A stretch of 64,000 bases of DNA from Chloroflexota bacterium (lineage in GTDB: Bacteria > Chloroflexota > Dehalococcoidia > Lucifugimonadales > UBA3495). The position numbers and the translations under genes are program-made. Shown in pieces: positions 1 through 64,000 of this stretch. The stretch spans positions 1 through 64,000 of the forward strand of contig JAPPGG010000045.1 in NCBI GenBank assembly GCA_028875055.1, in the 5' to 3' direction. The notes beneath the pieces are model-generated. The model was not told the DNA's origin. It did no database searches and was given only the letters and a program-made list of their open reading frames with translations. Position 1 is the first letter of the stretch; every line of letters starts with the position of its first letter.

Positions 1-24
1 CCATACCCGTATCCTTGACTCCCC

Positions 25-3000
25 CTATGTTACCATTTTGTCCACACGCCCTAGGGGGTTGTGCAGCTGCATTTCCTGGACCACTGTCGGACCGCTTCCC
101 TCAGCAATGGACGCGGAAACCGCCAGGGCCCCGTACAGCGCGCCGGGCGCGACCAGGCGGCCGAAGACCCTGTGGTCGGCCAGCCAGGAGGGGTCCGACG
201 GGAATAGTTCCGATTCAAACGTAATCTCACCGCGAGCTGACTCGTGCCGTTCCCCCAGCAGCGGATGTCCGACGCTGGCGCGTCGTTGCCTGGTTTCATC
301 AACCCAATAGCGCTCCCGCTGGAACGGGTAGCCTGGCATCGAAATACGGCGCCGGGACTCTCCCGCAAACAGACCTTCAAAAGAGACCTGCAGCCCGGCC
401 TCGTAGGCCTGGGCTACCGCATGGACGAAATCGCTTTCAGGCTCGGACGACGACCCATCCGACGGCGGCCGCGTCAGGCTGGCCAGGACGGCCGGCGACC
501 GGGAAGAGCCTGCAACGGGCCAAGCCAGCGCCGCCATGGGACCGAGCACGGCATGCGGGCCAATCTCCACCACCACGTCAATCCCCAGTGCCGCCAATGC
601 CCCCACGCCGGTGGCGAATGACACCGGCTCTCTCGCGTGACGCCTCCAGTAAGTGCCGTCCAGGGCCATGTCGCCCTCAACGGCGCTGCCGGTCAAGTTG
701 CTGATAAACGGGAGGGCGGGATGGTTAACCTTCACCGTGTCCAGGAATGCCTCCAGTTCGTCCAGGGCAGGGTCCAACAGGGTGCTGTGGAATGCCCTGG
801 TCGTATTCAATCGCCTTGCCCGGGTTCCGGTTGATTCGAGACGTTGCACTATGGCCTCGACCTCTTCAGCCGTCCCGCTGACCACCGTGTGAGCTCCGTT
901 GTCCGCCGCAATGCTGAGACCGACCCTGGCTGACTCGTTGAAAGCCTCGACTGCGGGGACCACCTGGGCCGCCGGCGCAAAGACCGCCGCCATGGCGCCC
1001 TGGGCCGTACGGGATAACAGTGAGCCCCGGGCGGCGGCGAGGCGCATGCCGTCCTCCAGGGAAAACACCCCGGAGGCCTGGGCCGCCGCCAATTCGCCGA
1101 CGCTATGGCCCAGCACCGCATCGGGCCGGATTCCCACGCTGGACCAGAGGGCGGTCAGGGCGCACTCCAGCGCATAGAGGGCGGGCTGCTCCCAGGCGGT
1201 GTCGCCTAGGTCTCCGCTCGCCCCGTCCCGACCGAACATCACGTCCAGCAGAGACGTGCCCCGGACGTCCTGGAAAACCGCCTCGCAGCGGTCCATGACG
1301 GCTCTCGCCACCGGCTCCCTCTCGTATAGAATTCGTCCCATGCCGACCCACTGGCTGCCCTGCCCGGTGTAAACAAAGGCTACCCTGGCTGCGATCCCAG
1401 ACCCCACCTCAGCGACGCCTCCGGCCAGGGCATCCAGCTGCCGGCGCAAGGAACCGGCATCGTGGAACACCACGCCGCTGCGGTACTCGAAGTGACTCCT
1501 GCCCACACTGGCTGTCCACGACAGATCAGACAGGGCCGGTTCCCAGTCGGCTCCCGCGCAGGCAACAGCTTCGGCATGGGTGTCAAGCCATGACCGGTGT
1601 CGCCCGGCCAGGTCCCTCAGCGCGCCTTCGGATTTGCCGGACAGCGGCAGAAGCCGGAGCGGGCGCTGTATGGAACCGTCGTCCGGCAAGGGCATGCCGG
1701 CCGGCTCCGCCGGCCCGGGGACTGCCACGGCCCGCGCCAAACCTGCCGGCACGGGATAGCGGGCCCCGGACTCGCCATCCTGGCCGACGTATTCCTCCAT
1801 CACGATGTGAGAGTTGGTTCCCGTGATACCAAAGGAGTTCACTCCCGCCAGTCGGGGCCTTCTGCCATGGTCCGGCCACTCCATCGTGGACGAAGTTACC
1901 TGCAGGGGATGGTTATCCCAGTCGAAAGCGGGGTTCGGGTTGTGGAAGTGCAGGTGCTTGGGGATCACTCCTCGCTTCAGGGCCAGCGCTGCCTTGATGA
2001 GTCCCGCCATACCTGCGGCCGACTCCAGGTGGCCCAGGTTGGTCTTCACGGACCCGGTGAGAATGGGACGGCTTGCGTCGCGTCCCTGCCCGTAGATGCT
2101 GGCCATGGCGTTGAGCTCGATAGGGTCGCCCACCGCCGTACCGGTGCCGTGCGCTTCCACAAAGTCAACCTCTGAAGGCAGAACTCCGGCGTCGGCAAGC
2201 GCCGCTTCCATAACCTGTTCCAGGGCCGGGGTGTGCGGGACAGTCAGGCCGATGCTGGCGCCGCCGTTGTTCACCGCCGATCCTCTGATGACCGCCCAAA
2301 TCGGATCGCCGTCGGCCTCTGCTTCACTCAGTCGTTTCAGGACGACGACGCCGCATCCTTCGCCCCGAACGTACCCGTTGGCTGAGGCGTCGAAGGTCTT
2401 GCACTGGCCGTCCGGTGACAGCATCATGGCATTGGCGCGCAGCTCGTATATTCGGGCGTTCAGGAGGGCCTGAACGCCACCTGCGATGGCCAGGTCAGCC
2501 TTGCCCTGCTGCAGGTCTGCCACCGCGTCATTCACGGCCACCATAGCCGACGCGCAGGCAGCATCGACCGCCTTTGCCGGCCCCATAAGGCCCAGCACGA
2601 AGGAGACCCGTCCGCTGGCGCCATTGAGGTTGGTGCCGGTGAGAGCGTAAAGACTCCCCGCAGCTTCTGTCTGCTGGCTGGAGTCCACCACCAGCATCCG
2701 GTACTCGTCGTTGCTGATACCGGCATAAACGCCGGTGCGGCTTCCCTTTAGTCCCGAGGGGTCAATTCCCGCGTCCTCGAGCGCGAGCCAGCTCGTCTCC
2801 AGCATCATGCGCTGCTGCGGGTCCAGCAGTTCCGCCTCGACTGGCGAAATTCGGAAGAAGGAGGCGTCGAACCGGTCCAGGTCCTCTACGAAGGCGCCGA
2901 AGCGGCAAGCCTCGTGGGAAAATTCAGGGTCCCTGATGAGATTGCCCAGGCGGCCCACTCCGGAGCCAGGCACACCCTCCGTTACCGCGTTTTTGCCCTC

Positions 3001-3162
3001 CACCAGCAACTGCCAGAAGGCATCAAGGTCGTTCGCGCCGGGAAAACGGCAGGCCATGCCAATGATGGCGATGGACTCCCCGTTTCGGGAAGCGCCCTGT
3101 TCCCGCTGCGCAGGCGCGGAGTCCGGCGGCCTCAAAGGATTGACATTTTCACTCGACATCAT
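25..3162 (-). CDS. Type I polyketide synthase, KS-AT-truncated DH
   Basis: This is a modular polyketide synthase protein that would condense malonyl units onto an acyl chain. The ketosynthase spans about residues 30-460, with active-site Cys203 in DAACASAM (the usual form is DTACSSSL), His338 in EAHGTGT and His378 in KTNLGH. The acyltransferase spans about 595-880, with Ser687 in GHSVGE and an AFHS motif at 790-793 that favours malonyl-CoA. A dehydratase begins near residue 966, with His997 in HRVFGRLVAP. The frame then stops at 25-27, after only about 80 residues of a domain that normally has about 280, and no KR or ACP follows in this protein. The gene is therefore frameshifted, interrupted or split just inside the window edge. 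Domain identity is very secure; the product is unknown. Confidence 0.93.
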   Translation of the reverse strand: MMSSENVNPLRPPDSAPAQREQGASRNGESIAIIGMACRFPGANDLDAFWQLLVEGKNAVTEGVPGSGVGRLGNLIRDPEFSHEACRFGAFVEDLDRFDASFFRISPVEAELLDPQQRMMLETSWLALEDAGIDPSGLKGSRTGVYAGISNDEYRMLVVDSSQQTEAAGSLYALTGTNLNGASGRVSFVLGLMGPAKAVDAACASAMVAVNDAVADLQQGKADLAIAGGVQALLNARIYELRANAMMLSPDGQCKTFDASANGYVRGEGCGVVVLKRLSEAEADGDPIWAVIRGSAVNNGGASIGLTVPHTPALEQVMEAALADAGVLPSEVDFVEAHGTGTAVGDPIELNAMASIYGQGRDASRPILTGSVKTNLGHLESAAGMAGLIKAALALKRGVIPKHLHFHNPNPAFDWDNHPLQVTSSTMEWPDHGRRPRLAGVNSFGITGTNSHIVMEEYVGQDGESGARYPVPAGLARAVAVPGPAEPAGMPLPDDGSIQRPLRLLPLSGKSEGALRDLAGRHRSWLDTHAEAVACAGADWEPALSDLSWTASVGRSHFEYRSGVVFHDAGSLRRQLDALAGGVAEVGSGIAARVAFVYTGQGSQWVGMGRILYEREPVARAVMDRCEAVFQDVRGTSLLDVMFGRDGASGDLGDTAWEQPALYALECALTALWSSVGIRPDAVLGHSVGELAAAQASGVFSLEDGMRLAAARGSLLSRTAQGAMAAVFAPAAQVVPAVEAFNESARVGLSIAADNGAHTVVSGTAEEVEAIVQRLESTGTRARRLNTTRAFHSTLLDPALDELEAFLDTVKVNHPALPFISNLTGSAVEGDMALDGTYWRRHAREPVSFATGVGALAALGIDVVVEIGPHAVLGPMAALAWPVAGSSRSPAVLASLTRPPSDGSSSEPESDFVHAVAQAYEAGLQVSFEGLFAGESRRRISMPGYPFQRERYWVDETRQRRASVGHPLLGERHESARGEITFESELFPSDPSWLADHRVFGRLVAPGALYGALAVSASIAEGSGPTVVQEMQLHNPLGRVDKMVT

Positions 3163-3727
3163 CAGGCACCTACCCTCTCGGACCGGTGTACCGGCATTAA
3201 CTTTCCACGATTAAAATTGTTGGGCCCCGGGCTGGGTGGAGTTAGTTTTAATTATGGTATTGATATTGATTGTACGGAAGAAATGGCCGAAGTGCATCCC
3301 ATTGCATCGCGGGGAGACTGGGCAATCGCGTCTTACATAGAGGCTGGTACTTCAAGAACTGGTAATGCCGCCCTTAGCCCTTCGGCCCGGCTCAGGGTGA
3401 CAGTTAGTTAAGGCGCGATTGCACTGACAGTGGGGGCTGGCCAGCCACCCATGTTCCTGAACGTCAACTCCGGGCTAACGTGTCATACCGGGCCCAGGCA
3501 GAGGGGTGCGGCTGCTGACGGACCCGCACTGTATTCGTCAGTCCGCAGAGGTACTCCAGGGGGAAGTAGCAAGTTGGGGGGCGAAGCGGGCGCGACACTG
3601 TCGTGAAGGGCGAACTTCCAGGCGGCTATCGTTCCGAATTGCGGCCGCTTGCCCGGTTGCGGGCGTTGAGGAAGTTGGAAGACGCTTCAGGCTGCCGGGG
3701 TCGGGCGCTGGTGATAGCCCGGCTGCT
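3163..3727. other. Intergenic region with AT-rich leader and one repeat
   Basis: No gene is visible here. Positions 3232-3290 are notably AT-rich and may hold the promoter of the leftward polyketide synthase gene, but no clear -35/-10 pair can be named. A copy of the dispersed repeat family lies at 3318-3426. The remainder up to 3727 shows nothing recognisable. Confidence 0.5.
3318..3426. repeat. Short copy of the CAGGGCAATCGCG repeat family
   Basis: The left end reads CTGGGCAATCGCG and the right end CGCGATTGCACTG, forming imperfect terminal inverted repeats. The interior carries the GCCCTTCGGCCCGGCTCAGG segment and the TTAAGGCGCGATTG end shared with the copy at 5937-6044. No target duplication is visible, so this looks like an older, decayed insertion. 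Confidence 0.7.
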
Positions 3728-4183
3728 TCAGCACACGGTAGGGAAATCGTCGCCTTCAAAGAGGCCATTCTCCCGCTGGAGACCGCGGACATAGCAGATG
3801 ATGCTGTCCACCTCTGGCTCATTCAAGCCGGCGACGGGGGCCATATTGCCGAAAGTCCAGTGGTGCTGGCGTACACCCACCTTTACGGCATTGTGAAAGC
3901 TGGTATCGGGGTGATGGCCGGGATGGTAAACCCGGTGGATCAGAGTTGGGCCCAGGTCGGTGCCGGCCGCCTCCAGCCCGTGGCAGGCGGAGCACTTGGC
4001 ATTGAACAGTTCTTCGCCGTTCTGGGCCATGATGGCGCGGCTCGTCTCAGGAGTCGTACCTTCTCTTTGGGACCCGTTGCTGCCGGAACCGTCGTCACCC
4101 TGGCACCCTGCCATTAGCAAGCAGGCCAACAGGAACAGCAGGCCGACCTTAATGTGCAGGCTTCTCCGACTGCGTGCGCTCAT
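3728..4183 (-). CDS. Cytochrome c lipoprotein
   Basis: This is a predicted membrane-anchored class I cytochrome c of 151 residues. A signal peptide with a lipobox ending in LLMAGC is followed by a Gly/Ser-rich linker and one heme-binding CSACH motif; GNMAPVAGL supplies a likely distal Met ligand. It should act outside the membrane as a small electron carrier. I placed the start at 4183, where the signal peptide begins (MSARSRR); longer versions from 4216 or 4270 add non-signal sequence, and the 4270 version overlaps the upstream monooxygenase gene. It lies 58 bases downstream of that gene and is probably co-transcribed with it. The electron partner is unknown. Confidence 0.8.
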   Translation of the reverse strand: MSARSRRSLHIKVGLLFLLACLLMAGCQGDDGSGSNGSQREGTTPETSRAIMAQNGEELFNAKCSACHGLEAAGTDLGPTLIHRVYHPGHHPDTSFHNAVKVGVRQHHWTFGNMAPVAGLNEPEVDSIICYVRGLQRENGLFEGDDFPTVC

Positions 4184-4241
4184 AAAGCCAGGCAAGAGCC
4201 CGACAATCCCAGCCATTGATAATCTGGTCCGCAAAATACGG

Positions 4242-5864
4242 TCACTCGAGAAGGAACCCTTCGTAGCCATTGGCCGCCACGTCAGCGCGCTTGGCCCTCA
4301 TTACGGGAGCGGTGTCCGGGCTGGTCAACAGGGCCCGGGCTTTCCCTGGAATGTTGGCGCCCACAAACCACGAGTTGGCCTGGCTGCGAAGAATTTTGGA
4401 GCCGGCTTCATTGACGTGGTTTACCCAGTCATCCTCCGCCTCGATGGTAGGGGAAATGCGGACGTATTCGTTCTCCCGAACGTAGCGGATGCACTCGGTT
4501 ACCCATTCAACCAGAGGTTCGGCGGCGCGCACAAAGTTTCCGACCGAGGCTGCGTTGATGGTGAACATGTTGGGGAACCCACTGCTCTGAATGCCCAGGT
4601 AGGTACGGGGGCCGCTGCTGAACTTGTCCCGGAGCAGTTCGCCGCCGACTCCCCTGATGTCGATCCGGTTCAGCGAGCCGGTCACGGCGTCGTACCCGGT
4701 GGCGAAGATGATGACGTCCAGGTCATATTCGGCGTCGGCGGTCTTAAGCCCTGTGGGAGTCAGGCGCTGGATGGGGGCTTTCTTGACGTCCACCAGCAGC
4801 ACGTTGTCCCGGTTATAAACCTCGTAGTAGCCACTCTCGCAGGGGAGCCGCTTGGAACCGAACATGTGGTCCTTGGGCACGAGCATCTCGGCGACTTTGG
4901 GGTCATGCACGCGCTCTCTGATCTTGTTCCGGACGAACTCGGCGTAATCCTCGTTGGCTTCCCCGGGCAACATTACGTCGTAAAAGTTGGACAGCCACTT
5001 GGCAAAACCTGGTTCCTGCCATAACCGCTCATACTGTTCCTCCCGCTCTTCGGCGGATACCTCGAGGGCGGAGCGGGGGTCGAACATGTGAACAAAGGAG
5101 CCCGCCGTTTCGCTGCAGCGGCGAAATATTTCGGGGTAGCTGGCCTTGATTTCCCGCTGCATTTCATCAGTGATGGGAGCATTGCGCAGAGGGGCACAGA
5201 AATTGGGTGTGCGCTGGAACACGGTGAGGTGCCCCACTTCCCGGGCGATTTCGGTGATCAACTGGACCGCGGTGGCCCCGGTGCCAATTACGCCCACCCG
5301 CTTTCCGGCGAGGTCCATTCCCTCTTTGGGCCACCGGCCGGTGTGGCACCACTGACCCTGGTAGGTATCCAGACCCTCGAAGTCAGGAATGTAGTGGGCG
5401 GAAAGCAGGCCAACTGCGGTAACCAGGAAAGGCGCCCGGGCCCGGTGGCCGTCGGCGATTTCTACCAGCCAGGTGTTGCGGTCCTCCTCGAAGGTACAGG
5501 AAGCCACCCGGGAGTTGAAGCGAATGTCCCGCTTCAGATCGAACTTGTCGGCCACGTAGTTCAGGTAGCGTTCGTTTTCAGGCTGGCCGGAGTAGAGCTC
5601 CTTCCAGTCCCATTCCTGGAGCAGTTCTTCAGAAAAGGAATAGCCGTAGCTGAAGCTCTCGGAATCGAACCTGGCGCCGGGATACCGGTTCCAGTACCAG
5701 GTGCCGCCTACGCCGTCGCCATCCTCAAATACCCTGACCGCCATGCCCATTTTGCGCAGGCAATACAGTTGATAAAGCCCGGTGACCCCGGCGCCTATGA
5801 CTATGGCGTCGAAGTATTCTACCGGGCCGGTGGGGACAGCCTTTTCCAATCGTTGCGCAGCCAT
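4242..5864 (-). CDS. Flavin-containing Baeyer-Villiger-type monooxygenase
   Basis: This 540-residue protein is a class B flavoprotein monooxygenase of the cyclohexanone monooxygenase type, which uses FAD, NADPH and O2 to insert oxygen next to a ketone. An N-terminal GAGVTG binds FAD and is followed by GGTWYWNRYPGARFD. The family fingerprint appears as YQGQWCHTGRWP (consensus FxGxxxHTxxWP), and a second dinucleotide motif, GTGATA, binds NADPH. The start at 5864 has a GGAG seven bases upstream; an in-frame start 18 codons earlier adds an unconserved tail. Expansion of these enzymes is a known trait of SAR202-type Chloroflexota, where oxidation of recalcitrant organic carbon has been proposed. 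The substrate cannot be read from sequence. Confidence 0.92.
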   Translation of the reverse strand: MAAQRLEKAVPTGPVEYFDAIVIGAGVTGLYQLYCLRKMGMAVRVFEDGDGVGGTWYWNRYPGARFDSESFSYGYSFSEELLQEWDWKELYSGQPENERYLNYVADKFDLKRDIRFNSRVASCTFEEDRNTWLVEIADGHRARAPFLVTAVGLLSAHYIPDFEGLDTYQGQWCHTGRWPKEGMDLAGKRVGVIGTGATAVQLITEIAREVGHLTVFQRTPNFCAPLRNAPITDEMQREIKASYPEIFRRCSETAGSFVHMFDPRSALEVSAEEREEQYERLWQEPGFAKWLSNFYDVMLPGEANEDYAEFVRNKIRERVHDPKVAEMLVPKDHMFGSKRLPCESGYYEVYNRDNVLLVDVKKAPIQRLTPTGLKTADAEYDLDVIIFATGYDAVTGSLNRIDIRGVGGELLRDKFSSGPRTYLGIQSSGFPNMFTINAASVGNFVRAAEPLVEWVTECIRYVRENEYVRISPTIEAEDDWVNHVNEAGSKILRSQANSWFVGANIPGKARALLTSPDTAPVMRAKRADVAANGYEGFLLE

Positions 5865-5936
5865 ATCTGTTTCTCCGGCAAGAGGAGTGAGGCTAAATAT
5901 ACCAAAAAAGCCGTACAAAACCGAGGCCCTGCAATT

Positions 5937-6044
5937 CAGCGCAATCGCGTCTTGAATATAGGCTGATTCATTAAAAGGTGGTCATGTGCCCCTGGGCCCT
6001 TCCGGCCGGCCCAGGGTGACGTCAGTTAAGGCGCGATTGCCCTG
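5937..6044. repeat. MITE-like copy with exact 10-bp target duplication
   Basis: This 108-bp element has ends CAGCGCAATCGCG and CGCGATTGCCCTG as terminal inverted repeats. It is bracketed by the direct repeat CCCTGCAATT at 5927-5936 and 6045-6054, a perfect 10-bp target-site duplication. It carries no open frame. It sits between the divergent monooxygenase and permease genes, about 90 bases upstream of the permease promoter. Confidence 0.85.
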
Positions 6045-6135
6045 CCCTGCAATTTCGGGGCTGATCAACTGGCGATGGGCATGATCTGTTATGTGGCAGA
6101 CAAAAGCCAGCGGACCGTTAGGGGTCGATTTCCCT

Positions 6136-6144
6136 TGATATAAT
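6136..6144 (+). promoter_or_regulatory. Extended -10 promoter of the permease gene
   Basis: TGATATAAT is a perfect extended -10 element (TGn followed by TATAAT at 6139-6144). No good -35 hexamer lies 16-18 bases upstream, as is usual for extended -10 promoters. Transcription would begin near 6151, about 44 bases before the TTG start codon at 6195. Confidence 0.6.
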
Positions 6145-6194
6145 GTACCAACTCTCGGGCTACCCCCTGGCCCGGTATCACTGGAGGAGTTCCC

Positions 6195-7934
6195 TTGGCT
6201 GCTTCTGAGATTAACGAACACGTCCGTTACGAACCCAGCGAGAGCCCTCCTACGCCCATCGCGGTGGGGGCAGCCGCGCAAGCCACCATTCTAATGATTA
6301 CTCCGGTGGTCCTGACGGTGGTCATCGTGCTGCGCATTGCCGACCAGCCGCAGGAATTGATCGTCTGGGGAGCGTTCGGCGCGTTGCTGGTGAGCGGACT
6401 GACCACCATCCTGCAGGCGGCGGGCGTCGGGCGGTTCGGGTCGGGCCACGTACTGCTCATGGGAACCTCGGGGGCGTTCATAGCAGTATGCATAGCTGCA
6501 TTGTCCACGGCTGGACCGGCTACCATGGCCAGCCTGATAGTGGTGTCGTCCCTGTTCCAGTTTCTGCTGGCTTACCGCCTGTCGGTGCTCCGGAGAATTT
6601 TCACGCCCGTGGTAACCGGGACTGTGATCATGCTGATAGCGGCGACGGTATTTCCGGTGGTTTTCGACTCGCTTACCGACGTCCCCGAGGGTACCCACGG
6701 GGCGGGGGCGCCGCTGGCCGCGGGCATTACCATTCTAATAGTGACCGGGCTGGTCATAAGGGGACCGGCGAAACTCCGCTTGTGGTCGCCGATCATCGGC
6801 ATAATTGCGGGCTCCGCAGTTGGGGCTACCTTTGGAATGTATGACGTCCAACCAATTCTGGATGCCCCATGGTTCGGGGTGCCTTTCGGTTCGTGGCCTG
6901 GACTGGACCTGACGCCGGACCACAAGTTCTGGGCGCTGCTGCCGGCCTTCGTCATAGTCACGCTGGTAGGGGCAATTGAAACCATCGGGGACGGCGTGGC
7001 CATCCAGAGGGTTTCGCAGCGGCGGCGGCAGGCGACGGACTTCCGTGTGGTGCAGGGCGCGCTTAACGCGGACGGCACTGGCAACCTGCTGTCGGGCCTG
7101 GCCGGCACCCTGCCGAACACCACCTATTCGACCAGCATCTCTCTCGCGGAGGTTACGGGGATAGGGTCGCGGCGCGTGGGAATATACATCGGAGCCCTCA
7201 TCGCGGCGACGGCCTTCTTCCCCAAGGTGGCCGCCTTGATAATCGCCATACCCACGCCCGTGGCGGCGGCGTACATTACGGTGCTTCTGGGGCTGCTCTT
7301 CGTGCAGGGAATGAAGATTGTCATTCAGGACGGGGTGGACCACAGGAAGGCCACGGTGGCGGGGGTAGCCTTCTGGCTGGGCACCGGCTTCCAGAACCAG
7401 TGGATATTCGGAGACATGCTGGGGGAGGGGTTCCTGGCAGTGCTACTGGGGAACGGGATGACCTCGGGGGCCATTGTGGCTGTTGCGATGGTGGCCTTCC
7501 TGGAACTCACCTCGGCGCGCCGCCGCAAGCTGGTTTTGAATATGGACGAAGAGGCCTTGCCCAAGCTGAGAGAGTTTCTCAGCCAGTTTGCATCGAGAGC
7601 AGGTTGGAACGAGGAATCCACCCACCGGCTGGCGTTGGTGGGCGAGGAGACTCTGCACAGCATCGCCTCGGAGACGGACGATGAGGAGGACAGCCGCCCG
7701 CGCCGCCTGATGGTGAAAATACGGCACGCGACGGGAGGGGCCGAGCTGGAGTTTGTGTCCGGCCACCAGGGCGACAACCTGGAGGACCAGCTGACCTACC
7801 TGCAGGAGCCCTCGGACGTCCCCGAAGTACGGGAGATTTCATTCAGGCTGCTGCGTCACTACGCATCGTCGGTGCGGCACCAGAAATACCACGGTATCGA
7901 CGTGGTGTCGGTGGACGTGGCGGGTTCCCGGTAG
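6195..7934 (+). CDS. NCS2-family permease with C-terminal ATPase-like domain
   Basis: The first ~440 residues form a multi-helix inner-membrane transporter resembling the uracil/xanthine permease (NCS2) superfamily, with many hydrophobic segments and the conserved stretch around VGAIETIGDG and GNLLSGLAGTLPNT. The substrate is probably a nucleobase or related anion. Residues from about 449 (MDEEALPKLREFL) to 579 are soluble and resemble an anti-sigma/HATPase-like fold: a helix with RLALVGEETLHSI, then alternating strands. This tail is not part of normal NCS2 proteins of about 430-460 residues. The start is TTG at 6195, set by a strong GGAGGAG at 6183-6189; no ATG fits as well. The permease part is secure; the tail assignment is tentative. 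Confidence 0.85.
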   Translation: MAASEINEHVRYEPSESPPTPIAVGAAAQATILMITPVVLTVVIVLRIADQPQELIVWGAFGALLVSGLTTILQAAGVGRFGSGHVLLMGTSGAFIAVCIAALSTAGPATMASLIVVSSLFQFLLAYRLSVLRRIFTPVVTGTVIMLIAATVFPVVFDSLTDVPEGTHGAGAPLAAGITILIVTGLVIRGPAKLRLWSPIIGIIAGSAVGATFGMYDVQPILDAPWFGVPFGSWPGLDLTPDHKFWALLPAFVIVTLVGAIETIGDGVAIQRVSQRRRQATDFRVVQGALNADGTGNLLSGLAGTLPNTTYSTSISLAEVTGIGSRRVGIYIGALIAATAFFPKVAALIIAIPTPVAAAYITVLLGLLFVQGMKIVIQDGVDHRKATVAGVAFWLGTGFQNQWIFGDMLGEGFLAVLLGNGMTSGAIVAVAMVAFLELTSARRRKLVLNMDEEALPKLREFLSQFASRAGWNEESTHRLALVGEETLHSIASETDDEEDSRPRRLMVKIRHATGGAELEFVSGHQGDNLEDQLTYLQEPSDVPEVREISFRLLRHYASSVRHQKYHGIDVVSVDVAGSR

Positions 7935-7966
7935 GGCCGCCGCGACAGGGGAGGGGCCAGCGGGAA

Positions 7967-8842
7967 TCAGTTGCCGCCCAGGCGGTGACTGTCCAGGTAG
8001 CGTCGGGCCGATGCCAGCACCATGTCCGGGTCCTCCATTGCAACGAAGTGGGATCCCCGGGGCAGGGTCTCCATCCGGGCCCCCTTTACCTCGTTGAGGA
8101 AGTACTTGATCTCGTCACTGTTGCGGGCGCCCTCGTCCGGGTAGTTGCCGGTATTGCCCAGCAGCAACAGGTACTCGCCGCCCAGCCCCTTCAGGTAGGG
8201 AGTGGGATTGAGGGAGTGGCGCGCCTCGTAGTAGATGGCCTCGACCTCGGTGGGACACTTGAGCTCGGCCTTGCCGTCGTCGAGCAGCCGGGTCCCGCCG
8301 TAAATGTAATCACGCACCGCGTCGTCGATCCAGGTGCTGAACACCCGGCGGTTGCGGTAAGCGTCGTACATTACTTCGCGAGACTCCCACACGGCCCGCT
8401 TGTTGCGGGTCCGGTTCATTCGCTCTTCACGCTCTTCCGGGTTATAGACCTCCAGCGCCGGCCCGACGCGGGTGTCCACCAGCACAGTGGGGCCCATGGT
8501 GCCGGGGGCCTTGTGGTTGGCAATCATTATGGTCATTCCACCGGCGGAATGACCAATGGCGTAGGGAGGCTGGGCGGGGTTCAGGGCCCGCACCAATCCA
8601 ACGACGTCCTCGGCCATGTTATCGAAGGTGTAGCCACCCGGTTTGTCGGTATCGCCGTGGCCCCGAAGGTCCAGGGAGAGGACGTGATAGTCCCGGGCCA
8701 GGTCCTCGCCCAGGGGACGCCAGACCATGGCGCACAAGCCTATGCCATGGGTCATTATCAGCGGCGGATTTGACGGGTCACCCCAGGAGAGGCAGTGCAG
8801 GTTGATGCCATTGGCCTGAAAATATTTGCTGGTGGGTTCCAA
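7967..8842 (-). CDS. Alpha/beta hydrolase
   Basis: This 291-residue alpha/beta-hydrolase-fold enzyme shows the oxyanion region THGIGLCAMVW, the strand DLRGHGDTDKP, a nucleophile elbow GHSAGG and a C-terminal catalytic His in LPRGSHFVAMEDP. The family includes esterases, haloalkane dehalogenases and C-C bond hydrolases, and the substrate is not evident. I chose a TTG start at 8842 because GGAGG lies five bases upstream; a GTG at 8887 would add 15 residues without a ribosome site. The gene converges on the permease gene with 32 bases between the stop codons. Confidence 0.87.
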   Translation of the reverse strand: MEPTSKYFQANGINLHCLSWGDPSNPPLIMTHGIGLCAMVWRPLGEDLARDYHVLSLDLRGHGDTDKPGGYTFDNMAEDVVGLVRALNPAQPPYAIGHSAGGMTIMIANHKAPGTMGPTVLVDTRVGPALEVYNPEEREERMNRTRNKRAVWESREVMYDAYRNRRVFSTWIDDAVRDYIYGGTRLLDDGKAELKCPTEVEAIYYEARHSLNPTPYLKGLGGEYLLLLGNTGNYPDEGARNSDEIKYFLNEVKGARMETLPRGSHFVAMEDPDMVLASARRYLDSHRLGGN

Positions 8843-9014
8843 GGTTTCCTCCGGACTTTTTATCCACTGATGGGCACGAGTAATCACTAACTCGGGTATG
8901 CTGGTTCAAGGGCCAGAGCGGAGTAAGGCGAGTCTCCTAAGGGACGGCGCCTGGTTACCGGCTTTCGACGGTATAGGGGGTTGGGTGGGCCGGGCCGCTC
9001 TTCGGGGCTCAGGG

Positions 9015-10310
9015 TCACAGCAGATTCCACCTGGGCTGTTCGCTGGCTGCCTCCTTAAGGTAATCCACAACCCATTCACGGACATCAGGGGCAATGTAGA
9101 AAGTAGGGCGGATCAGTTCGCTCTCGTCCGCCACCAGGCCCTCCTCCACTGCCAGCCGGGCTTCGAGGGTGCCGGGCATGATGCTCACACCGACCCGCAG
9201 GTTAGCCATGGAGGGCTGGATGCTGCGAAGGAAGGCCAGCTTCTCGTCCACGGACTCCCTGGTCTCCCCGGGTTCGCCAAATCGCTGGGCAATAGTATAG
9301 TTGAGCCCGCCTTCCTCGCAGATACGGCAGGTCTCCAGCATGGGTTCCATTCTCTCGCCCAGGGTAGTTCCGTCGTGGCTGTCTCCCCGCATGTTGCCCA
9401 TCATAACCAATACACAGCCGGCGTCCTTCATCATTCCGACCAGTTCCGCATCGCAACTGTAGGGCGCCAGGCCGGTGGTCCAGTGGACGCCAATGTCAGC
9501 CTCGGACAGAGCCTGGCAAAGCTGCTTGGCGTGGGCCAGGGGAATGTTGAAGCCATTGTCTATGAAGTGGACCTTGCGCAGTCGGAAGCGGGCTTCCATG
9601 TCCTTAACTTCCTGCACAACTTCCTCGATGGGGCGAATTACCCGCCACGCGCTGCGCTCAACCGGCTCAGAGCCGGGCGACGTGGGGTAATTGAAGTCAC
9701 CAAGCTTGGTGACTATGCCCACGCCGAACCCGGCCAGACGGTATTTCTCCATGTCCAGCTCATCAAACCTGGGCGGCATGGAGAACTCAGACCGACAGCG
9801 CATGCCGTTGAACTGGATGCCTGACTCATTGCGGTACACCAGGCCGGGCAGGTCCAGGTAGGAGGGTTCGCCAATCTCGATTCGGCCCGCCAGTTCGGCA
9901 AAAGTCTCGCCGGCGTCCCCGGCCAGGCCGAGGTCAGGTTCCAGGTAGGCAAAACACTCGGTGGGCAGCAGGCTGAAAGCAGGACCGCCACAGACGATGG
10001 GCGCGGTGGAGGTCTCCCTTATTTTGTCTATGACGTTCTTGGTGATGGGCAGGGCCCACTGAGGGTCCAGGTAGCTGTGATTGCTCAGGTTGCGCAGCGA
10101 TAGACCGACCAGTTCAGGCTGGAACTCGTGGACGGCTGCCTCCACTTCAGCAAGGTAGTCGTCGGAAAACATGAGATCCAATACCTTGAGCTGGTGACGG
10201 TCAGGGTCCAGGTGGCCCGCGACGTACGCCATGCCAATGGGGAGGGGCTGGGCGTTCATCCGGCTCACCAGGCGGTTGTGCCTGTTGGTAGCAATCAACA
10301 GTATCCGCAT
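9015..10310 (-). CDS. B12-binding/radical-SAM-like protein lacking the cluster cysteines
   Basis: This protein has the layout of a cobalamin-binding radical SAM enzyme: an N-terminal B12-binding-like Rossmann domain (RILLIATNRHNR, PLPIGMAYVAGHLD, CGGPAF) followed by a partial TIM barrel (RPIEEVVQEVKDM, FIDNGFNIPLAHAKQLCQAL, PYSCDAELVGMMKDAGC). Where family members have TKRGCPxxCxYC, this one reads VTKLGDFNYPTSPG near residues 197-210, with no cysteine there and no CxxxCxxC anywhere. It should therefore not bind the usual 4Fe-4S cluster at that site. The start at 10310 is preceded by AAGGAG; a longer version from 10346 is less likely. Fold assignment is firm; activity is unknown. Confidence 0.75.
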   Translation of the reverse strand: MRILLIATNRHNRLVSRMNAQPLPIGMAYVAGHLDPDRHQLKVLDLMFSDDYLAEVEAAVHEFQPELVGLSLRNLSNHSYLDPQWALPITKNVIDKIRETSTAPIVCGGPAFSLLPTECFAYLEPDLGLAGDAGETFAELAGRIEIGEPSYLDLPGLVYRNESGIQFNGMRCRSEFSMPPRFDELDMEKYRLAGFGVGIVTKLGDFNYPTSPGSEPVERSAWRVIRPIEEVVQEVKDMEARFRLRKVHFIDNGFNIPLAHAKQLCQALSEADIGVHWTTGLAPYSCDAELVGMMKDAGCVLVMMGNMRGDSHDGTTLGERMEPMLETCRICEEGGLNYTIAQRFGEPGETRESVDEKLAFLRSIQPSMANLRVGVSIMPGTLEARLAVEEGLVADESELIRPTFYIAPDVREWVVDYLKEAASEQPRWNLL

Positions 10311-10344
10311 CCCGAAATCTCCTTGCCTGGGTGGTTGCAGAGTC

Positions 10345-10373
10345 AATATACGTTATCCGTAGTGATAGGGCAA
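10345..10373 (-). promoter_or_regulatory. Promoter of the radical-SAM-like gene
   Basis: On the minus strand TTGCCC (10368-10373) and TATATT (10345-10350) are 17 bases apart, a good sigma-70 type pair. Initiation would fall near 10338, about 28 bases before the start codon. The -35 lies in an AGGGCAATT segment that resembles the ends of the dispersed repeat; a matching GATTGCCCT occurs at 10405-10413, so a repeat remnant may supply the -35. The rest of 10374-10636 shows no gene. Confidence 0.5.
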
Positions 10374-10636
10374 TTGGGGATTACCCTTGCTTTCGGCCTT
10401 CTGTGATTGCCCTCACCCCCGCCCCTTTCCCAGGGTGAGAGGGGAGAGATACATTGGTCTGCCTCCACGCGCGGTTGCATTGGGGTTACTGTTTCTCGGG
10501 CTTGTCCACCGTACTCTTCAAATTGACAGGGCCTTACCCTTGTGCTACGTTTGGCCCGTTCGCGGCCAGGCCCGCGAATGGGTTTCAGCCGCAAAATTTG
10601 CCCCTTACGGACTGGATGCCGCCGGAGAATACGACC

Positions 10637-11632
10637 ATGCGAAGTATCGACATTCACGCCCATTTGACCCCCCAATGTTTCTGGAAGTCCACTGAGAATG
10701 GCGGAGACTGGCACAGCCTGCGCCGCGAACAGGACGACCGGGGCCGCGAGATCGCCATCGTGGGCGACCGGCGAGGCGGGTTGCCGCCCAAGGCCCGCTG
10801 GACGCCGGAAGAACGAATGACGGATATGGACTCGCTGGGAGTGGACGTACACGTCCTTTCTCCCTACTCAGGGTTTTACAATTACAGCCTGGATGCCTCA
10901 GTGGCAGTCGCAACTTCGCGCGATTCCAATAACGAAATCGCCGAGATGGTCAAGGCCTGGCCGGAGCGATTTGCCGGCCTGGGTACCCTGCCCATGCAGG
11001 ACGTCAGCGCCGCCATAACCGAGCTGGAACGCATTATGACCACCATGGGCTTCAAGGGCGCCATGATTGACGACAAGGTCAACGGCAAACTGCTGGACGA
11101 GCCCGAGTTCCTGCCCTTCTGGAAGGCCGCCGAGCAGATGGGGGCGTTGATTCTCTTCCACCAGGGGGATGATACGCTGGTGGACTACCGGACCAAGCGA
11201 TACCACCTGCCCAACAGCGTGGGAAACCTGGCCGACCGGACCATCACTTTCTGCTCGCTGGTAATGGGCGGGGTGATGGACGCCTGTCCTGACCTGAAGA
11301 TATGCCTGTCCCACGGCGGCGGCTACACCTGCTATAACATCGGCCGCATTGATCGGGGATGGCGTGGTCTGCCGCAAGCGCCCACCAAGCCCAGCCTACC
11401 GCCCAGCGAGTATCTGCGGCGTTTCCACTACGACTGCATCGTTTACACCGAGGAGTCGCTGCGGTTTCTGATAGACACTGTCGGCGCCGACCGGGTCCTT
11501 TTTGGCACGGACTGGCCCTACGACATGGAATTTGACTGGCCCGTATCCTGGATATTGAGCCTGGACAGCATCACCCAGGAAGAGAAGGACCTGATTCTCT
11601 GGAAAAACCTGGAAAACTTGCTGGACCTGTAA
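10637..11632 (+). CDS. Amidohydrolase-family metal-dependent hydrolase, copy 1
   Basis: This 331-residue TIM-barrel enzyme belongs to the amidohydrolase_2 (ACMSD-like) group. It starts with the metal-binding HxH (DIHAH, residues 5-9), has an inner motif CLSHGGGYTCYNIGR and ends with the catalytic Asp region FGTDWPYD. Family members decarboxylate or hydrolyse aromatic and cyclic acids. The start at 10637 has GGAG nine bases upstream and begins directly on the first strand, so I rejected a frame opening at 10454. The next gene is a clear paralogue 64 bases downstream, with closely matching ends (SITQEEKD and ILWKNLENLL), so the pair arose by tandem duplication and is probably one operon. Confidence 0.9.
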   Translation: MRSIDIHAHLTPQCFWKSTENGGDWHSLRREQDDRGREIAIVGDRRGGLPPKARWTPEERMTDMDSLGVDVHVLSPYSGFYNYSLDASVAVATSRDSNNEIAEMVKAWPERFAGLGTLPMQDVSAAITELERIMTTMGFKGAMIDDKVNGKLLDEPEFLPFWKAAEQMGALILFHQGDDTLVDYRTKRYHLPNSVGNLADRTITFCSLVMGGVMDACPDLKICLSHGGGYTCYNIGRIDRGWRGLPQAPTKPSLPPSEYLRRFHYDCIVYTEESLRFLIDTVGADRVLFGTDWPYDMEFDWPVSWILSLDSITQEEKDLILWKNLENLLDL

Positions 11633-11696
11633 CCGTTGAGGCGTTCCGCCCCGTCGGAACCCGAACCCACCCACCGCTCCCATTGGAGGATTTCGG

Positions 11697-12704
11697 ATGC
11701 GCAGCATTGACATCCACGCCCACACCTTTACCCCGACCATGCTGAAGACGCTTGAAGCCGGCCAGGAGTGGTACGGCATGCGTTACACCAACGAAGAGAA
11801 CACCAACATCTTCGTCCGCGAAGGCAAAATTGTTAACGTTCATCCCAAGTGCAAGTACACGCCGGAGGAGCGGGTGGCGGACATGGACCAGCAGGGCACC
11901 GAGGTCCAGCTGGTCTCGCTGCACACGCCGGTCTTCGGTTATCACCTGTCCACGGCGGACGGTATTGCCCACGCGAGGGAAGTTAACAATGACATAGCGG
12001 CTTTCGTGGGCGAGTCCCCCAAGCGGCTGGCCGGGATGGCGGCGCTGCCCATGCAGGACGTGGACGCAGCCATCACGGAGCTGGACCGGGCGGTCAATAC
12101 GCTGGGCCTGAAGGGGGCCGAGCTGGACACGGTGGTCAACGGCAAGACGTGGGATGAGCCGGAATTTCTGCCCTTCTTCAAGGCTGCGGAGTCCATGGGG
12201 GCGACCCTCTTCTACCACCCCCAGCCCCAGCACAACCTGATGCTGGAGAGAACCAACAAGTACGCCCTGCCCAACTGCCTTGGCGTACCGGTGGAAGACA
12301 CGCTGCTGGTGGCCGCGCTGATTTACGGGGGCGTGATGGAGAACTGCCCCGATTTGAAGGTTTGCGTGGCCCACGGCGGCGGACCTGCCTGCTTCGGCAT
12401 GGGACGGCTGGACCGGGGCTGGAAGGTGCGTTCGGAAGCCCGGGTGAACATTACCCGACCGCCCAGCTACTACCAGAGCCGCATCTACTACGACATCGTG
12501 GTTATGAGCGAGCGGTCCCTGCGCTTCCTGATTGACCAGGTTGGCATCGAGCGGGTGGTACTGGGCAGCGATTACCCCTTCGTCCCCTGGGACCCTTCGC
12601 CGACGGGCTGGCTGCAGGGACTGGAAAGCATAACCCAGGAAGAGAAAGACATGATCCTGTGGAAGAACCTGGAAAACCTGCTGGGGATCGAGACGACGGG
12701 ATAG
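11697..12704 (+). CDS. Amidohydrolase-family metal-dependent hydrolase, copy 2
   Basis: This is a paralogue of the preceding gene, 335 residues, again opening with RSIDIHAH and carrying CVAHGGGPACFGMGR and GSDYPFVPWDP. The order of motifs is the same across the whole length, while the substrate-facing segments differ (for example HPQPQHNLM against HQGDDTLVD), which suggests related but distinct substrates. TTGGAGGA six bases before the ATG sets the start. A cytoplasmic ACMSD-like decarboxylase or hydrolase is the best description. A spacer of 152 bases separates it from the aldolase fusion downstream. Confidence 0.9.
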   Translation: MRSIDIHAHTFTPTMLKTLEAGQEWYGMRYTNEENTNIFVREGKIVNVHPKCKYTPEERVADMDQQGTEVQLVSLHTPVFGYHLSTADGIAHAREVNNDIAAFVGESPKRLAGMAALPMQDVDAAITELDRAVNTLGLKGAELDTVVNGKTWDEPEFLPFFKAAESMGATLFYHPQPQHNLMLERTNKYALPNCLGVPVEDTLLVAALIYGGVMENCPDLKVCVAHGGGPACFGMGRLDRGWKVRSEARVNITRPPSYYQSRIYYDIVVMSERSLRFLIDQVGIERVVLGSDYPFVPWDPSPTGWLQGLESITQEEKDMILWKNLENLLGIETTG

Positions 12705-12856
12705 GAGAGTCATCCACGAATAGACCCGATGAGCATGAATGTATTTCGGCGCCGACCCCTCCCCGTGCCATCGGAGACGATGGCGGGTCAGGGTCAATGC
12801 CCGCAAGTATAGAGTTTCCTGCTCACGGGGGGAATAGAGTTGACGGGATTTAAGCT

Positions 12857-14911
12857 ATGAAGAACCTTTGGTCGGAAAACGAGGCGCAGTCCCTGGATGA
12901 ACTGGACAAGCTGGTTTACATGAGCCGGCTGATTGGAGCCGATCCTTCGCTGGTGGTCTGGGGCGGCGGCAACACGTCCATCAAGATCGTGGAGAAAGAC
13001 TTCCTCGGTCGGGACGTGGAAGTGATGCGCATAAAGGGCTCCGGCTCGGACCTGAAGTCCATGGAACGCTGGCAGTTCCCCCGGCTGGACCTGGAGAAAG
13101 TGCTGCCCGTCTTTGAACGGGAGCAAATGTCGGACGAGGACATGGTGGACTACCTGGACCGGTGCATCCTGGACCCCAACTCTCCCCGTCCCTCCATCGA
13201 AACCCTGCTGCACGCCTTCCTGCCCTTCCACAGCGTGGCCCACTCCCACGCCGACGCGGTGGTGGGCCTGACCAACAACAGGGACGCCGACGACATTCTG
13301 AAGAAGGTTTACGGCGCCAACATGGGCATCGTGGAGTATTTTCGGCCCGGGTTCCAGCTGTCCAGGCTGGTGGGCCTGGCAGTAAAGGAGGCGCCCAACC
13401 TGGACGGCGTGGTGCTGGTCAACCATGGCCTGTTCACCTGGGGAGACAATGCCAGGGAAGCCTACGACCGCCACATAGACCTGGTCACCAGGGCCGAGGA
13501 ATTTGCCGCTTCAGGCGATGGGAAACTGTTCGGAGGCTGGCAGCGAAATCCCCTGGCGCCGGACCGGCGGCGGGAAATCGCGGCAGCATTGGCTCCCACT
13601 CTGCGGGGCCTGGTCAGCCAGCAACGCCGGTCCGTGTTGAGATTCGATGACGCGGAAGACGTACTGGAGTTCACCGGTTCGGAAGAAGGTCAGGGACTCA
13701 GCGCCATTGGCCCGGCCACGCCAGACCACCTGATCCACACCAAGCGCAAGCCGCTGTGGCTGGATGTGGCGGACCCGGAGGATGTAGAGTCCGTCAAGGC
13801 TGAACTGCGGCGGGGGATGGAAGCCTATGCCGAGGAGTATGCTTCCTGGTACCAGCAGCACACCTCCGGCGAGGACTCCATGCTGGACCCGTATCCCCGG
13901 GTGATTCTATTGCCCGGCGTGGGCATGTGGACCACCGGCCGGGACGCCCGCGCGTCGCTGATAACCAATGACATTTACCACCACACAATTAACGTGCTGC
14001 GTACGGCCCAGTCAGTAAGCGACTACACTTCCCTTACTCCCAGGGATGCCTACGACGCGGAATACTGGCCCCTGGAGCTTTACAAACTGACCCTGGCGCC
14101 GCCGGAAAAGGAACTGGCCCGGCAGGTTGCCCTGGTTACCGGGGCGGCCAGCGGCATCGGGAAGGTGATTGCCGAGCGGCTGGCCAACGAAGGGGCCCAC
14201 GTGATTGTCACCGACCTGGACGCGGAGGGGGCGCAGGATGTGGCCGCCGGCATCAACCGCAGCGCGGGCCCGGAGCGCGCCGCAGCCTTTCCCATGAACG
14301 TGGCGGACCCGGCGCAGGTGGCCGATGTTTTTCAATCGCTGAGGCGGACTTACGGAGGGCTGGACATCCTTGTGTCCAACGCCGGAATTGCGCCGGTGGG
14401 GGCTATTGACGACCTGTCTTTGGCGGACTGGCAGCGTTCGCTGGACATCAACACCACCGGCCATTTCCTGGTCTCCGCAGAGTCCGTCAAGATGATGAAG
14501 GAACAGGGACTGGGCGGGAGCCTGGTTTTCATCGGCACCAAGAACGTGCCCGCGCCGGGGGCGGAATTTGGCGCCTACAGCGTGGCCAAGGCGGCGGAGG
14601 TCCAGCTGGCCCGGGTGCTGGCCCTGGAGAACGGGCAGCACGGAATTCGCGTCAATGTGGTCAACCCGGACGCCATTTTCCAGGGTTCGCAGCTATGGTC
14701 TCAGGAACTGAGGGAGGAACGGGCGTCGGCCCACGGGGTTACCGTGGAGGGGCTGGAGGACTTCTATCGCCAGCGAAACCTGCTGAAGGCGCGAGTGTTC
14801 GCGGAGGACGTGGCGGAGACGGTGCTGTTCCTGGCCTCGGGCCGGTCGGCCAAGACCACCGGGGCAATGATTCCGGTGGATGGCGGGGTAAGGGAAGCAT
14901 TCCCCAGGTAG
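12857..14911 (+). CDS. Bifunctional class II aldolase / short-chain dehydrogenase
   Basis: This 684-residue fusion has an N-terminal class II aldolase domain (to about residue 400: VVWGGGNTSIK, metal-site HSHAD, VLVNHGLFTWG) and a C-terminal short-chain dehydrogenase from about 418 (VTGAASGIGK for NAD binding, NAGIAP, catalytic YSVAK). The architecture matches the RhaEW-type rhamnulose-phosphate aldolase/lactaldehyde dehydrogenase, which would split a sugar phosphate and oxidise the aldehyde formed. No rhamnose kinase or isomerase lies nearby apart from a TIM-barrel isomerase at 19265, so another sugar or a lactate-type aldol is possible. A terminator follows at 15005. Confidence 0.9.
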   Translation: MKNLWSENEAQSLDELDKLVYMSRLIGADPSLVVWGGGNTSIKIVEKDFLGRDVEVMRIKGSGSDLKSMERWQFPRLDLEKVLPVFEREQMSDEDMVDYLDRCILDPNSPRPSIETLLHAFLPFHSVAHSHADAVVGLTNNRDADDILKKVYGANMGIVEYFRPGFQLSRLVGLAVKEAPNLDGVVLVNHGLFTWGDNAREAYDRHIDLVTRAEEFAASGDGKLFGGWQRNPLAPDRRREIAAALAPTLRGLVSQQRRSVLRFDDAEDVLEFTGSEEGQGLSAIGPATPDHLIHTKRKPLWLDVADPEDVESVKAELRRGMEAYAEEYASWYQQHTSGEDSMLDPYPRVILLPGVGMWTTGRDARASLITNDIYHHTINVLRTAQSVSDYTSLTPRDAYDAEYWPLELYKLTLAPPEKELARQVALVTGAASGIGKVIAERLANEGAHVIVTDLDAEGAQDVAAGINRSAGPERAAAFPMNVADPAQVADVFQSLRRTYGGLDILVSNAGIAPVGAIDDLSLADWQRSLDINTTGHFLVSAESVKMMKEQGLGGSLVFIGTKNVPAPGAEFGAYSVAKAAEVQLARVLALENGQHGIRVNVVNPDAIFQGSQLWSQELREERASAHGVTVEGLEDFYRQRNLLKARVFAEDVAETVLFLASGRSAKTTGAMIPVDGGVREAFPR

Positions 14912-15004
14912 CGGATGACTTTCCCGAAGCCGCCCCTTCAAGGAGATGGCAGGGAACGCGAAAAGGGGCCATTTTAACAACTGACTGACACTGGACCCAA
15001 GTGT

Positions 15005-15042
15005 TGGAGGGGCGCCTTGTTTGGGCGTCCCTCCAGTTTTTT
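15005..15042 (+). terminator. Rho-independent terminator after the aldolase gene
   Basis: A 12-bp stem (15005-15016 pairing with the 15024-15035 segment, one G-T wobble) with a short loop is followed by TTTTTT at 15037-15042. It lies about 95 bases past the stop codon and should end the amidohydrolase/aldolase transcript. Confidence 0.85.
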
Positions 15043-15138
15043 GCTCCGCTACGAACCCGGTTTCAGATTCGGCGCAGGTCTTAACGGTAGCCCACTGCCG
15101 TCTCTGACATTCCCCGTCGCGGGTAGGAGGTCGGCCTG

Positions 15139-15385
15139 CTGGGCAACAACATCAACAATACTGTCATGCAAAGCGCAGCCAAAGCATCTGAATCCGCACC
15201 TGCCAGCCAGGCAATGGTACCCCGGCCCTGGCTCTCGGCAAAGGAATCTGGACCCTTCGGCACGCTCAGGGTGCCACGGTCTCTCGCTGCCAGCGCCGGC
15301 CCAACTTGAGCGACCATTACAGCGCGATGCCTCTGCGGAGACCTCCCCTTGAGTTGGTTCACAAGTTCAGGACGCGATTGCCCCC
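15139..15385. repeat. Divergent longer copy of the CAGGGCAATCGCG family
   Basis: The left end CTGGGCAA and right end GACGCGATTGCCCC resemble the family ends, and the interior contains TGTCATGC, GCCAAAGCATCTGAATC and CCCTTCGGCACGCTCAGGGT, which match the copies at 20186 and 53426. Flanking direct repeats are only approximate. It occupies most of the 14912-15393 spacer, ending nine bases before the stop codon of the NHL gene. Confidence 0.6.
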
Positions 15386-15393
15386 CGGCTTGG

Positions 15394-16269
15394 TTACCGC
15401 TTCACGTACTTATCGACACTCATGGCTCCGGTGAGGGCCAGGTAAACGTTGTCCTGGCTATCCACCCAGAGGCCATGGGCGGAGCGGGAGTCCCAGCGGG
15501 CCTGGGTATGGCCGTCCTTGTCCCGGATGCTGACGCCCGGCGTTGAACCTTCCAGGGAAGATTCGGCGATGTAGAAACTGCCGTCGCTGGACTGGGATAT
15601 GTCGTTGGGTCGGGTCATGTCGGTCCACATCTGCAGGAATTCGCCCTCGCCGGTGAAGACCTGGACCCGGCTGTTTTCCCGGTCGCACACGTAGATGAGA
15701 CCTTCCTCGTCAATCAACAGGCTGTGGGGCAGGTGGAACTCGCCCGGGCCACCCTTGCCGGGCTGTCCCCAGGAGGCAATAAGGCGGCCGTCGCCGCTGA
15801 AGCGATGTACGCGGCTGTTGCGGTAGCCATCGGAGACATAGATGTCGCCCGAAGGCGCGGGGAACATTTCCGAAGGGAAGTTGAAGGGTCCGGCAGCGCG
15901 AGGCACCAGGGCTCCGGCCTCTTCGCACCCGGTGTCGGAGTGGACACCCCGGTCGCCAATGACCATGAGAGGCTTGCCGTCAAGGGTGTACTTGAGGCAG
16001 ACGGAATCTTCCCGGTCGGTCAGGTAGATGACGTCGTCCACGATGCAGAAACCGTGGGGCAGGCTGAAGGCGCCGATGCCCCAGGAATCAACGTAGTTGC
16101 CCTCGCTGTCGAAGACCACAATGGGCGGGTCCTTGCGCTGGTAAACGTAAACCCGGTCCTGGGAGTCGGTGGCCACGGAGCTCACCACGCCAAAGGTCCA
16201 GCCGTCGGGCAGGCGCGCCCAGTCCTGGACCAGGTCGTAGTCGTGCTTGTCGGTGTTTACCACGGTCAT
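15394..16269 (-). CDS. NHL-repeat beta-propeller protein, copy 1
   Basis: This 291-residue protein is built of repeated NHL blades: VATDSQDRVYVYQRKDPPIVVFDSEGN, GDIYVSDGYRNSRVHRFSGDG, GLIYVCDRENSRVQVFTGEG and a final DNVYLAL. Such propellers resemble the peptidyl-amidoglycolate lyase domain or the SMP-30 group, but no catalytic residues can be assigned safely. No signal peptide is visible, so it is probably cytoplasmic. The ATG has GGAGG upstream. It lies 72 bases downstream of a close paralogue, and the pair look like a tandem duplication. Confidence 0.85.
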   Translation of the reverse strand: MTVVNTDKHDYDLVQDWARLPDGWTFGVVSSVATDSQDRVYVYQRKDPPIVVFDSEGNYVDSWGIGAFSLPHGFCIVDDVIYLTDREDSVCLKYTLDGKPLMVIGDRGVHSDTGCEEAGALVPRAAGPFNFPSEMFPAPSGDIYVSDGYRNSRVHRFSGDGRLIASWGQPGKGGPGEFHLPHSLLIDEEGLIYVCDRENSRVQVFTGEGEFLQMWTDMTRPNDISQSSDGSFYIAESSLEGSTPGVSIRDKDGHTQARWDSRSAHGLWVDSQDNVYLALTGAMSVDKYVKR

Positions 16270-16299
16270 CAGAGCGCCTCCTCATTTATGAAATGCTAA

Positions 16300-16322
16300 G
16301 GGGCGGGTCTGCAACCCGCCCC
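16300..16322 (-). terminator. Strong hairpin between the two NHL genes
   Basis: A 9-bp perfect stem (GGGGCGGGT pairing with ACCCGCCCC) with a 5-base loop lies just after the stop codon of the upstream NHL gene. In the minus direction it is followed by TTAGCATTT, a weak T-tract, so it may attenuate rather than terminate, or protect the upstream message. Confidence 0.45.
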
Positions 16323-16341
16323 TGCCGGAATCGCAGCTGGT

Positions 16342-17220
16342 TTACCGCTGGCGCACCCACTTGTCCACGCTATGGTCGGTGGTAAGGCCCAGATAGATGT
16401 CGCCTTTGGAGTCCACCCACATGCCGTGGGCGTGGCGGATGGCCCAGCGGGTGATCAGGGTGCCGTCGGGCTCCCAGATGCTAACGTGAGGGACGCCGTC
16501 CACTTCCTGCTCCACAATGTAGAAAATGCCGTCACTGTCGCGGGAAATGTCATCGGGACCGCCCATGCCGCTGGTCCACTCGGTTATGTACTCGCCATCG
16601 GGAGAGAATATCTGGACGCGGCGGTTGGCCCGGTCGCAGACATAGACCTTGCCGTCCGGGTCCACCAGGCAGCTGTGGGGCAGGTGGAAATGGCCGGGTT
16701 CGGTCTTGCCGGGCTGGCCCCAGGAGGCGATCAACTGGCCGTCGGCAGTGAAGCGGTGCATACGGGCATTGCGGTAGCCGTCTGAAATGTAGATGTCGCC
16801 GGACGGGCTGGGCACCATTTCCGTGGGGTAGTTGAAAGGGCCGGCGGCCCGGGGCACCAGGTCGCCCGGCTGTTCACAACCCGTGTCGGAAAAGACGCCG
16901 CGCTCGCCGATGACCTGCAAGGGCTTGCCGTCCAGGGTGAATTTGACAGCCACCTGGTCGGAGCGGTCGGTTATGTAAACAATGTCGTCAACGATGGTGA
17001 TGCCGTGGGGGTCGGCGATGGCGCCGATACCCCAGCAGTTGAGGTAGTTGCCGTCGGAGTCGAATACCATGACGGGCGGGTCCTGCCGCTGGAACACGTA
17101 AACGCGGTCCTGGGAATCGGTAGCCACCGCGCTGACGATGCCCAGGGATTCTCCCTCGGGAAGTTTGGGCCAGTCCTGGATGAGTTCATAGGTGTATTTG
17201 CCGGTGCCGGCAGTAGTCAT
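16342..17220 (-). CDS. NHL-repeat beta-propeller protein, copy 2
   Basis: This 292-residue paralogue of the gene at 15394 has the same blade order and many identical segments, including CEQPGDLVPRAAGPFNYP against CEEAGALVPRAAGPFNFP, DGYRNARMHRF and IASWGQPGK. It lacks a signal peptide. GGGGAG precedes the ATG by six bases. Being upstream in the leftward direction, it is probably the first gene of a two-gene operon, with the hairpin between them setting relative expression. The ligand or reaction is unknown. A neighbouring alpha/beta hydrolase gene ends 133 bases upstream. Confidence 0.85.
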   Translation of the reverse strand: MTTAGTGKYTYELIQDWPKLPEGESLGIVSAVATDSQDRVYVFQRQDPPVMVFDSDGNYLNCWGIGAIADPHGITIVDDIVYITDRSDQVAVKFTLDGKPLQVIGERGVFSDTGCEQPGDLVPRAAGPFNYPTEMVPSPSGDIYISDGYRNARMHRFTADGQLIASWGQPGKTEPGHFHLPHSCLVDPDGKVYVCDRANRRVQIFSPDGEYITEWTSGMGGPDDISRDSDGIFYIVEQEVDGVPHVSIWEPDGTLITRWAIRHAHGMWVDSKGDIYLGLTTDHSVDKWVRQR

Positions 17221-17353
17221 GCTGTTGCTCCCCCTGTGTCATTAAAGTGGGCCGGAATTCAAACGGAAGTGTAAATGGGGCCAATTTCGGTGTCAAACGG
17301 GGCAGAGTGGCAGGGAAATCCCGTCAACCCTGCAGTCCCGGTTCGGCGGGGCC

Positions 17354-18229
17354 TCAGCCCAGGAACCCCGACAGAATGCTGTCGCGAATGGTTTGGGCAA
17401 CCAGTTCAGGCCGCTGGACGGGAACGTCATGGATGCTGTCCTCGAGCCAGACCACCTCGACTCTGGGTAAGAGTTTCCTGGCATTAGCCACCGATTCCTC
17501 GCGACGGAACGTGCGTTCGGCCACGGAGTCATCATTCGCCATCCGGGCCGGAAGCATCAGCGTTGGACAAGGGACCTGGGGATATAGCTGGGACGGGTGA
17601 TGATCCCAGAGGGCATCTATTATCCGGAGGTGGTTTTCGCGGCTGAGACGGGTGCGGACGGTGCCGTCCTCCAGGGCCTCAAAGTTGGACATCAATATCT
17701 GGTCAAATTCGGGCGGAAGAGGGAAAGGCCGAACCCTGTTGCCGAATCGCTCCCTCAAGGCTTGAGACGTCATTCCGGCAAATAGGGGAGGCGCCATGTC
17801 TTCGCGGGCCTTTTCCAGGGTCATGCCAGGGCGGGCGGAAGGCTCGATCATCCCTCCGTCCACAAAGCAAATACCGGCGGCAATGTCCGGATAGGCCACC
17901 GAGAACTCCAGGGCAACATCGGCGCCCCAGGAATGACCAACGATGATGGGGCGTTCCAGCCCCCGCGCCCGTACGACACCAAGAAGGTCTCTGCCCACGC
18001 TGGCAAAGTCATAGCCGGATTCGGGTTTGTCACTTAGACCGTGCCCTCGCTGGTCTATGGCAATTACGGAGAAGTCCTCCGCGAGCATGGGGGCCACCAG
18101 GTCCCAGATATGGCAAGAGGAGGCAAGACCGTGCAGCAAAACGACGGACTTTCCAGTCCCTCCCCAGTCGCGGTAGTGCAGCCTGATGCCGTTGGTGGAG
18201 AAGTACCCATCGATTGCCGCCTGAACCAT
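17354..18229 (-). CDS. Alpha/beta hydrolase
   Basis: This 291-residue hydrolase carries the oxyanion motif LLHGLASSCHIWD, IDQRGHGLSDKP, the nucleophile elbow GHSWGA and a C-terminal His in LEDSIHDVPVQRPE. The catalytic Asp is probably in MLPARMANDDS. Enzymes of this type hydrolyse esters, epoxides or C-C bonds in ring-cleavage products. It resembles the hydrolase at 7967 in type but not closely in sequence. Confidence 0.87.
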   Translation of the reverse strand: MVQAAIDGYFSTNGIRLHYRDWGGTGKSVVLLHGLASSCHIWDLVAPMLAEDFSVIAIDQRGHGLSDKPESGYDFASVGRDLLGVVRARGLERPIIVGHSWGADVALEFSVAYPDIAAGICFVDGGMIEPSARPGMTLEKAREDMAPPLFAGMTSQALRERFGNRVRPFPLPPEFDQILMSNFEALEDGTVRTRLSRENHLRIIDALWDHHPSQLYPQVPCPTLMLPARMANDDSVAERTFRREESVANARKLLPRVEVVWLEDSIHDVPVQRPELVAQTIRDSILSGFLG

Positions 18230-18551
18230 CGTGCCCCCTGGAACTGGTGTGTGCGAGACCCCATTGGATACGCCAAGGGGATGTTACCCCCGCGCCAGGG
18301 GAATGACAACTACCGCCTGCCCTGCCACAGCCTTATGGACAGGGCTACCTGCCTATACTAGGATTAGCTAAGTTTGCCAATGGGTGGTGCCAGATTGGCC
18401 GGCTGCCCCGTAACCTGCCAGTATTGAAACAGTTTCTGGGCGGTGCTTGTGTCTTGAGGGCAACCGCGCGGGCGTTTGGGAACGATTATGGTCTTTCCCG
18501 CGGTGACGGGAAGGAGGTCTCGGCAACAACGTCTGGATGCAAGGATGAAGC
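18230..18551. other. Divergent intergenic region
   Basis: This spacer separates two divergently transcribed hydrolase genes and must hold their promoters, but I see no convincing -35/-10 pair, no repeat ends and no RNA gene in it. Confidence 0.4.
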
Positions 18552-19265
18552 ATGGCCTATAACGAACAGGCTTCCAACGAAAACAGGCCCAATGCCTACC
18601 TGAGGGTGCCGGTGCGGGATGCGCGTACCATTCCCTTGCCGGACGGCGACAAGGGGGAGGGGCTGGCCCTCCGCATGGACCGGGGAGAGATTCGGGCGGT
18701 TGTCCACCGGGCCCCGGAGTCACGGAAGGGTGTGATCTGGGTTTGTGGAGCGAGGGGAGGTTTTGGCGGACCGGGCCCGGGTATCTACAGCCAGTTGGCC
18801 GAGGAATTTACCGGGCTGGGAATTACGTCATTGCGCATGGACTACCGCCTGCCAAACGTCCTTCCGGAGTGCGCTATGGACCTGCTGACAGGTGTTTCCC
18901 ACCTGGAAGACATCGGCCACGATCCAGTGGTAATCGTGGGACATTCCTTCGGTGGCGCAGTGGTAATCGCGGCCGGGGCGGTGAGCAAGCACGTGGCGGG
19001 AGTGGTGTCGCTGTCTCCCCAGACCTACGGGGCCAACATGGCGGGGCTGGTCTCCCCGCGCCCAACCCTGGTAGTGCACGGAAAAGCGGATACACGGCTG
19101 CCCTATTCCTGCGGAATGCAGGTTTACGAGTGGGCCAAGGAGCCAAAGAGGCTGGTGCTTTACGACGGCGCTGAGCACCGGCTGGAAGAGTGCCGTACCG
19201 AGCTGGCCAAGCTGCTGCGGGAGTGGATACCGGAGACACTGAACGCCGACCCCGTTGAGCTGTAG
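18552..19265 (+). CDS. Dienelactone-hydrolase-like alpha/beta hydrolase
   Basis: This 237-residue hydrolase has a GHSFGG nucleophile elbow, VVHGKADTRLPYS holding the probable catalytic Asp and YDGAEHRLEE with the His. It has no cap insertion and resembles the dienelactone hydrolase/short esterase group. AAGGATGAAGC precedes the ATG. Its TAG stop overlaps the GTG start of the next gene by one base (TAGTG), so the two are translationally coupled and probably work on the same compound class. Confidence 0.85.
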   Translation: MAYNEQASNENRPNAYLRVPVRDARTIPLPDGDKGEGLALRMDRGEIRAVVHRAPESRKGVIWVCGARGGFGGPGPGIYSQLAEEFTGLGITSLRMDYRLPNVLPECAMDLLTGVSHLEDIGHDPVVIVGHSFGGAVVIAAGAVSKHVAGVVSLSPQTYGANMAGLVSPRPTLVVHGKADTRLPYSCGMQVYEWAKEPKRLVLYDGAEHRLEECRTELAKLLREWIPETLNADPVEL

Positions 19266-20122
19266 TGTACGGGGCCCGGAAAATCGACGTAAGTTTGTCA
19301 GTGAGGGCTGTTGAATTGACGACTTTGAGGGACCGCATAGGTTACGACGCCGGAGCCACCAGGCTGGAAGATGCGCTGGAAACGGCGGGGGCCAACGGGT
19401 TTTACTACCTGGACTTCAATGCCGACGAGGGTCCGAACCGCATAAACGAGTGGGACGACGGGCGGGTTGCGGCGGTAGTGGCAGCCGCCCGGGAAAAAGG
19501 GATAACCCTGACCCTGCACACTGCTTCGTCGGTGAACATTGCCGAGTTTTCGCCCTGCGTGGATGATGCCGTGGACCGGTACCTGGAGGCAAATATCGAC
19601 CTGGCCAAGAGGCTGGAGTGCCTTGGGGTGGTGACCCACGGCGGGTACCATTTCAGTAGTTCCCTGGACCTAAGGTTCCAGTCCTCGCTGGAACGGCTGA
19701 AGCGGGCTACAGCTTACGCCGAAAAGGCCGGCGTTAACCTGTTCCTGGAAAACCTTAACTTCGAGCCGGACCATGCAGAGGTCCACTACATGGCCCATAC
19801 GGTGGAGGAATGCCGCTACTACTTTGACGCCATTTCGTCTGAGCGGTTTGGGTGGGCATTTACCGTAAATCACGCCCACCTGGTGCCCGAGGATGTGGAC
19901 GGTTTCCTGGACGCGTTTGGCATTTCCCGCATTGGCGAGGTACGGCTGGCGGATAACACCGGGGAGAGGGAAGTGCATTTAAACCCCGGAGAGGGCAATA
20001 TCGATTTTCCGGCGGCGTTTGGCAGGCTGGAATCCTCGGGCTATACGGGTTTTTACACCATGGCCTTCGGGAGCCTGGAGGACAAAGTAGCCGCACGGGA
20101 GTATTTCCTAACCTGCGTTTGA
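19265..20122 (+). CDS. Sugar phosphate isomerase/epimerase-like TIM barrel
   Basis: This 285-residue protein belongs to the xylose-isomerase-like TIM-barrel superfamily (AP_endonuc_2 fold). Metal-ligand-type residues appear in THGGYH, LENLNFE, TVNHAHL and HLNPGEGNIDF, in the order normal for isomerases and epimerases of this group. The GTG start overlaps the previous stop codon by one base, and the first strand KIDVSLSV follows at once, supporting that start. It may process a sugar or keto-acid connected with the upstream hydrolase; the substrate is not evident. Confidence 0.85.
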   Translation: MYGARKIDVSLSVRAVELTTLRDRIGYDAGATRLEDALETAGANGFYYLDFNADEGPNRINEWDDGRVAAVVAAAREKGITLTLHTASSVNIAEFSPCVDDAVDRYLEANIDLAKRLECLGVVTHGGYHFSSSLDLRFQSSLERLKRATAYAEKAGVNLFLENLNFEPDHAEVHYMAHTVEECRYYFDAISSERFGWAFTVNHAHLVPEDVDGFLDAFGISRIGEVRLADNTGEREVHLNPGEGNIDFPAAFGRLESSGYTGFYTMAFGSLEDKVAAREYFLTCV

Positions 20123-20185
20123 GGGATGGAAGGAGTCAACATTCATGGAATCCCGGCTCGGGCGAAAGCGGGGCAGCCCTCACCG

Positions 20186-20382
20186 CAGGGCAATCGCGCT
20201 TTAGTTGAATGTCATGCTGAGCGAAGCCAAAGCATCTAAAATCTATCCCAGGAACCGACTTCATTACCCGCAACCGCGCTGAAGAGAAGGACTTTAGGCC
20301 CTTCGGCAGGCTCAGGGCGACATGACTTTTGCCTACCGAATTTGTGCCCCCTATAGCCAGAATCTATAACGCGACTGCCCTG
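20186..20382. repeat. Full-length MITE-like copy A with 10-bp target duplication
   Basis: This 197-bp non-coding element begins CAGGGCAATCGCGC and ends GCGACTGCCCTG. The direct repeat GCCCTCACCG at 20176-20185 and 20383-20392 is a perfect 10-bp target duplication. Its interior, including TGAATGTCATGCTGAGCGAA and AAAGCATCTAAAATCTATCC, is nearly the same as in the copy at 53426-53621. The two halves (GTCATGCTGAGC and GCTCAGGGCGACATGAC) can fold back on each other. Confidence 0.9.
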
Positions 20383-20445
20383 GCCCTCACCGCTGCCCCT
20401 CAATTGTTCTGGAGTAAGGCCTGCTCAACGCCCTGGCGTGACCGG

Positions 20446-20952
20446 CTAGGAGTCTTCGTTCCAGTCTCGGACGTAGCGGCGTTGGGCCTCGGTTTCCGGG
20501 GAGCGGGTCCAGTCCGACTTGGGACAGTCTTCCCAGAGCGCTCCCAGGCGTTCCAGGGCCTCATTCCCCGGGTAGCCGTGACGGGAAAGCCAGCAGCCAA
20601 CTATCGTACCCGTGCGGCCAATGCCTCCCATACAGTGCACGTAAACCGTCTTGCCTTCCGCCAGGCTGTCGTCAATGGTGTCCAGGATGGCGGTGGTCAG
20701 CTCAGGGGAAGACAGCACGCTTACGTCCCTGATTGCAAAGCGCCGGTGAGTTTGAGTGTCGGGGTCCAGCCACTGGGAATAGGGCAGCCTGTCCCCCTCT
20801 TCCGTCAGGTCGATGAAAACTTCGACCCCGCCTTCCTTGAGGGCGTCCAGCTTTTCGATGGACGACGGTTCGTCCAGGTTCCTGGGGTACTCGCCGGCCA
20901 GAAATGATCCCGGTACCACCCAGTAGCAATTGTCTATCGGCATTTCCTTCAA
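20446..20952 (-). CDS. Dual-specificity/tyrosine phosphatase
   Basis: This 168-residue protein has the protein-tyrosine-phosphatase loop HCMGGIGRTG (CX5R) with a general-acid loop region near LTEEGDRLPYSQW. It resembles small bacterial dual-specificity phosphatases of the cyclin-dependent-kinase-inhibitor-3-like type. The TTG start at 20952 has GAGGTGG upstream; the internal ATG at 20943 has AAGGAA too close to serve. It begins nine bases after the upstream lipoprotein gene, so it is the third gene of an operon starting with panE. The target is unknown and may be a phosphoprotein or a phosphorylated small molecule. Confidence 0.88.
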   Translation of the reverse strand: MKEMPIDNCYWVVPGSFLAGEYPRNLDEPSSIEKLDALKEGGVEVFIDLTEEGDRLPYSQWLDPDTQTHRRFAIRDVSVLSSPELTTAILDTIDDSLAEGKTVYVHCMGGIGRTGTIVGCWLSRHGYPGNEALERLGALWEDCPKSDWTRSPETEAQRRYVRDWNEDS

Positions 20953-20961
20953 TTTCCACCT

Positions 20962-22932
20962 CTATTCGTCGGCCAGGCTGACAGGAATGATGTAAACGCC
21001 CTTGGCGCGGGGCATCAGGGAACTCTCGTAGTTGTAGTGGGTTTCGACCAGCATACGGTATTCGGTGTCGGAGAGCTTTTGCCAGCCGAAGGGCACCGGA
21101 TTCCAGCCCACCATCTGGAGCAGCCTTTCCGACTTTTCCACCACGGAGTCCAGCCCGTCCTCCCTGACGCGAAGGACGTTGGCCGTCATTGCAAAGTCGT
21201 CAGCCACTTCCTTGCCGGTCATAAAGAGATGCATAGCCTGCGGGTCAGCATCCAGGCGGCCCAGGGGCATCCAGCTGAGGGTGTGGTCCCAGGAAATCAG
21301 TCGGGCGAAATTCGCGTCGCTGGCGTGGAAATTCTCGGCTGAAACGTCCACCACCCAGATGCCTCCCCCTTCGTCGGTGAAGCCGTAGAGGGTGTTGAAC
21401 AAGTAGTCGCCTGCGGAACTCATACGGGGCGACGAGCCGTAGAGGCCGGCTTCGGGAGCGCGGGGAAACCGGTCAATAGGATAGCGGACTTTCACGTAAT
21501 CGTTGGGGCTGTCCAGATCGGCCAGGTAAACCGCCTGCCAGCGAGGATCGGCGGGAGTGTCTCCTTCAGCCGGCGTCCAGCCTTCGGAGCTGAACAGCCA
21601 GCGGCGGTCATTGTAGGGCAGGGGCTGGGCCATGAGGATTATGCCCGGGGCCACGTATAGTTCCGTGGCATGACCGCTGTCGTCCACCTCCATGATCCGG
21701 TACCGCTGCCTCTTGTCGGGCTCCAATGAGCGGCGGACGGTCAGGTAATGGCGTTTCGCCGAATCTTCTGCTCCGGGATAGGCGCGCAGGCCCCCAGCGG
21801 TGTCGCAATCTTCCAGCCAGTCCACTCGCTGCTGCCGGAAGACATCGGCTATCCACAGCCCCTCAAACCCGAAGTACTGGACTCCGGCACCCAAACCTTC
21901 CCACAGCAGAGCCTGGATGCGGTCTCCAAACCCGAGGTCCTCCGCCAGGTCGGGAAGGGCATGAGCGGGCGTGTAGCGAAACCCCACCGAGTGGAGAAGT
22001 TCCGCGTAGTCGTGGGCGACCAGGCTTTCCCGATAAACGTCGCATTGCTTGCGGGCCAGGGGCGCCGGCGGGTATCGCTGGTCCTCGAAGGAGAGCATGA
22101 GGATTTCCAGCTCGTATTCCCGGGCCAATGGCGAGGACCCGCCGCTGAGAGCCCGGGAATTCAGGTGAAGGTGGGTTGGGGAGGCGATACGATCGTCATT
22201 GCTCTGCCATTCGGCGGGGAGCTCGGACGGAATGACCAGGAAGGTCCCGTCAAGGAAAACATCGGTGACGACGCCGGACGACCACCGCCGGCGCTGGTAC
22301 TCGAACTCAAGGCTGGCAAACAGGGCATCGGGGTCCCGGGAATTCAACCCTGCACGCAAGTCTTCGCTGGCGGGAATGCCCATTTCCCGCAGGCGGTAAA
22401 CCTTGTGGACCGGGTGTTCTCCCACCAGTTCGGACTCCAGCGCCAGCGGGTCAAGGTAGGCGACGTTGTCGCCGGCGGTGAGCCTGACCTTTGCCCTGCC
22501 GCCGAGAAGCACAATAGCGTCGGGGTCGCCCTCGACATCAACCAGCTCTCCCTCTTCATTCAAGGCATAGAAATGGGGCCTGAGCAGTTCGGCGAAGGGC
22601 TTGCCTGTACTGTATTCAGGACGCCTCTTGAGGTGATCAGCAGGCATTTCCTGCTCTCCTGGGGACAAGTTGACCTCCGTTGCGGGTTCGCGGGCGGGCG
22701 CCTTGAGCGCGACGGCCGGGGTCTCGACCGGCGGGGGCTGGGTAGCAACCGCCTTTGTGGCAAGTGCGACGGCGCTGGCGGCTCGCGGGGGCGCCTCCGC
22801 GGCTTGGGGGATGGCCCCACCGGGGTCGGGAGTCGCCATCTGGGTGCAGGCGGCGGCCAGGGCCGTCAAGGCAAGGGCCACGACTCTTATAGCGCGGATG
22901 CTGCGTGGCGGCGGCAAGGGAACAAACCTCAC
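20962..22932 (-). CDS. Large lipoprotein of unknown function
   Basis: This 656-residue protein starts with a short signal peptide and lipobox (ALTALAAAC), then an Ala/Pro-rich spacer of about 70 residues, then a long globular region. I do not recognise a family. Many Trp, Tyr and acidic residues and short strand-like stretches (RRWLFSSEGWTPAEGD, AVYLADLDSPNDYVKVRYP, GGIWVVDVSAENF) suggest a beta-rich, possibly propeller-like, surface-anchored protein. The GTG start overlaps the TGA of panE (GTGA), so the genes are translationally coupled. The link between a cytosolic pantothenate enzyme and a surface lipoprotein is not obvious. Confidence 0.75.
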   Translation of the reverse strand: MRFVPLPPPRSIRAIRVVALALTALAAACTQMATPDPGGAIPQAAEAPPRAASAVALATKAVATQPPPVETPAVALKAPAREPATEVNLSPGEQEMPADHLKRRPEYSTGKPFAELLRPHFYALNEEGELVDVEGDPDAIVLLGGRAKVRLTAGDNVAYLDPLALESELVGEHPVHKVYRLREMGIPASEDLRAGLNSRDPDALFASLEFEYQRRRWSSGVVTDVFLDGTFLVIPSELPAEWQSNDDRIASPTHLHLNSRALSGGSSPLAREYELEILMLSFEDQRYPPAPLARKQCDVYRESLVAHDYAELLHSVGFRYTPAHALPDLAEDLGFGDRIQALLWEGLGAGVQYFGFEGLWIADVFRQQRVDWLEDCDTAGGLRAYPGAEDSAKRHYLTVRRSLEPDKRQRYRIMEVDDSGHATELYVAPGIILMAQPLPYNDRRWLFSSEGWTPAEGDTPADPRWQAVYLADLDSPNDYVKVRYPIDRFPRAPEAGLYGSSPRMSSAGDYLFNTLYGFTDEGGGIWVVDVSAENFHASDANFARLISWDHTLSWMPLGRLDADPQAMHLFMTGKEVADDFAMTANVLRVREDGLDSVVEKSERLLQMVGWNPVPFGWQKLSDTEYRMLVETHYNYESSLMPRAKGVYIIPVSLADE

Positions 22933-23855
22933 TTGCCGGCTGCGAAGGGTTTGAGGGCAGCGTAAATGACATCGTTGATGGGGGTGGAGACGCCAACCTG
23001 CCTGCCTGCCCTTACTACGGCCCCGTTCAGCGCCTCCAGTTCAAGGGGGCGACCGGCCATGATATCGGCGTGCATGGAAGCGTGCATGTCTTCCAGGTCT
23101 CCCTCTATGTATTCGACAGTGCTATCGACGATACGAGGGTCCAGGTTTATGCCGGTGGCATGGGCCACAGTCTCGATTTCCCTCATGCAGTTGACGATCA
23201 CCGCGCGCCACTCGGGGCGGGGCACTATCTGGGCCATAGTCTCGCGGGCGAGGCTGGTGGCTCCGGCCATTGTCGCAATGAAGAGGAACTTGGTCCACAG
23301 GGTCTGCCGTATGTCCTGGCTGAACTGGGCGTTGATTCCCGCGGTGGCCAGGGTCTCCTCGATGGCCCTGCCTCGCTGGCTGTCACTGCCGTCGGGTTCG
23401 CCAAAGGCGATTCTCACAACGCTGCCGCTTTGCCGGACCAGGCCGGGGCCCAGACGCGCGGCCTCGATATATGCTGCTCCGGGCAAGACCCGCTGGCTGC
23501 CGAGTACCTGGGCGGCGGCCTGGTAGCTGTCGATGCCGTTCTGAAGGCACAAAACGCTGGTATCCGGACCAACCAATGGCCGCATTGCGGGGACGGCCGC
23601 GTCATTCTGATAAGTCTTTACGGTCAATAGCGCCAGGTCAACGGGCCCGACGGCAGCCGGGTCACAGGTGGCCTGGAGGGCGTCGCCGTATGGGATTGTA
23701 AGCAGTTCGGCGTCGGTCTGGATGCGCAGGCCGCTATCCCTGATGGCCGCCAGGTGCTCGCCCCGGGCAATAAGGGTGACCTCGTTACCGGCCAGGGCCA
23801 GCGTGCCCCCGAAGTAGCTGCCAATACTGCCCGCACCCATTACCGCAATGCGCAT
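22929..23855 (-). CDS. panE: 2-dehydropantoate 2-reductase
   Basis: This 308-residue enzyme would reduce ketopantoate to pantoate with NADPH in pantothenate synthesis. It has the N-terminal GAGSIGSYFGG Rossmann motif, LALLTVKTYQ, LQNGID, the catalytic Lys region LWTKFLFIATMAGATSL and the C-terminal pattern HASMHADIMAGRPLELEALNG. Paralogues of this family can also reduce other 2-keto acids, so ketopantoate is likely but not certain. Pantothenate synthetase lies far away at 61097, not in this operon. Confidence 0.88.
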   Translation of the reverse strand: MRIAVMGAGSIGSYFGGTLALAGNEVTLIARGEHLAAIRDSGLRIQTDAELLTIPYGDALQATCDPAAVGPVDLALLTVKTYQNDAAVPAMRPLVGPDTSVLCLQNGIDSYQAAAQVLGSQRVLPGAAYIEAARLGPGLVRQSGSVVRIAFGEPDGSDSQRGRAIEETLATAGINAQFSQDIRQTLWTKFLFIATMAGATSLARETMAQIVPRPEWRAVIVNCMREIETVAHATGINLDPRIVDSTVEYIEGDLEDMHASMHADIMAGRPLELEALNGAVVRAGRQVGVSTPINDVIYAALKPFAAGK

Positions 23856-24358
23856 GCCACCTCTCCATTTCAGTGGAATTTCCTGAATCCTTCAGGAGGA
23901 ACGATAAACCGAAATTGAGGGAATGACAACGGGTGAGGATACCGCTATGCCCGCTATTCTCGGGTGCGAAACCAGGAACCTGTCTCAAGACTGGCAAGTT
24001 GGGGGCAGCGGGTTGTCCCGGAAGCGTTTTCACCTCCATCCGAGGCCTGTCTGGTAAAGCGGGTGGGAACTCCTGGCATGGTCTCTATCGGCACTATGAA
24101 CACGCCTGGAGTGTGAAGAAGCGTTCCATAACAGGCAGCATCGCACCGGTGGAACGGTGGAGATGTAATCAGGACGGGTCTGATCTCCACGCCTGTATCA
24201 ACCACCTGAATGGCAACGCTACCGCAGTGTAAATTCAGCTTGACGGCGGTTTGTTTTGTTCTTATGCTGAACTGACTTCCCGGAAGGCGATCAGAGCAAG
24301 AGACAGGACCCGACTGACCCTTCGGCGGTGGCCGGAGAGTCGGCAGAAGGAGCATCGG
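23856..24358. other. Divergent intergenic region without recognisable content
   Basis: This 503-base spacer lies between divergent panE and the Zn-ribbon gene. Short open frames on both strands show no family-like sequence. I see no repeat ends, RNA gene or clear promoter. Confidence 0.4.
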
Positions 24359-24790
24359 ATGACCCAGCAGAATCAACCCGCCCCCCCGATAACCCCGCCC
24401 GTACCGCAGCCGGAGTCTGACTATTACTGGGAAAAGTGCAAGGAGCGCGAGCTGTGGCTGCGGCGTTGCGTTGCATGCGGCAATGTTTATTTCTATCCCA
24501 GGGACATTTGTCCCAAGTGTTTCTCCCGCAATACAGACTGGGTTAAGAGCAGCGGCAAGGGCACAGTCCACACTTTCTGCATTGTCCACCGCGCGCCGAC
24601 GCCGGCCTTTCGGGACATGGTTCCCTACGTTCCCGTGATTGTTGACCTGAAAGAGGGCGCGCGCATCATCTCCCACCTGATTGACATAGAACCGGACCCT
24701 GAAGTGATCAAGTGCGGCATGGCGGTGGAAGTAACCTTCGACGACCTGACAGAAACCATCAGCCTGCCCAAGTTCCGGCCGGCCAGCTAG
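24359..24790 (+). CDS. Zn-ribbon/OB-fold acyl-CoA-associated protein (DUF35)
   Basis: This 143-residue protein has the rubredoxin-like zinc ribbon CVACGNVYFYPRDICPKC followed by an OB-fold domain (GKGTVHTFCIVHRAPTPAF, VPYVPVIVDLKEGARI). Members of this family partner with thiolase-like proteins or acyl-CoA enzymes, where they may channel CoA-bound intermediates. The start at 24359 has AAGGAG seven bases upstream. Its stop overlaps the start of the next gene (TAGTG). No thiolase is in the window, so its partner must be elsewhere or be of a different kind. Confidence 0.88.
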   Translation: MTQQNQPAPPITPPVPQPESDYYWEKCKERELWLRRCVACGNVYFYPRDICPKCFSRNTDWVKSSGKGTVHTFCIVHRAPTPAFRDMVPYVPVIVDLKEGARIISHLIDIEPDPEVIKCGMAVEVTFDDLTETISLPKFRPAS

Positions 24791-25584
24791 TGGCGCGCGG
24801 CGTGGACTTGACCGGAAAGGTCGCCATAGTCACTGGCGGCAGCCGGGGCATAGGCCGAGCGGTCAGCCAGGGGCTGGCCAGGGCCGGCGCGCGGGTGGTC
24901 GTGGCATCCCGGACTGAGGACGAGGCCCCGCCGGGGTCGGAGTATGAGCGCTATGCCTCCGGTAATATCCACGACACCGTCGGCAGCATTCTGGAAGAGG
25001 GCGGGGATGCCATAGCCGTACGCTGCGACGTAAGCGACCCTTCAGACCTGCACCACCTGGCGCGCACTGCGGCCGACCGGTTTGGCGGCATAGATATCCT
25101 GTTTTCCAACGCCGGAATTGATTGCGAGTCGGCGGTCATTGACCTGGACCAGGAGCTGCTGGACCGCACGCTGGCGGTGAATGTCCGGGCTCCTTTGCTG
25201 CTGTGCAAGTTTGCCCTTCCCTTCATGCTGGGACGCTCGTCCGGCTCCATAATCGGCGTAACTTCAGGGTCAGCCAGGGGCTACCGGGAAGGACGCGTGG
25301 GATATTCCATGAGCAAGGCTGCCCTGGAGAGGATGTTTCTTAGCCTGGCCGAAGAGGTAAGGCCCCACAACATAGCCGTCAATCTCTTCAGCCCGGGGAG
25401 GGTAGATACCTGGATGAACCGGCGGGGCGACTGGCCCGGAACCGCCCACATCCCCATGGTCCAGCCAAACGAAGTGAGCGAAGCCGCCGTCTGGCTGGCC
25501 GGCCAGACGGCCAGGTCCTTTACGGGCCAGGTGGTCGAGCGTGCCGACTTTGGAGTGACCTGGGGCGACGGAGTTTCCGCCTGA
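24790..25584 (+). CDS. Short-chain dehydrogenase/reductase
   Basis: This 264-residue SDR has VTGGSRGIGRAV for NAD(P) binding, LFSNAGI, Ser in GVTSGSARG and catalytic YSMSK. The GTG start at 24790 overlaps the previous TAG by one base, the same TAGTG coupling seen at 19265. Classical SDRs of this size oxidise or reduce alcohols and ketones; here a 3-hydroxyacyl or ring alcohol would suit the neighbouring acyl-CoA-associated protein. The substrate is not determined. Confidence 0.9.
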   Translation: MARGVDLTGKVAIVTGGSRGIGRAVSQGLARAGARVVVASRTEDEAPPGSEYERYASGNIHDTVGSILEEGGDAIAVRCDVSDPSDLHHLARTAADRFGGIDILFSNAGIDCESAVIDLDQELLDRTLAVNVRAPLLLCKFALPFMLGRSSGSIIGVTSGSARGYREGRVGYSMSKAALERMFLSLAEEVRPHNIAVNLFSPGRVDTWMNRRGDWPGTAHIPMVQPNEVSEAAVWLAGQTARSFTGQVVERADFGVTWGDGVSA

Positions 25585-25671
25585 CCCGGGGTCAGGATAC
25601 CTGGCGGCACTCTGCAAACGTGAACACTCCGGGGACAGCAAAGAACAACTCTAAGGTAAGGAGAATGATCG

Positions 25672-25980
25672 ATGACAACACCCAATCCTGCCAGCGAAAT
25701 CGCGCCCAAGATGGCGGAACTGAGCGCCAACGTACTGTTTGGAGACGTTTGGGAGCGACCCGAACTGTCCAAGCGGGACCGCAGCATGATTACGGTAGCT
25801 ACACTGGTGGCGCTTTACCGCACCGAACAGCTGCGGGGACACATAAATCGGGCCCTGGACAATGGCGTTACCAAAGAGGAGATTGGAGAGATAATAACCC
25901 ACATGGCATTCTACGCAGGGTGGCCCACCGCCGCCAACGCTGTGCGGGTGGCCAAGGAAGTGTTTGATTCGCGGGGATAG
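25672..25980 (+). CDS. Carboxymuconolactone decarboxylase-family protein
   Basis: This 102-residue single-domain protein matches the CMD fold (LSKRDRSMITVATLVALYRTEQL, HINRALDNGVTKEEIGEIITHMAFYAGWPTAANA). It lacks the CxxC pair of AhpD-type peroxidases, so it is closer to 4-carboxymuconolactone decarboxylase or an uncharacterised branch. GGAG lies eight bases before the ATG. Two other CMD-fold genes occur at 27994 and 51445. Confidence 0.9.
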   Translation: MTTPNPASEIAPKMAELSANVLFGDVWERPELSKRDRSMITVATLVALYRTEQLRGHINRALDNGVTKEEIGEIITHMAFYAGWPTAANAVRVAKEVFDSRG

Positions 25981-26010
25981 CTGCCGTGCGTCATAGCTGA
26001 GGAATTTCAG

Positions 26011-26043
26011 GGGGACGGGTTGACTGCCTGTCCCCTTTCATTT
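26011..26043 (+). terminator. Rho-independent terminator
   Basis: GGGGACGGG (26011-26019) pairs with CCTGTCCCC (26027-26035) with one mismatch and a 7-base loop, followed by TTTCATTT. It lies 30 bases after the CMD gene and before a convergent gene. Confidence 0.7.
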
Positions 26044-26072
26044 GGCGGACTGGGTTCGCGCCGGTTGCGACT

Positions 26073-26942
26073 TCACTTCAGGGCTCTTGCCGCCGCCATA
26101 AACTCCTGCGCCCCGGAATAGTCCCGGATTCCGCCTCTCCTGATGGAAGGGAGCAGGTAAATATTGTGGATTGAGGCGTTACGAAATCCTTCGTAAAGTT
26201 CGAGTGCGATATCAACCCCAGGCCGGCCAGCTTCCAGGTCATATCGAATGCTCTCCGGAACTGCTCCCATAGATATGCTGCCTGATTCCAGCAACTGGAG
26301 CCCCCAATAGACGGGCGCCTTTGCCGCATCACCCTGCAAGCGGGCCAGCTGCGCCTGGAAATCGAACGCTATCTTCGGGTCAAAGATAGGCTGAGTTACC
26401 AGAAAGCCGGCACCCGCACTTACTTTTCGGGACGCCAGGGCAACCTGCCGGAGCAGATCCGCTGACGGGTCCAGGGTTGCGCCCACGCAGAAGCTGGAAG
26501 GCGAGTCCAGCGAACGGCTACGGAAGTCTGTTCCCCGGTTCATGGCCGCGATGGCCTCGATCAACTCGGTCGGTCGGTATTCGCGTACCGCTGAAACACT
26601 GTCAGCATCAACAGTCGTGAAGGGGTCGCCCTGGGCTATTACCACGTTCTCCAGGCCAAGCAATTGGGCCCCTAAAAGGTAGGACTGAATGGCCAGCCGG
26701 TTCATGTCCCGGGTCAGCAACGCAAAAATAACCTCCTGCCCCGTTCGTTGCCTCAGGTGAGCGGCCAGCATGGCAGAGTCTGTTCGCGCGGCGCGGCCGG
26801 GGTTGCGGTTAACCAGCAGGAAATCCGCCTCGGAAGGTGGGGTATCAATCTGGCAGGGGTTGCCGGAGCGCGGAGGAGAGTAGTCGCAGATGAAGGTTGT
26901 CCTGCCAGTGACCTCGAAGCCCGCATCGGAAACTTTGGTCAT
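26073..26942 (-). CDS. Methylenetetrahydrofolate reductase-family protein
   Basis: This 289-residue protein has the MetF-type TIM-barrel layout: FALLTRDMNRLAIQSYLLGAQLLGLENVVIAQGDPF around the flavin site, SFCVGATLDPSADLL, and KVSAGAGFLVTQPIFD. These match the conserved AGADFIxTQ region and the GDP motif. It would reduce methylenetetrahydrofolate to methyl-THF or act on a related C1 carrier. It lies 67 bases downstream of an MqnA-like gene. The ATG at 26942 was preferred to a TTG five codons earlier; neither has a clear ribosome site. Confidence 0.8.
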   Translation of the reverse strand: MTKVSDAGFEVTGRTTFICDYSPPRSGNPCQIDTPPSEADFLLVNRNPGRAARTDSAMLAAHLRQRTGQEVIFALLTRDMNRLAIQSYLLGAQLLGLENVVIAQGDPFTTVDADSVSAVREYRPTELIEAIAAMNRGTDFRSRSLDSPSSFCVGATLDPSADLLRQVALASRKVSAGAGFLVTQPIFDPKIAFDFQAQLARLQGDAAKAPVYWGLQLLESGSISMGAVPESIRYDLEAGRPGVDIALELYEGFRNASIHNIYLLPSIRRGGIRDYSGAQEFMAAARALK

Positions 26943-27009
26943 GGGAGGCCACCGCAAATAGACAAGTCAAACAGGCTGGACAACAGGGAACTCAGGAGAT
27001 GCTCCCAAG

Positions 27010-27759
27010 TTACGAATCAAGCTGTTCCAGGTATTCCTGGAATATCCGCATGGACTTCTGCTCGGTCATACCGAGGTAGAAGCGAATGCCCTGGACGTAT
27101 TCGACCACGTCCCGGGGCAACATCAGCAGGTTTTCGCGCGGTTCGGAGATGTGGTAGAGATTGTCCACCCCGTCTTCGAGGCCCACGTAGAGGGTATCCT
27201 CAAGGACTGCCAGGGCCTGGGTGTCGATGCCCAGGCGGGCCATCCAGCGGGCGTACACGAAGGGCAGGCGAGTCCACTCGTACCACTGCTCACCCAGGTC
27301 GTAGCGGTGCTCGAAGCCACGGGCCCCACGGCGCTGCCGCAGTCCACGGTCTCCCATAACCATGAAGGCATCGTGCTCGTCGCGCAGGCCCACAAACTCA
27401 GCAGGTTCCACCTGGTGGCGGAGCTTCAGCAACACCTGGAGGAGCTTGACTGAGGTGCGGGAGTCTTCAATTATCCCGATTCGCGCGCCGGTCAAGTCCT
27501 CGATGGGGACCTTGGAATACAGGAACACGCTGCCGGCCCGGTCGGTGCTGGCGATGCAGAAGCCGCCCACGGGTTGCAGCAGGTCGTCCTTCCCGTATGT
27601 GTCCACAACGGGGACAAGGGCAGCGTCGATGACACCTTCTTCAATTTCCGCCACGGCGCGGTTGGGCATGGTATCCACCAATTGCATACCCCGCCGCTCC
27701 GTGTCGAAGTAGAAGGGTTCGCAGATCATGTATGGAATCCTGCCCACTTTTAGCGACAT
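27010..27759 (-). CDS. mqnA: MqnA-family chorismate dehydratase-like protein
   Basis: This 249-residue protein has a periplasmic-binding-protein-like fold and the family hallmarks VGRIPYMICEPFYF, GARIGIIEDSRTSVKLLQVLL and YDLGEQWYEWTRLPFVYARWMARLG. MqnA converts chorismate to 3-[(1-carboxyvinyl)oxy]benzoate in the futalosine route to menaquinone. No other futalosine genes (mqnB-E) are nearby, which is common when the pathway is scattered. A paralogous role for the fold cannot be ruled out. Confidence 0.78.
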   Translation of the reverse strand: MSLKVGRIPYMICEPFYFDTERRGMQLVDTMPNRAVAEIEEGVIDAALVPVVDTYGKDDLLQPVGGFCIASTDRAGSVFLYSKVPIEDLTGARIGIIEDSRTSVKLLQVLLKLRHQVEPAEFVGLRDEHDAFMVMGDRGLRQRRGARGFEHRYDLGEQWYEWTRLPFVYARWMARLGIDTQALAVLEDTLYVGLEDGVDNLYHISEPRENLLMLPRDVVEYVQGIRFYLGMTEQKSMRIFQEYLEQLDS

Positions 27760-27993
27760 GCTGTTTGAGTGCTCCTGCGCAATTTTGGTTGAAAGCCGGT
27801 TGAGAGATTGGCCGTCGAGTATATGGCCCGGTAACCGATTGTAGGCGGGCGGGAAAACTCAGTCAAGGGAACTGGTCTCGTGGACTACAGGCAGCGCTAC
27901 CCACCATTGCCTGAAATTTGAAAGCCATCGAGGACACGGCTACACTGGGCGCATGATTTCGAGCAGGGAATAGAGAATCCAGGAGGTATGCCA

Positions 27994-28548
27994 ATGTCCA
28001 GAATACCGCCGGTTACCAGGGAAAGCGTCCCGGAAGATATGCGAGAGGCTTTTGACGAACTCGCTGCGGCCCCCGGTGGAATAGGCGCCGGGCCAATGTC
28101 AATCTTGAAGCACAGCCCCGAAATGGCCCGCAGGGCCACGCCCTTCTGGGAGTACGTGCGCAACGAGTCCAGCGTACCGCACGAGATACGGGAACTGGCC
28201 ATGCTGGTCACGGCCAGGGCCAAGGACTGCGTATATATCTGGGACCGGCACGTACCCATCGCCAGGCAGTCGGGCCTGCGGAACGAGCTGATAGACGCCC
28301 TGAGGGACCAGCAACCCTTGCCGGAACTCTCCGCCTCGGAGGCTGCCGTAATCAACCTGGCCAACGAGTTCTTTACCGGTAGCCGGGTAAGCCAGGAGAC
28401 CTTTCAGGCAGCCCACGACCAGTTTGGCACCCAGGCGCTGGTGGAACTGGTGACGCTGATGGGCTACTACGCCATGCTGGCCTTCAACGCCAACACTGTT
28501 GACCTGCAGCTGGAGCACGAATCGGATGAGCCGGTCTTGCCGGTATAG
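27994..28548 (+). CDS. Carboxymuconolactone decarboxylase-like alkylhydroperoxidase-fold protein
   Basis: This 184-residue protein has an AhpD/CMD fold: an N-terminal helix pair (VPEDMREAFDELAA), the core HEIRELAMLVTARAKDCVYIWDRHVPIA, and a C-terminal repeat (VELVTLMGYYAMLAFNANTVDL). The family's CxxxH-like patch appears here as CVYIWDRH with a single Cys, so thiol peroxidase activity is doubtful. The start was set at the second ATG because GGAGG is seven bases upstream of it and only one base from the first. Confidence 0.87.
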   Translation: MSRIPPVTRESVPEDMREAFDELAAAPGGIGAGPMSILKHSPEMARRATPFWEYVRNESSVPHEIRELAMLVTARAKDCVYIWDRHVPIARQSGLRNELIDALRDQQPLPELSASEAAVINLANEFFTGSRVSQETFQAAHDQFGTQALVELVTLMGYYAMLAFNANTVDLQLEHESDEPVLPV

Positions 28549-28765
28549 GACGGGGGACAACCAGGCGCCGCTGCCCTGGCAGCTCAATCAAGGTTGCATT
28601 GATGTGCCAGCTGCCCGAATCGGCAATCCGGCCTTGAACGGAAGTCCAGGGGGTGCCAAGGGTGCATTTGCCGTGCGGAAGGAGCCCTGGATTCCGGTTT
28701 TCGCCGGACAGGCGGTTCCTGGGGCCGGACTGGTCCGCCAGGGACTGACCGGCTGCCTTGCGGCA

Positions 28766-28908
28766 GGGTGTCCGTCAAGATTTTGGTAGAGCAACTGGAT
28801 AGGGGCAGATATCGAAAGCTAAGGTAGGGGCGCAGGGCCCTGCGCCCCTACAGCGACGGCCTGCAACGGGGCCCCACCAGGCATTCCCCAAAAATTTGAC
28901 GGACACCC
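28766..28908. mobile_element. 143-bp MITE-like element with palindromic core and 9-bp TSD
   Basis: The element has 21-bp terminal inverted repeats starting GGGTGTCCGTCAA that match at 19 of 21 positions. The direct repeat CTTGCGGCA flanks it at 28757-28765 and 28909-28917. A perfect 28-bp palindrome (28824-28851, half-site GTAGGGGCGCAGGG) lies in the middle. It has no open frame, so it would have to be moved by a transposase encoded elsewhere. The region from 28549 to 28756 holds nothing recognisable. Confidence 0.85.
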
Positions 28909-28924
28909 CTTGCGGCACATACAC

Positions 28925-28952
28925 TTGACAGGCGCAAGACCGCAGCTTTAAC
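28925..28952 (+). promoter_or_regulatory. Probable promoter of the tRNA cluster
   Basis: A consensus TTGACA (28925-28930) is followed after 16 bases by TTTAAC (28947-28952), a moderate -10. It lies about 90 bases upstream of tRNA-Ala and begins seven bases after the target duplication of the adjacent element. Confidence 0.5.
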
Positions 28953-29041
28953 ATTCAAGAAGGTACCGGGGAGAATTCCCCATACCTGCGGCGGCTCGGC
29001 GGTTCGTTTCAGGCAACTGGTTCGAACGTGGGCAACAGCCC

Positions 29042-29117
29042 GGGGATATAGCTCAACTGGGAGAGCGCGGCGTTCGCAATGCCGAGGTTGGGGGTTCGAG
29101 CCCCCCTATCTCCACCA
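29042..29117 (+). tRNA. tRNA-Ala(CGC)
   Basis: A full cloverleaf is visible: acceptor GGGGATA/TATCTCC, D-stem GCTC/GAGC, anticodon stem CGGCG/TGCCG with loop TTCGCAA (anticodon CGC), T-stem GGGGG/CCCCC with TTCGAGC, and an encoded CCA. It is first of three tRNA genes spaced by 4 and 19 bases, probably one transcript. Confidence 0.96.
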
Positions 29118-29121
29118 ACGT

Positions 29122-29197
29122 GCCCCTGTAGCTCAGAGGATAGAGCGGCGGCGTCCTAAGTCGCGCGTCGGGGGTTCGAGTCCCTCCAGGGGTACCA
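29122..29197 (+). tRNA. tRNA-Arg(CCT)
   Basis: The cloverleaf has acceptor GCCCCTG/CAGGGGT, D-stem GCTC/GAGC, anticodon stem GCGGC/GTCGC with loop GTCCTAA (anticodon CCT, reading AGG), a T-loop TTCGAGT and encoded CCA. Position 32 is G rather than the usual pyrimidine. Confidence 0.95.
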
Positions 29198-29216
29198 TAT
29201 AGTCAAACAACGGCGC

Positions 29217-29294
29217 AGGAGCGTAGCTCAGTCTGGTCAGAGCGCTGGTCTCCAAAACCAGTGGTCGGGGGTTCGAATCCTCCCGCTCCTGCCA
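29217..29294 (+). tRNA. tRNA-Trp(CCA)
   Basis: The cloverleaf has acceptor AGGAGCG/CGCTCCT, D-stem GCTC/GAGC, anticodon stem CTGGT/ACCAG with loop CTCCAAA (anticodon CCA), T-loop TTCGAAT, discriminator G and encoded CCA. It is the last tRNA before the peptidase gene. Confidence 0.96.
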
Positions 29295-29384
29295 AATTCA
29301 GGAACAAGAAAACGTTAGAGGGTCGCCAGGCCCTCTATTCTTTTTGGCACGGTCTCCTATCTCCGGATTGCAGGAGGCGACAGA

Positions 29385-31367
29385 ATGGGCAACCCCCTCT
29401 CTCCAAACATGGTCAGGCGCCTCACTTCGGTGTCCGACCCCTCTTTGGCTCCTGACGGATCCCGCGTTGCCTTCACCTATGGCTGGGTGGAGGAAGAGTC
29501 CCTGGAAAGCCGGTCACGCATCCGGATGATGTACCTGGACGGAAGGTCGGGTAAATCGACGTCCGACTTTACGCAGGGCACGCGGGACAGTTCACCCAGA
29601 TTTTCGCCTGATGGGCAGACCGTCTCCTTCCTGCGCCCGGACGAAGCGCAAGTCCGCCAGATCTGGCTTATACCCGTGAACGGAGGCGAAGCCAGGCAGT
29701 TGACCTGGTCCGCAGGGAACATTGTTGACCTGGGCTGGGCGCCGGACTCTCGCCAGCTAGTGTACTCGGCTGATGTTTCGCCTGAAGAGGACGATTCGAC
29801 TTCGGATACCGTGCCACTGCCCCGGGTAAGCGTAGCTCGGCGGATCAAGTACCGCTACGATGGCCTGGGCTGGCGCGGCGACGCCCACTTTCACCTTTCT
29901 GTAGTTAACGTGGAGGACGGGTCAGGCCGCCAGATCACCGACGGCGACTGGGACGACCTTTTGCCGGCCTGGTCTCCCGATGGAAGCCGGATAGCATTTG
30001 TTTCGAGCCGGCGGAAAGACCGGGACATCTCGAGCCGGTCTGAAGCCTATGTGGTTGAGGTGGGCAGCGGCTCCACGCCCGAGCCCCAATGCTGGTCGGG
30101 CGACCTGGAGACGGTTGGCGGATTGGCGTGGGCGCCGGACGGCCAGAGGTTGGCGGCTGCAGGGTCGCCGGCCAGCCATGGCCTGGGACTGTGGCAAAGC
30201 TGGATCTACGTGCTTCAGCCTGGCATCAACCCTCAATGCCTGACCGATGATACGATTCGTCCTACCCTGGGCATTCCTGCCATCAGCCCCACACCGGAGT
30301 CAAAGTGGTACGAGGACGGACGGATACTGTTCCTGGCGGAGTCCCGGGGCGAGTCCTTTCTGGTTGAAACCAGGGAAACCGGGGCGGAAACCAGGAAAGT
30401 GGCCGGTGGCGGGATGCAGTCGCCGGCCCTTACGCTGGACAGAGCAGGGACGAAGGCCGTTCTGGTTGCCAATTCTCCGTCGTCGCCGGCCGACCTTCAA
30501 TTGATTGACGTGCGGTCGCAGAAAAAGACGCTGCTGACCAGCTATAACCGGGAATTTCTGCAAGCCATCCCACCCGCTACGCAGGAGAAGTTCAGCATCA
30601 GGCGCGAGGGGCTGGAAATAGAGTGCCGCCTTTACTTCCCGCCGGACTTCGATGCGTCCAAAGTGTACCCGCTGGCGCTGGAAATCCACGGAGGGCCCAA
30701 CGGCGCATTCTATGACTCCTTTGTTCCGGTGCAACAGTTGCTGGCCACCAACGGTTACCTGACGCTGGCGGTCAATCCACGGGGTTCTTCCACCTATGGG
30801 GAAGACTTCATGACCGCGGTGCTGGACGACTGGGGAGGCGAGGACTACCTGGATTTGATGGCGGCGGTGGACGAGGTTTCCGGCCGGCCGTACGTGGATG
30901 AGTCACGCATGGGCGTGCACGGCTACAGCTACGGCGGGTTTATGTCCAGCTGGATCATTGGGCAGAACCGCCGATTTCGTGCGGCGGTAATTGGCGCGCC
31001 CTGCACTGACCTGGTGGCCATGTATGGAACATCGGACATTGGGGTCAGTTTCGGCGAAGTCCAGTGGGGCGGGACTATAGAAGAGGCCTGTCAGAAGCTG
31101 GTGGACCACTCGCCGATAACCTATGCTGCCAATGTGGAGGCGCCGGCTCTGCTGCTGCACGGGGAGGCGGATGCCCGTTGCCCCATCTCCCAGAGTGAGG
31201 CCTATTTTGTGCGGCTGAAGCGCCTGGGCAAGGAAGTGGAAATGGTACGATTTCCGGGGTGTTCGCACTCATTCCCGCGCCAGGGCCACCCAAAGCTCAG
31301 GGAGGAGTACCTGGCTCGGACGCTGGAATGGTTTGACAAGTATGTGAGGCAGCAATCAGCGGATTAA
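29385..31367 (+). CDS. S9-family prolyl oligopeptidase/acylaminoacyl peptidase
   Basis: This 660-residue serine peptidase has an N-terminal WD40-like propeller (repeats such as SPRFSPDGQTVSFLRPD, DLLPAWSPDGSRIAFVSSRR and GLAWAPDGQRLAA) and a C-terminal alpha/beta hydrolase domain from about residue 400. The catalytic triad is Ser near 515 in GYSYGG, Asp in GEADARCP and His in PGCSHSFPR. It has no signal peptide, so it probably cleaves short or acylated peptides in the cytoplasm. GGAGG precedes the ATG. It follows the tRNA cluster by 90 bases. Confidence 0.94.
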   Translation: MGNPLSPNMVRRLTSVSDPSLAPDGSRVAFTYGWVEEESLESRSRIRMMYLDGRSGKSTSDFTQGTRDSSPRFSPDGQTVSFLRPDEAQVRQIWLIPVNGGEARQLTWSAGNIVDLGWAPDSRQLVYSADVSPEEDDSTSDTVPLPRVSVARRIKYRYDGLGWRGDAHFHLSVVNVEDGSGRQITDGDWDDLLPAWSPDGSRIAFVSSRRKDRDISSRSEAYVVEVGSGSTPEPQCWSGDLETVGGLAWAPDGQRLAAAGSPASHGLGLWQSWIYVLQPGINPQCLTDDTIRPTLGIPAISPTPESKWYEDGRILFLAESRGESFLVETRETGAETRKVAGGGMQSPALTLDRAGTKAVLVANSPSSPADLQLIDVRSQKKTLLTSYNREFLQAIPPATQEKFSIRREGLEIECRLYFPPDFDASKVYPLALEIHGGPNGAFYDSFVPVQQLLATNGYLTLAVNPRGSSTYGEDFMTAVLDDWGGEDYLDLMAAVDEVSGRPYVDESRMGVHGYSYGGFMSSWIIGQNRRFRAAVIGAPCTDLVAMYGTSDIGVSFGEVQWGGTIEEACQKLVDHSPITYAANVEAPALLLHGEADARCPISQSEAYFVRLKRLGKEVEMVRFPGCSHSFPRQGHPKLREEYLARTLEWFDKYVRQQSAD

Positions 31368-31446
31368 GCGCCCACTGGCATTCTGTTTATCGCAGGGCAT
31401 TTGGCGGCCATTCAGTTGAACGCTTTGCGACTTGGAGGAGGTTGAA

Positions 31447-32205
31447 ATGACTTTTGCGGGTTCTCAGTTGTTGCCCAGCGCCCGGGCCGGGGGAATTTCC
31501 CTGATGGCGGGCGTGGTGCTGGCCTTTTTTCCGTCGCTGTTCACACCCGGTGGCTGGCTGGTCAGTCCTGTGGACCAGTCCAATTACGCCGAGACCCTGG
31601 AGGTGCTGTCAAAATACCCGAGCCTGGCCCACGTAACGGCCATGGCTGCCGCCATATCAATGCTGCTTTACGGCTACGGGTTATTGGGCCTCCTGGGATT
31701 GCGCGCCGTACCCGGCAGCAAGTTCTCTTCCCTGCTTCAATTTGGCGTTATCACCAGCCTTTTTGGTTGGGGCATTTTTCTCATCGCCATGGGAAAACGC
31801 CACATGACGGTGCACCTGATACAGCGCAGCATGGGGGAGTCCGGGGACCCGGAATTGCAAAACGTCCTCTTTAATGCCGCCCTGAACGGCTACGCGGACA
31901 TGGCAGGTCTCATCCTCGCATTCCTGTCCATCTATCCCTTTGCTTCCATGATGGTGGGACTGGGACTGGCGCCCCGGTTCGGGTCCATGAACATTTACAA
32001 GATTGCTTCCATCGGCCTGTTTGTAGTTGGGGCCGCCGGGTTCATAAACTTCGTTGTTGCCCAGCACTTTCCGGCCATCGCCCTTGATTTGCTTCTGGGA
32101 GTCAACAATTCACTGCTGTCATTGGGCGCGCTTTGCCTTTTCATAGTCGGTGTGGGCATGTACCGGCAGCGAAGGGAATTGTTGCCTGACGAGAATGCCA
32201 GCTAA
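31447..32205 (+). CDS. Six-helix membrane protein of unknown function
   Basis: This 252-residue protein has about six hydrophobic segments, for example MAGVVLAFFPSLF, AAAISMLLYGYGLLGLLGL, FGVITSLFGWGIFLIAMG and SLGALCLFIVGVGMY. I recognise no family. The ATG at 31447 is set by GGAGGAGG five bases upstream. No motif suggests transport or catalysis. It lies between the peptidase and the CoA transferase genes. Confidence 0.8.
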   Translation: MTFAGSQLLPSARAGGISLMAGVVLAFFPSLFTPGGWLVSPVDQSNYAETLEVLSKYPSLAHVTAMAAAISMLLYGYGLLGLLGLRAVPGSKFSSLLQFGVITSLFGWGIFLIAMGKRHMTVHLIQRSMGESGDPELQNVLFNAALNGYADMAGLILAFLSIYPFASMMVGLGLAPRFGSMNIYKIASIGLFVVGAAGFINFVVAQHFPAIALDLLLGVNNSLLSLGALCLFIVGVGMYRQRRELLPDENAS

Positions 32206-32364
32206 CTGATGGGATTTGTGCCAAGAACAGGCCAATACTTGGCAAGCTAAAGGTGGAGAGTCGGCGCCTGGCAAGGAGCCACCCCGTCCTGACCTTCACC
32301 CCTCGGGATTGAGGGACCTCGCCAGCCTCCTGCAGGATAAAATCTGGTATTACAATTGCCTCAT

Positions 32365-33600
32365 ATGGAAAACTATAACCCTTCCGGAACCGCAGGACCC
32401 CTTACTGGAGTTCGGGTTATTGAATGGGGCAGCCTGGTCTCCGCGCCCTTCTGCGGCAAGGCGCTGGGGGAACTGGGCGCCGACGTAATCAAGATTGAGC
32501 CTCCAGGCAAGGGCGAAGAGGGACGCTACCGCGGTCCCTATCCCGACAATGTTCCCCATCCTGAGAAGAGCGGCCTCTTCCTTTTTGCCAACCTGAACAA
32601 GCGGGGCATTACCCTGGACGTGGGTACGGACTCCGGCCGAAGAATTTTGGGCCAGTTGCTGGAGACGGCCGATGTTCTCCTCGAAAACCAGTCCCTGTCC
32701 CTGGTAGAAGAAACCGGCCTGGACTATGAGTCCCTCAAGGGCGAATACCCCCGACTTGTAGTGATCTCCATATCGCCCTACGGCCGGACCGGTCCCTATC
32801 GTGGGTACCGGGGTACGGACCTGACGGCCAACGCCATGAGCGGCCTGAGTTTTGGCACAGGCCACCGCCACCGGGAGCCCCTGACCACTCCCCTGCACCA
32901 GGCCAGCTACCTGGCGGGAGTCGGGGCGGCATTCGCCACGATAATCGCCCTGCTGGGCAGGGATATGACGGGCAGAGGACAGTCAGTGGACGTAGCGGAG
33001 GCCCAGGTAATCGGAACATTGCTGACCGGCTACCATCTGCCGACCTACATTTACCGGGGCGTGGCAGGATTCCGTTCGGGAAACAGGATGCGGCTTGGGC
33101 TGTTCCCCAATTGCGTGCTGCCCTGTCGGGACGGTTATATCTGCATTGACGCGCCCCAGATGGCCCAATACCAGAGGTTCCTGGACCTGCTGGGGGACCA
33201 GGAATGGATGGAGAATCCCCGGTACCGGGACCGGCGGGCCATGAGCGACCAGTACCCGGAGGAAGCGGAATCGCTGATCTCCCCCTGGTTCATGGAACGC
33301 ACCAAGCAGGAAATCCTGGAAGCGTGCCTGGCCCATCGAATCCCTTGCGTCCCCGTCTATACTTTTGAGGAAACGCTGGGGGACCCTCAGCTGACCTCCC
33401 GGGACTACTTCAAGGAGGTTTCCAGCGATACGGCGGGAACATTTCGGGTACCGGGGCCACCCTACAGGCTGCAGAAGACAGCGGCTCGCCTTGTAAGAGC
33501 CGCGCCGTCCATCGGCCAACACAACCAGGAAATACTTGGCCGGGAGCTTGGCCTGGGCGGGGACGCAATGGAGAAATTGCGGGCGGACCAGGTTATCTAG
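32365..33600 (+). CDS. Family III (CaiB/BaiF) CoA transferase, copy 1
   Basis: This 411-residue protein is a class III CoA transferase, with the opening GVRVIEWGSLVSAPFCGKALGELGADVIKIE, LNKRGITLDV, the segment RTGPYRGYRGTDLTANAMSGL and GRGQSVDVAEAQ. Such enzymes move CoA between carboxylic acids and underlie activation of carnitine, oxalate, bile acids or aromatic acids. It is followed after 12 bases by a second CoA transferase of the same family that is clearly divergent. Two unlike copies side by side may form a heterodimer or act on successive acids. Confidence 0.92.
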   Translation: MENYNPSGTAGPLTGVRVIEWGSLVSAPFCGKALGELGADVIKIEPPGKGEEGRYRGPYPDNVPHPEKSGLFLFANLNKRGITLDVGTDSGRRILGQLLETADVLLENQSLSLVEETGLDYESLKGEYPRLVVISISPYGRTGPYRGYRGTDLTANAMSGLSFGTGHRHREPLTTPLHQASYLAGVGAAFATIIALLGRDMTGRGQSVDVAEAQVIGTLLTGYHLPTYIYRGVAGFRSGNRMRLGLFPNCVLPCRDGYICIDAPQMAQYQRFLDLLGDQEWMENPRYRDRRAMSDQYPEEAESLISPWFMERTKQEILEACLAHRIPCVPVYTFEETLGDPQLTSRDYFKEVSSDTAGTFRVPGPPYRLQKTAARLVRAAPSIGQHNQEILGRELGLGGDAMEKLRADQVI

Positions 33601-33612
33601 CCGCAGATTGCC

Positions 33613-34878
33613 ATGACCAATGAAAAGACAGAAAGCAACAACCTGCTGCCCCTGTCCCGCTACCGGGTGGTGGATTTTGGCACCGCGTGGGCCGGACCCA
33701 TGGCGGCCCAACTGCTGGCAGACCTGGGCGCGCAGGTCATCAAGGTGGAGAGCAGGGCCAGGATGGACGGGCTTCGGCTGGGCCGGCCCATTGCCGGCGA
33801 TGACGTTGCCGGCGGCGACCGGGGCCTGTGGCCCGAGCTTCAGCCCGTCTTTCACGGCATAAATCGCAACAAGCTGAGCGTTACCCTGAATCTTAAGACC
33901 GATGAAGGACTGGGGCTGGTCCGGGAGTTGCTGGCCGGCAGCGACGTTGCCCTGAACAACTACTCCCCGGGGGTGCTGGACCGATTGGGGCTGGGATACG
34001 AGGAGATGCGTGCTCTCCGTCCGGACATCATCCTGGTATCCATGCCGGCGCTGGGCGAAACGGGGCCGCTGCGAGAAGTGCTGGCATACGCCCCGATAAT
34101 CCAGGCCCTATCCGGCCTGATGAGCGTGGTGGGCTATTCGGGAGATGAACCGTTGGTGGGTGAGCTGCAGGCGCCCTGGAGCGACGTGGTGGCCGCGATT
34201 CACGCGGCGCTGGCCACGGTGGCGGCCCTCTATCACCGCAATCGCACCGGACAAGGTCAGTTCATTGAGGTCGCCCAGCTTGAGGCAACCACCTCCATGC
34301 TGGGGGAGGCCTTCCTGGAGACCCAGATGACGGGGATGTCGCCGGGACCGCAGGGCAATTACAGCGCCGGTGGGGCTCCCCACAACAATTACCCGTGTGC
34401 GGAACCGGACCGCTGGGTTGCCATTGCGGTGACCAGTGAAGAGGAATGGCAGGCCTTTTGCGGGGTGCTGGGCAACCCCGCGTGGACAGCCGGGGAAATG
34501 TTCGCGACCATGGCCGCCAGGCTGGCAAATCTTGAGGAACTGGACGCCCATGTAAGGGAGTGGACCCGGGCGCACAGTTCCCGGGAAATTACGGAACTGC
34601 TGCAGGGGCAGGGTATAGCCGCCATGCCCGTAATGAACATCGAGGACCAGTTCCTGGACCCGCACTTGCGGGAAAGGCAGGCCTACCTGGAGGTGGAGCA
34701 CCCCCACGCGGGCATTGAGTGGGTTTACGGGATGCCGTGGCTGCTGGGAAGCACGCCGGGGGGCATGCGCTCCCACGCTCCGCTGCTGGGCGAGCACAAC
34801 GAGTATGTGCTCACAGAACTGCTGGGCATTGCAGCCGCCGAAGTGACGCGGCTGCAGGAATCGGAGGTCATCTACTGA
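33613..34878 (+). CDS. Family III (CaiB/BaiF) CoA transferase, copy 2
   Basis: This 421-residue class III CoA transferase has YRVVDFGTAWAGPMAAQLLADLGAQVIKVE, INRNKLSVTLNLKTDEGLGL, PALGETGPLREVLAYAPIIQALSGL and GQGQFIEVAQLEA. The segment that positions the catalytic Asp is present near residue 170. It shares an operon with the CoA transferase 12 bases upstream. The substrate cannot be deduced. No acyl-CoA dehydrogenase is in the window, but EtfAB at 61967-63853 would serve one. Confidence 0.92.
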   Translation: MTNEKTESNNLLPLSRYRVVDFGTAWAGPMAAQLLADLGAQVIKVESRARMDGLRLGRPIAGDDVAGGDRGLWPELQPVFHGINRNKLSVTLNLKTDEGLGLVRELLAGSDVALNNYSPGVLDRLGLGYEEMRALRPDIILVSMPALGETGPLREVLAYAPIIQALSGLMSVVGYSGDEPLVGELQAPWSDVVAAIHAALATVAALYHRNRTGQGQFIEVAQLEATTSMLGEAFLETQMTGMSPGPQGNYSAGGAPHNNYPCAEPDRWVAIAVTSEEEWQAFCGVLGNPAWTAGEMFATMAARLANLEELDAHVREWTRAHSSREITELLQGQGIAAMPVMNIEDQFLDPHLRERQAYLEVEHPHAGIEWVYGMPWLLGSTPGGMRSHAPLLGEHNEYVLTELLGIAAAEVTRLQESEVIY

Positions 34879-34905
34879 ATCCGTTACCCTACGCGCTCAT
34901 GGCTG

Positions 34906-34932
34906 AAAAAACCCGCCGGGGCCCAGGGCGGG
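34906..34932 (-). terminator. Terminator read from the minus strand
   Basis: Read leftward, CCCGCC pairs with GGCGGG around an 8-9 base loop and is followed by TTTTTT. It would end transcription coming from the esterase gene at 35269, about 340 bases upstream, and shield the CoA transferase operon from antisense transcription. The rest of 34933-35268 holds only the hairpin repeat at 35049. Confidence 0.7.
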
Positions 34933-35048
34933 CAGCCCTGAACCAGGGCCAGGTGGGAAACGCATCTGGCATTGACCGCAATCCGGCGCGGGTCATGATC
35001 CACTAGTGGTTCAACCCGATTGTATTGATGGGTTGGGGCTAAACCGTC

Positions 35049-35068
35049 GTTCCCGCGCAGGCGGGAAC
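35049..35068. repeat. dRS3-like hairpin repeat
   Basis: GTTCCCGC-GCAG-GCGGGAAC is a perfect inverted repeat within the larger motif CGTCGTTCCCGCGCAGGCGG. A related unit at 44855-44874 reads ATTCCGGC and GCCGGAAT in the same framework, with compensating base changes in both stem arms. Confidence 0.6.
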
Positions 35069-35268
35069 CTCGGACCAACTTGTAAGATGAGCTTCCCACA
35101 GGAATGGCAATAAACAAGTGCCATCCATCATTTCAATGCAGTTGGACCACCGGGGTCAGTATTAGGCCAACGCTATCAAAGCCTGAAACCCCGGGTGCCG
35201 GCATTCAACGGTATGAGGGCGGCAGCCTCGGAAACCCTTGCCGGTGCAACTCTCCCCGCGGCCTTGAT

Positions 35269-35964
35269 TTAGTCCCTCAGGGGCGGCAGCACCCCGGTCA
35301 GCCAGGGAATGAGGTCCCGTAAAACTTCGAAGGGAATTTCGTGGCCCATGTTGTATTCCCGGTATTCGGGGGCGTAGCCTTCGGCTTCCAGAAAGGCGCG
35401 GGTTGCGCGGGCGGTTTCCACCGCAATCTGCATGTCACCCGTGCCGTGAGCCACAAAGATGGGCTGACTCCTGCCCTGGGGAAGCTTGGGGCGCAGCAGC
35501 TCGGGGTCGAACACGGCGGCGCTGAGGGCCACCAAGCCAGCGAAGACCTCAGGACGGTCCATGCCGCAACGATAGGTCATTGCGCCGCCCTGGGAAAAGC
35601 CGAGCAACGCGACATTGCCTGGCGTGGCGTTGAGCTTCTCAAAGATTTCGTCGAAACAGTCCAGGAGCAGGGCCTCGGAGGACTCCCGGGCGGCCTCCAC
35701 CTCCTCACGGCTGGCCACGTTCTGGCGGGGCATCCAGCCATAGCCGCGGTAACCACCACCAAAGTCAAACTCCAGGGGAGCGTTGGGGCAAGCATAGACG
35801 TAGCCCCGGTCTTCAATGGCCGGGGCCAGGCCGGCAAGATCGCCCATGTGCGCCCCGAAACCGTGCAGCATTATCACCAGGGGATAGCTGACGTTGGGGT
35901 TGTAATCGTCGGGCATTACGGTCAGGAAGGGGAGGCTGCGCCCGTCGTGTCTCTCTGTCTTCAT
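35269..35964 (-). CDS. Phospholipase/carboxylesterase-type alpha/beta hydrolase
   Basis: This 231-residue serine hydrolase has the short, lid-free architecture of the carboxylesterase/phospholipase group: MLHGFGAHMGDLAGLAPAI, the nucleophile GFSQGG, Asp in VAHGTGDMQI and His in YNMGHEIPFEV. GGAG lies eight bases before the ATG. It would act on short-chain esters or lysophospholipids. It stands alone, with its own terminator downstream. Confidence 0.92.
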   Translation of the reverse strand: MKTERHDGRSLPFLTVMPDDYNPNVSYPLVIMLHGFGAHMGDLAGLAPAIEDRGYVYACPNAPLEFDFGGGYRGYGWMPRQNVASREEVEAARESSEALLLDCFDEIFEKLNATPGNVALLGFSQGGAMTYRCGMDRPEVFAGLVALSAAVFDPELLRPKLPQGRSQPIFVAHGTGDMQIAVETARATRAFLEAEGYAPEYREYNMGHEIPFEVLRDLIPWLTGVLPPLRD

Positions 35965-36035
35965 TCGTCTGTCTCCTTTTGACTGTCCAAAGTCTGCACC
36001 ATCCTAACATTGGCCACTTGCATTACCCAAGTCCG

Positions 36036-37019
36036 TCAGCCATAGCCGGCCTGGAAGCCTTCCCATAAGGGGGCGGTGATCCTTGCGCCCACCATACGGG
36101 CCGCCTGCCGGAGACCCTGCTCGGCAAAGCGGAGATCGCGGGAGAGAATTTCCTCTTCGGATACCGACGAGAGGCCTTGACGGTACTGGGACAGGAACCG
36201 GCCCATTTCCTCGCCGGCGAGTCCCATCCTGGAGAGCAACCGGAATTCCGGTGTTGTGCGCACCAGGTTATATACCTCCTCGGGTTCCAGATCCGGAAAG
36301 TTGTCCAGCAGTACCGAAACCCCGAAGTCGATCAGCAGACAAGACCTGGCTGAATTGCCGTCTCCTGGTCGGAAATGAGGGAACAGGAGGTGCGACCGGC
36401 CGTCCGGGTCTGAGAGAGTGGCATCATTGTAGTAGATGTGGAGGGAATGCAGGGTCGCCACCATTGTCCCCAGCCTGTTGCCGATGGCAAAAATGTCGGA
36501 ATCTTCCAGGGATTCCACGGGGAGCTCGGTGAAGGAAGGGCCGGAAACTAGCTCTTCCACGAGGAAACCTTCCAGGCTTTCCACCTGGCGGGGACCCACG
36601 CCAGCCTCGCCGGCCAGCCGGACAATGATTCCTTCGTTTCGGCTCTGCAGAGGCTTGACGACGAGACCGTCGCCCGCATCGAACCTGAAGAGGGACACCC
36701 GGCCCCGGGTGCGACCGTCAAACGCAACCTCCGGTCGCTGGCCCTGCCGGTAAATCCGCTCGAATAATTCCGGGAAGAATCCGTATATGGAGTACCGGGG
36801 CAGCAGCGGATCGCTGGCAAGCCTGGCGAACAGCGACGGTCCAATCCCCGGCGGATTATCAGAGTTTCGAGAGAGCCAGAAGGGGGCCAGGTGAGGCGGG
36901 CAAGCCCCAGCTTCAACCGCCTGCCCAATCTCCCGAGATTCCTCAGCAGTGGCGTACCGGAGGCGGGCAATCACGCCTCGAATACGGTCCAATTCGATGG
37001 GAGTGTACTCAGGTATCAC
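36036..37019 (-). CDS. Divergent kinase-fold protein (Bud32/LPS-kinase-like)
   Basis: The middle of this 327-residue protein resembles an atypical kinase: VVKPLQSRNEGIIVRLAGEAGVGP fits the Lys strand and following helix, FLVEELVSGPSF the hinge, YYNDATLSDPDGRSHLLF the catalytic loop (HGDLTxSN in Bud32-like kinases) and CLLIDFGVS the DFG motif. The catalytic Asp is kept, but the preceding His-Gly is Tyr-Asn and the metal-binding Asn is Asp. The gene starts with GTG at 37019 without a clear ribosome site, 49 bases after the DUF952 gene. It may be a kinase with altered chemistry or a pseudokinase. Confidence 0.65.
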   Translation of the reverse strand: MIPEYTPIELDRIRGVIARLRYATAEESREIGQAVEAGACPPHLAPFWLSRNSDNPPGIGPSLFARLASDPLLPRYSIYGFFPELFERIYRQGQRPEVAFDGRTRGRVSLFRFDAGDGLVVKPLQSRNEGIIVRLAGEAGVGPRQVESLEGFLVEELVSGPSFTELPVESLEDSDIFAIGNRLGTMVATLHSLHIYYNDATLSDPDGRSHLLFPHFRPGDGNSARSCLLIDFGVSVLLDNFPDLEPEEVYNLVRTTPEFRLLSRMGLAGEEMGRFLSQYRQGLSSVSEEEILSRDLRFAEQGLRQAARMVGARITAPLWEGFQAGYG

Positions 37020-37068
37020 GGGAGGGTCCCGCTCCGACCACCGCAGTACGACAGGGCGTTGCGGGTCT

Positions 37069-37419
37069 TCACGACAGGCCGGACTTCTCCGACAGGGCGA
37101 ACCCGCTTGCTCCGTCCGGCAGAACTTCCCATACGGTGGTGGTGGCGTCGAGGTTCAGCGGGCCGTAAATGTGAGGGTAAATCTCCCCGGAACCGCTGGG
37201 TTCCCATACCAGGGGATGGGTCAAACTGTCAGTTTCCAGTTCAAGGGCCAGCATGTCGGCCCGATCAGCAAAGAGTCTTTGCATGACCCCTCGCAGCTGG
37301 TCATGGTCCTTAGAGCAGTGGATAAAGCCTTCGGCAGCCAGGCTGGGAGGGCTCCAGCTTTGGCCATCTTTGGCGTCATTCCAGTCATGCGCCGAAAGCA
37401 GGTGAAAAATCCTCGCCAT
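37069..37419 (-). CDS. DUF952-family protein
   Basis: This 116-residue protein matches DUF952: ARIFHLLSAHDWNDA, the hallmark GFIHCSKDHDQL, ADMLALELETDSL, VWEPSGSGEIYPHIYGPLNLDA. The family is widespread, has no settled function and a fold related to ADP-ribosyl or RNA-acting proteins has been suggested. The ATG at 37419 is set by GGAG eight bases upstream. It is followed by the kinase-fold gene in the same direction. Confidence 0.88.
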   Translation of the reverse strand: MARIFHLLSAHDWNDAKDGQSWSPPSLAAEGFIHCSKDHDQLRGVMQRLFADRADMLALELETDSLTHPLVWEPSGSGEIYPHIYGPLNLDATTTVWEVLPDGASGFALSEKSGLS

Positions 37420-37515
37420 CTTTAAAACTCCATTCCGGCGGCCCTTGCGGGAAAGCAGGAGCCTTTGACATCCCTTGGACATGGTTGAGAGGGTAGCATA
37501 CCGCCGGCAAAAGCA

Positions 37516-37542
37516 AAACCGCCCGACGGTTTCGGGCGGTTT
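37516..37542 (-). terminator. Bidirectional terminator after the oxidase operon
   Basis: AAACCGCCCG (37516-37525) pairs perfectly with CGGGCGGTTT (37533-37542) around a 7-base loop. Read leftward it ends with TTTTGCTTTT, so it should stop transcription of the cytochrome oxidase operon, whose last stop codon is at 37590. Confidence 0.85.
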
Positions 37543-37589
37543 GACTTACATCATGGAGCCCAGGAGGCGAGTACGCCGGTGGGCCGGTA

Positions 37590-38402
37590 TTACTGTTGTG
37601 CCATCAGGAAGGCGACCAGCGCGTCCACATCCTCGTCGGTCAGACCAGCGGTAATCGCGGCCAACATCAGGCCCGGGGTAGCGCGGTCCACGCCCTCGGC
37701 TATGAAGCTCTCAGGGTCACGGATGGACTGGGCTAGGTAGTCTTCGGCTGAAACACCGGGCTGCCGGGTGGCGGCCTCGGTACCGATGTGAGAAAGATCG
37801 GGCCCCAGCAGACCCACAGCTTCCGGCACACCCTCCACCGTGTGACAAGTCACGCAGGGAGTGGCTGCGCCCTCACCGGTCCCGGTGATAAATATCTGCC
37901 GACCGGTATCCACCAATCCTCCACCCGCAGGCGCAACGGGGGCCGCGGCCGGAGCAGTTCCAGGATCGTCGGGGGCGGGAGCCGGTCCAGGCGTGGGCGC
38001 CACAACAGGCTTAGGCTTGTTTTCGAGACAACCACCCATTTCATGGTCGAGGGTACAAGGCTTGGCATGGTCTTCCGCAAAAGCCCTTGGCGAGGGAGTC
38101 CAGGCGGTAAAGAGACCCACCAAAGCCATGACAACGGCAAAGCCAAGAGCCAGTCCGCCAAGGAAGACCCAGGTCAGGAGGCGGCTGTCGAACTTCAAGT
38201 GCATGTAGAAGAAAATAACGGCAGCGAACTTGATGGCCGACAATATCGCCAGGGGCGCGATCGTCCAGCCCTGCCCACGGAAGTCCTCGGGCAGAATTAT
38301 CACAAACTCGACAATGGTAATCGCGAAAAGGAAAATCGCGATTATTACATACTGTTTGAGCGTAGGGTGGCGGGATTCGTGAACCCCGTGGTCACTGCTC
38401 AT
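37590..38402 (-). CDS. Cytochrome c oxidase subunit IV fused to cytochrome c
   Basis: The first ~100 residues of this 270-residue protein are a three-helix subunit IV of the prokaryotic type (YVIIAIFLFAITIVEFVIIL, LAILSAIKFAAVIFFYMHLKFD, LLTWVFLGGLALGFAVVMAL). A Pro/Ala-rich linker (~120-160) leads to a cytochrome c domain with heme motif CVTCH and a distal Met region near RATPGLMLAAI. Subunit IV normally has no heme domain. It is the last gene of the operon, 13 bases after ctaE. The fusion would place an extra electron-entry heme on the complex. Confidence 0.88.
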   Translation of the reverse strand: MSSDHGVHESRHPTLKQYVIIAIFLFAITIVEFVIILPEDFRGQGWTIAPLAILSAIKFAAVIFFYMHLKFDSRLLTWVFLGGLALGFAVVMALVGLFTAWTPSPRAFAEDHAKPCTLDHEMGGCLENKPKPVVAPTPGPAPAPDDPGTAPAAAPVAPAGGGLVDTGRQIFITGTGEGAATPCVTCHTVEGVPEAVGLLGPDLSHIGTEAATRQPGVSAEDYLAQSIRDPESFIAEGVDRATPGLMLAAITAGLTDEDVDALVAFLMAQQ

Positions 38403-38415
38403 GCGCCGTTTCTCC

Positions 38416-39096
38416 TTAGATCAGCCCGAGAAAGCCAGTTATTGAATGGGGGACCAGCGAGGGGTCTCCCGCAGGACCGGTATCGAAACCGCCGATCAGG
38501 TAGATCAACGTAAAAATCACGATCCAGACGATATCAACGAAGTGCCAGTACAGGCCCGCCAGTTCCACATCCAGCGCAGTCTTGGGACCCAGCCGACCTT
38601 TCCTGGCGATCCACGCCAGCGCCAGCAACCAAACAATGCCCAAGGTCACGTGGGCTCCATGGAAGCCCGTCAGCGTGAAGAAAGTGGTCCCAAACAGGTT
38701 GGTATCGATCCGCAGGCCCTCTTCACGGAACAGGTTGAATTCGTACACCTGGAAACCGATGAAAATGGACCCCAGGAAGGCCGTCATAAGCAGCCAGAAA
38801 ATAATGCCGCCCTGCCGGTCTTCGTTGGTTGCAGCCAGGGCGCGCACCATGGCGAAGCTGCTGCACAGCAGCACGAAGGTGCTGATGGTAGTGATCGGTA
38901 CGTCGATGATGTCCACCGGGTAGGGCCCAACGAGGCTCTGCCCCCGGTAAACCATGTAGGTTGCGATTAGCGAACCAAAGAACAGGCAGTCCGAGGAAAG
39001 GAACACCCACATCAACAACTTGCGGTTATTGATGCCCGTACTGGTGGGGTGCTCCTCCTCCGGAGCGTGGTGGCTAACTTCCATCTGGTGGGCCAA
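38416..39096 (-). CDS. ctaE: Cytochrome c oxidase subunit III
   Basis: This 226-residue membrane protein has the subunit III pattern: KLLMWVFLSSDCLFFGSLIATYMVY, FWLLMTAFLGSIFIGFQVYEF, TFFTLTGFHGAHVTLGIVWLLAL and YWHFVDIVWIVIFTLIYL. The GFHGAH and WHFVDIVW motifs are diagnostic. It starts two bases after the end of ctaD and is followed by the subunit IV/cytochrome c gene. Confidence 0.96.
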   Translation of the reverse strand: MAHQMEVSHHAPEEEHPTSTGINNRKLLMWVFLSSDCLFFGSLIATYMVYRGQSLVGPYPVDIIDVPITTISTFVLLCSSFAMVRALAATNEDRQGGIIFWLLMTAFLGSIFIGFQVYEFNLFREEGLRIDTNLFGTTFFTLTGFHGAHVTLGIVWLLALAWIARKGRLGPKTALDVELAGLYWHFVDIVWIVIFTLIYLIGGFDTGPAGDPSLVPHSITGFLGLI

Positions 39097-39098
39097 CT

Positions 39099-41171
39099 CT
39101 ACCCCTCCTGGTGAGGTTCAGCGGGATTTTCAACCGCTCCGCCACAATAGGGGCAGAACCGGAAATTAGTTGACAACTGGTTGCCGCAGTTGGAGCAGAT
39201 CAGCCTGACGCTGTGCGCGGCGGCGGCGCCAGCGGGCCGTTCCGCCACTGCGACCGGCGCCGCAACCATAGCATGGGGTTCAGCGCCGTGACCGGCTTCG
39301 GGATGGTGGTCGTCGCCGGCATGCTCCTTGGCCGGGGGTTCGTTCGCCCAGGCAACAATTCCAATGAAGCAAATGAGGCCGCCGATGAAGGGAATGGGGA
39401 ACCGTATGTAGTCCCATCCCGTATCTACCAGCATTCCACCGCCGAGAATCAGGACGCCGATGGCCGTCACCAGGGGCCAGTACGAAGGACTGGGCATGTG
39501 GATGGTGCTGGGGTCCACAGGGGCTTCCGGTTCAGTGATGGGATGACCTTCCGCCTCCGCGCGCCGCTTTTCGATCCAGTACTGATCAAGACCCTCAACC
39601 TGAGGGATCGTGGCGAAGTTGTAGGTCGGCGGAGGGGACGCGATACTCCATTCCAGGCCAGGGGCATCCCAGGGATCGTGTCCGGCATCGGGCTCCTTAC
39701 GCAGGCTGATCATCAGGTTCACAATGAACAGCAGTGTACCCGCGAGCAGCACCAGGTATCCCAATGATGCCAGCATATTCAGGCCATCCCAGCCGAATTC
39801 GCTGGCGTAGGTGTAGATGCGGCGGGGCATGCCGTTCAGGCCCAGGTAATGCATGGGGAAGAAGGTGATGTTCATCCCAATGAAATACAGCCAGAAGTGG
39901 AGCTTGCCGATACCCTCGTGCAGTAGCTTGCCGGTCAGCTTGGGGAACCAGTAGTACACACCGGCAAATATGCCGAAGAGGGCGCCGCCGAAAAGTACGT
40001 AATGAATGTGGGCAACAATGTAGTAGGTGTCCTGCTGCTGATTGTCCGAAGGGGCCACCGCGTGGGACACGCCGCTGAGGCCACCGACAATGAACAGGGC
40101 GACAAAACCGAGGGCAAACAGCATGGCGGTTTTGAGGTCAATCTGGCCGCCCCACAGGGTGCCAATCCAGTTGAATATCTTTACGCCGGTGGGCACCGCA
40201 ATCAGCATGGTGGTAATCATGAACACGGAGACCGCGACAGGACCCAGCCCCACCGTGAACATATGGTGGCTCCACACGGCCCAGCCCATGATTCCGATTA
40301 CCACGCCGGAGAATACAACGACAGGGTAGCCAAACAGAGGCTTCCGGGAGAAGGTGGGCAGGACTTCAGACACTATACCCATGGCCGGCAAAATCAGAAT
40401 GTACACCTCGGGATGACCGAACACCCAGAAGAGGTGCTGCCAGAGTATGGGGTCGCCGCCGCCTTCGGGGACGAAGAAGTTGGTACCGAAATTACGGTCG
40501 AAGGTCAGCTCAATGAGGCCCACCGTAATGACCGGGAAGGCCAGGACCAGCAGGATTGAAGTAACCAGCGTCATCCATACGAACAGGGGCATGCGCATAA
40601 GACTCATGCCGGGAGCGCGCATATTGACAATGGTTACTACGAAGTTGAAGGCCGCAGCCAGGGACGAAACGCCCAGTACCTGCAAACCAAGGGCCCAATA
40701 GTCGAGGCCCTGGTTGGCGCTGAAGGGCTTTTCCGTAAGGTTAGCGTAAGAGAACCAACCGGCATCGGGGGCCTGGTTGGTAAGGAAGCTGGCGTTGAGC
40801 AGCAACCCGCCGAACAGGAACACCCAATAACTGAATGCATTGAGCCTGGGAAATGCCACGTCGCGGGCGCCGATGGCCAGCGGAATGACGAAGTTAAAGA
40901 AACTGGCGCTCAACGGCATGATCACCAGGAAGATCATGGTGGTGCCGTGCATGGTGAACATCTGGTTGAACGTGTCGGGGTCCACCAGCGTGTTGTCGGG
41001 CACCGCCAGCTGCAACCGGATTACTCCCGCCTCCAGGCCGCCAAGCAACAGGAAAATAAAGGCGGTAACTCCGTACAGGACGCCTATTCTTTTGTGGTCA
41101 ACCGTCGTAATCCAACTCCACAGTCCGGACTGACTGGATGGCCGGTCAATTACATCGGTTAATGTGGCCAT
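39099..41171 (-). CDS. ctaD: Cytochrome c oxidase subunit I with C-terminal zinc ribbon
   Basis: This 690-residue protein is the catalytic heme-copper subunit, with twelve helices, the copper and tyrosine site in FGHPEVYILILPAMG, MHGTTMIFLVIMPL, HHMFTVG and the AHIHYVLFG heme ligands. After the usual core come two more helices (WPLVTAIGVLILGGGMLVD and FIGGLICFIGIVAWANEP), a His/Ala-rich linker and a terminal zinc ribbon CSNCGNQLSTNFRFCPYC. The ribbon is foreign to this subunit. GGAGG precedes the ATG. The oxidase is of the caa3/A type and reduces O2 while pumping protons. Confidence 0.96.
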   Translation of the reverse strand: MATLTDVIDRPSSQSGLWSWITTVDHKRIGVLYGVTAFIFLLLGGLEAGVIRLQLAVPDNTLVDPDTFNQMFTMHGTTMIFLVIMPLSASFFNFVIPLAIGARDVAFPRLNAFSYWVFLFGGLLLNASFLTNQAPDAGWFSYANLTEKPFSANQGLDYWALGLQVLGVSSLAAAFNFVVTIVNMRAPGMSLMRMPLFVWMTLVTSILLVLAFPVITVGLIELTFDRNFGTNFFVPEGGGDPILWQHLFWVFGHPEVYILILPAMGIVSEVLPTFSRKPLFGYPVVVFSGVVIGIMGWAVWSHHMFTVGLGPVAVSVFMITTMLIAVPTGVKIFNWIGTLWGGQIDLKTAMLFALGFVALFIVGGLSGVSHAVAPSDNQQQDTYYIVAHIHYVLFGGALFGIFAGVYYWFPKLTGKLLHEGIGKLHFWLYFIGMNITFFPMHYLGLNGMPRRIYTYASEFGWDGLNMLASLGYLVLLAGTLLFIVNLMISLRKEPDAGHDPWDAPGLEWSIASPPPTYNFATIPQVEGLDQYWIEKRRAEAEGHPITEPEAPVDPSTIHMPSPSYWPLVTAIGVLILGGGMLVDTGWDYIRFPIPFIGGLICFIGIVAWANEPPAKEHAGDDHHPEAGHGAEPHAMVAAPVAVAERPAGAAAAHSVRLICSNCGNQLSTNFRFCPYCGGAVENPAEPHQEG

Positions 41172-41222
41172 TTGTTGCCTCCGCGGCTCCGTTCCACCCT
41201 GTAAATGAATCTAGGCTACAGT

Positions 41223-42341
41223 TTACTTTAGGCTGAGCAAGTATTCCAACAACGAAGAGATATCCGACTCGCTGAGGCTGGCTCGCCCGTCGGCGGTCTG
41301 ATAAATCGCAGCTCTTTCGGACATATAGTTGCCCGGCTTGATTACCTCGGGGTCCCTGAGCCATTGCCTCAGGTTCTGGCGGTTCAATTCCACCAGTCCG
41401 GCGCCGAAACGCTCCCGCGTAGCCAGGTCCGTAAGGTTGGGTCCCGGGGCGATGCCGGTATCGCTGGTCATGAAGCCCTGAACGCGACCGGCAACCACCG
41501 CCGGCGAGTCGGACCCGTTGGCGGTGTGGCAGACCACGCAACCGCCGGTGCCGTTAAAGACCGTTTGACCGGCCTGCGCCTGCGCCGACAATACCGGCGC
41601 CTCTCCAAAACTCTCAGCCCAGGCCAGGTAGTCTTCCTGGGGCAATACCTGCACCAGGAACCTCATTTGGGCGTGGGCGACACCGCAGAACTCAGCGCAC
41701 TGGCCGTAGAAGATACCGGTTTCATCGGCCTGGAACCACATATAGTTTTCCCGGGTAGGGACAACGTCCACTTTGCCCGCCAGCTTGGGCACCCAGAAGC
41801 TGTGAATTACATCATCGCTGCGAAGGTTTATTCGTATGGCCTTGTCCACCGGGATTCGGAGCTCATTGGCCGTGGTAATTCGCTTGCCATTGCCATTGGC
41901 GTCCGGATACTCGAACTCCCACCACCACTGGTGGCCGACGGCAGTAACCTCGAGGGCATCGGCGCCAGCGGGGGGCTGGTCCAGTTCAAACAGGGTAATG
42001 GTGGACCAGATACCCAAGCCCAGGATCAGTATGGTGGGAATAACGGTCCAGGTAATTTCCAGGGCGGTATGGCCGTGGGTCTGGGGAGGCAGTTCAGTCT
42101 GACCGGGGCGGCGGCGGAATTTGATGATGGCGTAAAGGAGGACGCCCTCAACCAGTATGAACACTGCCACCATAACCCACAGGAGCACGTTAAAGAGCAA
42201 CAGCTGCTTTTCGGCAACCGGGCCAGAGGTACCAAAAGTGGACTGCTTGGCGTCCGGGGCGCAAGCCATCACCAGGAGGAGGATAGCCGTCAGGCCCAGG
42301 AGGAGGAAGTGTTTGCGTGAGATGGAAAGCCGCTTGGACAT
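41223..42341 (-). CDS. ctaC: Cytochrome c oxidase subunit II fused to cytochrome c
   Basis: This 372-residue subunit II begins with a lipoprotein signal (LLLVMAC), two helices and the cupredoxin domain with the CuA site (His in DVIHSFWVPKLAGK, then CAEFCGVAHAQM). A C-terminal cytochrome c domain carries CVVCH. This is the caa3 layout, in which electrons pass from the fused heme c to CuA. The start at 42341 was chosen because the signal peptide begins there; an in-frame ATG 25 codons upstream adds charged residues. A promoter lies about 150 bases upstream and the other subunit genes follow. Confidence 0.95.
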   Translation of the reverse strand: MSKRLSISRKHFLLLGLTAILLLVMACAPDAKQSTFGTSGPVAEKQLLLFNVLLWVMVAVFILVEGVLLYAIIKFRRRPGQTELPPQTHGHTALEITWTVIPTILILGLGIWSTITLFELDQPPAGADALEVTAVGHQWWWEFEYPDANGNGKRITTANELRIPVDKAIRINLRSDDVIHSFWVPKLAGKVDVVPTRENYMWFQADETGIFYGQCAEFCGVAHAQMRFLVQVLPQEDYLAWAESFGEAPVLSAQAQAGQTVFNGTGGCVVCHTANGSDSPAVVAGRVQGFMTSDTGIAPGPNLTDLATRERFGAGLVELNRQNLRQWLRDPEVIKPGNYMSERAAIYQTADGRASLSESDISSLLEYLLSLK

Positions 42342-42488
42342 ATGAGTGGTGTTGCCTTTCTTATCCCTGGCCCGCTGGGTCTGGGATTCTTCGCCTCGGA
42401 AGGGCAAAAGCCCCATTTGCCAACTCCCTTGTTTCTACTTCGCCGCGAACTTGAACGTAGAGTATGTGCAAAATTTCACTAATGCAAG

Positions 42489-42517
42489 ACATTACCACAG
42501 GCTTCTGGCACTGTCAA
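42489..42517 (-). promoter_or_regulatory. Promoter of the ctaC-ctaD-ctaE operon
   Basis: On the minus strand a consensus TTGACA (42512-42517) and TAATGT (42489-42494) are 17 bases apart; the -10 keeps the most conserved TA and final T. It points towards ctaC and leaves a leader of about 140 bases. Confidence 0.55.
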
Positions 42518-42615
42518 CGAAATTTGAACCCGTTGAGCGCCCTCCCGAATCTGTTATGACAACAACCTTATGGCAAACGTGGCGCCGCAATCCGGGGCTA
42601 AATCAGCCGCGAAAC

Positions 42616-43575
42616 TCAGTACCCAGTGGCGGCCCCAACCATCACCGCTACAAACAGCAGGCCCAGGTACAGCAGCGAGTACAGGTATAGTTTTCGGGCA
42701 TTGGCCGTGCTCTCGTCCTGTCTCAGGCGCCAGGCCATCCAGGTGAAAATGGCGCCCAAAGCCAGGGCGGCCCCCCCGTAAATCCAGCCCACGGCATCGG
42801 TAAGGGCAAACATCAGGGTCACGCCCACCAGCACCAGGGTGTACAGGAAGATGGTGGACACGGTGAAGTTGCGGGACGATACCACGGGCAGCATGGGTAC
42901 GTTGGCTTCCTCATAGTCCCTTTGAATCAGCAGGGACAGGGCCCAGAAGTGGGGCGGGGTCCAGAAGAAAACTAGGGCGAACAGGTACACGGCCGGCAGT
43001 CCGACGGTACCGGTTACGGCGGCCCAGCCAACCATGGGAGGTATGGCGCCGGCCGCTCCCCCAATTACAATGTTGTGGGGGGTGCTCCTTTTGAGCCACC
43101 GGGTGTAAATCAGGACATAAAACAGGGTGGCCCCCAGGGTCAGTCCGGCGGCCAGCAGGTTCACCCACGCAGCCAGAATGGCGAACGCCACAACATTGAG
43201 CACAATCCCGAAGACGAGAGCCTTGTTAGGGGATATGCGGTTGCTGGCAACGGGGCGCTGCCTGGTGCGGCGCATTACGAGGTCAATGTCCCGGTCGTAG
43301 TGGTGGTTCAGGGCATTGGCCCCGCCAGACGCCAGGGCGCCTCCAATCCAGACCAGGGCCATCAATGACAGGGAGGGCAGTCCGCCAGCCGCAGTATGCG
43401 CCTGGGCCAGGAACATGCCTCCCGCCGCCGTAACCAGCAAAAGGAGGATTATCGGAGGCTTGGTCAGGGTGACGTAGTCGTTGACAACCGCAAGAGGGGT
43501 ACGCCGGACGGCTTCACTCTCCTGAACGCCAGAGGAATCCAGGTCTGCCGCTTCTCGATGTTCGGTTGTGGCCAT
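42616..43575 (-). CDS. ctaB: Protoheme IX farnesyltransferase (heme O synthase)
   Basis: This 319-residue UbiA-type prenyltransferase has nine hydrophobic segments and both Asp-rich motifs: NALNHHYDRDIDLVMRRTRQRP and YEEANVPMLPV. It attaches farnesyl to heme b, giving heme O for CtaA. It lies 23 bases after ctaA and is followed by the ctaC promoter region, so ctaA-ctaB form a separate unit just upstream of the oxidase genes. Confidence 0.96.
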   Translation of the reverse strand: MATTEHREAADLDSSGVQESEAVRRTPLAVVNDYVTLTKPPIILLLLVTAAGGMFLAQAHTAAGGLPSLSLMALVWIGGALASGGANALNHHYDRDIDLVMRRTRQRPVASNRISPNKALVFGIVLNVVAFAILAAWVNLLAAGLTLGATLFYVLIYTRWLKRSTPHNIVIGGAAGAIPPMVGWAAVTGTVGLPAVYLFALVFFWTPPHFWALSLLIQRDYEEANVPMLPVVSSRNFTVSTIFLYTLVLVGVTLMFALTDAVGWIYGGAALALGAIFTWMAWRLRQDESTANARKLYLYSLLYLGLLFVAVMVGAATGY

Positions 43576-43598
43576 CTGGCTGAGCCTCCAGTACCCCT

Positions 43599-44738
43599 TC
43601 AGGCTGTTTCCGGTCCGGCCGCCGCCGAACCCATATCCGGGCGCGAGCTTGACTCACCGGAAGTGGACAATTCTGTCCCCTCCAGATGGCGACTGATCAA
43701 CGCAATGGTCACTATAACACCCCAAACCCCGGTGGCCAGGCCAATATGAATGGCGCGTATGACAACCGGGAAATGGGTCCAGATAGCCACTGCGCCAATG
43801 AACACCTGGGCCAGGAAGAGCGCCGCTCCCAGGGCGCAGAATACCATCAAGGCGGTCTCGCCGGAAGACAAACTGGTCACTCCCAGGCGGTATCCCCGGT
43901 AAAGGGTATAAAGGAGAAGCCCGCCTACGACTGCGGCGACGACTCGGTGAAGCATGTGTATTGCCTGCAGTGTGTCTGATGGCAGGAGCGAGCCCCCGCA
44001 AAGAGGCCACTGAGGGCAGGCTGCCAGTGCGCCAGGAGTGGCCGTCACATAGGATCCGGAAAGAAGCATGGCATAAGTTGCAAAGGCCGCCACCGCCGCC
44101 AGCATGGGAAAACCAGCCGCTCCGTATCTGGACGCCGCTTCCTGGTTGCTGGGACCTGGCATCCCTTCCGCCGACGCCCGGCTGGGGTGAACCCGGCTGG
44201 GGGAGTCCTTGGCGTAAAGGGTTGCAACCGCGGTGAGGATTAGGCAGGCCAGTAGCCCCTGGGCCAGGGCCATGTGGGCCGCCACGATGTGGCCGGGCAG
44301 TTCGGTCAGCACGGTTACGCCGCCCAGTCCGGCTTGCGCCAGGAGCAACACCAGGGAAATGGCGGCGGGTACCAGCACCGACATTACGCGCCGGTACTTC
44401 AAGAGGGCAATCAGAAAGGTTGCGGCCACCAGTGGACCCACTATGGCGGAGGCAACGAGGCGGTGACTGTACTCGATTATGTCTTCCTTGGTCAGGGGAG
44501 GAATCAGGCTGCCGTCGCACAGCGGCCACTCGCCGCCGCAACCCAGTCCCGAACCGGTGACCCGGACCACTCCGCCAAGCACTATCAGGAAAAAGGTGGC
44601 GATAACCGACGTGACGGCGAAGCGCCGCAGCCAGCGCCCATCGCCGCCCGGAGATATGGGTTGTGCGCTGGAAGGATTACCGGATTCTCCGTAGCTAGCC
44701 ACCGCGCCCGACTTGACCTCGGCCTTCAAATGAGGCAA
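43599..44738 (-). CDS. ctaA: Heme A synthase
   Basis: This 379-residue, eight-helix protein of the CtaA/COX15 family oxidises heme O to heme A. The four heme-ligand His motifs are visible (EYSHRLVAS, HIVAAHMALAQG, IHMLHRVVAA and VIRAIHIGLATG). Paired cysteines in the two periplasmic loops (GCGGEWPLC and ACPQWPLC) are typical of the bacterial form. It heads the leftward oxidase cluster. The gene is intact. Confidence 0.95.
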   Translation of the reverse strand: MPHLKAEVKSGAVASYGESGNPSSAQPISPGGDGRWLRRFAVTSVIATFFLIVLGGVVRVTGSGLGCGGEWPLCDGSLIPPLTKEDIIEYSHRLVASAIVGPLVAATFLIALLKYRRVMSVLVPAAISLVLLLAQAGLGGVTVLTELPGHIVAAHMALAQGLLACLILTAVATLYAKDSPSRVHPSRASAEGMPGPSNQEAASRYGAAGFPMLAAVAAFATYAMLLSGSYVTATPGALAACPQWPLCGGSLLPSDTLQAIHMLHRVVAAVVGGLLLYTLYRGYRLGVTSLSSGETALMVFCALGAALFLAQVFIGAVAIWTHFPVVIRAIHIGLATGVWGVIVTIALISRHLEGTELSTSGESSSRPDMGSAAAGPETA

Positions 44739-44854
44739 ATGTAAGAGTTCAGAATTGGTGGGATTTCCCGGCCAGCCAGCCCGTCATAACGGCGAAAGCC
44801 GGCATCCGGGAGCCCTTGCTGCCTTTAACCTGTATTCACTGTCAGCCTTGCAGG

Positions 44855-44874
44855 ATTCCGGCCTGAGCCGGAAT
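44855..44874. repeat. dRS3-like hairpin repeat
   Basis: ATTCCGGC-CTGA-GCCGGAAT is a perfect 8-bp stem with a 4-base loop. On the minus strand the unit reads CGTCATTCCGGCTCAGGCCG, the same framework as the repeat at 35049 with compensating stem changes. It sits between divergent ctaA and the ABC transporter. Confidence 0.6.
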
Positions 44875-44951
44875 GACGAGTCCAGGCATCCGTGAATATC
44901 AACTCTGAACTGTTACAGGCAAATGCGGTTACACGTGCCTCAAAGGGATAT

Positions 44952-44967
44952 TGTGATATACTTCACA
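44952..44967 (+). promoter_or_regulatory. CRP/FNR-like operator over the ABC transporter promoter
   Basis: TGTGA-TATACT-TCACA is a perfect TGTGA-N6-TCACA palindrome, the classical site of CRP-superfamily regulators. Its centre, TATACT, is also a good -10 hexamer, and the start codon is only eight bases after the palindrome. Binding would block RNA polymerase, so repression is expected. There is no ribosome site, which suggests a leaderless or nearly leaderless transcript. Confidence 0.6.
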
Positions 44968-44974
44968 TACTATC

Positions 44975-45922
44975 ATGTCTAAGGCAATTCGGGTAGAAGG
45001 CCTGGTAAAGCGATACGGCGATTTCGCGGCCGTGGACAATGTTTCCTTCGATGTCAGTGAAGGTGAGATTTTTGGCATCCTGGGCCCCAACGGCGCCGGA
45101 AAGACCACTACCCTGGAAATTATCGAGGGCCTGCAACCGCCAACAGCGGGCCAGGTCACGGTCCTTGGCAAAGACATACGGAAACAAGCCCGCAGCATCA
45201 AGGCCAGGATCGGAGTCCAGCTTCAGTCTTCGGCTTACTTCAGCTTCCTCACCCTGCGCGAAATCCTGAACCTGCTGGGCAGTTTCTACCCCAAGCGCCT
45301 GCCGCCGGATGAACTCCTGGGCCTGGTGGGGCTGGCGGACCGGGCCAACAGCCGAGTCAACCAGCTTTCAATTGGCCAGAGCCAGAGATTTACCGTGGCG
45401 GCCAGCCTGATCAACGACCCCGAACTCGTCATCCTGGATGAACCCACCACAGGCTTGGACCCCCAGGCCCGCCACAACCTGTGGGACCTGATTTCCGAAA
45501 TGCAAGCCCGGAAGGTCACAGTGGTCCTGACAACCCACTACATGGAAGAAGCCGAGTTGCTATGCCAGCGTTTGGCGATTATGGACCACGGCAAGATAGT
45601 GGCAATAGATTCTCCCAGCGACCTGATCAGCCGAATCGAGACCACCTATACAGTAAAGCTGCAGACCGACCGGCCCCTGAGCGATGGCCAGTCCCAGGCT
45701 CTCAACGAAGGCGGCAGCGTGCAGAAGATGGCTGCGGACCCCTCGTCCCAAACGGCGGCGAGCAATTCGTATGTGCTGCGGCTCGACAGGAATCCTGAAT
45801 CCCTGAACCGGGCGCTGGACGGAATTGTACGCAGCGGCATCTCCCTCAAGCACCTGGAAATCCAGCCGGCAACGCTGGAGGACGTCTTCCTGGAACTGAC
45901 GGGTAACGAGTTGAGGGACTAG
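44975..45922 (+). CDS. ABC transporter ATP-binding protein
   Basis: This 315-residue ATPase has Walker A GPNGAGKTT, a Q-loop in QLQSSAYFSFLT, a signature LSIGQSQRF (normally LSGGQ), Walker B LVILDEPTTGLDP and the H-loop TTHYMEE. The C-terminal ~90 residues are an accessory domain seen in drug/antibiotic exporters of the DrrA/CcmA type. It pairs with the permease two bases downstream. The Ile in the signature is unusual but conserved function is likely, as the rest is intact. Confidence 0.93.
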   Translation: MSKAIRVEGLVKRYGDFAAVDNVSFDVSEGEIFGILGPNGAGKTTTLEIIEGLQPPTAGQVTVLGKDIRKQARSIKARIGVQLQSSAYFSFLTLREILNLLGSFYPKRLPPDELLGLVGLADRANSRVNQLSIGQSQRFTVAASLINDPELVILDEPTTGLDPQARHNLWDLISEMQARKVTVVLTTHYMEEAELLCQRLAIMDHGKIVAIDSPSDLISRIETTYTVKLQTDRPLSDGQSQALNEGGSVQKMAADPSSQTAASNSYVLRLDRNPESLNRALDGIVRSGISLKHLEIQPATLEDVFLELTGNELRD

Positions 45923-45924
45923 CG

Positions 45925-47043
45925 TTGCTGGCGTTAACCATAGCCAACCTGAAAATGATGGTTCGGAACCGCCAGACCACGTTCTGGGCGCTGTTCTTTC
46001 CCCTGATAATGGTTGCGGTCTTCGGCCTGTTTGACTTCAACACCTTTTCATCCTCGAGTGTGGCGGCGCTTGACCTGGCCGACAATGACGCATCGCGACA
46101 GCTGGTTGATTCCCTGGAAGAAGCGGAGCTGGTCCAACTTGCCGACCCGCCGGCAAACCTGGAAGAGGGGCTGAGAGCAGTGGAGAAGGGAGACCTGGAT
46201 TTCCTGGTGGCGATTCCCGCGGGTTTTGGCGCGGGGACAGTTGAGGGGGACATCCCTTCCCCAGCTGCGGAACTGGCGGCGGAAGTCAGCATGACCCCGG
46301 TTACCCTGGTAACGGGGGAAGAGAGCGAGGAACGGGGCCAGCTAATTGCCAACGTCCTGCGCCGGTCCATCGACACTATCACCAACGGGGAGCCGCCGGA
46401 GGAAGGCCCGGACCAGGTGATTACCGAAAGAATCGAAACCCGGTCGGCGCCTTATTTTGACGTTGTCCTGCTGGGTCTGGTCGGAATGGGCATAATGTCC
46501 CACGCCATCATTTCCATTGCCGTGCACATCAGCAACTATCGAAATCTTTCCATACTGAAGCGGATGCTGGTAACGCCGCTGGCTATCTGGAAGTTCTTTG
46601 CCGCAGAAGTGGTCGCTCAGCTGGTGCTGGCAGTAATTCAGGCCGCGGTCATACTGGGAGTGGGTGTGTTTATTTTCAGGGCAGAGCTGGTGGGGAGCGT
46701 GATTCACATGCTGCCGATAATAATTCTCGGAAGCCTCGTGTTCCTGAACATAGGGTTCATCATCTCCGCCTGGGCAAACACGCCGGCGGCGGCATCGGGA
46801 ATGGGGAACGTGGTATCCCTGCCCATGATGTTTTTCGCGGGCACCTTCTTCTCGACTTCAGCGTTGCCCTGGCTGCTGCCCTACGTCGCGGATGCCCTGC
46901 CCCTGGCTCCCATGATTACGGCACTGAGGGACATTGGCCTGCACGGGGCCAATATCTGGGAGGTCTGGCAGCAGCTGGCCTGGCTGGCGGGCTGGCTGGT
47001 GGCAACTTCCCTGGTCGCAGTGCGAGTTTTCCGGTTCAGTTAG
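45925..47043 (+). CDS. ABC-2 type permease
   Basis: This 372-residue ABC-2 permease has one N-terminal helix (TFWALFFPLIMVAVFGLF), a long extracytoplasmic loop of about 150 residues, and five C-terminal helices, the layout of the DrrB/YhgE exporters. It ends with the conserved LPLAPMITALRDI segment. It starts with TTG two bases after the ATPase stop codon. The pair should export a lipid-like or antibiotic compound; the substrate is unknown. Confidence 0.9.
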   Translation: MLALTIANLKMMVRNRQTTFWALFFPLIMVAVFGLFDFNTFSSSSVAALDLADNDASRQLVDSLEEAELVQLADPPANLEEGLRAVEKGDLDFLVAIPAGFGAGTVEGDIPSPAAELAAEVSMTPVTLVTGEESEERGQLIANVLRRSIDTITNGEPPEEGPDQVITERIETRSAPYFDVVLLGLVGMGIMSHAIISIAVHISNYRNLSILKRMLVTPLAIWKFFAAEVVAQLVLAVIQAAVILGVGVFIFRAELVGSVIHMLPIIILGSLVFLNIGFIISAWANTPAAASGMGNVVSLPMMFFAGTFFSTSALPWLLPYVADALPLAPMITALRDIGLHGANIWEVWQQLAWLAGWLVATSLVAVRVFRFS

Positions 47044-47119
47044 TTTCCTTCCCAGCTAATTTCCTTCAGGCGAAAACGCCCGTCCCGCATTGGCCTCCAA
47101 AGTCTTGTACCGGAGCCTC

Positions 47120-47428
47120 ATGTCCAGCGTTCTGCTCGCCGCTGCTTTTCTACTCGTAGCCATGCCAATGCTGCTTGGCGCCGGCTGTGATGCGAACAGT
47201 CCCAACCAGGTACGCGGGCAAGTGATTGAAGCCGTTCCAAGAAACTTCTCGGAACTGGAAGTGCTGCGAATTCGCGACGACGAAGGCAGGGAGTACGTGT
47301 TTGAGACCGAGGGATTCATCGGCTTTACGCCTTCCCACGTCCGCGAGCACCAGCTGTTCGGGCAGTCGCTGCTGGTGATCTACGAGAGGCGCGGAGAGGT
47401 TCTGATCGCCATAAGACTGGAGGACTGA
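47120..47428 (+). CDS. Small lipoprotein of unknown function
   Basis: This 102-residue protein has a signal peptide with lipobox LLGAGC and a small beta-rich domain (VRGQVIEAVPRNFSELEVLRIRDDEG, HQLFGQSLLVIYERRGEVLIAIRLED). I recognise no family; it might be a single OB- or SH3-like barrel. The start at 47120 has GGAG nearby; a TTG ten codons earlier is an alternative. It ends seven bases from the convergent thioredoxin-fold lipoprotein gene. Confidence 0.7.
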   Translation: MSSVLLAAAFLLVAMPMLLGAGCDANSPNQVRGQVIEAVPRNFSELEVLRIRDDEGREYVFETEGFIGFTPSHVREHQLFGQSLLVIYERRGEVLIAIRLED

Positions 47429-47435
47429 AGCAGGG

Positions 47436-48413
47436 TCAGCTCCCGAGCAGCCTGGTCAGGGTCTCGTCCAGCAGCGACTCCGGGGTGAACTGTTCAAACT
47501 TGGCTTGCACCAGTCCGTCCTGATCCATTACGAAAGTCCACGGCTCGCTGGGGAGCCCCCATTCTTCCACCGCCGGGACCTTCGTCGCCGCGAAGCGGTT
47601 GCCTTCGATCAAGTGCGGGTCCTGGAATACTTCCACGTGAATGAAGTTTACCCGGCCCTCATATCGTTCTTTGAGGCTTTGCAACACGTCCAGCTGTGGG
47701 CCGCAGGTGGCGCTGACGCAGAAGGCAGGCGTGGAGAAAAGGACCACCAGGGGCTTCCCAACATCCAGGGCTTCGGCTACCGACAGTTGATAGAATCCGG
47801 GGTCGGGGGTCGGGTCGCTGGAAATTTCGGCCAGATCGTCAACCTGGTCGAAGGTAGGAGTATCGCTGCGCGGGGCCGGTAAGCCTATCGCCGGGGTAGC
47901 CGGGTGTTCGCGGACCCTCACGGCGGTTGTGGCTTCGACCGCCGCCCCGGTCACGTCTGTGGCGGACACCCTTAGCTCCCAGAGCCCTGGATTCTGCCTG
48001 GTGGCTTCGCCTGCCACGTCAAACTCAATCTCGGCTACGAAGACTCCCCTTCCGCTGCCCTCGGGAGGCCAGGACAGAAAGTGGGCTGTTATTGCCTCTT
48101 TCGCCTGCGGGCCCGCGCCGCCCGGCGGGGTGAACATTGGCGCCACGTTGGCGGTGCCGGCATTTACCGGGACGTTGTTGCGGTCCACCAGGGCAAAAAT
48201 AAGCCGGTTATTGCCCTTGGCCAGATCGGAACTCACCATCAGGGCGCTGTATTGGGGCCCACCCAGTTCAGGGATGTCTCCGTCACCGCCGCTGGGGGAT
48301 AAACAGGCAGTGACGACCAACAGGACAGCCAGCAATGCCACAAAGGCAACAAACCTGGAAACCACCAGCCCGGCAGGGCCCAGTGTACGGGGGCGGTGTG
48401 AATCTGAAAGCAT
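47436..48413 (-). CDS. Thioredoxin-fold lipoprotein
   Basis: This 325-residue lipoprotein (lipobox LLVVTAC) has a beta-rich N-terminal region followed by a thioredoxin-like domain from about residue 200: KPLVVLFSTPAFCVSATCGPQLDVLQSL, then VNFIHVEVF and PWTFVMDQDGLVQAKFE. The cysteines are spaced CVSATC rather than CxxC, so redox chemistry, if any, is atypical. The ATG at 48413 lies inside the 8-bp target duplication of the adjacent mobile element, so its original upstream control has been replaced by the element's end. Confidence 0.85.
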   Translation of the reverse strand: MLSDSHRPRTLGPAGLVVSRFVAFVALLAVLLVVTACLSPSGGDGDIPELGGPQYSALMVSSDLAKGNNRLIFALVDRNNVPVNAGTANVAPMFTPPGGAGPQAKEAITAHFLSWPPEGSGRGVFVAEIEFDVAGEATRQNPGLWELRVSATDVTGAAVEATTAVRVREHPATPAIGLPAPRSDTPTFDQVDDLAEISSDPTPDPGFYQLSVAEALDVGKPLVVLFSTPAFCVSATCGPQLDVLQSLKERYEGRVNFIHVEVFQDPHLIEGNRFAATKVPAVEEWGLPSEPWTFVMDQDGLVQAKFEQFTPESLLDETLTRLLGS

Positions 48414-48419
48414 AAGGAG

Positions 48420-48927
48420 GGGAATTATATACCTGTGTACCCACGGAAGAGTGAGGGATAATTGGAATGCAAAAGCGCCTATTCGATGAGCCAGAAGCAA
48501 TATCATATTTCGTCCACAACAAAAACACAGCCAAGTCCATGTTTGTCAACTTGGCCTTGCTCTTACTTGATGGGGCAATTGACCTTGACCAATCTTTAGA
48601 TGGCGTCGGTGAACCTCTGCAGTCGATACAGTCCCGCATGCCCTATCCAGAGAATCCACGAAGGGGCAACGGCCTGAATGAGTGTACTTGCAGCAGGTGC
48701 GGGCGGACGGGGGTGATCCTCAAGTTAAACCTCCGGGCGGGTTGGTTGTGCCTGCGCTGCAACCGGGAATACATGGTAGCAATGGGCTGGGAGGACGAAT
48801 ACGGGCGCCTTTTGCCCGATTGTGAGAGTTGCAACGGTATCAATCAATCTACCTGCCCCGCCCGATGCAGGGAGGCTGAATTTAAGCGGCATGACGAGTT
48901 CTTTGGGTACACAGGTATATAATTCCC
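48420..48927. mobile_element. 508-bp element with perfect 24-bp TIRs and 8-bp TSD
   Basis: The left end (48420-48443, beginning GGGAATTATATACCTG) is the exact reverse complement of the right end (48904-48927). ATAAGGAG flanks it directly at 48412-48419 and 48928-48935, a perfect target-site duplication. It holds one gene, 48467-48922, which runs into the right inverted repeat. The DNA is visibly less GC-rich than its neighbours. An 8-bp duplication and ends starting GG fit several insertion-sequence families, but the element is too short for a transposase gene of normal length. Confidence 0.92.
48467..48922 (+). CDS. Cys-rich zinc-ribbon protein of the 508-bp element
   Basis: This 151-residue protein fills the mobile element and ends at a TAA inside the right inverted repeat, so its last residues (GYTGI) are encoded by the repeat. 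It contains one zinc-ribbon-like pair, CTCSRC with CLRC 20-odd residues later, and a second Cys cluster, CESC followed by CPARC. No DDE or other transposase core is visible. It may be cargo, a DNA-binding accessory protein, or the N-terminal zinc part left from a larger transposase. No known family is recognised. Confidence 0.75.
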   Translation: MQKRLFDEPEAISYFVHNKNTAKSMFVNLALLLLDGAIDLDQSLDGVGEPLQSIQSRMPYPENPRRGNGLNECTCSRCGRTGVILKLNLRAGWLCLRCNREYMVAMGWEDEYGRLLPDCESCNGINQSTCPARCREAEFKRHDEFFGYTGI

Positions 48928-48935
48928 ATAAGGAG

Positions 48936-49159
48936 CTTACTCGTGGATTATTCGGGGCGTTGGTTCGACCAGGGTGACCGCTTGATTCGGCAATTCATAA
49001 ACGGAGGAAGAATTTCAATCGCTGGATGCAGGACAGGAACGCCAGAGGGCCTCCAGCATTCCCCGTTGGAACGACCGGTTCAACGGAGTACGAGACATGG
49101 CCCGCTGCTGCGCCCTGCCGGACCCTTCGCTGGAACATAAAGGCCCTGGGACACCGGCT
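48936..49159. other. Spacer after the 508-bp element
   Basis: Apart from GAGGAAGAA-like purine tracts I see no gene, hairpin or repeat here. It would have formed the upstream region of the leftward lipoprotein gene before the element inserted. Confidence 0.35.
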
Positions 49160-50581
49160 CTAGGCAAAGCCTTCAAGCTTGACACACTGGGCAATCAGAT
49201 GGTCCATCCTTGTTTCGATTTCCAGGCCTGACACGATCTGGGCGACGCTTTCCAGGTTTTCGCTGGGCCAGGGCATATCTCCAAACAGGGGACGAACCCT
49301 GCGCAACTCGGTGGCAAAGTTCCACTCCAGCTCGTTGCCCTGGTACTCGCCCATGTATTCGGTGCCGCCGGACAAGGAAACGGTGATGCGGGGAGCGAAA
49401 GCCTGGCGGTTGCGGTGTCCCACAACTTCAACCTTTTTCATCAGGTCCAAAACCGTTGCGTCCTCCTCGGAGGAGCCGTCGCCGGGGTCTATACGGGTGC
49501 GGAGCGGCGGGTAGTTACCCTTGACGCAGGTATAGGCCGTGAAATAGTGGGTGCTGCCCACCGCCGGCGCATCGGCGCTGCGCTCGGGATTCGGGAAAGC
49601 GGGAGACGGGTAAGTGGTCTCCAGCCAGTTCATATCCACGGTGATCTTTTCGATTTCCTCGACCGGCAGATTGTGAGACGACCTCATATCGGACATTAGC
49701 TCGATTACGGGGCAATTGTAGCCGGCCGTCGGGTAGAGCTTGGGCGTGACGTGAAGCAGTTCCCACCTTTCGCCCAACTCGGAGACCACGCTGTCCAGGG
49801 AAACCTGCTCAGGTCCGTCGAATACATAGGACAGGTGGCCCCGATTGTTTCCGGTAAAGGCATTGTAGAATCCGGCGGCGCCCTCAAGGGCGGTTTCAGA
49901 GCCGCGAACCTGCTCCCGGGCCAGCAGGGCTGCCATTATTCCGTTCCGGGTGGCGTTGGGCTCGTGGAAAAGCATCTCCCTGCCTCCCGAGCGGGGACCC
50001 TCGGTGGTACCGCCGGCGAAGGTGCAGGCCAGCGCCATGGCCGTGACCAGCTGGTCCACGTTCAGCCGGAGCAACTTGGCGGTCGCCACCGCTGCTCCCA
50101 GCGTGCCGTAAACCGGGCTGGACCGGAAACCCCGGGCCTGGGTAGAAGGAATGAAGTCACCGGCAACACGCGCCTCAACTTCGTAACCGGCAGCCAGGGC
50201 GGTTATGAGTTCCCGCCCGGTGCGCCGTTCAATCTGCGCGGTGGCCAGGGCTGCGGGAATTACGCAGGGACCGGGGTGGATCAACATCCGGTACGAGTCT
50301 GACTGGTTGGTGGCGTGCATCAGCTTGCTGTTGGCGAAGGCCGCGCCGCACCTGGTGGCCTTGGCGCCATCCACAAGAATTGTGGCCCCGTCCGTCCTGC
50401 CCTCCTCCAGTTTAACCAGCTCCATGGAGGCTTGGGCATGGGAAGTTTCGGCGCCGAGAAAAGCGCCCAGCAACCCATGCAACAGGGAAGCCTTTACCTT
50501 GTCGGGGACCTCGGGCGGCAAATTGTCGAACTGGAGATTGTCCACGAATCGAGCCAGACTTCGGCTCAAAGAGTCAGCCAT
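49160..50581 (-). CDS. MmgE/PrpD-family protein
   Basis: This 473-residue protein matches the MmgE/PrpD family (2-methylcitrate dehydratase and relatives): DKVKASLLHGLLGAFLGA, AAFANSKLMHATNQSDSYRMLIHPGPCVIPAALA, GTLGAAVATAKLL and LYPTAGYNC. PrpD dehydrates methylcitrate in propionate breakdown; other members include aconitate decarboxylase. Without prpB or prpC nearby, a different substrate is likely. AAAGGA precedes the ATG at 50581; an upstream ATG would reach into the hydrolase gene. The gene follows the hydrolase by 22 bases. Confidence 0.9.
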   Translation of the reverse strand: MADSLSRSLARFVDNLQFDNLPPEVPDKVKASLLHGLLGAFLGAETSHAQASMELVKLEEGRTDGATILVDGAKATRCGAAFANSKLMHATNQSDSYRMLIHPGPCVIPAALATAQIERRTGRELITALAAGYEVEARVAGDFIPSTQARGFRSSPVYGTLGAAVATAKLLRLNVDQLVTAMALACTFAGGTTEGPRSGGREMLFHEPNATRNGIMAALLAREQVRGSETALEGAAGFYNAFTGNNRGHLSYVFDGPEQVSLDSVVSELGERWELLHVTPKLYPTAGYNCPVIELMSDMRSSHNLPVEEIEKITVDMNWLETTYPSPAFPNPERSADAPAVGSTHYFTAYTCVKGNYPPLRTRIDPGDGSSEEDATVLDLMKKVEVVGHRNRQAFAPRITVSLSGGTEYMGEYQGNELEWNFATELRRVRPLFGDMPWPSENLESVAQIVSGLEIETRMDHLIAQCVKLEGFA

Positions 50582-50603
50582 CGTTGTTTCCTTTCCTGTA
50601 TTG

Positions 50604-51398
50604 CTAGCGCTGGCTTTGGGCAAAGTCGAGCCAGACCCTGGCACAGGGAACGGGCAGGACATGCTGTACGAAACCGGACACCCCGGGAAATACTACGCGG
50701 CGACCGTTGGGAAAGAAATCCGCGGCATCCCGAAAGTCGCCCAGCACTTCTTCCCTGAGGCTGGCGGCAGCAAGGATAAGTACCGGTGTGTTGACCTGAC
50801 CCAACAGGGGACGCAGGTCGCCGGCGGCATTGCGCTGGAATCCACCCACCACGTGGGCCGGGGTAGCCGACATCTGGGAGGCGTACCAACGGGTATATTC
50901 GGGAGGCACTATCTGGGGGTCCAGGCGGCGACCGATGGTATTATCAACCCAGGCAGATACTCCCTCGCGCTCGATAAGGTCTGCACTCTCGGCGTGGTGG
51001 GGGTCATTGAAGCTGGTGGGGGACGTGCAGGCGGCCAGGGTCAGCAGGCGTTCCTGATGGAGGGTGGCAAATCGCATAGAGATGGAGCCGCCCACAGTCT
51101 CGCCTACCAGGTGCACCTTCTCCAGTTCCAGTTTGTCCAGGAGCTGCCCCAGGTCAGCGGCAAAGTTGTCCACCGACCAGGGATACCCGGGCTCCGGAAC
51201 CGAGGACTGGCCCATGCCCCGCATGTCAAACCGGACCACCCGGAAATGCCGCGCGATTATGGGAATCCAGCCGTACCAGAGCTTGTGGTTCTTGGCCATC
51301 CCATGATGCAGGACTACGGTTTCCGCGTCCCCCCAGGGATCCGTAAAGTCGTCCACCTTGTAGAAAAGCTGGCAACCGTCGTCAAGCGTTACAAACAT
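50604..51398 (-). CDS. Alpha/beta-hydrolase-fold protein with altered catalytic triad
   Basis: This 264-residue protein has the alpha/beta hydrolase scaffold (VVLHHGMAKNHKLWYGW, FDMRGMGQSS, nucleophile elbow region VGETVGGSIS). The nucleophile position is Thr101 instead of Ser. The usual Asp strand (VLVIxGxxD) reads VLILAAASLREE and the His loop reads PGVSGFVQHVLP, so the other triad members are not in the normal places. It may be non-hydrolytic. The start at 51398 avoids overlap with the upstream CMD gene. It lies between CMD and PrpD-like genes in one leftward operon. Confidence 0.8.
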   Translation of the reverse strand: MFVTLDDGCQLFYKVDDFTDPWGDAETVVLHHGMAKNHKLWYGWIPIIARHFRVVRFDMRGMGQSSVPEPGYPWSVDNFAADLGQLLDKLELEKVHLVGETVGGSISMRFATLHQERLLTLAACTSPTSFNDPHHAESADLIEREGVSAWVDNTIGRRLDPQIVPPEYTRWYASQMSATPAHVVGGFQRNAAGDLRPLLGQVNTPVLILAAASLREEVLGDFRDAADFFPNGRRVVFPGVSGFVQHVLPVPCARVWLDFAQSQR

Positions 51399-51444
51399 AA
51401 GGCCTTCTTCACCTGCGGGGCTCTCAGGCTTTGAAACATTGACT

Positions 51445-52248
51445 CTACTCAGCGTCAACACCTTCTTCATTGAAAACGGACCGGGCGATGCGCATTGCGG
51501 TGCGGGTGTTGAAATACCCGCCGTAGAGAGTCAGCTGAATGAAGACTTCCATTATCTCCGCGGGGGTCATCCCAACGCGGAGGCAACCTGAAATTCTGCG
51601 TCGCAACTGGCGATCGTAGTGTCCCATAACCGTCATGGCTACCAGGGCGCACATGGACCTGTCTCTTGCGTCCAGGTAGGGTCGGCTGAAAATCGCTCCC
51701 CAGTTGTACTCGTTGATCAACCTTTCCAGGTACATCTCCGGAGTATTGGGATCATCGGTGTAATAGATCGTGATGTCCCCCATGTGAGCTTCGTGGACTC
51801 CAATGCCCTTGCGGTGAAGTTCATCGGCATCCAATGAAGTATCGTACACGGTGGTGGGCGTCAGCTGGATGCCCCTCTCTTCAAAGATCTCCTTGGCAAT
51901 GGACATAGCCGATTCCACTGCCGGTACGCCGGCATAGAAGGTCATCTGGATAAATATCTCAACGACTTCTTCCGGACTCATGCCCACGTTGAGGGCCCGC
52001 TCGAGGTGGCGGCGCAGGAGATGCAGGTGACCGAGAGTCAACAGGGCCGAAAGAGTGCAAAGACAGCGCTGCTTCAAATTGAGCTCGTCCCTGACCCAGA
52101 TGGAACCAAAGAGAGCCTCGTCAACAATACGCTTCAGGTCAGGCGCCAGCTGGTCTATGCCAGGGAGGGTGAAGTGCCGAAAGTCCCCCGCGGCCATGGT
52201 GTCACGCATTTGCAATCCGCGGTTGAACCGTTCTTCCAGAGAGGACAT
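51445..52248 (-). CDS. Two-domain carboxymuconolactone decarboxylase-family protein
   Basis: This 267-residue protein contains two CMD domains in tandem, each with the pattern of LNLKQRCLCTLSALLTLGH...ERALNVGMSPEEVVEIFIQMTFYAGVPAVESA (first) and DARDRSMCALVAMTVMGHYDRQLRRRISGCLRVGMTPAEIMEVFIQLTLYGGYFNTRTA (second). The Cys-x-His chemistry of AhpD is absent. AAGGAG is five bases before the ATG. It heads the leftward operon with the hydrolase-fold and PrpD-like genes, which suggests breakdown of an aromatic-derived acid. Confidence 0.92.
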   Translation of the reverse strand: MSSLEERFNRGLQMRDTMAAGDFRHFTLPGIDQLAPDLKRIVDEALFGSIWVRDELNLKQRCLCTLSALLTLGHLHLLRRHLERALNVGMSPEEVVEIFIQMTFYAGVPAVESAMSIAKEIFEERGIQLTPTTVYDTSLDADELHRKGIGVHEAHMGDITIYYTDDPNTPEMYLERLINEYNWGAIFSRPYLDARDRSMCALVAMTVMGHYDRQLRRRISGCLRVGMTPAEIMEVFIQLTLYGGYFNTRTAMRIARSVFNEEGVDAE

Positions 52249-52309
52249 ATTTGCTCCTTGCAGTGATTTGAAGGCAGCCTAAATGGAGCTACCTGAATTA
52301 CATACCCAT

Positions 52310-52315
52310 ATTATA
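52310..52315 (-). promoter_or_regulatory. Possible -10 element upstream of the CMD operon
   Basis: A perfect TATAAT is read on the minus strand 61 bases before the start codon. The nearest -35-like hexamer, TTGACC, is only 14 bases away, so spacing is poor and the promoter is uncertain. Confidence 0.35.
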
Positions 52316-52404
52316 TCGCAACGCAAGAGGGTCAATAGCCCCATCACCTGTCATCTGGCTATATTCCACCCACTGGCTGCGAACACTTGTGAAGCTTCCG
52401 GGCC

Positions 52405-53349
52405 CTAGGCCCCGGACATAACCTCTTCGGCGAACCATTCGAGCCTTTCCAGGGAACGGTTCAGGTCATTTCCCCGGATGTCGAATATGATGCAGCTGAC
52501 CCCGATGTCCTCATAGGTCTGGATGTCCTGCAGCATTTGCTCCGGTTCACCGGAAAACCGCCGGCGGACTGCACCGGAGGGAGTTGAGCCCGCATCGTAC
52601 AGGGGCGCCTTCATGGATACCTCGATCTCCCCAGGATTCCTGGAGCAATCCTCGGCATACCGGTGAAGCAGGCCAATGTTCTGGGCCAGTTCCTCGGGCT
52701 CGAGGGGCGCGGCGGGAATGGCGCCCACCGGATGCCAACCGTTTCCCAGCCGGGCGGCGCGGCGAATGGCGGCGCGGCTCTGGCCGCCAACCCAAATGGG
52801 TGGATGGGGCTGCTGCACCGGCTTGGGCAGGAAATGGATATCGGAAAAACGGCAGTACTTCCCTTCAAAGGAAGGTTCATCGCTGGTCCAGAGTTCCTTA
52901 AACGCGCGGATGTACTCGTTGGTAACGGCGCCCCGCTCCGCAAATGGCGGGGCACCCAGCGCCTCAAACTCCTCCTCCATCCAGCCCACACCAACTCCGA
53001 GAGTCAATCGGCCGCCGGACAAGACATCCAGAGTGGCCAGAATCTTCGCGGCCAGCAGCGGGTTGCGGTATGGGACAATCATCACGCTGGGAATGAGGCG
53101 AATGCTCCGGGTGATGCCCGCCAGGTAGGTAAGAAGGGTAAGTTGTTCGAGGTACTCGGCGGCGCCTCCAGCGTGAAAACTGCCATCTGCAGTGTAAGGA
53201 TAGGGGGAGTTTATCTCCCTAGGCACCAGGATATGGTCACCGGCCACCATGCAGTAGAAGCCCAGTTCATCGCCCTTCCTGGCTATGGCAGCCAGGGGTT
53301 CCGGCCTGGCTGTGGGGCCGCTGTTTGGCAAGTAGAATCCAAATCGCAT
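52405..53349 (-). CDS. LLM-class F420-dependent oxidoreductase
   Basis: This 314-residue protein is a luciferase-like monooxygenase family TIM barrel: MRFGFYLPNSGP, VAGDHILVP, GGRLTLGVGVGWMEEEFEALG and PIWVGGQSRAAIRRAARLGNGWHPV. The family uses F420 or FMN to oxidise or reduce small organic substrates. Its closest pattern is the TIGR03619-like F420 group. GGAGG is six bases before the ATG at 53349. Expansion of this family is common in SAR202-like bacteria and Actinobacteria. Confidence 0.92.
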   Translation of the reverse strand: MRFGFYLPNSGPTARPEPLAAIARKGDELGFYCMVAGDHILVPREINSPYPYTADGSFHAGGAAEYLEQLTLLTYLAGITRSIRLIPSVMIVPYRNPLLAAKILATLDVLSGGRLTLGVGVGWMEEEFEALGAPPFAERGAVTNEYIRAFKELWTSDEPSFEGKYCRFSDIHFLPKPVQQPHPPIWVGGQSRAAIRRAARLGNGWHPVGAIPAAPLEPEELAQNIGLLHRYAEDCSRNPGEIEVSMKAPLYDAGSTPSGAVRRRFSGEPEQMLQDIQTYEDIGVSCIIFDIRGNDLNRSLERLEWFAEEVMSGA

Positions 53350-53425
53350 TTGGGGCCTCCGCCGCAGATTGCCGCATAAATATAAACTTAACCAGCCACC
53401 ATGTCTATTGGAATCCGATGCACGC

Positions 53426-53621
53426 CAGGGCAATCGCGTTTTAATTGAATGTCATGCTGAGCGAAGCCGAAGCATCTAAAATCTATCCCTGGAACCACCT
53501 TCACTACCCGCAGCCGGGCTGAGGATGAGGACTTCAGGCCCTTCGGCAAGCTCAGGGCGACATGACTTCTCCCCACCGAATTGTGCCCCCTGTAGCCTGA
53601 TTCTATAGTGCAATTGCCCTG
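53426..53621. repeat. Full-length MITE-like copy B with 10-bp target duplication
   Basis: This 196-bp element begins CAGGGCAATCGCGTTTTAAT and ends GCAATTGCCCTG. CGATGCACGC flanks it at 53416-53425 and 53622-53631, a perfect 10-bp duplication. It aligns along its length with the copy at 20186-20382. It carries no gene. Confidence 0.9.
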
Positions 53622-53836
53622 CGATGCACGCAAATGTTCAGAGTCGATGAGTTACGGTGGCTTGGAAGGCATTAATCGGGTCTGCGCCGGAATCCAGCAA
53701 GGCTAACGGTGCAGGCAGGCCAAACGTAGCAAGGATTTCTGCATACCGGCTTTCCCGGGTATGAGGGGCTGGCTGGCACGGGATTGGCACCAACCCTGAA
53801 CTCTTTCCGAAGCGCTATAGGCCAGGGTAAAAGGGC

Positions 53837-53858
53837 AGCCCGGCCAAATGGCCGGGCT
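53837..53858 (-). terminator. Hairpin downstream of the ABM-domain gene
   Basis: AGCCCGGCC pairs perfectly with GGCCGGGCT around AAAT. Read leftward it is followed by GCCCTTTTA, a short T-tract, 40 bases after the ABM gene's stop codon. It is a weak to moderate terminator. The spacer 53632-53836 shows nothing else. Confidence 0.5.
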
Positions 53859-53897
53859 GAAGCTTGCCGTGATTGGCGAGGGGACAGGCCCACGGGT

Positions 53898-54197
53898 TCA
53901 GTTGTCGGTGGAACTGATTTCGAAGTGCTTGACCCAGTATTCGCCCCGGTACAGGTGCTCCATTTCCCTGGCAACGTTCTGCCGAAACTCACCCGTCTCG
54001 TAGGCCCGCAGGTCATCGAGAGTCTCCCAGATACTTACGCTGATGCCTTCGTCCGGGTCTTCAGTACCACGAAGCAACTGCCTCTCTTTCAAGCCCTTGA
54101 TGTCGCCTGAAGCTCCGGCCAGACGCTCGTGGTAGTGCCTTTCGTATTCTTCCCAGCTTCCGGGGCGCAGCTTGCCCCAAACCATTCGGATAAACAT
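53898..54197 (-). CDS. Antibiotic biosynthesis monooxygenase (ABM)-domain protein
   Basis: This 99-residue protein fits the dimeric alpha/beta-barrel (ABM) fold: MFIRMVWGKLRPGSWEEYERHYHERL, LLRGTEDPDEGISVSIWETLDDLRAYET, REMEHLYRGEYWVKHFE. Members act as cofactor-free quinone monooxygenases, heme-degrading enzymes or simply bind small molecules. AGGAG eight bases before the ATG at 54197 sets the start. It lies downstream of the FAD oxidase gene on the same strand but 180 bases away. Confidence 0.8.
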   Translation of the reverse strand: MFIRMVWGKLRPGSWEEYERHYHERLAGASGDIKGLKERQLLRGTEDPDEGISVSIWETLDDLRAYETGEFRQNVAREMEHLYRGEYWVKHFEISSTDN

Positions 54198-54378
54198 TGC
54201 CACTTCTCCTGACGTTGGTTAATAGCCAGGCGGTCGTGCGATGACCGCCTGTTAAACATGATAACACCATGCGGGCAGGCTATACAGTTTGAAGGCCCCA
54301 TTGAAATGTGAAGATTCCGGAAGAACCCTGCGAATCCCAACTACTTCCAACGCGCTCCTGTTCCCGCCGGATATTCGC

Positions 54379-55545
54379 TCACGCCAGAACGCGGTAACGA
54401 TAGCGCGACAGTATCAGGTCGTTTTCCTCAAAGCGGCTGAATCGCAATGGAGCAAGATCGAAGGACGCCGCGCTGCCGTCCAGAATAAGTTCGGCCATCG
54501 CCTGCCCGATTGAGGGCGCCAGCTTGAATCCATGCCCGCTGAAACCGACCATGCAGTAGAGCCCTTCCACGCCTGGCACCCGGTCCAGTATGGGGTGCCA
54601 GTCGGGCGTTGTCGTGAACAGCCCGGACCAGCCACCCCTCAAATAGGACTGGTCCATGGCGGGCATTCGCCGTATCAACCTGGACATGGCGTCGGCGGCC
54701 TCAGCCTGATCTATGCCCTTTTCATAGTTTTCCAGTTCAACCTCCTCCTCGGCGTAGCCCACCATGGTGAGAGTGGGGCTTTCCGGCCGGAAGGAAAATG
54801 ACTGGGCAATGTCTCCTACTATGGGGTGCTCTGGCAGCAGCCCCGGCGGCCGGGTAACCATCGCAACCTGGTGCCTGACGGGTATGAGGGGAAACTCCAC
54901 ACCGGTCCCCGTCATCAGTTTGTTGGACCAGGGACCGGCGGCAACCACCGCAACAGAGGTTGCCACTCTGCCCTGATCGGTCAGGACTGCCTGGACCCGC
55001 CCACCACCAATTTCAACCCCGGTGACGTTGGAACGGGTGGATACCTGGGCGCCGAGTTCCTGCGCCCTGGCAGCCAGGGAGGTGGTAACCAAATAGGGAT
55101 TGGCGTAGCCGGATTGGGGTTCCCAGGCCAGGCTCTCGCCTTCGAACGCCGAAAACATGGGGGCCAGGCCGCGAAGTTCCTCAGGAGAGACCAGGGCAAC
55201 ATCAATGCCGAGGTCCTGCTGCATGGCAATGTTCAGTTCCAGGCTGGGCCGGTCAATTTCCTCGACGACCACGAGATAGCCGGTTTTCACGAACCCTGAG
55301 TCTCCGCCAACCTGTTCGCTGAAGTTCGCGTAAACCTGGAGGCTGCTCCATGCCATGGAAGCGGTTATGGGATTGGAATAGTGCATCCGGCAAATGGCCT
55401 GGGACAGGCCGGTGGAACCCGCGCCAAGAACGCTGCGCTCCAGGAGCAGGGTATCGGTAGTACCCATTTTTGCCAGGTAGTAGAGCAGGCTGCAGCCCAT
55501 AACGCCGCCACCGATTACCACCGCGTCGGCTGTGTTCTTCATCAT
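54379..55545 (-). CDS. FAD-dependent amine oxidoreductase (DAO/sarcosine oxidase type)
   Basis: This 388-residue protein is a DAO-fold flavoenzyme: VVIGGGVMGCSLLYYLA for FAD binding, RSVLGAGSTGLSQAICR, VAVVAAGPWSNKL and the C-terminal GLYCMVGFSGHGFKLAPSIGQAMAELI. The family oxidises secondary or tertiary amines such as sarcosine or dimethylglycine, or D-amino acids. GGGAGG seven bases before the ATG at 55545 sets the start. EtfAB in this window could accept its electrons if it is a dehydrogenase rather than an oxidase. Confidence 0.9.
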   Translation of the reverse strand: MMKNTADAVVIGGGVMGCSLLYYLAKMGTTDTLLLERSVLGAGSTGLSQAICRMHYSNPITASMAWSSLQVYANFSEQVGGDSGFVKTGYLVVVEEIDRPSLELNIAMQQDLGIDVALVSPEELRGLAPMFSAFEGESLAWEPQSGYANPYLVTTSLAARAQELGAQVSTRSNVTGVEIGGGRVQAVLTDQGRVATSVAVVAAGPWSNKLMTGTGVEFPLIPVRHQVAMVTRPPGLLPEHPIVGDIAQSFSFRPESPTLTMVGYAEEEVELENYEKGIDQAEAADAMSRLIRRMPAMDQSYLRGGWSGLFTTTPDWHPILDRVPGVEGLYCMVGFSGHGFKLAPSIGQAMAELILDGSAASFDLAPLRFSRFEENDLILSRYRYRVLA

Positions 55546-55634
55546 CTCCGAACCTCCCGGAACATGGCAAGCTGAGGCAATTTTTTCCGAACAGTTGGGC
55601 CACTCGCGCTCTTCCACCGCCCTTAACAACAACA

Positions 55635-55657
55635 ACCCCCGGCTTGCCACCGGGGGT
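55635..55657 (-). terminator. Hairpin after the Zn-ribbon gene
   Basis: ACCCCCGG pairs perfectly with CCGGGGGT around a 7-base loop. Read leftward it is followed by TGTTGTTGTT, a broken T-tract. It lies 45 bases after the stop codon at 55702 and should separate that gene from the FAD oxidoreductase gene. Confidence 0.6.
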
Positions 55658-55701
55658 CGAACCGTTAAAGTCGGAGTGCGCCCTACGCAGGCGAGCCGAA
55701 C

Positions 55702-55998
55702 CTAGCGATAATTGCTTTCTCGCATAGAGCTGAAGCAATCACTGCAATAAACCGGGCGGTCACCCCTGGGCCGGAAGGGCACCATAGTGTCCACGCCACA
55801 CTGGGCACAAACGGCTGGGTGCATTTCCCTGGGGCCCCCATCGAAAGACCTCTGGGACTTCCGGACCTGGCGACACTCGGGGCAACGCCGGGGTTCATTG
55901 GTAAAGCCACGGGAAGCGAAGAATTCCTGCTCCCCGACTGTAAAGGTGAATTCGGCTGCGCATTCCACGCAGACCAAGGTCTTATCTGACAGCGCCAA
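55702..55998 (-). CDS. Double zinc-ribbon protein
   Basis: This 98-residue protein has two zinc ribbons: CVEC...CPEC (the first with FTVGEQEFFASRGFTNEPRRCPEC, typical of the CxxC/trx-type small zinc-binding family) and CAQC...CSDC. It starts with TTG, set by GGAGG seven bases upstream. Such proteins are common in Dehalococcoidia and Planctomycetes and have no settled role; RNA or DNA binding and zinc storage are possible. Confidence 0.85.
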   Translation of the reverse strand: MALSDKTLVCVECAAEFTFTVGEQEFFASRGFTNEPRRCPECRQVRKSQRSFDGGPREMHPAVCAQCGVDTMVPFRPRGDRPVYCSDCFSSMRESNYR

Positions 55999-56272
55999 CT
56001 GCCGACCTCCTCAAAAAAAGATTTGGCCTGGTCGAGGTCATCCGGCGTCAGCGCAACTGAGGCAACTACCCACGGGAAAAAACCTTAACTCATTCCGCAG
56101 TCGATTATAGCAGATGGTTTACCCGTATGGAATCGGCTGTCCGGGTCGGAATCTGGCGATTCAACCCTTCGGCCTGTCCTGAACCCTGAACGCCAGGGAT
56201 TCCCAACGCTCCCAGATACCAGGCGGGCGAGACCTGAGCCAGGCCTGACCCTTGCTCGAAGGGCAAACAGGC

Positions 56273-56779
56273 CTAGAGCCCAGGCGTCAACTGCCTCGTT
56301 GCCAGTTCATTGTCCAGCAGAAGCAGGCTGCTGAAATCCTCGCCAATCATGCGCAGCTTGGCAATTATGTCAGCGGCCGTTTTCTCCTCCTCAATCTGCT
56401 CGGTAATGAAGGCCTGCAGGTGAACCTGGGTCGGATAATCGCTTTGCTGGGAGGCCAGTTCGTAAAGCCGGTTAATCAGGCGGCTGACTTCCTGCTCGTG
56501 GGCCAGGGTAGCCTCCATGACATCGAGGACGGAGCCGAATTCTACCGTGGGCTGCTCTATGGGAAGGAGGGTCACTCTTCCCTGCCTGTCCTGCACGAAG
56601 TCGAAGAGATTCATCGCATGCGCGTACTCTTCCTGACTCTGAATTCGCAGCCAGTGAGCAAACCCGGGCAAATCCTCAGAATCGCAATAGGCCGACATTG
56701 AGAGGTACAGGTAAGAGGCGTAGAACTCTTCATTTATGTGCCGATTCAGCGCTTCCTGAATGGTCTGGTTTAAAGCCAT
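56273..56779 (-). CDS. Ferritin
   Basis: This 168-residue four-helix protein is a non-heme ferritin: NRHINEEFYASYLYLSMSAYCD, FAHWLRIQSQEEYAHAMNLFDFV (EExxH ferroxidase pattern as EEYAH), ATLAHEQEVSRLI and ITEQIEEEKTAADI. It stores iron as a 24-mer in the cytoplasm. A perfect TATAAT is read on the minus strand just upstream (about 56812-56817), without a clear -35. Confidence 0.95.
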   Translation of the reverse strand: MALNQTIQEALNRHINEEFYASYLYLSMSAYCDSEDLPGFAHWLRIQSQEEYAHAMNLFDFVQDRQGRVTLLPIEQPTVEFGSVLDVMEATLAHEQEVSRLINRLYELASQQSDYPTQVHLQAFITEQIEEEKTAADIIAKLRMIGEDFSSLLLLDNELATRQLTPGL

Positions 56780-57145
56780 AGGGGGAACTCCAAGGTCAAG
56801 AATGTCCGTACATTCATTATATAACAGGCGGCCAATTCAGAGTTGGTGACGGATTTGCCAATAGCCCTGTTTCGAACTACGTGGCTGCCAGGCAGCTGTC
56901 CGGGCAAGCGGGTGTTGTTTGGAGTCGGGCAGGGGGTAGCGAGGGTTTTTCAGGCCGGGCGTTCTTCCTGCAATCGTCTGTCCGGTCCGCGAAGACCGGA
57001 AGCGCAGACAAATGGAAGAGTATGGACTTGCCAACTTGCAAAGGTTATATTATCTGCGGCCCGAGGCCAAGCAGAAATACAGGGCCTGGCCAGAAGTGCA
57101 GCTACAAGACGAACGAAGTTTTCAAGGAAAGCAAGGAGGAAGCCC

Positions 57146-57511
57146 ATGAAGGTCGTCAAGATCAGTTCCGTGCCCACCGAAGAGGCAACCAGCGCGCTGT
57201 TTACCGGCAATATTGTTACCAGGCAGGCCCCATTCGAGGCCGGGGACAGCAACAATTTCAACTTTGGCGTGGTCAGCTTCAGCGCTGGCTCCCGCAACAA
57301 GTTCCACAAGCATAGCGGCGACCAGATTCTGATCGTCACCGAAGGCACGGGCACAGTGGCCACGGACGATGAAGAGGTCGAAATCACCGTCGGCGATGTG
57401 GTAATAATTCCGGCCGGCGAGAATCACTGGCACGGCGCCCCGGGTGACACTGCCATGGCGCACATAACCGTCACGGTCAAGGGCAGTCAGACCGAGCAGA
57501 CCGAACCCTAG
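57146..57511 (+). CDS. Cupin-domain protein
   Basis: This 121-residue single-domain cupin has both cupin motifs: FSAGSRNKFHKHSGDQILIVTEGTG (metal ligands H-x-H and Glu) and VGDVVIIPAGENHWHGA. Related small cupins are dioxygenases, isomerases or sensors. AAGGAGG six bases before the ATG sets the start. The region 56780-57145 upstream holds no gene. A bidirectional terminator follows. Confidence 0.9.
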   Translation: MKVVKISSVPTEEATSALFTGNIVTRQAPFEAGDSNNFNFGVVSFSAGSRNKFHKHSGDQILIVTEGTGTVATDDEEVEITVGDVVIIPAGENHWHGAPGDTAMAHITVTVKGSQTEQTEP

Positions 57512-57540
57512 CCCCTTCCCAGGTCAATTGGGCGAAAACA

Positions 57541-57567
57541 GGGCCCCGGCGTTAGTTGCCGGGGCCC
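57541..57567. terminator. Bidirectional terminator between convergent genes
   Basis: GGGCCCCGGC and GCCGGGGCCC form a perfect 10-bp stem with a 7-base loop. The plus side is followed by TTCTTGT and the minus side by TGTTTTCG, so it can serve both the cupin gene and the convergent dehydrogenase gene. Confidence 0.8.
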
Positions 57568-57605
57568 TTCTTGTGGCGAGGTTCAGGTCCCTACGGGAGA
57601 CGTGG

Positions 57606-58502
57606 TCAGCATCCGTCCTGCCCGTCCTGAACATATTGCGACAGCAACCTGATGGTCTCGGTGAAGGTGCGTTCCCGGTCACGGGACTCGGGAAATTCCT
57701 CGCCCAACGGGGTGCTGCCAATGAAGCGGTACATTTCCGCGACCCCTTCGAACAGGTGCGGCGTCATTCCCAGATGCGCGAAGGTGTCACGGATTTCTTC
57801 CATTTCGCTGACCCACCTGCGGGAGCGGGGAGGGACCGTAGGGATGGTGCGCTCCATCCTCTGCAGAACGGAGGACTGTCCGGAGCGAAACTCTTCCAGC
57901 AGGGGTTCAGTAAGGCCCATGAGTTCAGCTGCCATCAACAGCTCGGAATAGAGGGCCCAGGACCCTTTCGTCATTGCGGCGTAGCACATCTTGATGCCCG
58001 AGGCCTGACCAACCTCCCCGTCCAGCCTGATGACGGTCAATCCAAAGTCGTTAAGCTGCTCGAATTCGGCCGCCTGCTCTCCCGAAGCGTAGAAATGGGG
58101 ACTGTAATCGGGGCGGGGCGGGCCGCCGATGATCGAGACATCCACGAAGCGGCCGCCAGAGCCGGTGATGACAGGCTCCATTTCGCGGGTAAGCTGGGGG
58201 GCGATGGCATTGCACTCGGCGAACAGGGTATCCGAGCCGGTGGACTTGATGGCATCGGCCACTTCCCGGCAAAGTGAAGGGACTGCGGCGGACACGGTCA
58301 TGGACATTATGAGGTCCGATTGGGCCACCAGTTCCTCCACATTCTCCACGTCCCTGATGCCCGCCTTCTGGGAGAGCGCGCGAGTTCTTTCGCTCCTACC
58401 GGACAGGCAGGTAATGACGTCAAGTTCGTTCTCTCGCAAGCGCTGACCAACGGCGTGGCCCATATCTCCCGGGCTCAAGATAGCAACAGTATTGATTTCC
58501 AT
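57606..58502 (-). CDS. 6-phosphogluconate-dehydrogenase-like oxidoreductase with DUF1932 domain
   Basis: This 298-residue protein has an N-terminal NAD-binding domain (ILSPGDMGHAVGQRL) of the 3-hydroxyisobutyrate dehydrogenase group and a helical C-terminal domain of the DUF1932 type, with the catalytic Lys region ASGIKMCYAAMTKGSWAL. Such proteins oxidise or reduce hydroxy acids or imines. The promoter at 58539 drives it. It sits divergent from the HerA-like pair. Confidence 0.87.
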   Translation of the reverse strand: MEINTVAILSPGDMGHAVGQRLRENELDVITCLSGRSERTRALSQKAGIRDVENVEELVAQSDLIMSMTVSAAVPSLCREVADAIKSTGSDTLFAECNAIAPQLTREMEPVITGSGGRFVDVSIIGGPPRPDYSPHFYASGEQAAEFEQLNDFGLTVIRLDGEVGQASGIKMCYAAMTKGSWALYSELLMAAELMGLTEPLLEEFRSGQSSVLQRMERTIPTVPPRSRRWVSEMEEIRDTFAHLGMTPHLFEGVAEMYRFIGSTPLGEEFPESRDRERTFTETIRLLSQYVQDGQDGC

Positions 58503-58538
58503 TGAGGGTACTTCTCCTGGGTAAAATTGAAGGAGAGA

Positions 58539-58547
58539 ATTATAGCA
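58539..58547 (-). promoter_or_regulatory. Extended -10 promoter of the dehydrogenase gene
   Basis: On the minus strand TGCTATAAT is a perfect extended -10 (TATAAT at 58539-58544). No strong -35 is present. Initiation would occur near 58532, about 30 bases before the start codon. Confidence 0.6.
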
Positions 58548-58634
58548 TGGGCAAGTTTATGTTAACGTGACGGGGTTGCCGGAAAGGACCCCCCTTGTGA
58601 CACTTGATACTGACGACAGGCGCCCTGACCGGGT

Positions 58635-58640
58635 TATAAT
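58635..58640 (+). promoter_or_regulatory. Probable -10 element of the HerA-like operon
   Basis: TATAAT is perfect and lies 49 bases before the start codon of the HAS-barrel gene. The best -35-like sequence, CTGACG, is 19 bases upstream and weak. Confidence 0.45.
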
Positions 58641-58689
58641 TGCAATTCGGGGCGCTGCCTACATCAGAGAGGGATAAAACAAGCGAACA

Positions 58690-59268
58690 ATGTCTCAGCG
58701 GGTGGGGGAAATCATTGGGGCGGATTCTCGGGCGCTGACCGTGCAGTGTTACGAGTTGTACGGCGCGCCGCCATTGGGGACATTCCTGTCCGTTGGAGAT
58801 CCGCCCGCGATTGCGGTGGTGCAGTCCATACGTACGGAACCCCTGGACCCCAGCCGACCAGTAATTGCCCGGGGTAGAGACGCCCGCACACTGGACGACA
58901 TTTACCGGGAGAATCCTCAACTGGAGCGTCTCTTGACCACGCGGCTGGAGGCTTTGATCGTAGGGCACGAGACAGGCGGCAGGCTGGTGCAACTGCTGCC
59001 GCCTGCGCCACCCCCCATCCACGCCTTTGTGGCCGTCTGTCCCCGGGATCTGGTGGCCAGGTTCACGGAAAACCTGGAATTCACCAGGTTCCTGCTGAAC
59101 TCGGGTCCCCCCATGGCGGACGAAGTAATGGTTGCCTGCCTGCGCGAAGCCTACACAAGTCGAGAGGAAGGGGAAGAGTTCCTCAAGCAGGCCGGACAGA
59201 CTCTTTCCAGGGAAATGGCCGGCGACTCTGCCCGCCTGAGTTCTATCCTGAGGAGGGCGCGGCTTTGA
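58690..59268 (+). CDS. HAS-barrel-like partner of a HerA-type ATPase
   Basis: This 192-residue protein opens with a small barrel-like segment (RVGEIIGADSRALTVQCYELYGAPPLGTFLSVGD, AIAVVQSIRTEP) resembling the HAS-barrel that precedes HerA ATPase cores, then a helical region ending in EEFLKQAGQTLSREM. Its stop overlaps the TTG start of the ATPase gene by four bases (TTGA), so the two products are made together and probably form a complex. It is not NurA, the usual nuclease partner of HerA. Confidence 0.7.
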   Translation: MSQRVGEIIGADSRALTVQCYELYGAPPLGTFLSVGDPPAIAVVQSIRTEPLDPSRPVIARGRDARTLDDIYRENPQLERLLTTRLEALIVGHETGGRLVQLLPPAPPPIHAFVAVCPRDLVARFTENLEFTRFLLNSGPPMADEVMVACLREAYTSREEGEEFLKQAGQTLSREMAGDSARLSSILRRARL

Positions 59269-60962
59269 CGGGCGGATTTCCATTTAATGGCACAAATGGC
59301 GACGGGTTCCTGCCACACTCGGCTCCCTTCGGGATGGTTGTGGGAGGTTCCCTTTCCGACGGGGTGGAAATCCGGCTGCATCCTTCGGGCAGCACGCTGA
59401 TAGAAGACGTAAAGGTTGGCACCTTTGTCACCATCCAGGGGAAGCGATACCGGTTTTTCGGTGTCATTACCGACCTGGAGCTTTCCACTTCCGACTCTGG
59501 CATTCGTCATTCACCGCCTGAAAGCGACGACCCCATGCTGCTGGAGGTCCTGTCCGGCACGATGGCCTACGGAGTGGTCTCGGTAATGCCAAGCCTTGCC
59601 CTGCCGCTGGCCGGGGACGGAGGGGAAGGACCGGCAGCGGCCAAGACCGTGCCCTCCCATTTTTCCCCCTCCTATCCTGCTACGGAGGACGACGTCGCGT
59701 CGGTTTTTGGGCGCGAGGACAACCAGCACTTCTGGATTGGGAGCCCCCTGGACATGGATACCCGGGTTTGCCTGGACCTGGACAACCTGGTCCGGCGTTC
59801 CTTTGGCGTATTTGGCAAGAGCGGGACAGGCAAGACCTTCCTCACCCGCCTGCTCCTTGTGGGCATCCTTCAGGGCGGGACCGCATCGTCGCTCATATTC
59901 GATATGCACAGTGAATACGGGTGGAGCGGCCAGGACACGGACCGCAACCGCCACGTCAAGGGGCTGAAGCAGCTTTTCCCCTCTTATGTCTCAACCTTCA
60001 CTCTCGATGCGGAAAGCTCACGGCGCCGCGGTTCTTCGGCCGATGAAATCGTCTCCATTGGCTACGGCGAAATTGAACCTGAGGACATCGAACTGCTCAA
60101 GGACAATCTGAGCCTGTCCGACGTGGCTTCGGCGGCGTGCTTCAACCTGCAACAGCGGTTCGGCGGCAACTGGATGAGCGAGTTTCTCGCCCGGCAGGGG
60201 CCGGAAACAGGAGACCTGGCCGATGACCTGGGAGTCAATCGGGCAGCGCTGGGGGCCCTGCACAACCGCCTCTCGCGATTCCGGCGATATCCCTTCCTGG
60301 AGGAGGGCAACCGTCACAACGCAGCCGCCAGGATAATTGAGCACCTGGAGCGAGGCAAGCACGTAGTCCTGGAATTTGGACGCTACGGCAGGGACCTCAA
60401 TGCTTATATCCTGGTCAGCAACCTGTTGACGCGACGCATTCACGAGCGGTACGTGGAGCTGAAAGAGGAAGCCGAGGGTGGACAGGGCAAAGACCCGCGG
60501 CCCCTGGTGATAGTAATTGAGGAGGCCCACAGGTTCCTAAATCCCGCCATTTCTTCTCAGACCCCCTTCGCCAATATTGCCAGGGAATTGCGCAAGTACA
60601 ACGTTACCCTGATGATTATTGACCAGCGGCCCGGCGGCATTGATTCGGAGGTTATGAGCCAGCTGGGTACCAGGTTTACCTGCGCGCTGGACAACGAAAG
60701 GGATATTGACTCGGTGCTGGCCGGCGCAGCCGGCGGCAGGCAATTGCGAGTAGTATTGTCCAGGCTGGAAGAAAAACAGCAGGCCCTGGTCTTCGGCCAC
60801 GCTGTTCCAATGCCGGTGGTAATACACACGCGGGAATATGGCACGCCCGAGTCCTATGCCAGCCTGACAGGGAACGTAAACCTGGCGCCCTTTGAAGATA
60901 CCAGGCCCGGCGAATCTGACGCCGAGAGGCTCGAACGTCAGATTGACGAGTTATTCAGCTAG
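59265..60962 (+). CDS. HerA/DUF87-type hexameric ATPase
   Basis: This 565-residue ATPase has an N-terminal HAS barrel (FGMVVGGSLSDGVEIRLHP), Walker A FGKSGTGKTF near residues 184-193, SLIFDMHSEYGWSG, Walker B LVIVIEEAHRFLNP, sensor region NVTLMIIDQRPGGID and an arginine-finger candidate in ALDNERDID. HerA proteins are hexameric DNA translocases, working in archaea with NurA in end resection. In bacteria the family also occurs in defence and DNA-processing operons. It is translationally coupled to the small HAS-barrel gene. No nuclease gene is in the window. Confidence 0.88.
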   Translation: MTGGFPFNGTNGDGFLPHSAPFGMVVGGSLSDGVEIRLHPSGSTLIEDVKVGTFVTIQGKRYRFFGVITDLELSTSDSGIRHSPPESDDPMLLEVLSGTMAYGVVSVMPSLALPLAGDGGEGPAAAKTVPSHFSPSYPATEDDVASVFGREDNQHFWIGSPLDMDTRVCLDLDNLVRRSFGVFGKSGTGKTFLTRLLLVGILQGGTASSLIFDMHSEYGWSGQDTDRNRHVKGLKQLFPSYVSTFTLDAESSRRRGSSADEIVSIGYGEIEPEDIELLKDNLSLSDVASAACFNLQQRFGGNWMSEFLARQGPETGDLADDLGVNRAALGALHNRLSRFRRYPFLEEGNRHNAAARIIEHLERGKHVVLEFGRYGRDLNAYILVSNLLTRRIHERYVELKEEAEGGQGKDPRPLVIVIEEAHRFLNPAISSQTPFANIARELRKYNVTLMIIDQRPGGIDSEVMSQLGTRFTCALDNERDIDSVLAGAAGGRQLRVVLSRLEEKQQALVFGHAVPMPVVIHTREYGTPESYASLTGNVNLAPFEDTRPGESDAERLERQIDELFS

Positions 60963-61096
60963 AGACATTCATTGCTGATCCCGATACCTGAATCCTCGGG
61001 GGTCCGTTCATTGGGAGCTCGCGTTAAGGTGAATTCCAGCCCGGATAGCCACATGTCGGGCAGTTCACCGATCCTGTTTCCAAGTCGATTGCAAGA

Positions 61097-61933
61097 ATGA
61101 TCGTCCTGACGAGCAACAACGCCACGACATCATATGTCCGTTCTAGTCCCCGTCCACTGGGGCTGGTACCCACCATGGGGGCTTTGCACGAAGGGCATCT
61201 GGCGCTGGTGCGGCGGGCGCGGAGGGAGAATACTTCCGTGGCCGCTTCCATCTTCGTGAACCCCACGCAGTTTGGCCCACAGGAGGACCTGGCCACCTAC
61301 CCGCGGGACATGGACCGAGACCTGGCGTTGCTTGAGTCGGAAGGCGTGGACCTGGTTTACGCCCCGGCACCGGAGGAAGTTTACCCCCCGGGCTTCGATA
61401 CGTGGGTAGATCCGGGAGCCATGGGCCAGAGGCTTGAGGGCGCGGTCCGTCCGGGGCATTTTCGTGGTGTTGCTACCGTAGTAACCAAGCTATTGAGTGT
61501 AATCAAGCCGGAGAGGGCCTACTTCGGTCAAAAGGACGGGCAGCAGCTCGCGGTCATACGACAACTGGAACGCGACCTGAACCTGGGTGTGGAGATCGTA
61601 GCGGTGCCAACGGTACGGGACTCCGATGGCCTGGCACTAAGCAGTCGAAACGCCTACCTGACCCCTGAGCAACGCAGGGCGGCGCCGGTGATTTACCGGG
61701 CCCTGACGCGGGCAAGACAGCTTTGGGACGAGGGAGAACGCGATGCAGCCGTCCTGAGAGCGGCCGCCCACGGGCTTCTGAAGGCGGAACCATTGCTGAA
61801 GGAGATAGACTACGTCAGCATAGCCGACGCTGACACCCTGGAAGAACTGAGCCGGATTGAGGGCCCTGCCGTGGTATCCACGGCGGCAAGGCTCGGCGGA
61901 ACCCGGCTTATTGACAATGTGCTGCTGGGGTAA
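61097..61933 (+). CDS. panC: Pantothenate synthetase
   Basis: This 278-residue enzyme joins pantoate and beta-alanine with ATP. It has VPTMGALHEGHLALVRRA (the nucleotide-binding HxGH), SIFVNPTQFGPQEDLATYPRD, FRGVATVVTKLLSVIKPERAYFGQKDGQQ and the KMSKS-like region DSDGLALSSRNAYL. It completes the last step of a pathway that also needs PanE at 22929. The length is normal. It lies 134 bases after the HerA-like gene. Confidence 0.97.
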   Translation: MIVLTSNNATTSYVRSSPRPLGLVPTMGALHEGHLALVRRARRENTSVAASIFVNPTQFGPQEDLATYPRDMDRDLALLESEGVDLVYAPAPEEVYPPGFDTWVDPGAMGQRLEGAVRPGHFRGVATVVTKLLSVIKPERAYFGQKDGQQLAVIRQLERDLNLGVEIVAVPTVRDSDGLALSSRNAYLTPEQRRAAPVIYRALTRARQLWDEGERDAAVLRAAAHGLLKAEPLLKEIDYVSIADADTLEELSRIEGPAVVSTAARLGGTRLIDNVLLG

Positions 61934-61966
61934 GTCGGCATCCCCTGCATTCCGGAGCCCGCAGTC

Positions 61967-62965
61967 TTACTCCTGCACCAGCTCCCTGACGGTTTCAGTC
62001 ATAGCGGCCAGGACCTTCTCCCAGTCTCCAACAACGCCGTAGCGGGCTTCCCGGAATATATTGGCTTCGGCATCTTTGTTGATGGCCACGATAGCCTTGG
62101 AACCCGAACAACCGGCCATGTGCTGGCTTGCGCCGGAAATGGCGATTGTAATGTACAGGTCCGGGGTAATGGTCTTGCCCGTAAGGCCAACCTGGTAGCT
62201 GGCCGGGACCCAGCCCGAGTCCACCGCGGCCCTGGACGCACCCACAGCGCCGCCCAGCAATTTCGCCAGTTCCTCCAGCTTGGCAAAGGGCTCGGGGCCA
62301 CCCAAACCGCGCCCGCCGGAAACAACGATGCTGGCATCTTCCAGCTTTACGCCCTCGGCCTCTTCCTTGACTACTTCTATGACCCGGCTTCGGACCATGG
62401 ATTCATCCAGGTCAACTGGAAAGGAAACCACCTCTCCCTGCCGAGACTGATCAGGCTCCAGCGGTACATAGACCTTGGGGCGCACGGCCGCCACCTGGGG
62501 AGACTGGTTGCAGCTGACCACCGCCACAGCGTTGCCACCGTAAACGGGCCGGTTGGCCAGCAGGGTGCCCGTTGCCGTGTCAACGGAAACCTCCAGGCAG
62601 TCCTGGGCCAGACCTACCCCCAGCCTGAAGGCCAGCCGGGGCGCTACCTCACGACCCTGGTTCGTGCGGGCGACCAGGACAATGGCGGGGCCCGTTTCCC
62701 TGCACAGGATGTCGGCAGCCGCCAGGTAGAGCTCAACCTGGAATTCCGCCAGCAACGGGCTGGTGACCGAATAAACCCGGTCGGCGCCCTGGGCAACAGC
62801 CTGCCGGGCAGGAGCGTCAACGGCGCTGCCAAACACCGCAACGGCCAGTTCCTGACCCAGGTCGTCAGCTATTTTGCGGCCCGCGGCCAGGATTTCCTGG
62901 GATGCCAGGCTAAGCTCGTCGGCCTGGGTTTCTCCAATTATCAGGACGCCATTGCCCTCCGCCAT
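61967..62965 (-). CDS. etfA: Electron transfer flavoprotein subunit alpha
   Basis: This 332-residue protein has the C-terminal FAD domain of Etf[71 protein letters not shown] and the final [10 protein letters not shown]. With EtfB it carries electrons from acyl-CoA, amine and similar dehydrogenases to a membrane quinone reductase. GGAGG five bases before the ATG at 62965 sets the start. It follows etfB by 84 bases. Confidence 0.97.
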
Positions 62966-63049
62966 GAGGACCTCCATCAGTTTTGTCTGTAACCAGGGAG
63001 CAGGATAAGCTCCCTTTAAATTAAGGTTCTTGCTGCTTGCGGGTATTGA

Positions 63050-63853
63050 TCAGAAGAACTTTTCCTCTCTCAGCTTGAGGGCCAGCTTCCGGCCCGCATC
63101 CTGTTCATCGTCGCCTTCAATAATCTCGCATTCAGTGTTGCTGACCGGCACAAACAGGTCGTGCAGGGTAAGCCTTGGCTCCAGTTCGCCGCCGTCCATT
63201 TCCAGGTCCGAGGCGCTCCAGATGGTAGGCCGTTTCCGGGTTGCCGCCATTATGCCCCTCAGTGTGGGGTAGCGGGGCTGACCCAACTCGTTGCTGACCG
63301 TCACCAGGGCAGGGAGCGAGGCCTCCACAACCTCGTATCCGTCGGGGATGAGACGCTCTACAACCACCTTGTCATCCTTGAGTTCCACCTTCTTGCCCAG
63401 GGCGACGCAAGAAACATCCAGCAGTTCGGCGACACCCAGCGGCACCTGGGCGTTGTCCCAGTCTGAAGCCTGCCTGCCGCAGATAATCAGGTCAAAGCCG
63501 CCCAGCTTCCGAATGGCGGAGGCCAGCAACTGCGCCGTCTGAAAACTGTCCACCGGATTTCCGAAACTTTCGTCCTGGAGCAGGACCAGTTCGTCCGCGC
63601 CCATGGAAAGGGGTTTCTTCATCACGTCCAGGGCAAACTCTGCGCCAGACGAGATGACGGTGACGGTCACATCCTGCTGAGAGTCCTTAATCTGGAGTGC
63701 GGCTTCCACCGCGTTCTCGTCAAATCCATTAACCACGGGGGGAATGTTTGGGGGGGTAAAGACCCGCTTGGCGTTGGCGTCGATTTGAAAGGCGGCCATA
63801 GGCATTTCAGGGTCTATGACCTGCTTGGCCAGTACGGCAATCTTGGCTGGCAT
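63050..63853 (-). CDS. etfB: Electron transfer flavoprotein subunit beta
   Basis: This 267-residue protein is EtfB: IAVLAKQVIDPEMPMAAFQID, NGFDENAVEAALQIKD, LICGRQASDWDNAQVPLGVAELL and LPALVTVSNELGQPRYPTLRGIMAA. It binds AMP and part of the FAD site together with EtfA, the next gene. GAGGAA lies upstream of the ATG. A TTGACA is read on the minus strand at 63920-63925 but has no good -10 partner. The remaining 147 bases to the window end hold no recognised gene. Confidence 0.97.
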   Translation of the reverse strand: MPAKIAVLAKQVIDPEMPMAAFQIDANAKRVFTPPNIPPVVNGFDENAVEAALQIKDSQQDVTVTVISSGAEFALDVMKKPLSMGADELVLLQDESFGNPVDSFQTAQLLASAIRKLGGFDLIICGRQASDWDNAQVPLGVAELLDVSCVALGKKVELKDDKVVVERLIPDGYEVVEASLPALVTVSNELGQPRYPTLRGIMAATRKRPTIWSASDLEMDGGELEPRLTLHDLFVPVSNTECEIIEGDDEQDAGRKLALKLREEKFF

Positions 63854-64000
63854 TTCTAATTCCTCGCGGGAAAATCAGCTATAAAAACCTTGTGAAATGT
63901 ATCACCAACGGCCTTGAAGTGTCAATTGAGACTGGCGGTCAATCGTGCATCCGGAAAAGGCGCGGGCAAGGACCAGGGAGGTTCAAAGGCGAGCAGCCCC

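Follow-up and report, generated by a model that had tools for sequence, protein, structure and literature searches.

Introduction

Mobile insertion cassettes (MICs), such as MIC231 of Bacillus cereus and the qnrD and qnrS2 mic elements, are an established kind of mobile element in which two inverted insertion sequence (IS) ends and a target duplication accompany a passenger that replaces the transposase, and they are mobilised in trans (PMC3913671, PMC3129680). The IS1595 family is known for target duplications of 8 bp and a zinc finger at the N-terminus (PMC8101967; PMC12561309), and includes 'transporter IS' (tIS) with passenger genes (Siguier et al. 2009, as cited in PMC3129680, PMC8101967 and PMC12561309).

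Here we report a 508-bp cassette from a Chloroflexota genome (Dehalococcoidia/SAR202-type), which is very probably an IS1595-family MIC, i.e. a pair of borrowed ends with a passenger, moved in trans by a transposase that a full-length relative encodes. Like known MICs, it has IS-type terminal inverted repeats (TIRs) at both ends, a target duplication (TSD) and a predicted passenger gene in place of a transposase gene, and its mobilisation in trans is predicted. However, the ends of known MICs are those of IS231 (IS4 family), whereas those of the cassette are shared with IS1595 elements, and its cargo, unlike that of known MICs, is predicted to be an orphan small zinc protein. With the IS1595 family it has in common the ends, the 8-bp duplication and the GG(G) termini, but at 508 bp it lacks the IS1595 transposase of its full-length relatives. 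It resembles MITEs in being short and non-autonomous, with inverted repeats and a target duplication; MITEs, however, have no coding capacity and usually many copies, whereas a 151-aa frame fills most of the cassette, which is present in one genomic copy. Judged by its layout, the cassette would represent a known kind of element, as a specific IS1595-ended member with an orphan gene. Our literature search, which covered few subscription papers and does not prove priority, found no description of a MIC with IS1595 ends.

Structure and insertion of the cassette

The window analysed is a stretch of 64,000 nucleotides (contig JAPPGG010000045.1), which also contains three consecutive tRNA genes (29042-29291; Rfam). 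The perfect 24-bp inverted repeats, the 8-bp direct repeat and the 151-aa frame described in an earlier note on this DNA were reproduced exactly (Table 1). The TIRs are exact reverse complements (GGGAATTATATACCTGTGTACCCA) and form the sole pair of perfect inverted repeats longer than 14 bp with arms within 4 kb in the whole window; the longest inverted repeat in shuffled windows (n = 5) was 13-15 bp. Within the window, the octamer ATAAGGAG is confined to the two positions next to the TIRs. The G + C content of the element is 52%, that of the window 60%.

Table 1. Features of the cassette and its neighbour gene (positions in the window).
Feature	Position	Strand	Remarks
Neighbour gene, lipoprotein/thioredoxin-like	47436-48413	-	Label from reading the sequence; start codon inferred (CAT 48411-48413)
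Left TSD copy	48412-48419		ATAAGGAG; the sister species has one copy, ATAAGGGG, at its empty site
Left 24-bp TIR	48420-48443	+	CG comes next, as in the sister-species element at its transposase-distal (IRR-type) end
Passenger gene, 151-aa zinc-binding protein (predicted)	48467-48922	+	Stop in right TIR; weak uS14 type Z likeness
Right 24-bp TIR	48904-48927	-	AA on the inward side, as in the sister-species element at its transposase-proximal (IRL-type) end
Right TSD copy	48928-48935		ATAAGGAG; from the sequence

Each of the four further genomes available for the genus has the flanking genes. In G004 (RHO2_bin_36), a sister species from this genus, the site is empty: the joined flanks with one 8-mer align without gaps over 608 bp at 79% identity, and the G004 sequence at this position is ATAAGGGG. 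Most simply read, this clean site means that the two species had already split when transposition brought in the 508 bp. The cassette is a real, recent insertion, as the earlier note had proposed while naming the lack of an empty site in relatives as an observation that would speak against it. The statistics of the TIRs and TSD, together with the empty site, rule out a chance repeat.

The cassette's own genome (3.75 Mb, 98.4% complete) contains one copy. No IS1595 transposase domain was found in this assembly (98% complete), and such a domain is present in all four sister genomes; in the cassette's genome it has either been lost or lies in an unassembled repeat. Because the copy is single and no IS1595 transposase is assembled, current mobility of the cassette in its own genome is putative. 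Contig C49 of the same genome (L037 3922-4621) carries two opposed degenerate IS1595-like ends, with 7 and 6 mismatches, flanking a 207-aa frame; the pair is possibly an old second cassette or a chance occurrence, and the available relatives do not span the locus.

The insertion lies directly upstream of the likely start of the neighbour gene (48411-48420, minus strand) and has thus separated it from its original upstream region. Read outward, the TIR contains TATAAT. Given the position at the likely start and the outward TATAAT, expression of the neighbour may be altered.

The passenger gene

The only gene of the cassette is the 151-aa frame, which ends with a TAA and, as had been noted before, encodes no transposase core. 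Its cysteines form a CxxC...CxxC arrangement at residues ~75-98 and a further cluster at ~119-134. A frame of at least 150 aa, in any reading frame, has a chance probability of P ~0.004 in a Markov simulation of the element, and codon usage shows a weak host-like bias (synonymous P ~0.05); together these values make coding likely, not proven.

The earlier note had proposed a search for the protein elsewhere, which gave no recognisable relative in a sample of the family, in 250 genomes of the order and in 393 of the class (~640 for order and class), and none in phages, plasmids or viral contigs. A plasmid match (E 0.8) was rejected, as was a match in one genome of the class (G321; E 5.7e-5 per genome), in which five stops interrupt the frame and the cysteines are not conserved. 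Pfam gave no match even at E 10, its IS1595 zinc ribbon included. The best library match of the zinc motif, which it weakly resembles, is ribosomal protein uS14 type Z: over the CxxC-CxxC region, ribosomal protein S14 was matched weakly in NCBIfam (E 3e-4, far below the family cut-off) and in PDB (E 0.005). An AlphaFold model had a mean pLDDT of 39 and was not used. The likeliest reading of the passenger is that it encodes a predicted zinc nucleic-acid-binding protein, without homologue and putatively expressed.

These data also bear on the possibility that the cassette is a plain MITE, i.e. an internal-deletion remnant of an IS1595 element with a fortuitous 151-codon frame and no functional protein. 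The size is in the MITE range, the codon bias is weak and one antisense frame has a similar codon score, no promoter-like site was found, and none of the searches returned a homologue, all of which would suit such a remnant. We nevertheless regard it as rather unlikely, since a frame of this length is improbable by chance, eight cysteines stand in paired motifs that include the uS14-like one, the interior shares nothing with the full-length elements found, and other transposase-less elements with such ends carry frames of 70-137 codons.

According to the earlier note, the zinc protein might be the stripped N-terminus of a transposase. A related reading, that it is a regulator derived from the IS1595 transposase zinc ribbon which would attach to the ends and either repress or help the transposase, is improbable. 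The spacing C-x2-C-x(16-17)-C-x2-C is nearly that of the IS1595 zinc ribbon, and in a search with a profile of 22 IS1595 N-termini the protein ranked first, just ahead of 200 shuffles; its score, however, was 7.0 bits vs 6.4 for the best shuffle. This value and the lack of a Pfam zinc-ribbon match argue against both versions; the uS14 type Z likeness counts against the regulator, and an interior shared with no full-length element found leaves the stripped N-terminus unsupported.

Full-length relatives and the source of the ends

The ends were searched for at up to 3 mismatches in the 393 genomes of the class, and public genomes and the order were scanned in addition. In the class, opposed end pairs lie 2.3-3.0 kb apart; overall, near-identical ends flank elements of 2.3-3.8 kb in Chloroflexota, Caldilineaceae, Rhodothermaceae and a closed Binatia chromosome, which are full-length relatives of the kind whose existence the earlier note had anticipated. 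Intact relatives encode a transposase of 310-350 aa, and the transposases of the scanned relatives contain DDE_Tnp_IS1595 (E 1e-34 to 3e-39) and Zn_ribbon_IS1595 domains. Most of the transposase-carrying elements have ends with at most 4 mismatches to those of the cassette. The complete element of genome G048 measures 3,015 bp (contig C29; L133 846-3860), and its transposase scores 193.7 bits with NF033547 (NCBI cut-off for IS1595, 75). The Binatia element (3,838 bp; OX638322.1 2749170-2753007; L042/L057) includes a transposase, and its first 22 end bases are identical to those of the cassette. Several relatives have perfect TSDs (AATAGTAA, TTTCGTTT, AACGAGGC, TTTGTTTA), which are 8 bp long wherever recognisable; none was found at the G331 and Binatia elements. 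A single end in G194 was a chance match inside an acyl-CoA ligase gene.

The IS1595 subgroups are ISPna2, ISH4, IS1016, ISSod11, ISNwi and ISNha5. In a tree of local sequences, built without ISfinder references, the transposases with these ends form a group separate from the majority of the remaining IS1595 transposases in the same bacterial family.

Most relatives have additional cargo, namely DNA methyltransferases that may or may not include nuclease domains, a D12 methyltransferase together with a NotI-type endonuclease, or an 865-aa protein, a putative type-I-like methylase/specificity fusion labelled from reading the sequence. Restriction-modification cargo, HNH fusions included, recurs with these ends (G048, Binatia, L032, L038, L132). 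No interior DNA or protein is shared between the cassette and any fetched full-length element, and derivation of the interior from a known one was rejected.

With IS1595 transposases present between the same ends, the IS1595 origin suggested by the earlier note was borne out and its ISL3 alternative was set aside. The note had also considered a distinct element type. That the 151-aa protein is the small recombinase of such a type is hardly credible: it is indeed the sole gene in an element that moved, in an assembly without IS1595 transposase, but such ends are those of IS1595 elements that encode complete DDE transposases, no catalytic core can be recognised in the protein, and there is one copy. 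The layout is that of a MIC. Neither is the cassette an autonomous IS1595 element, as its protein lacks a DDE domain and its 508 bp contain no transposase, in agreement with the non-autonomous nature proposed earlier.

Other transposase-less elements with similar ends were found in G019 (521 bp, 7/8 target duplication, 104-aa frame), G567 (450 bp, 137-aa frame) and G564 (320 bp, 70-aa frame), the latter two without a clear duplication. None of these frames has a convincing family match. The exception among such elements is a 1,609-bp element of Caldilineaceae (JAPPAJ010000249.1; L040 6268-7876) with IS1595-type ends and a 7/8 duplication, whose sole gene encodes a TnpB of 503 aa with a Cas12f1-like TNB domain (E 3e-19) and a stop codon in the end repeat. 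The G019 element (L136 1413-1933; CATOSK010000003.1) has an additional end in its interior, 133 bp from the left one, and the stretch between these two resembles the 3' part of a tRNA gene.

A likely donor in the sister species

In G004, five contig ends break off shortly after entering an element that has the identical 24-bp end. Outside the ends, C529 and C533 have GTAAATTT in common and C96 and C263 CTTTTATT, each a perfect 8-bp TSD matched on both sides, and C94 has AAAGGGAA; copies with different 8-bp flanks were what the earlier note had proposed to look for. These sets of flanks indicate at least three insertions of one assembly-breaking repeat. Inside the ends, the G004 element continues with CCCACG... 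on one side and CCCAAAACGCTTGAC... on the other, the latter almost identical to the end that adjoins the transposase in the complete G048 element. As the interior is unassembled, the presence of a transposase is deduced from this 38-bp end. The left end of the cassette reads CCCACG and the right end CCCAAA, so that both end types seem to be represented in it once; the likeness, of two extra bases per side, is suggestive.

IS1595-type ends elsewhere are paired with transposases and the cassette has none; it is most likely a MIC that was mobilised in trans. In the proposed mechanism, the two IS1595-type ends enclose one small predicted passenger gene without a transposase; a full-length IS1595-type element that shares these ends, such as that present at least three times in the sister species, would supply the transposase in trans; and this enzyme would act on the cassette ends and insert the cassette with an 8-bp duplication. 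The cassette probably came by way of a donor lineage, of which the transposase copy has disappeared or is missing from the assembly.

Significance

For this cassette, a sister species provides both a clean empty site and a probable cognate transposon. The find indicates that IS1595-type transposons, which are known carriers of passenger genes, also yield cassettes without transposase. It is possible, though we propose it tentatively, that one IS1595-type end sequence is used by many non-autonomous cassettes, which would acquire single small orphan genes (zinc proteins, a lone TnpB and others) and spread them in trans among Chloroflexota and other uncultured bacteria. If true, this would be a gene-capture-like system parallel to the transposons with restriction-modification genes. 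The cassette itself is probably a very small natural gene-carrier, and may represent a route by which orphan small genes move among uncultured bacteria.
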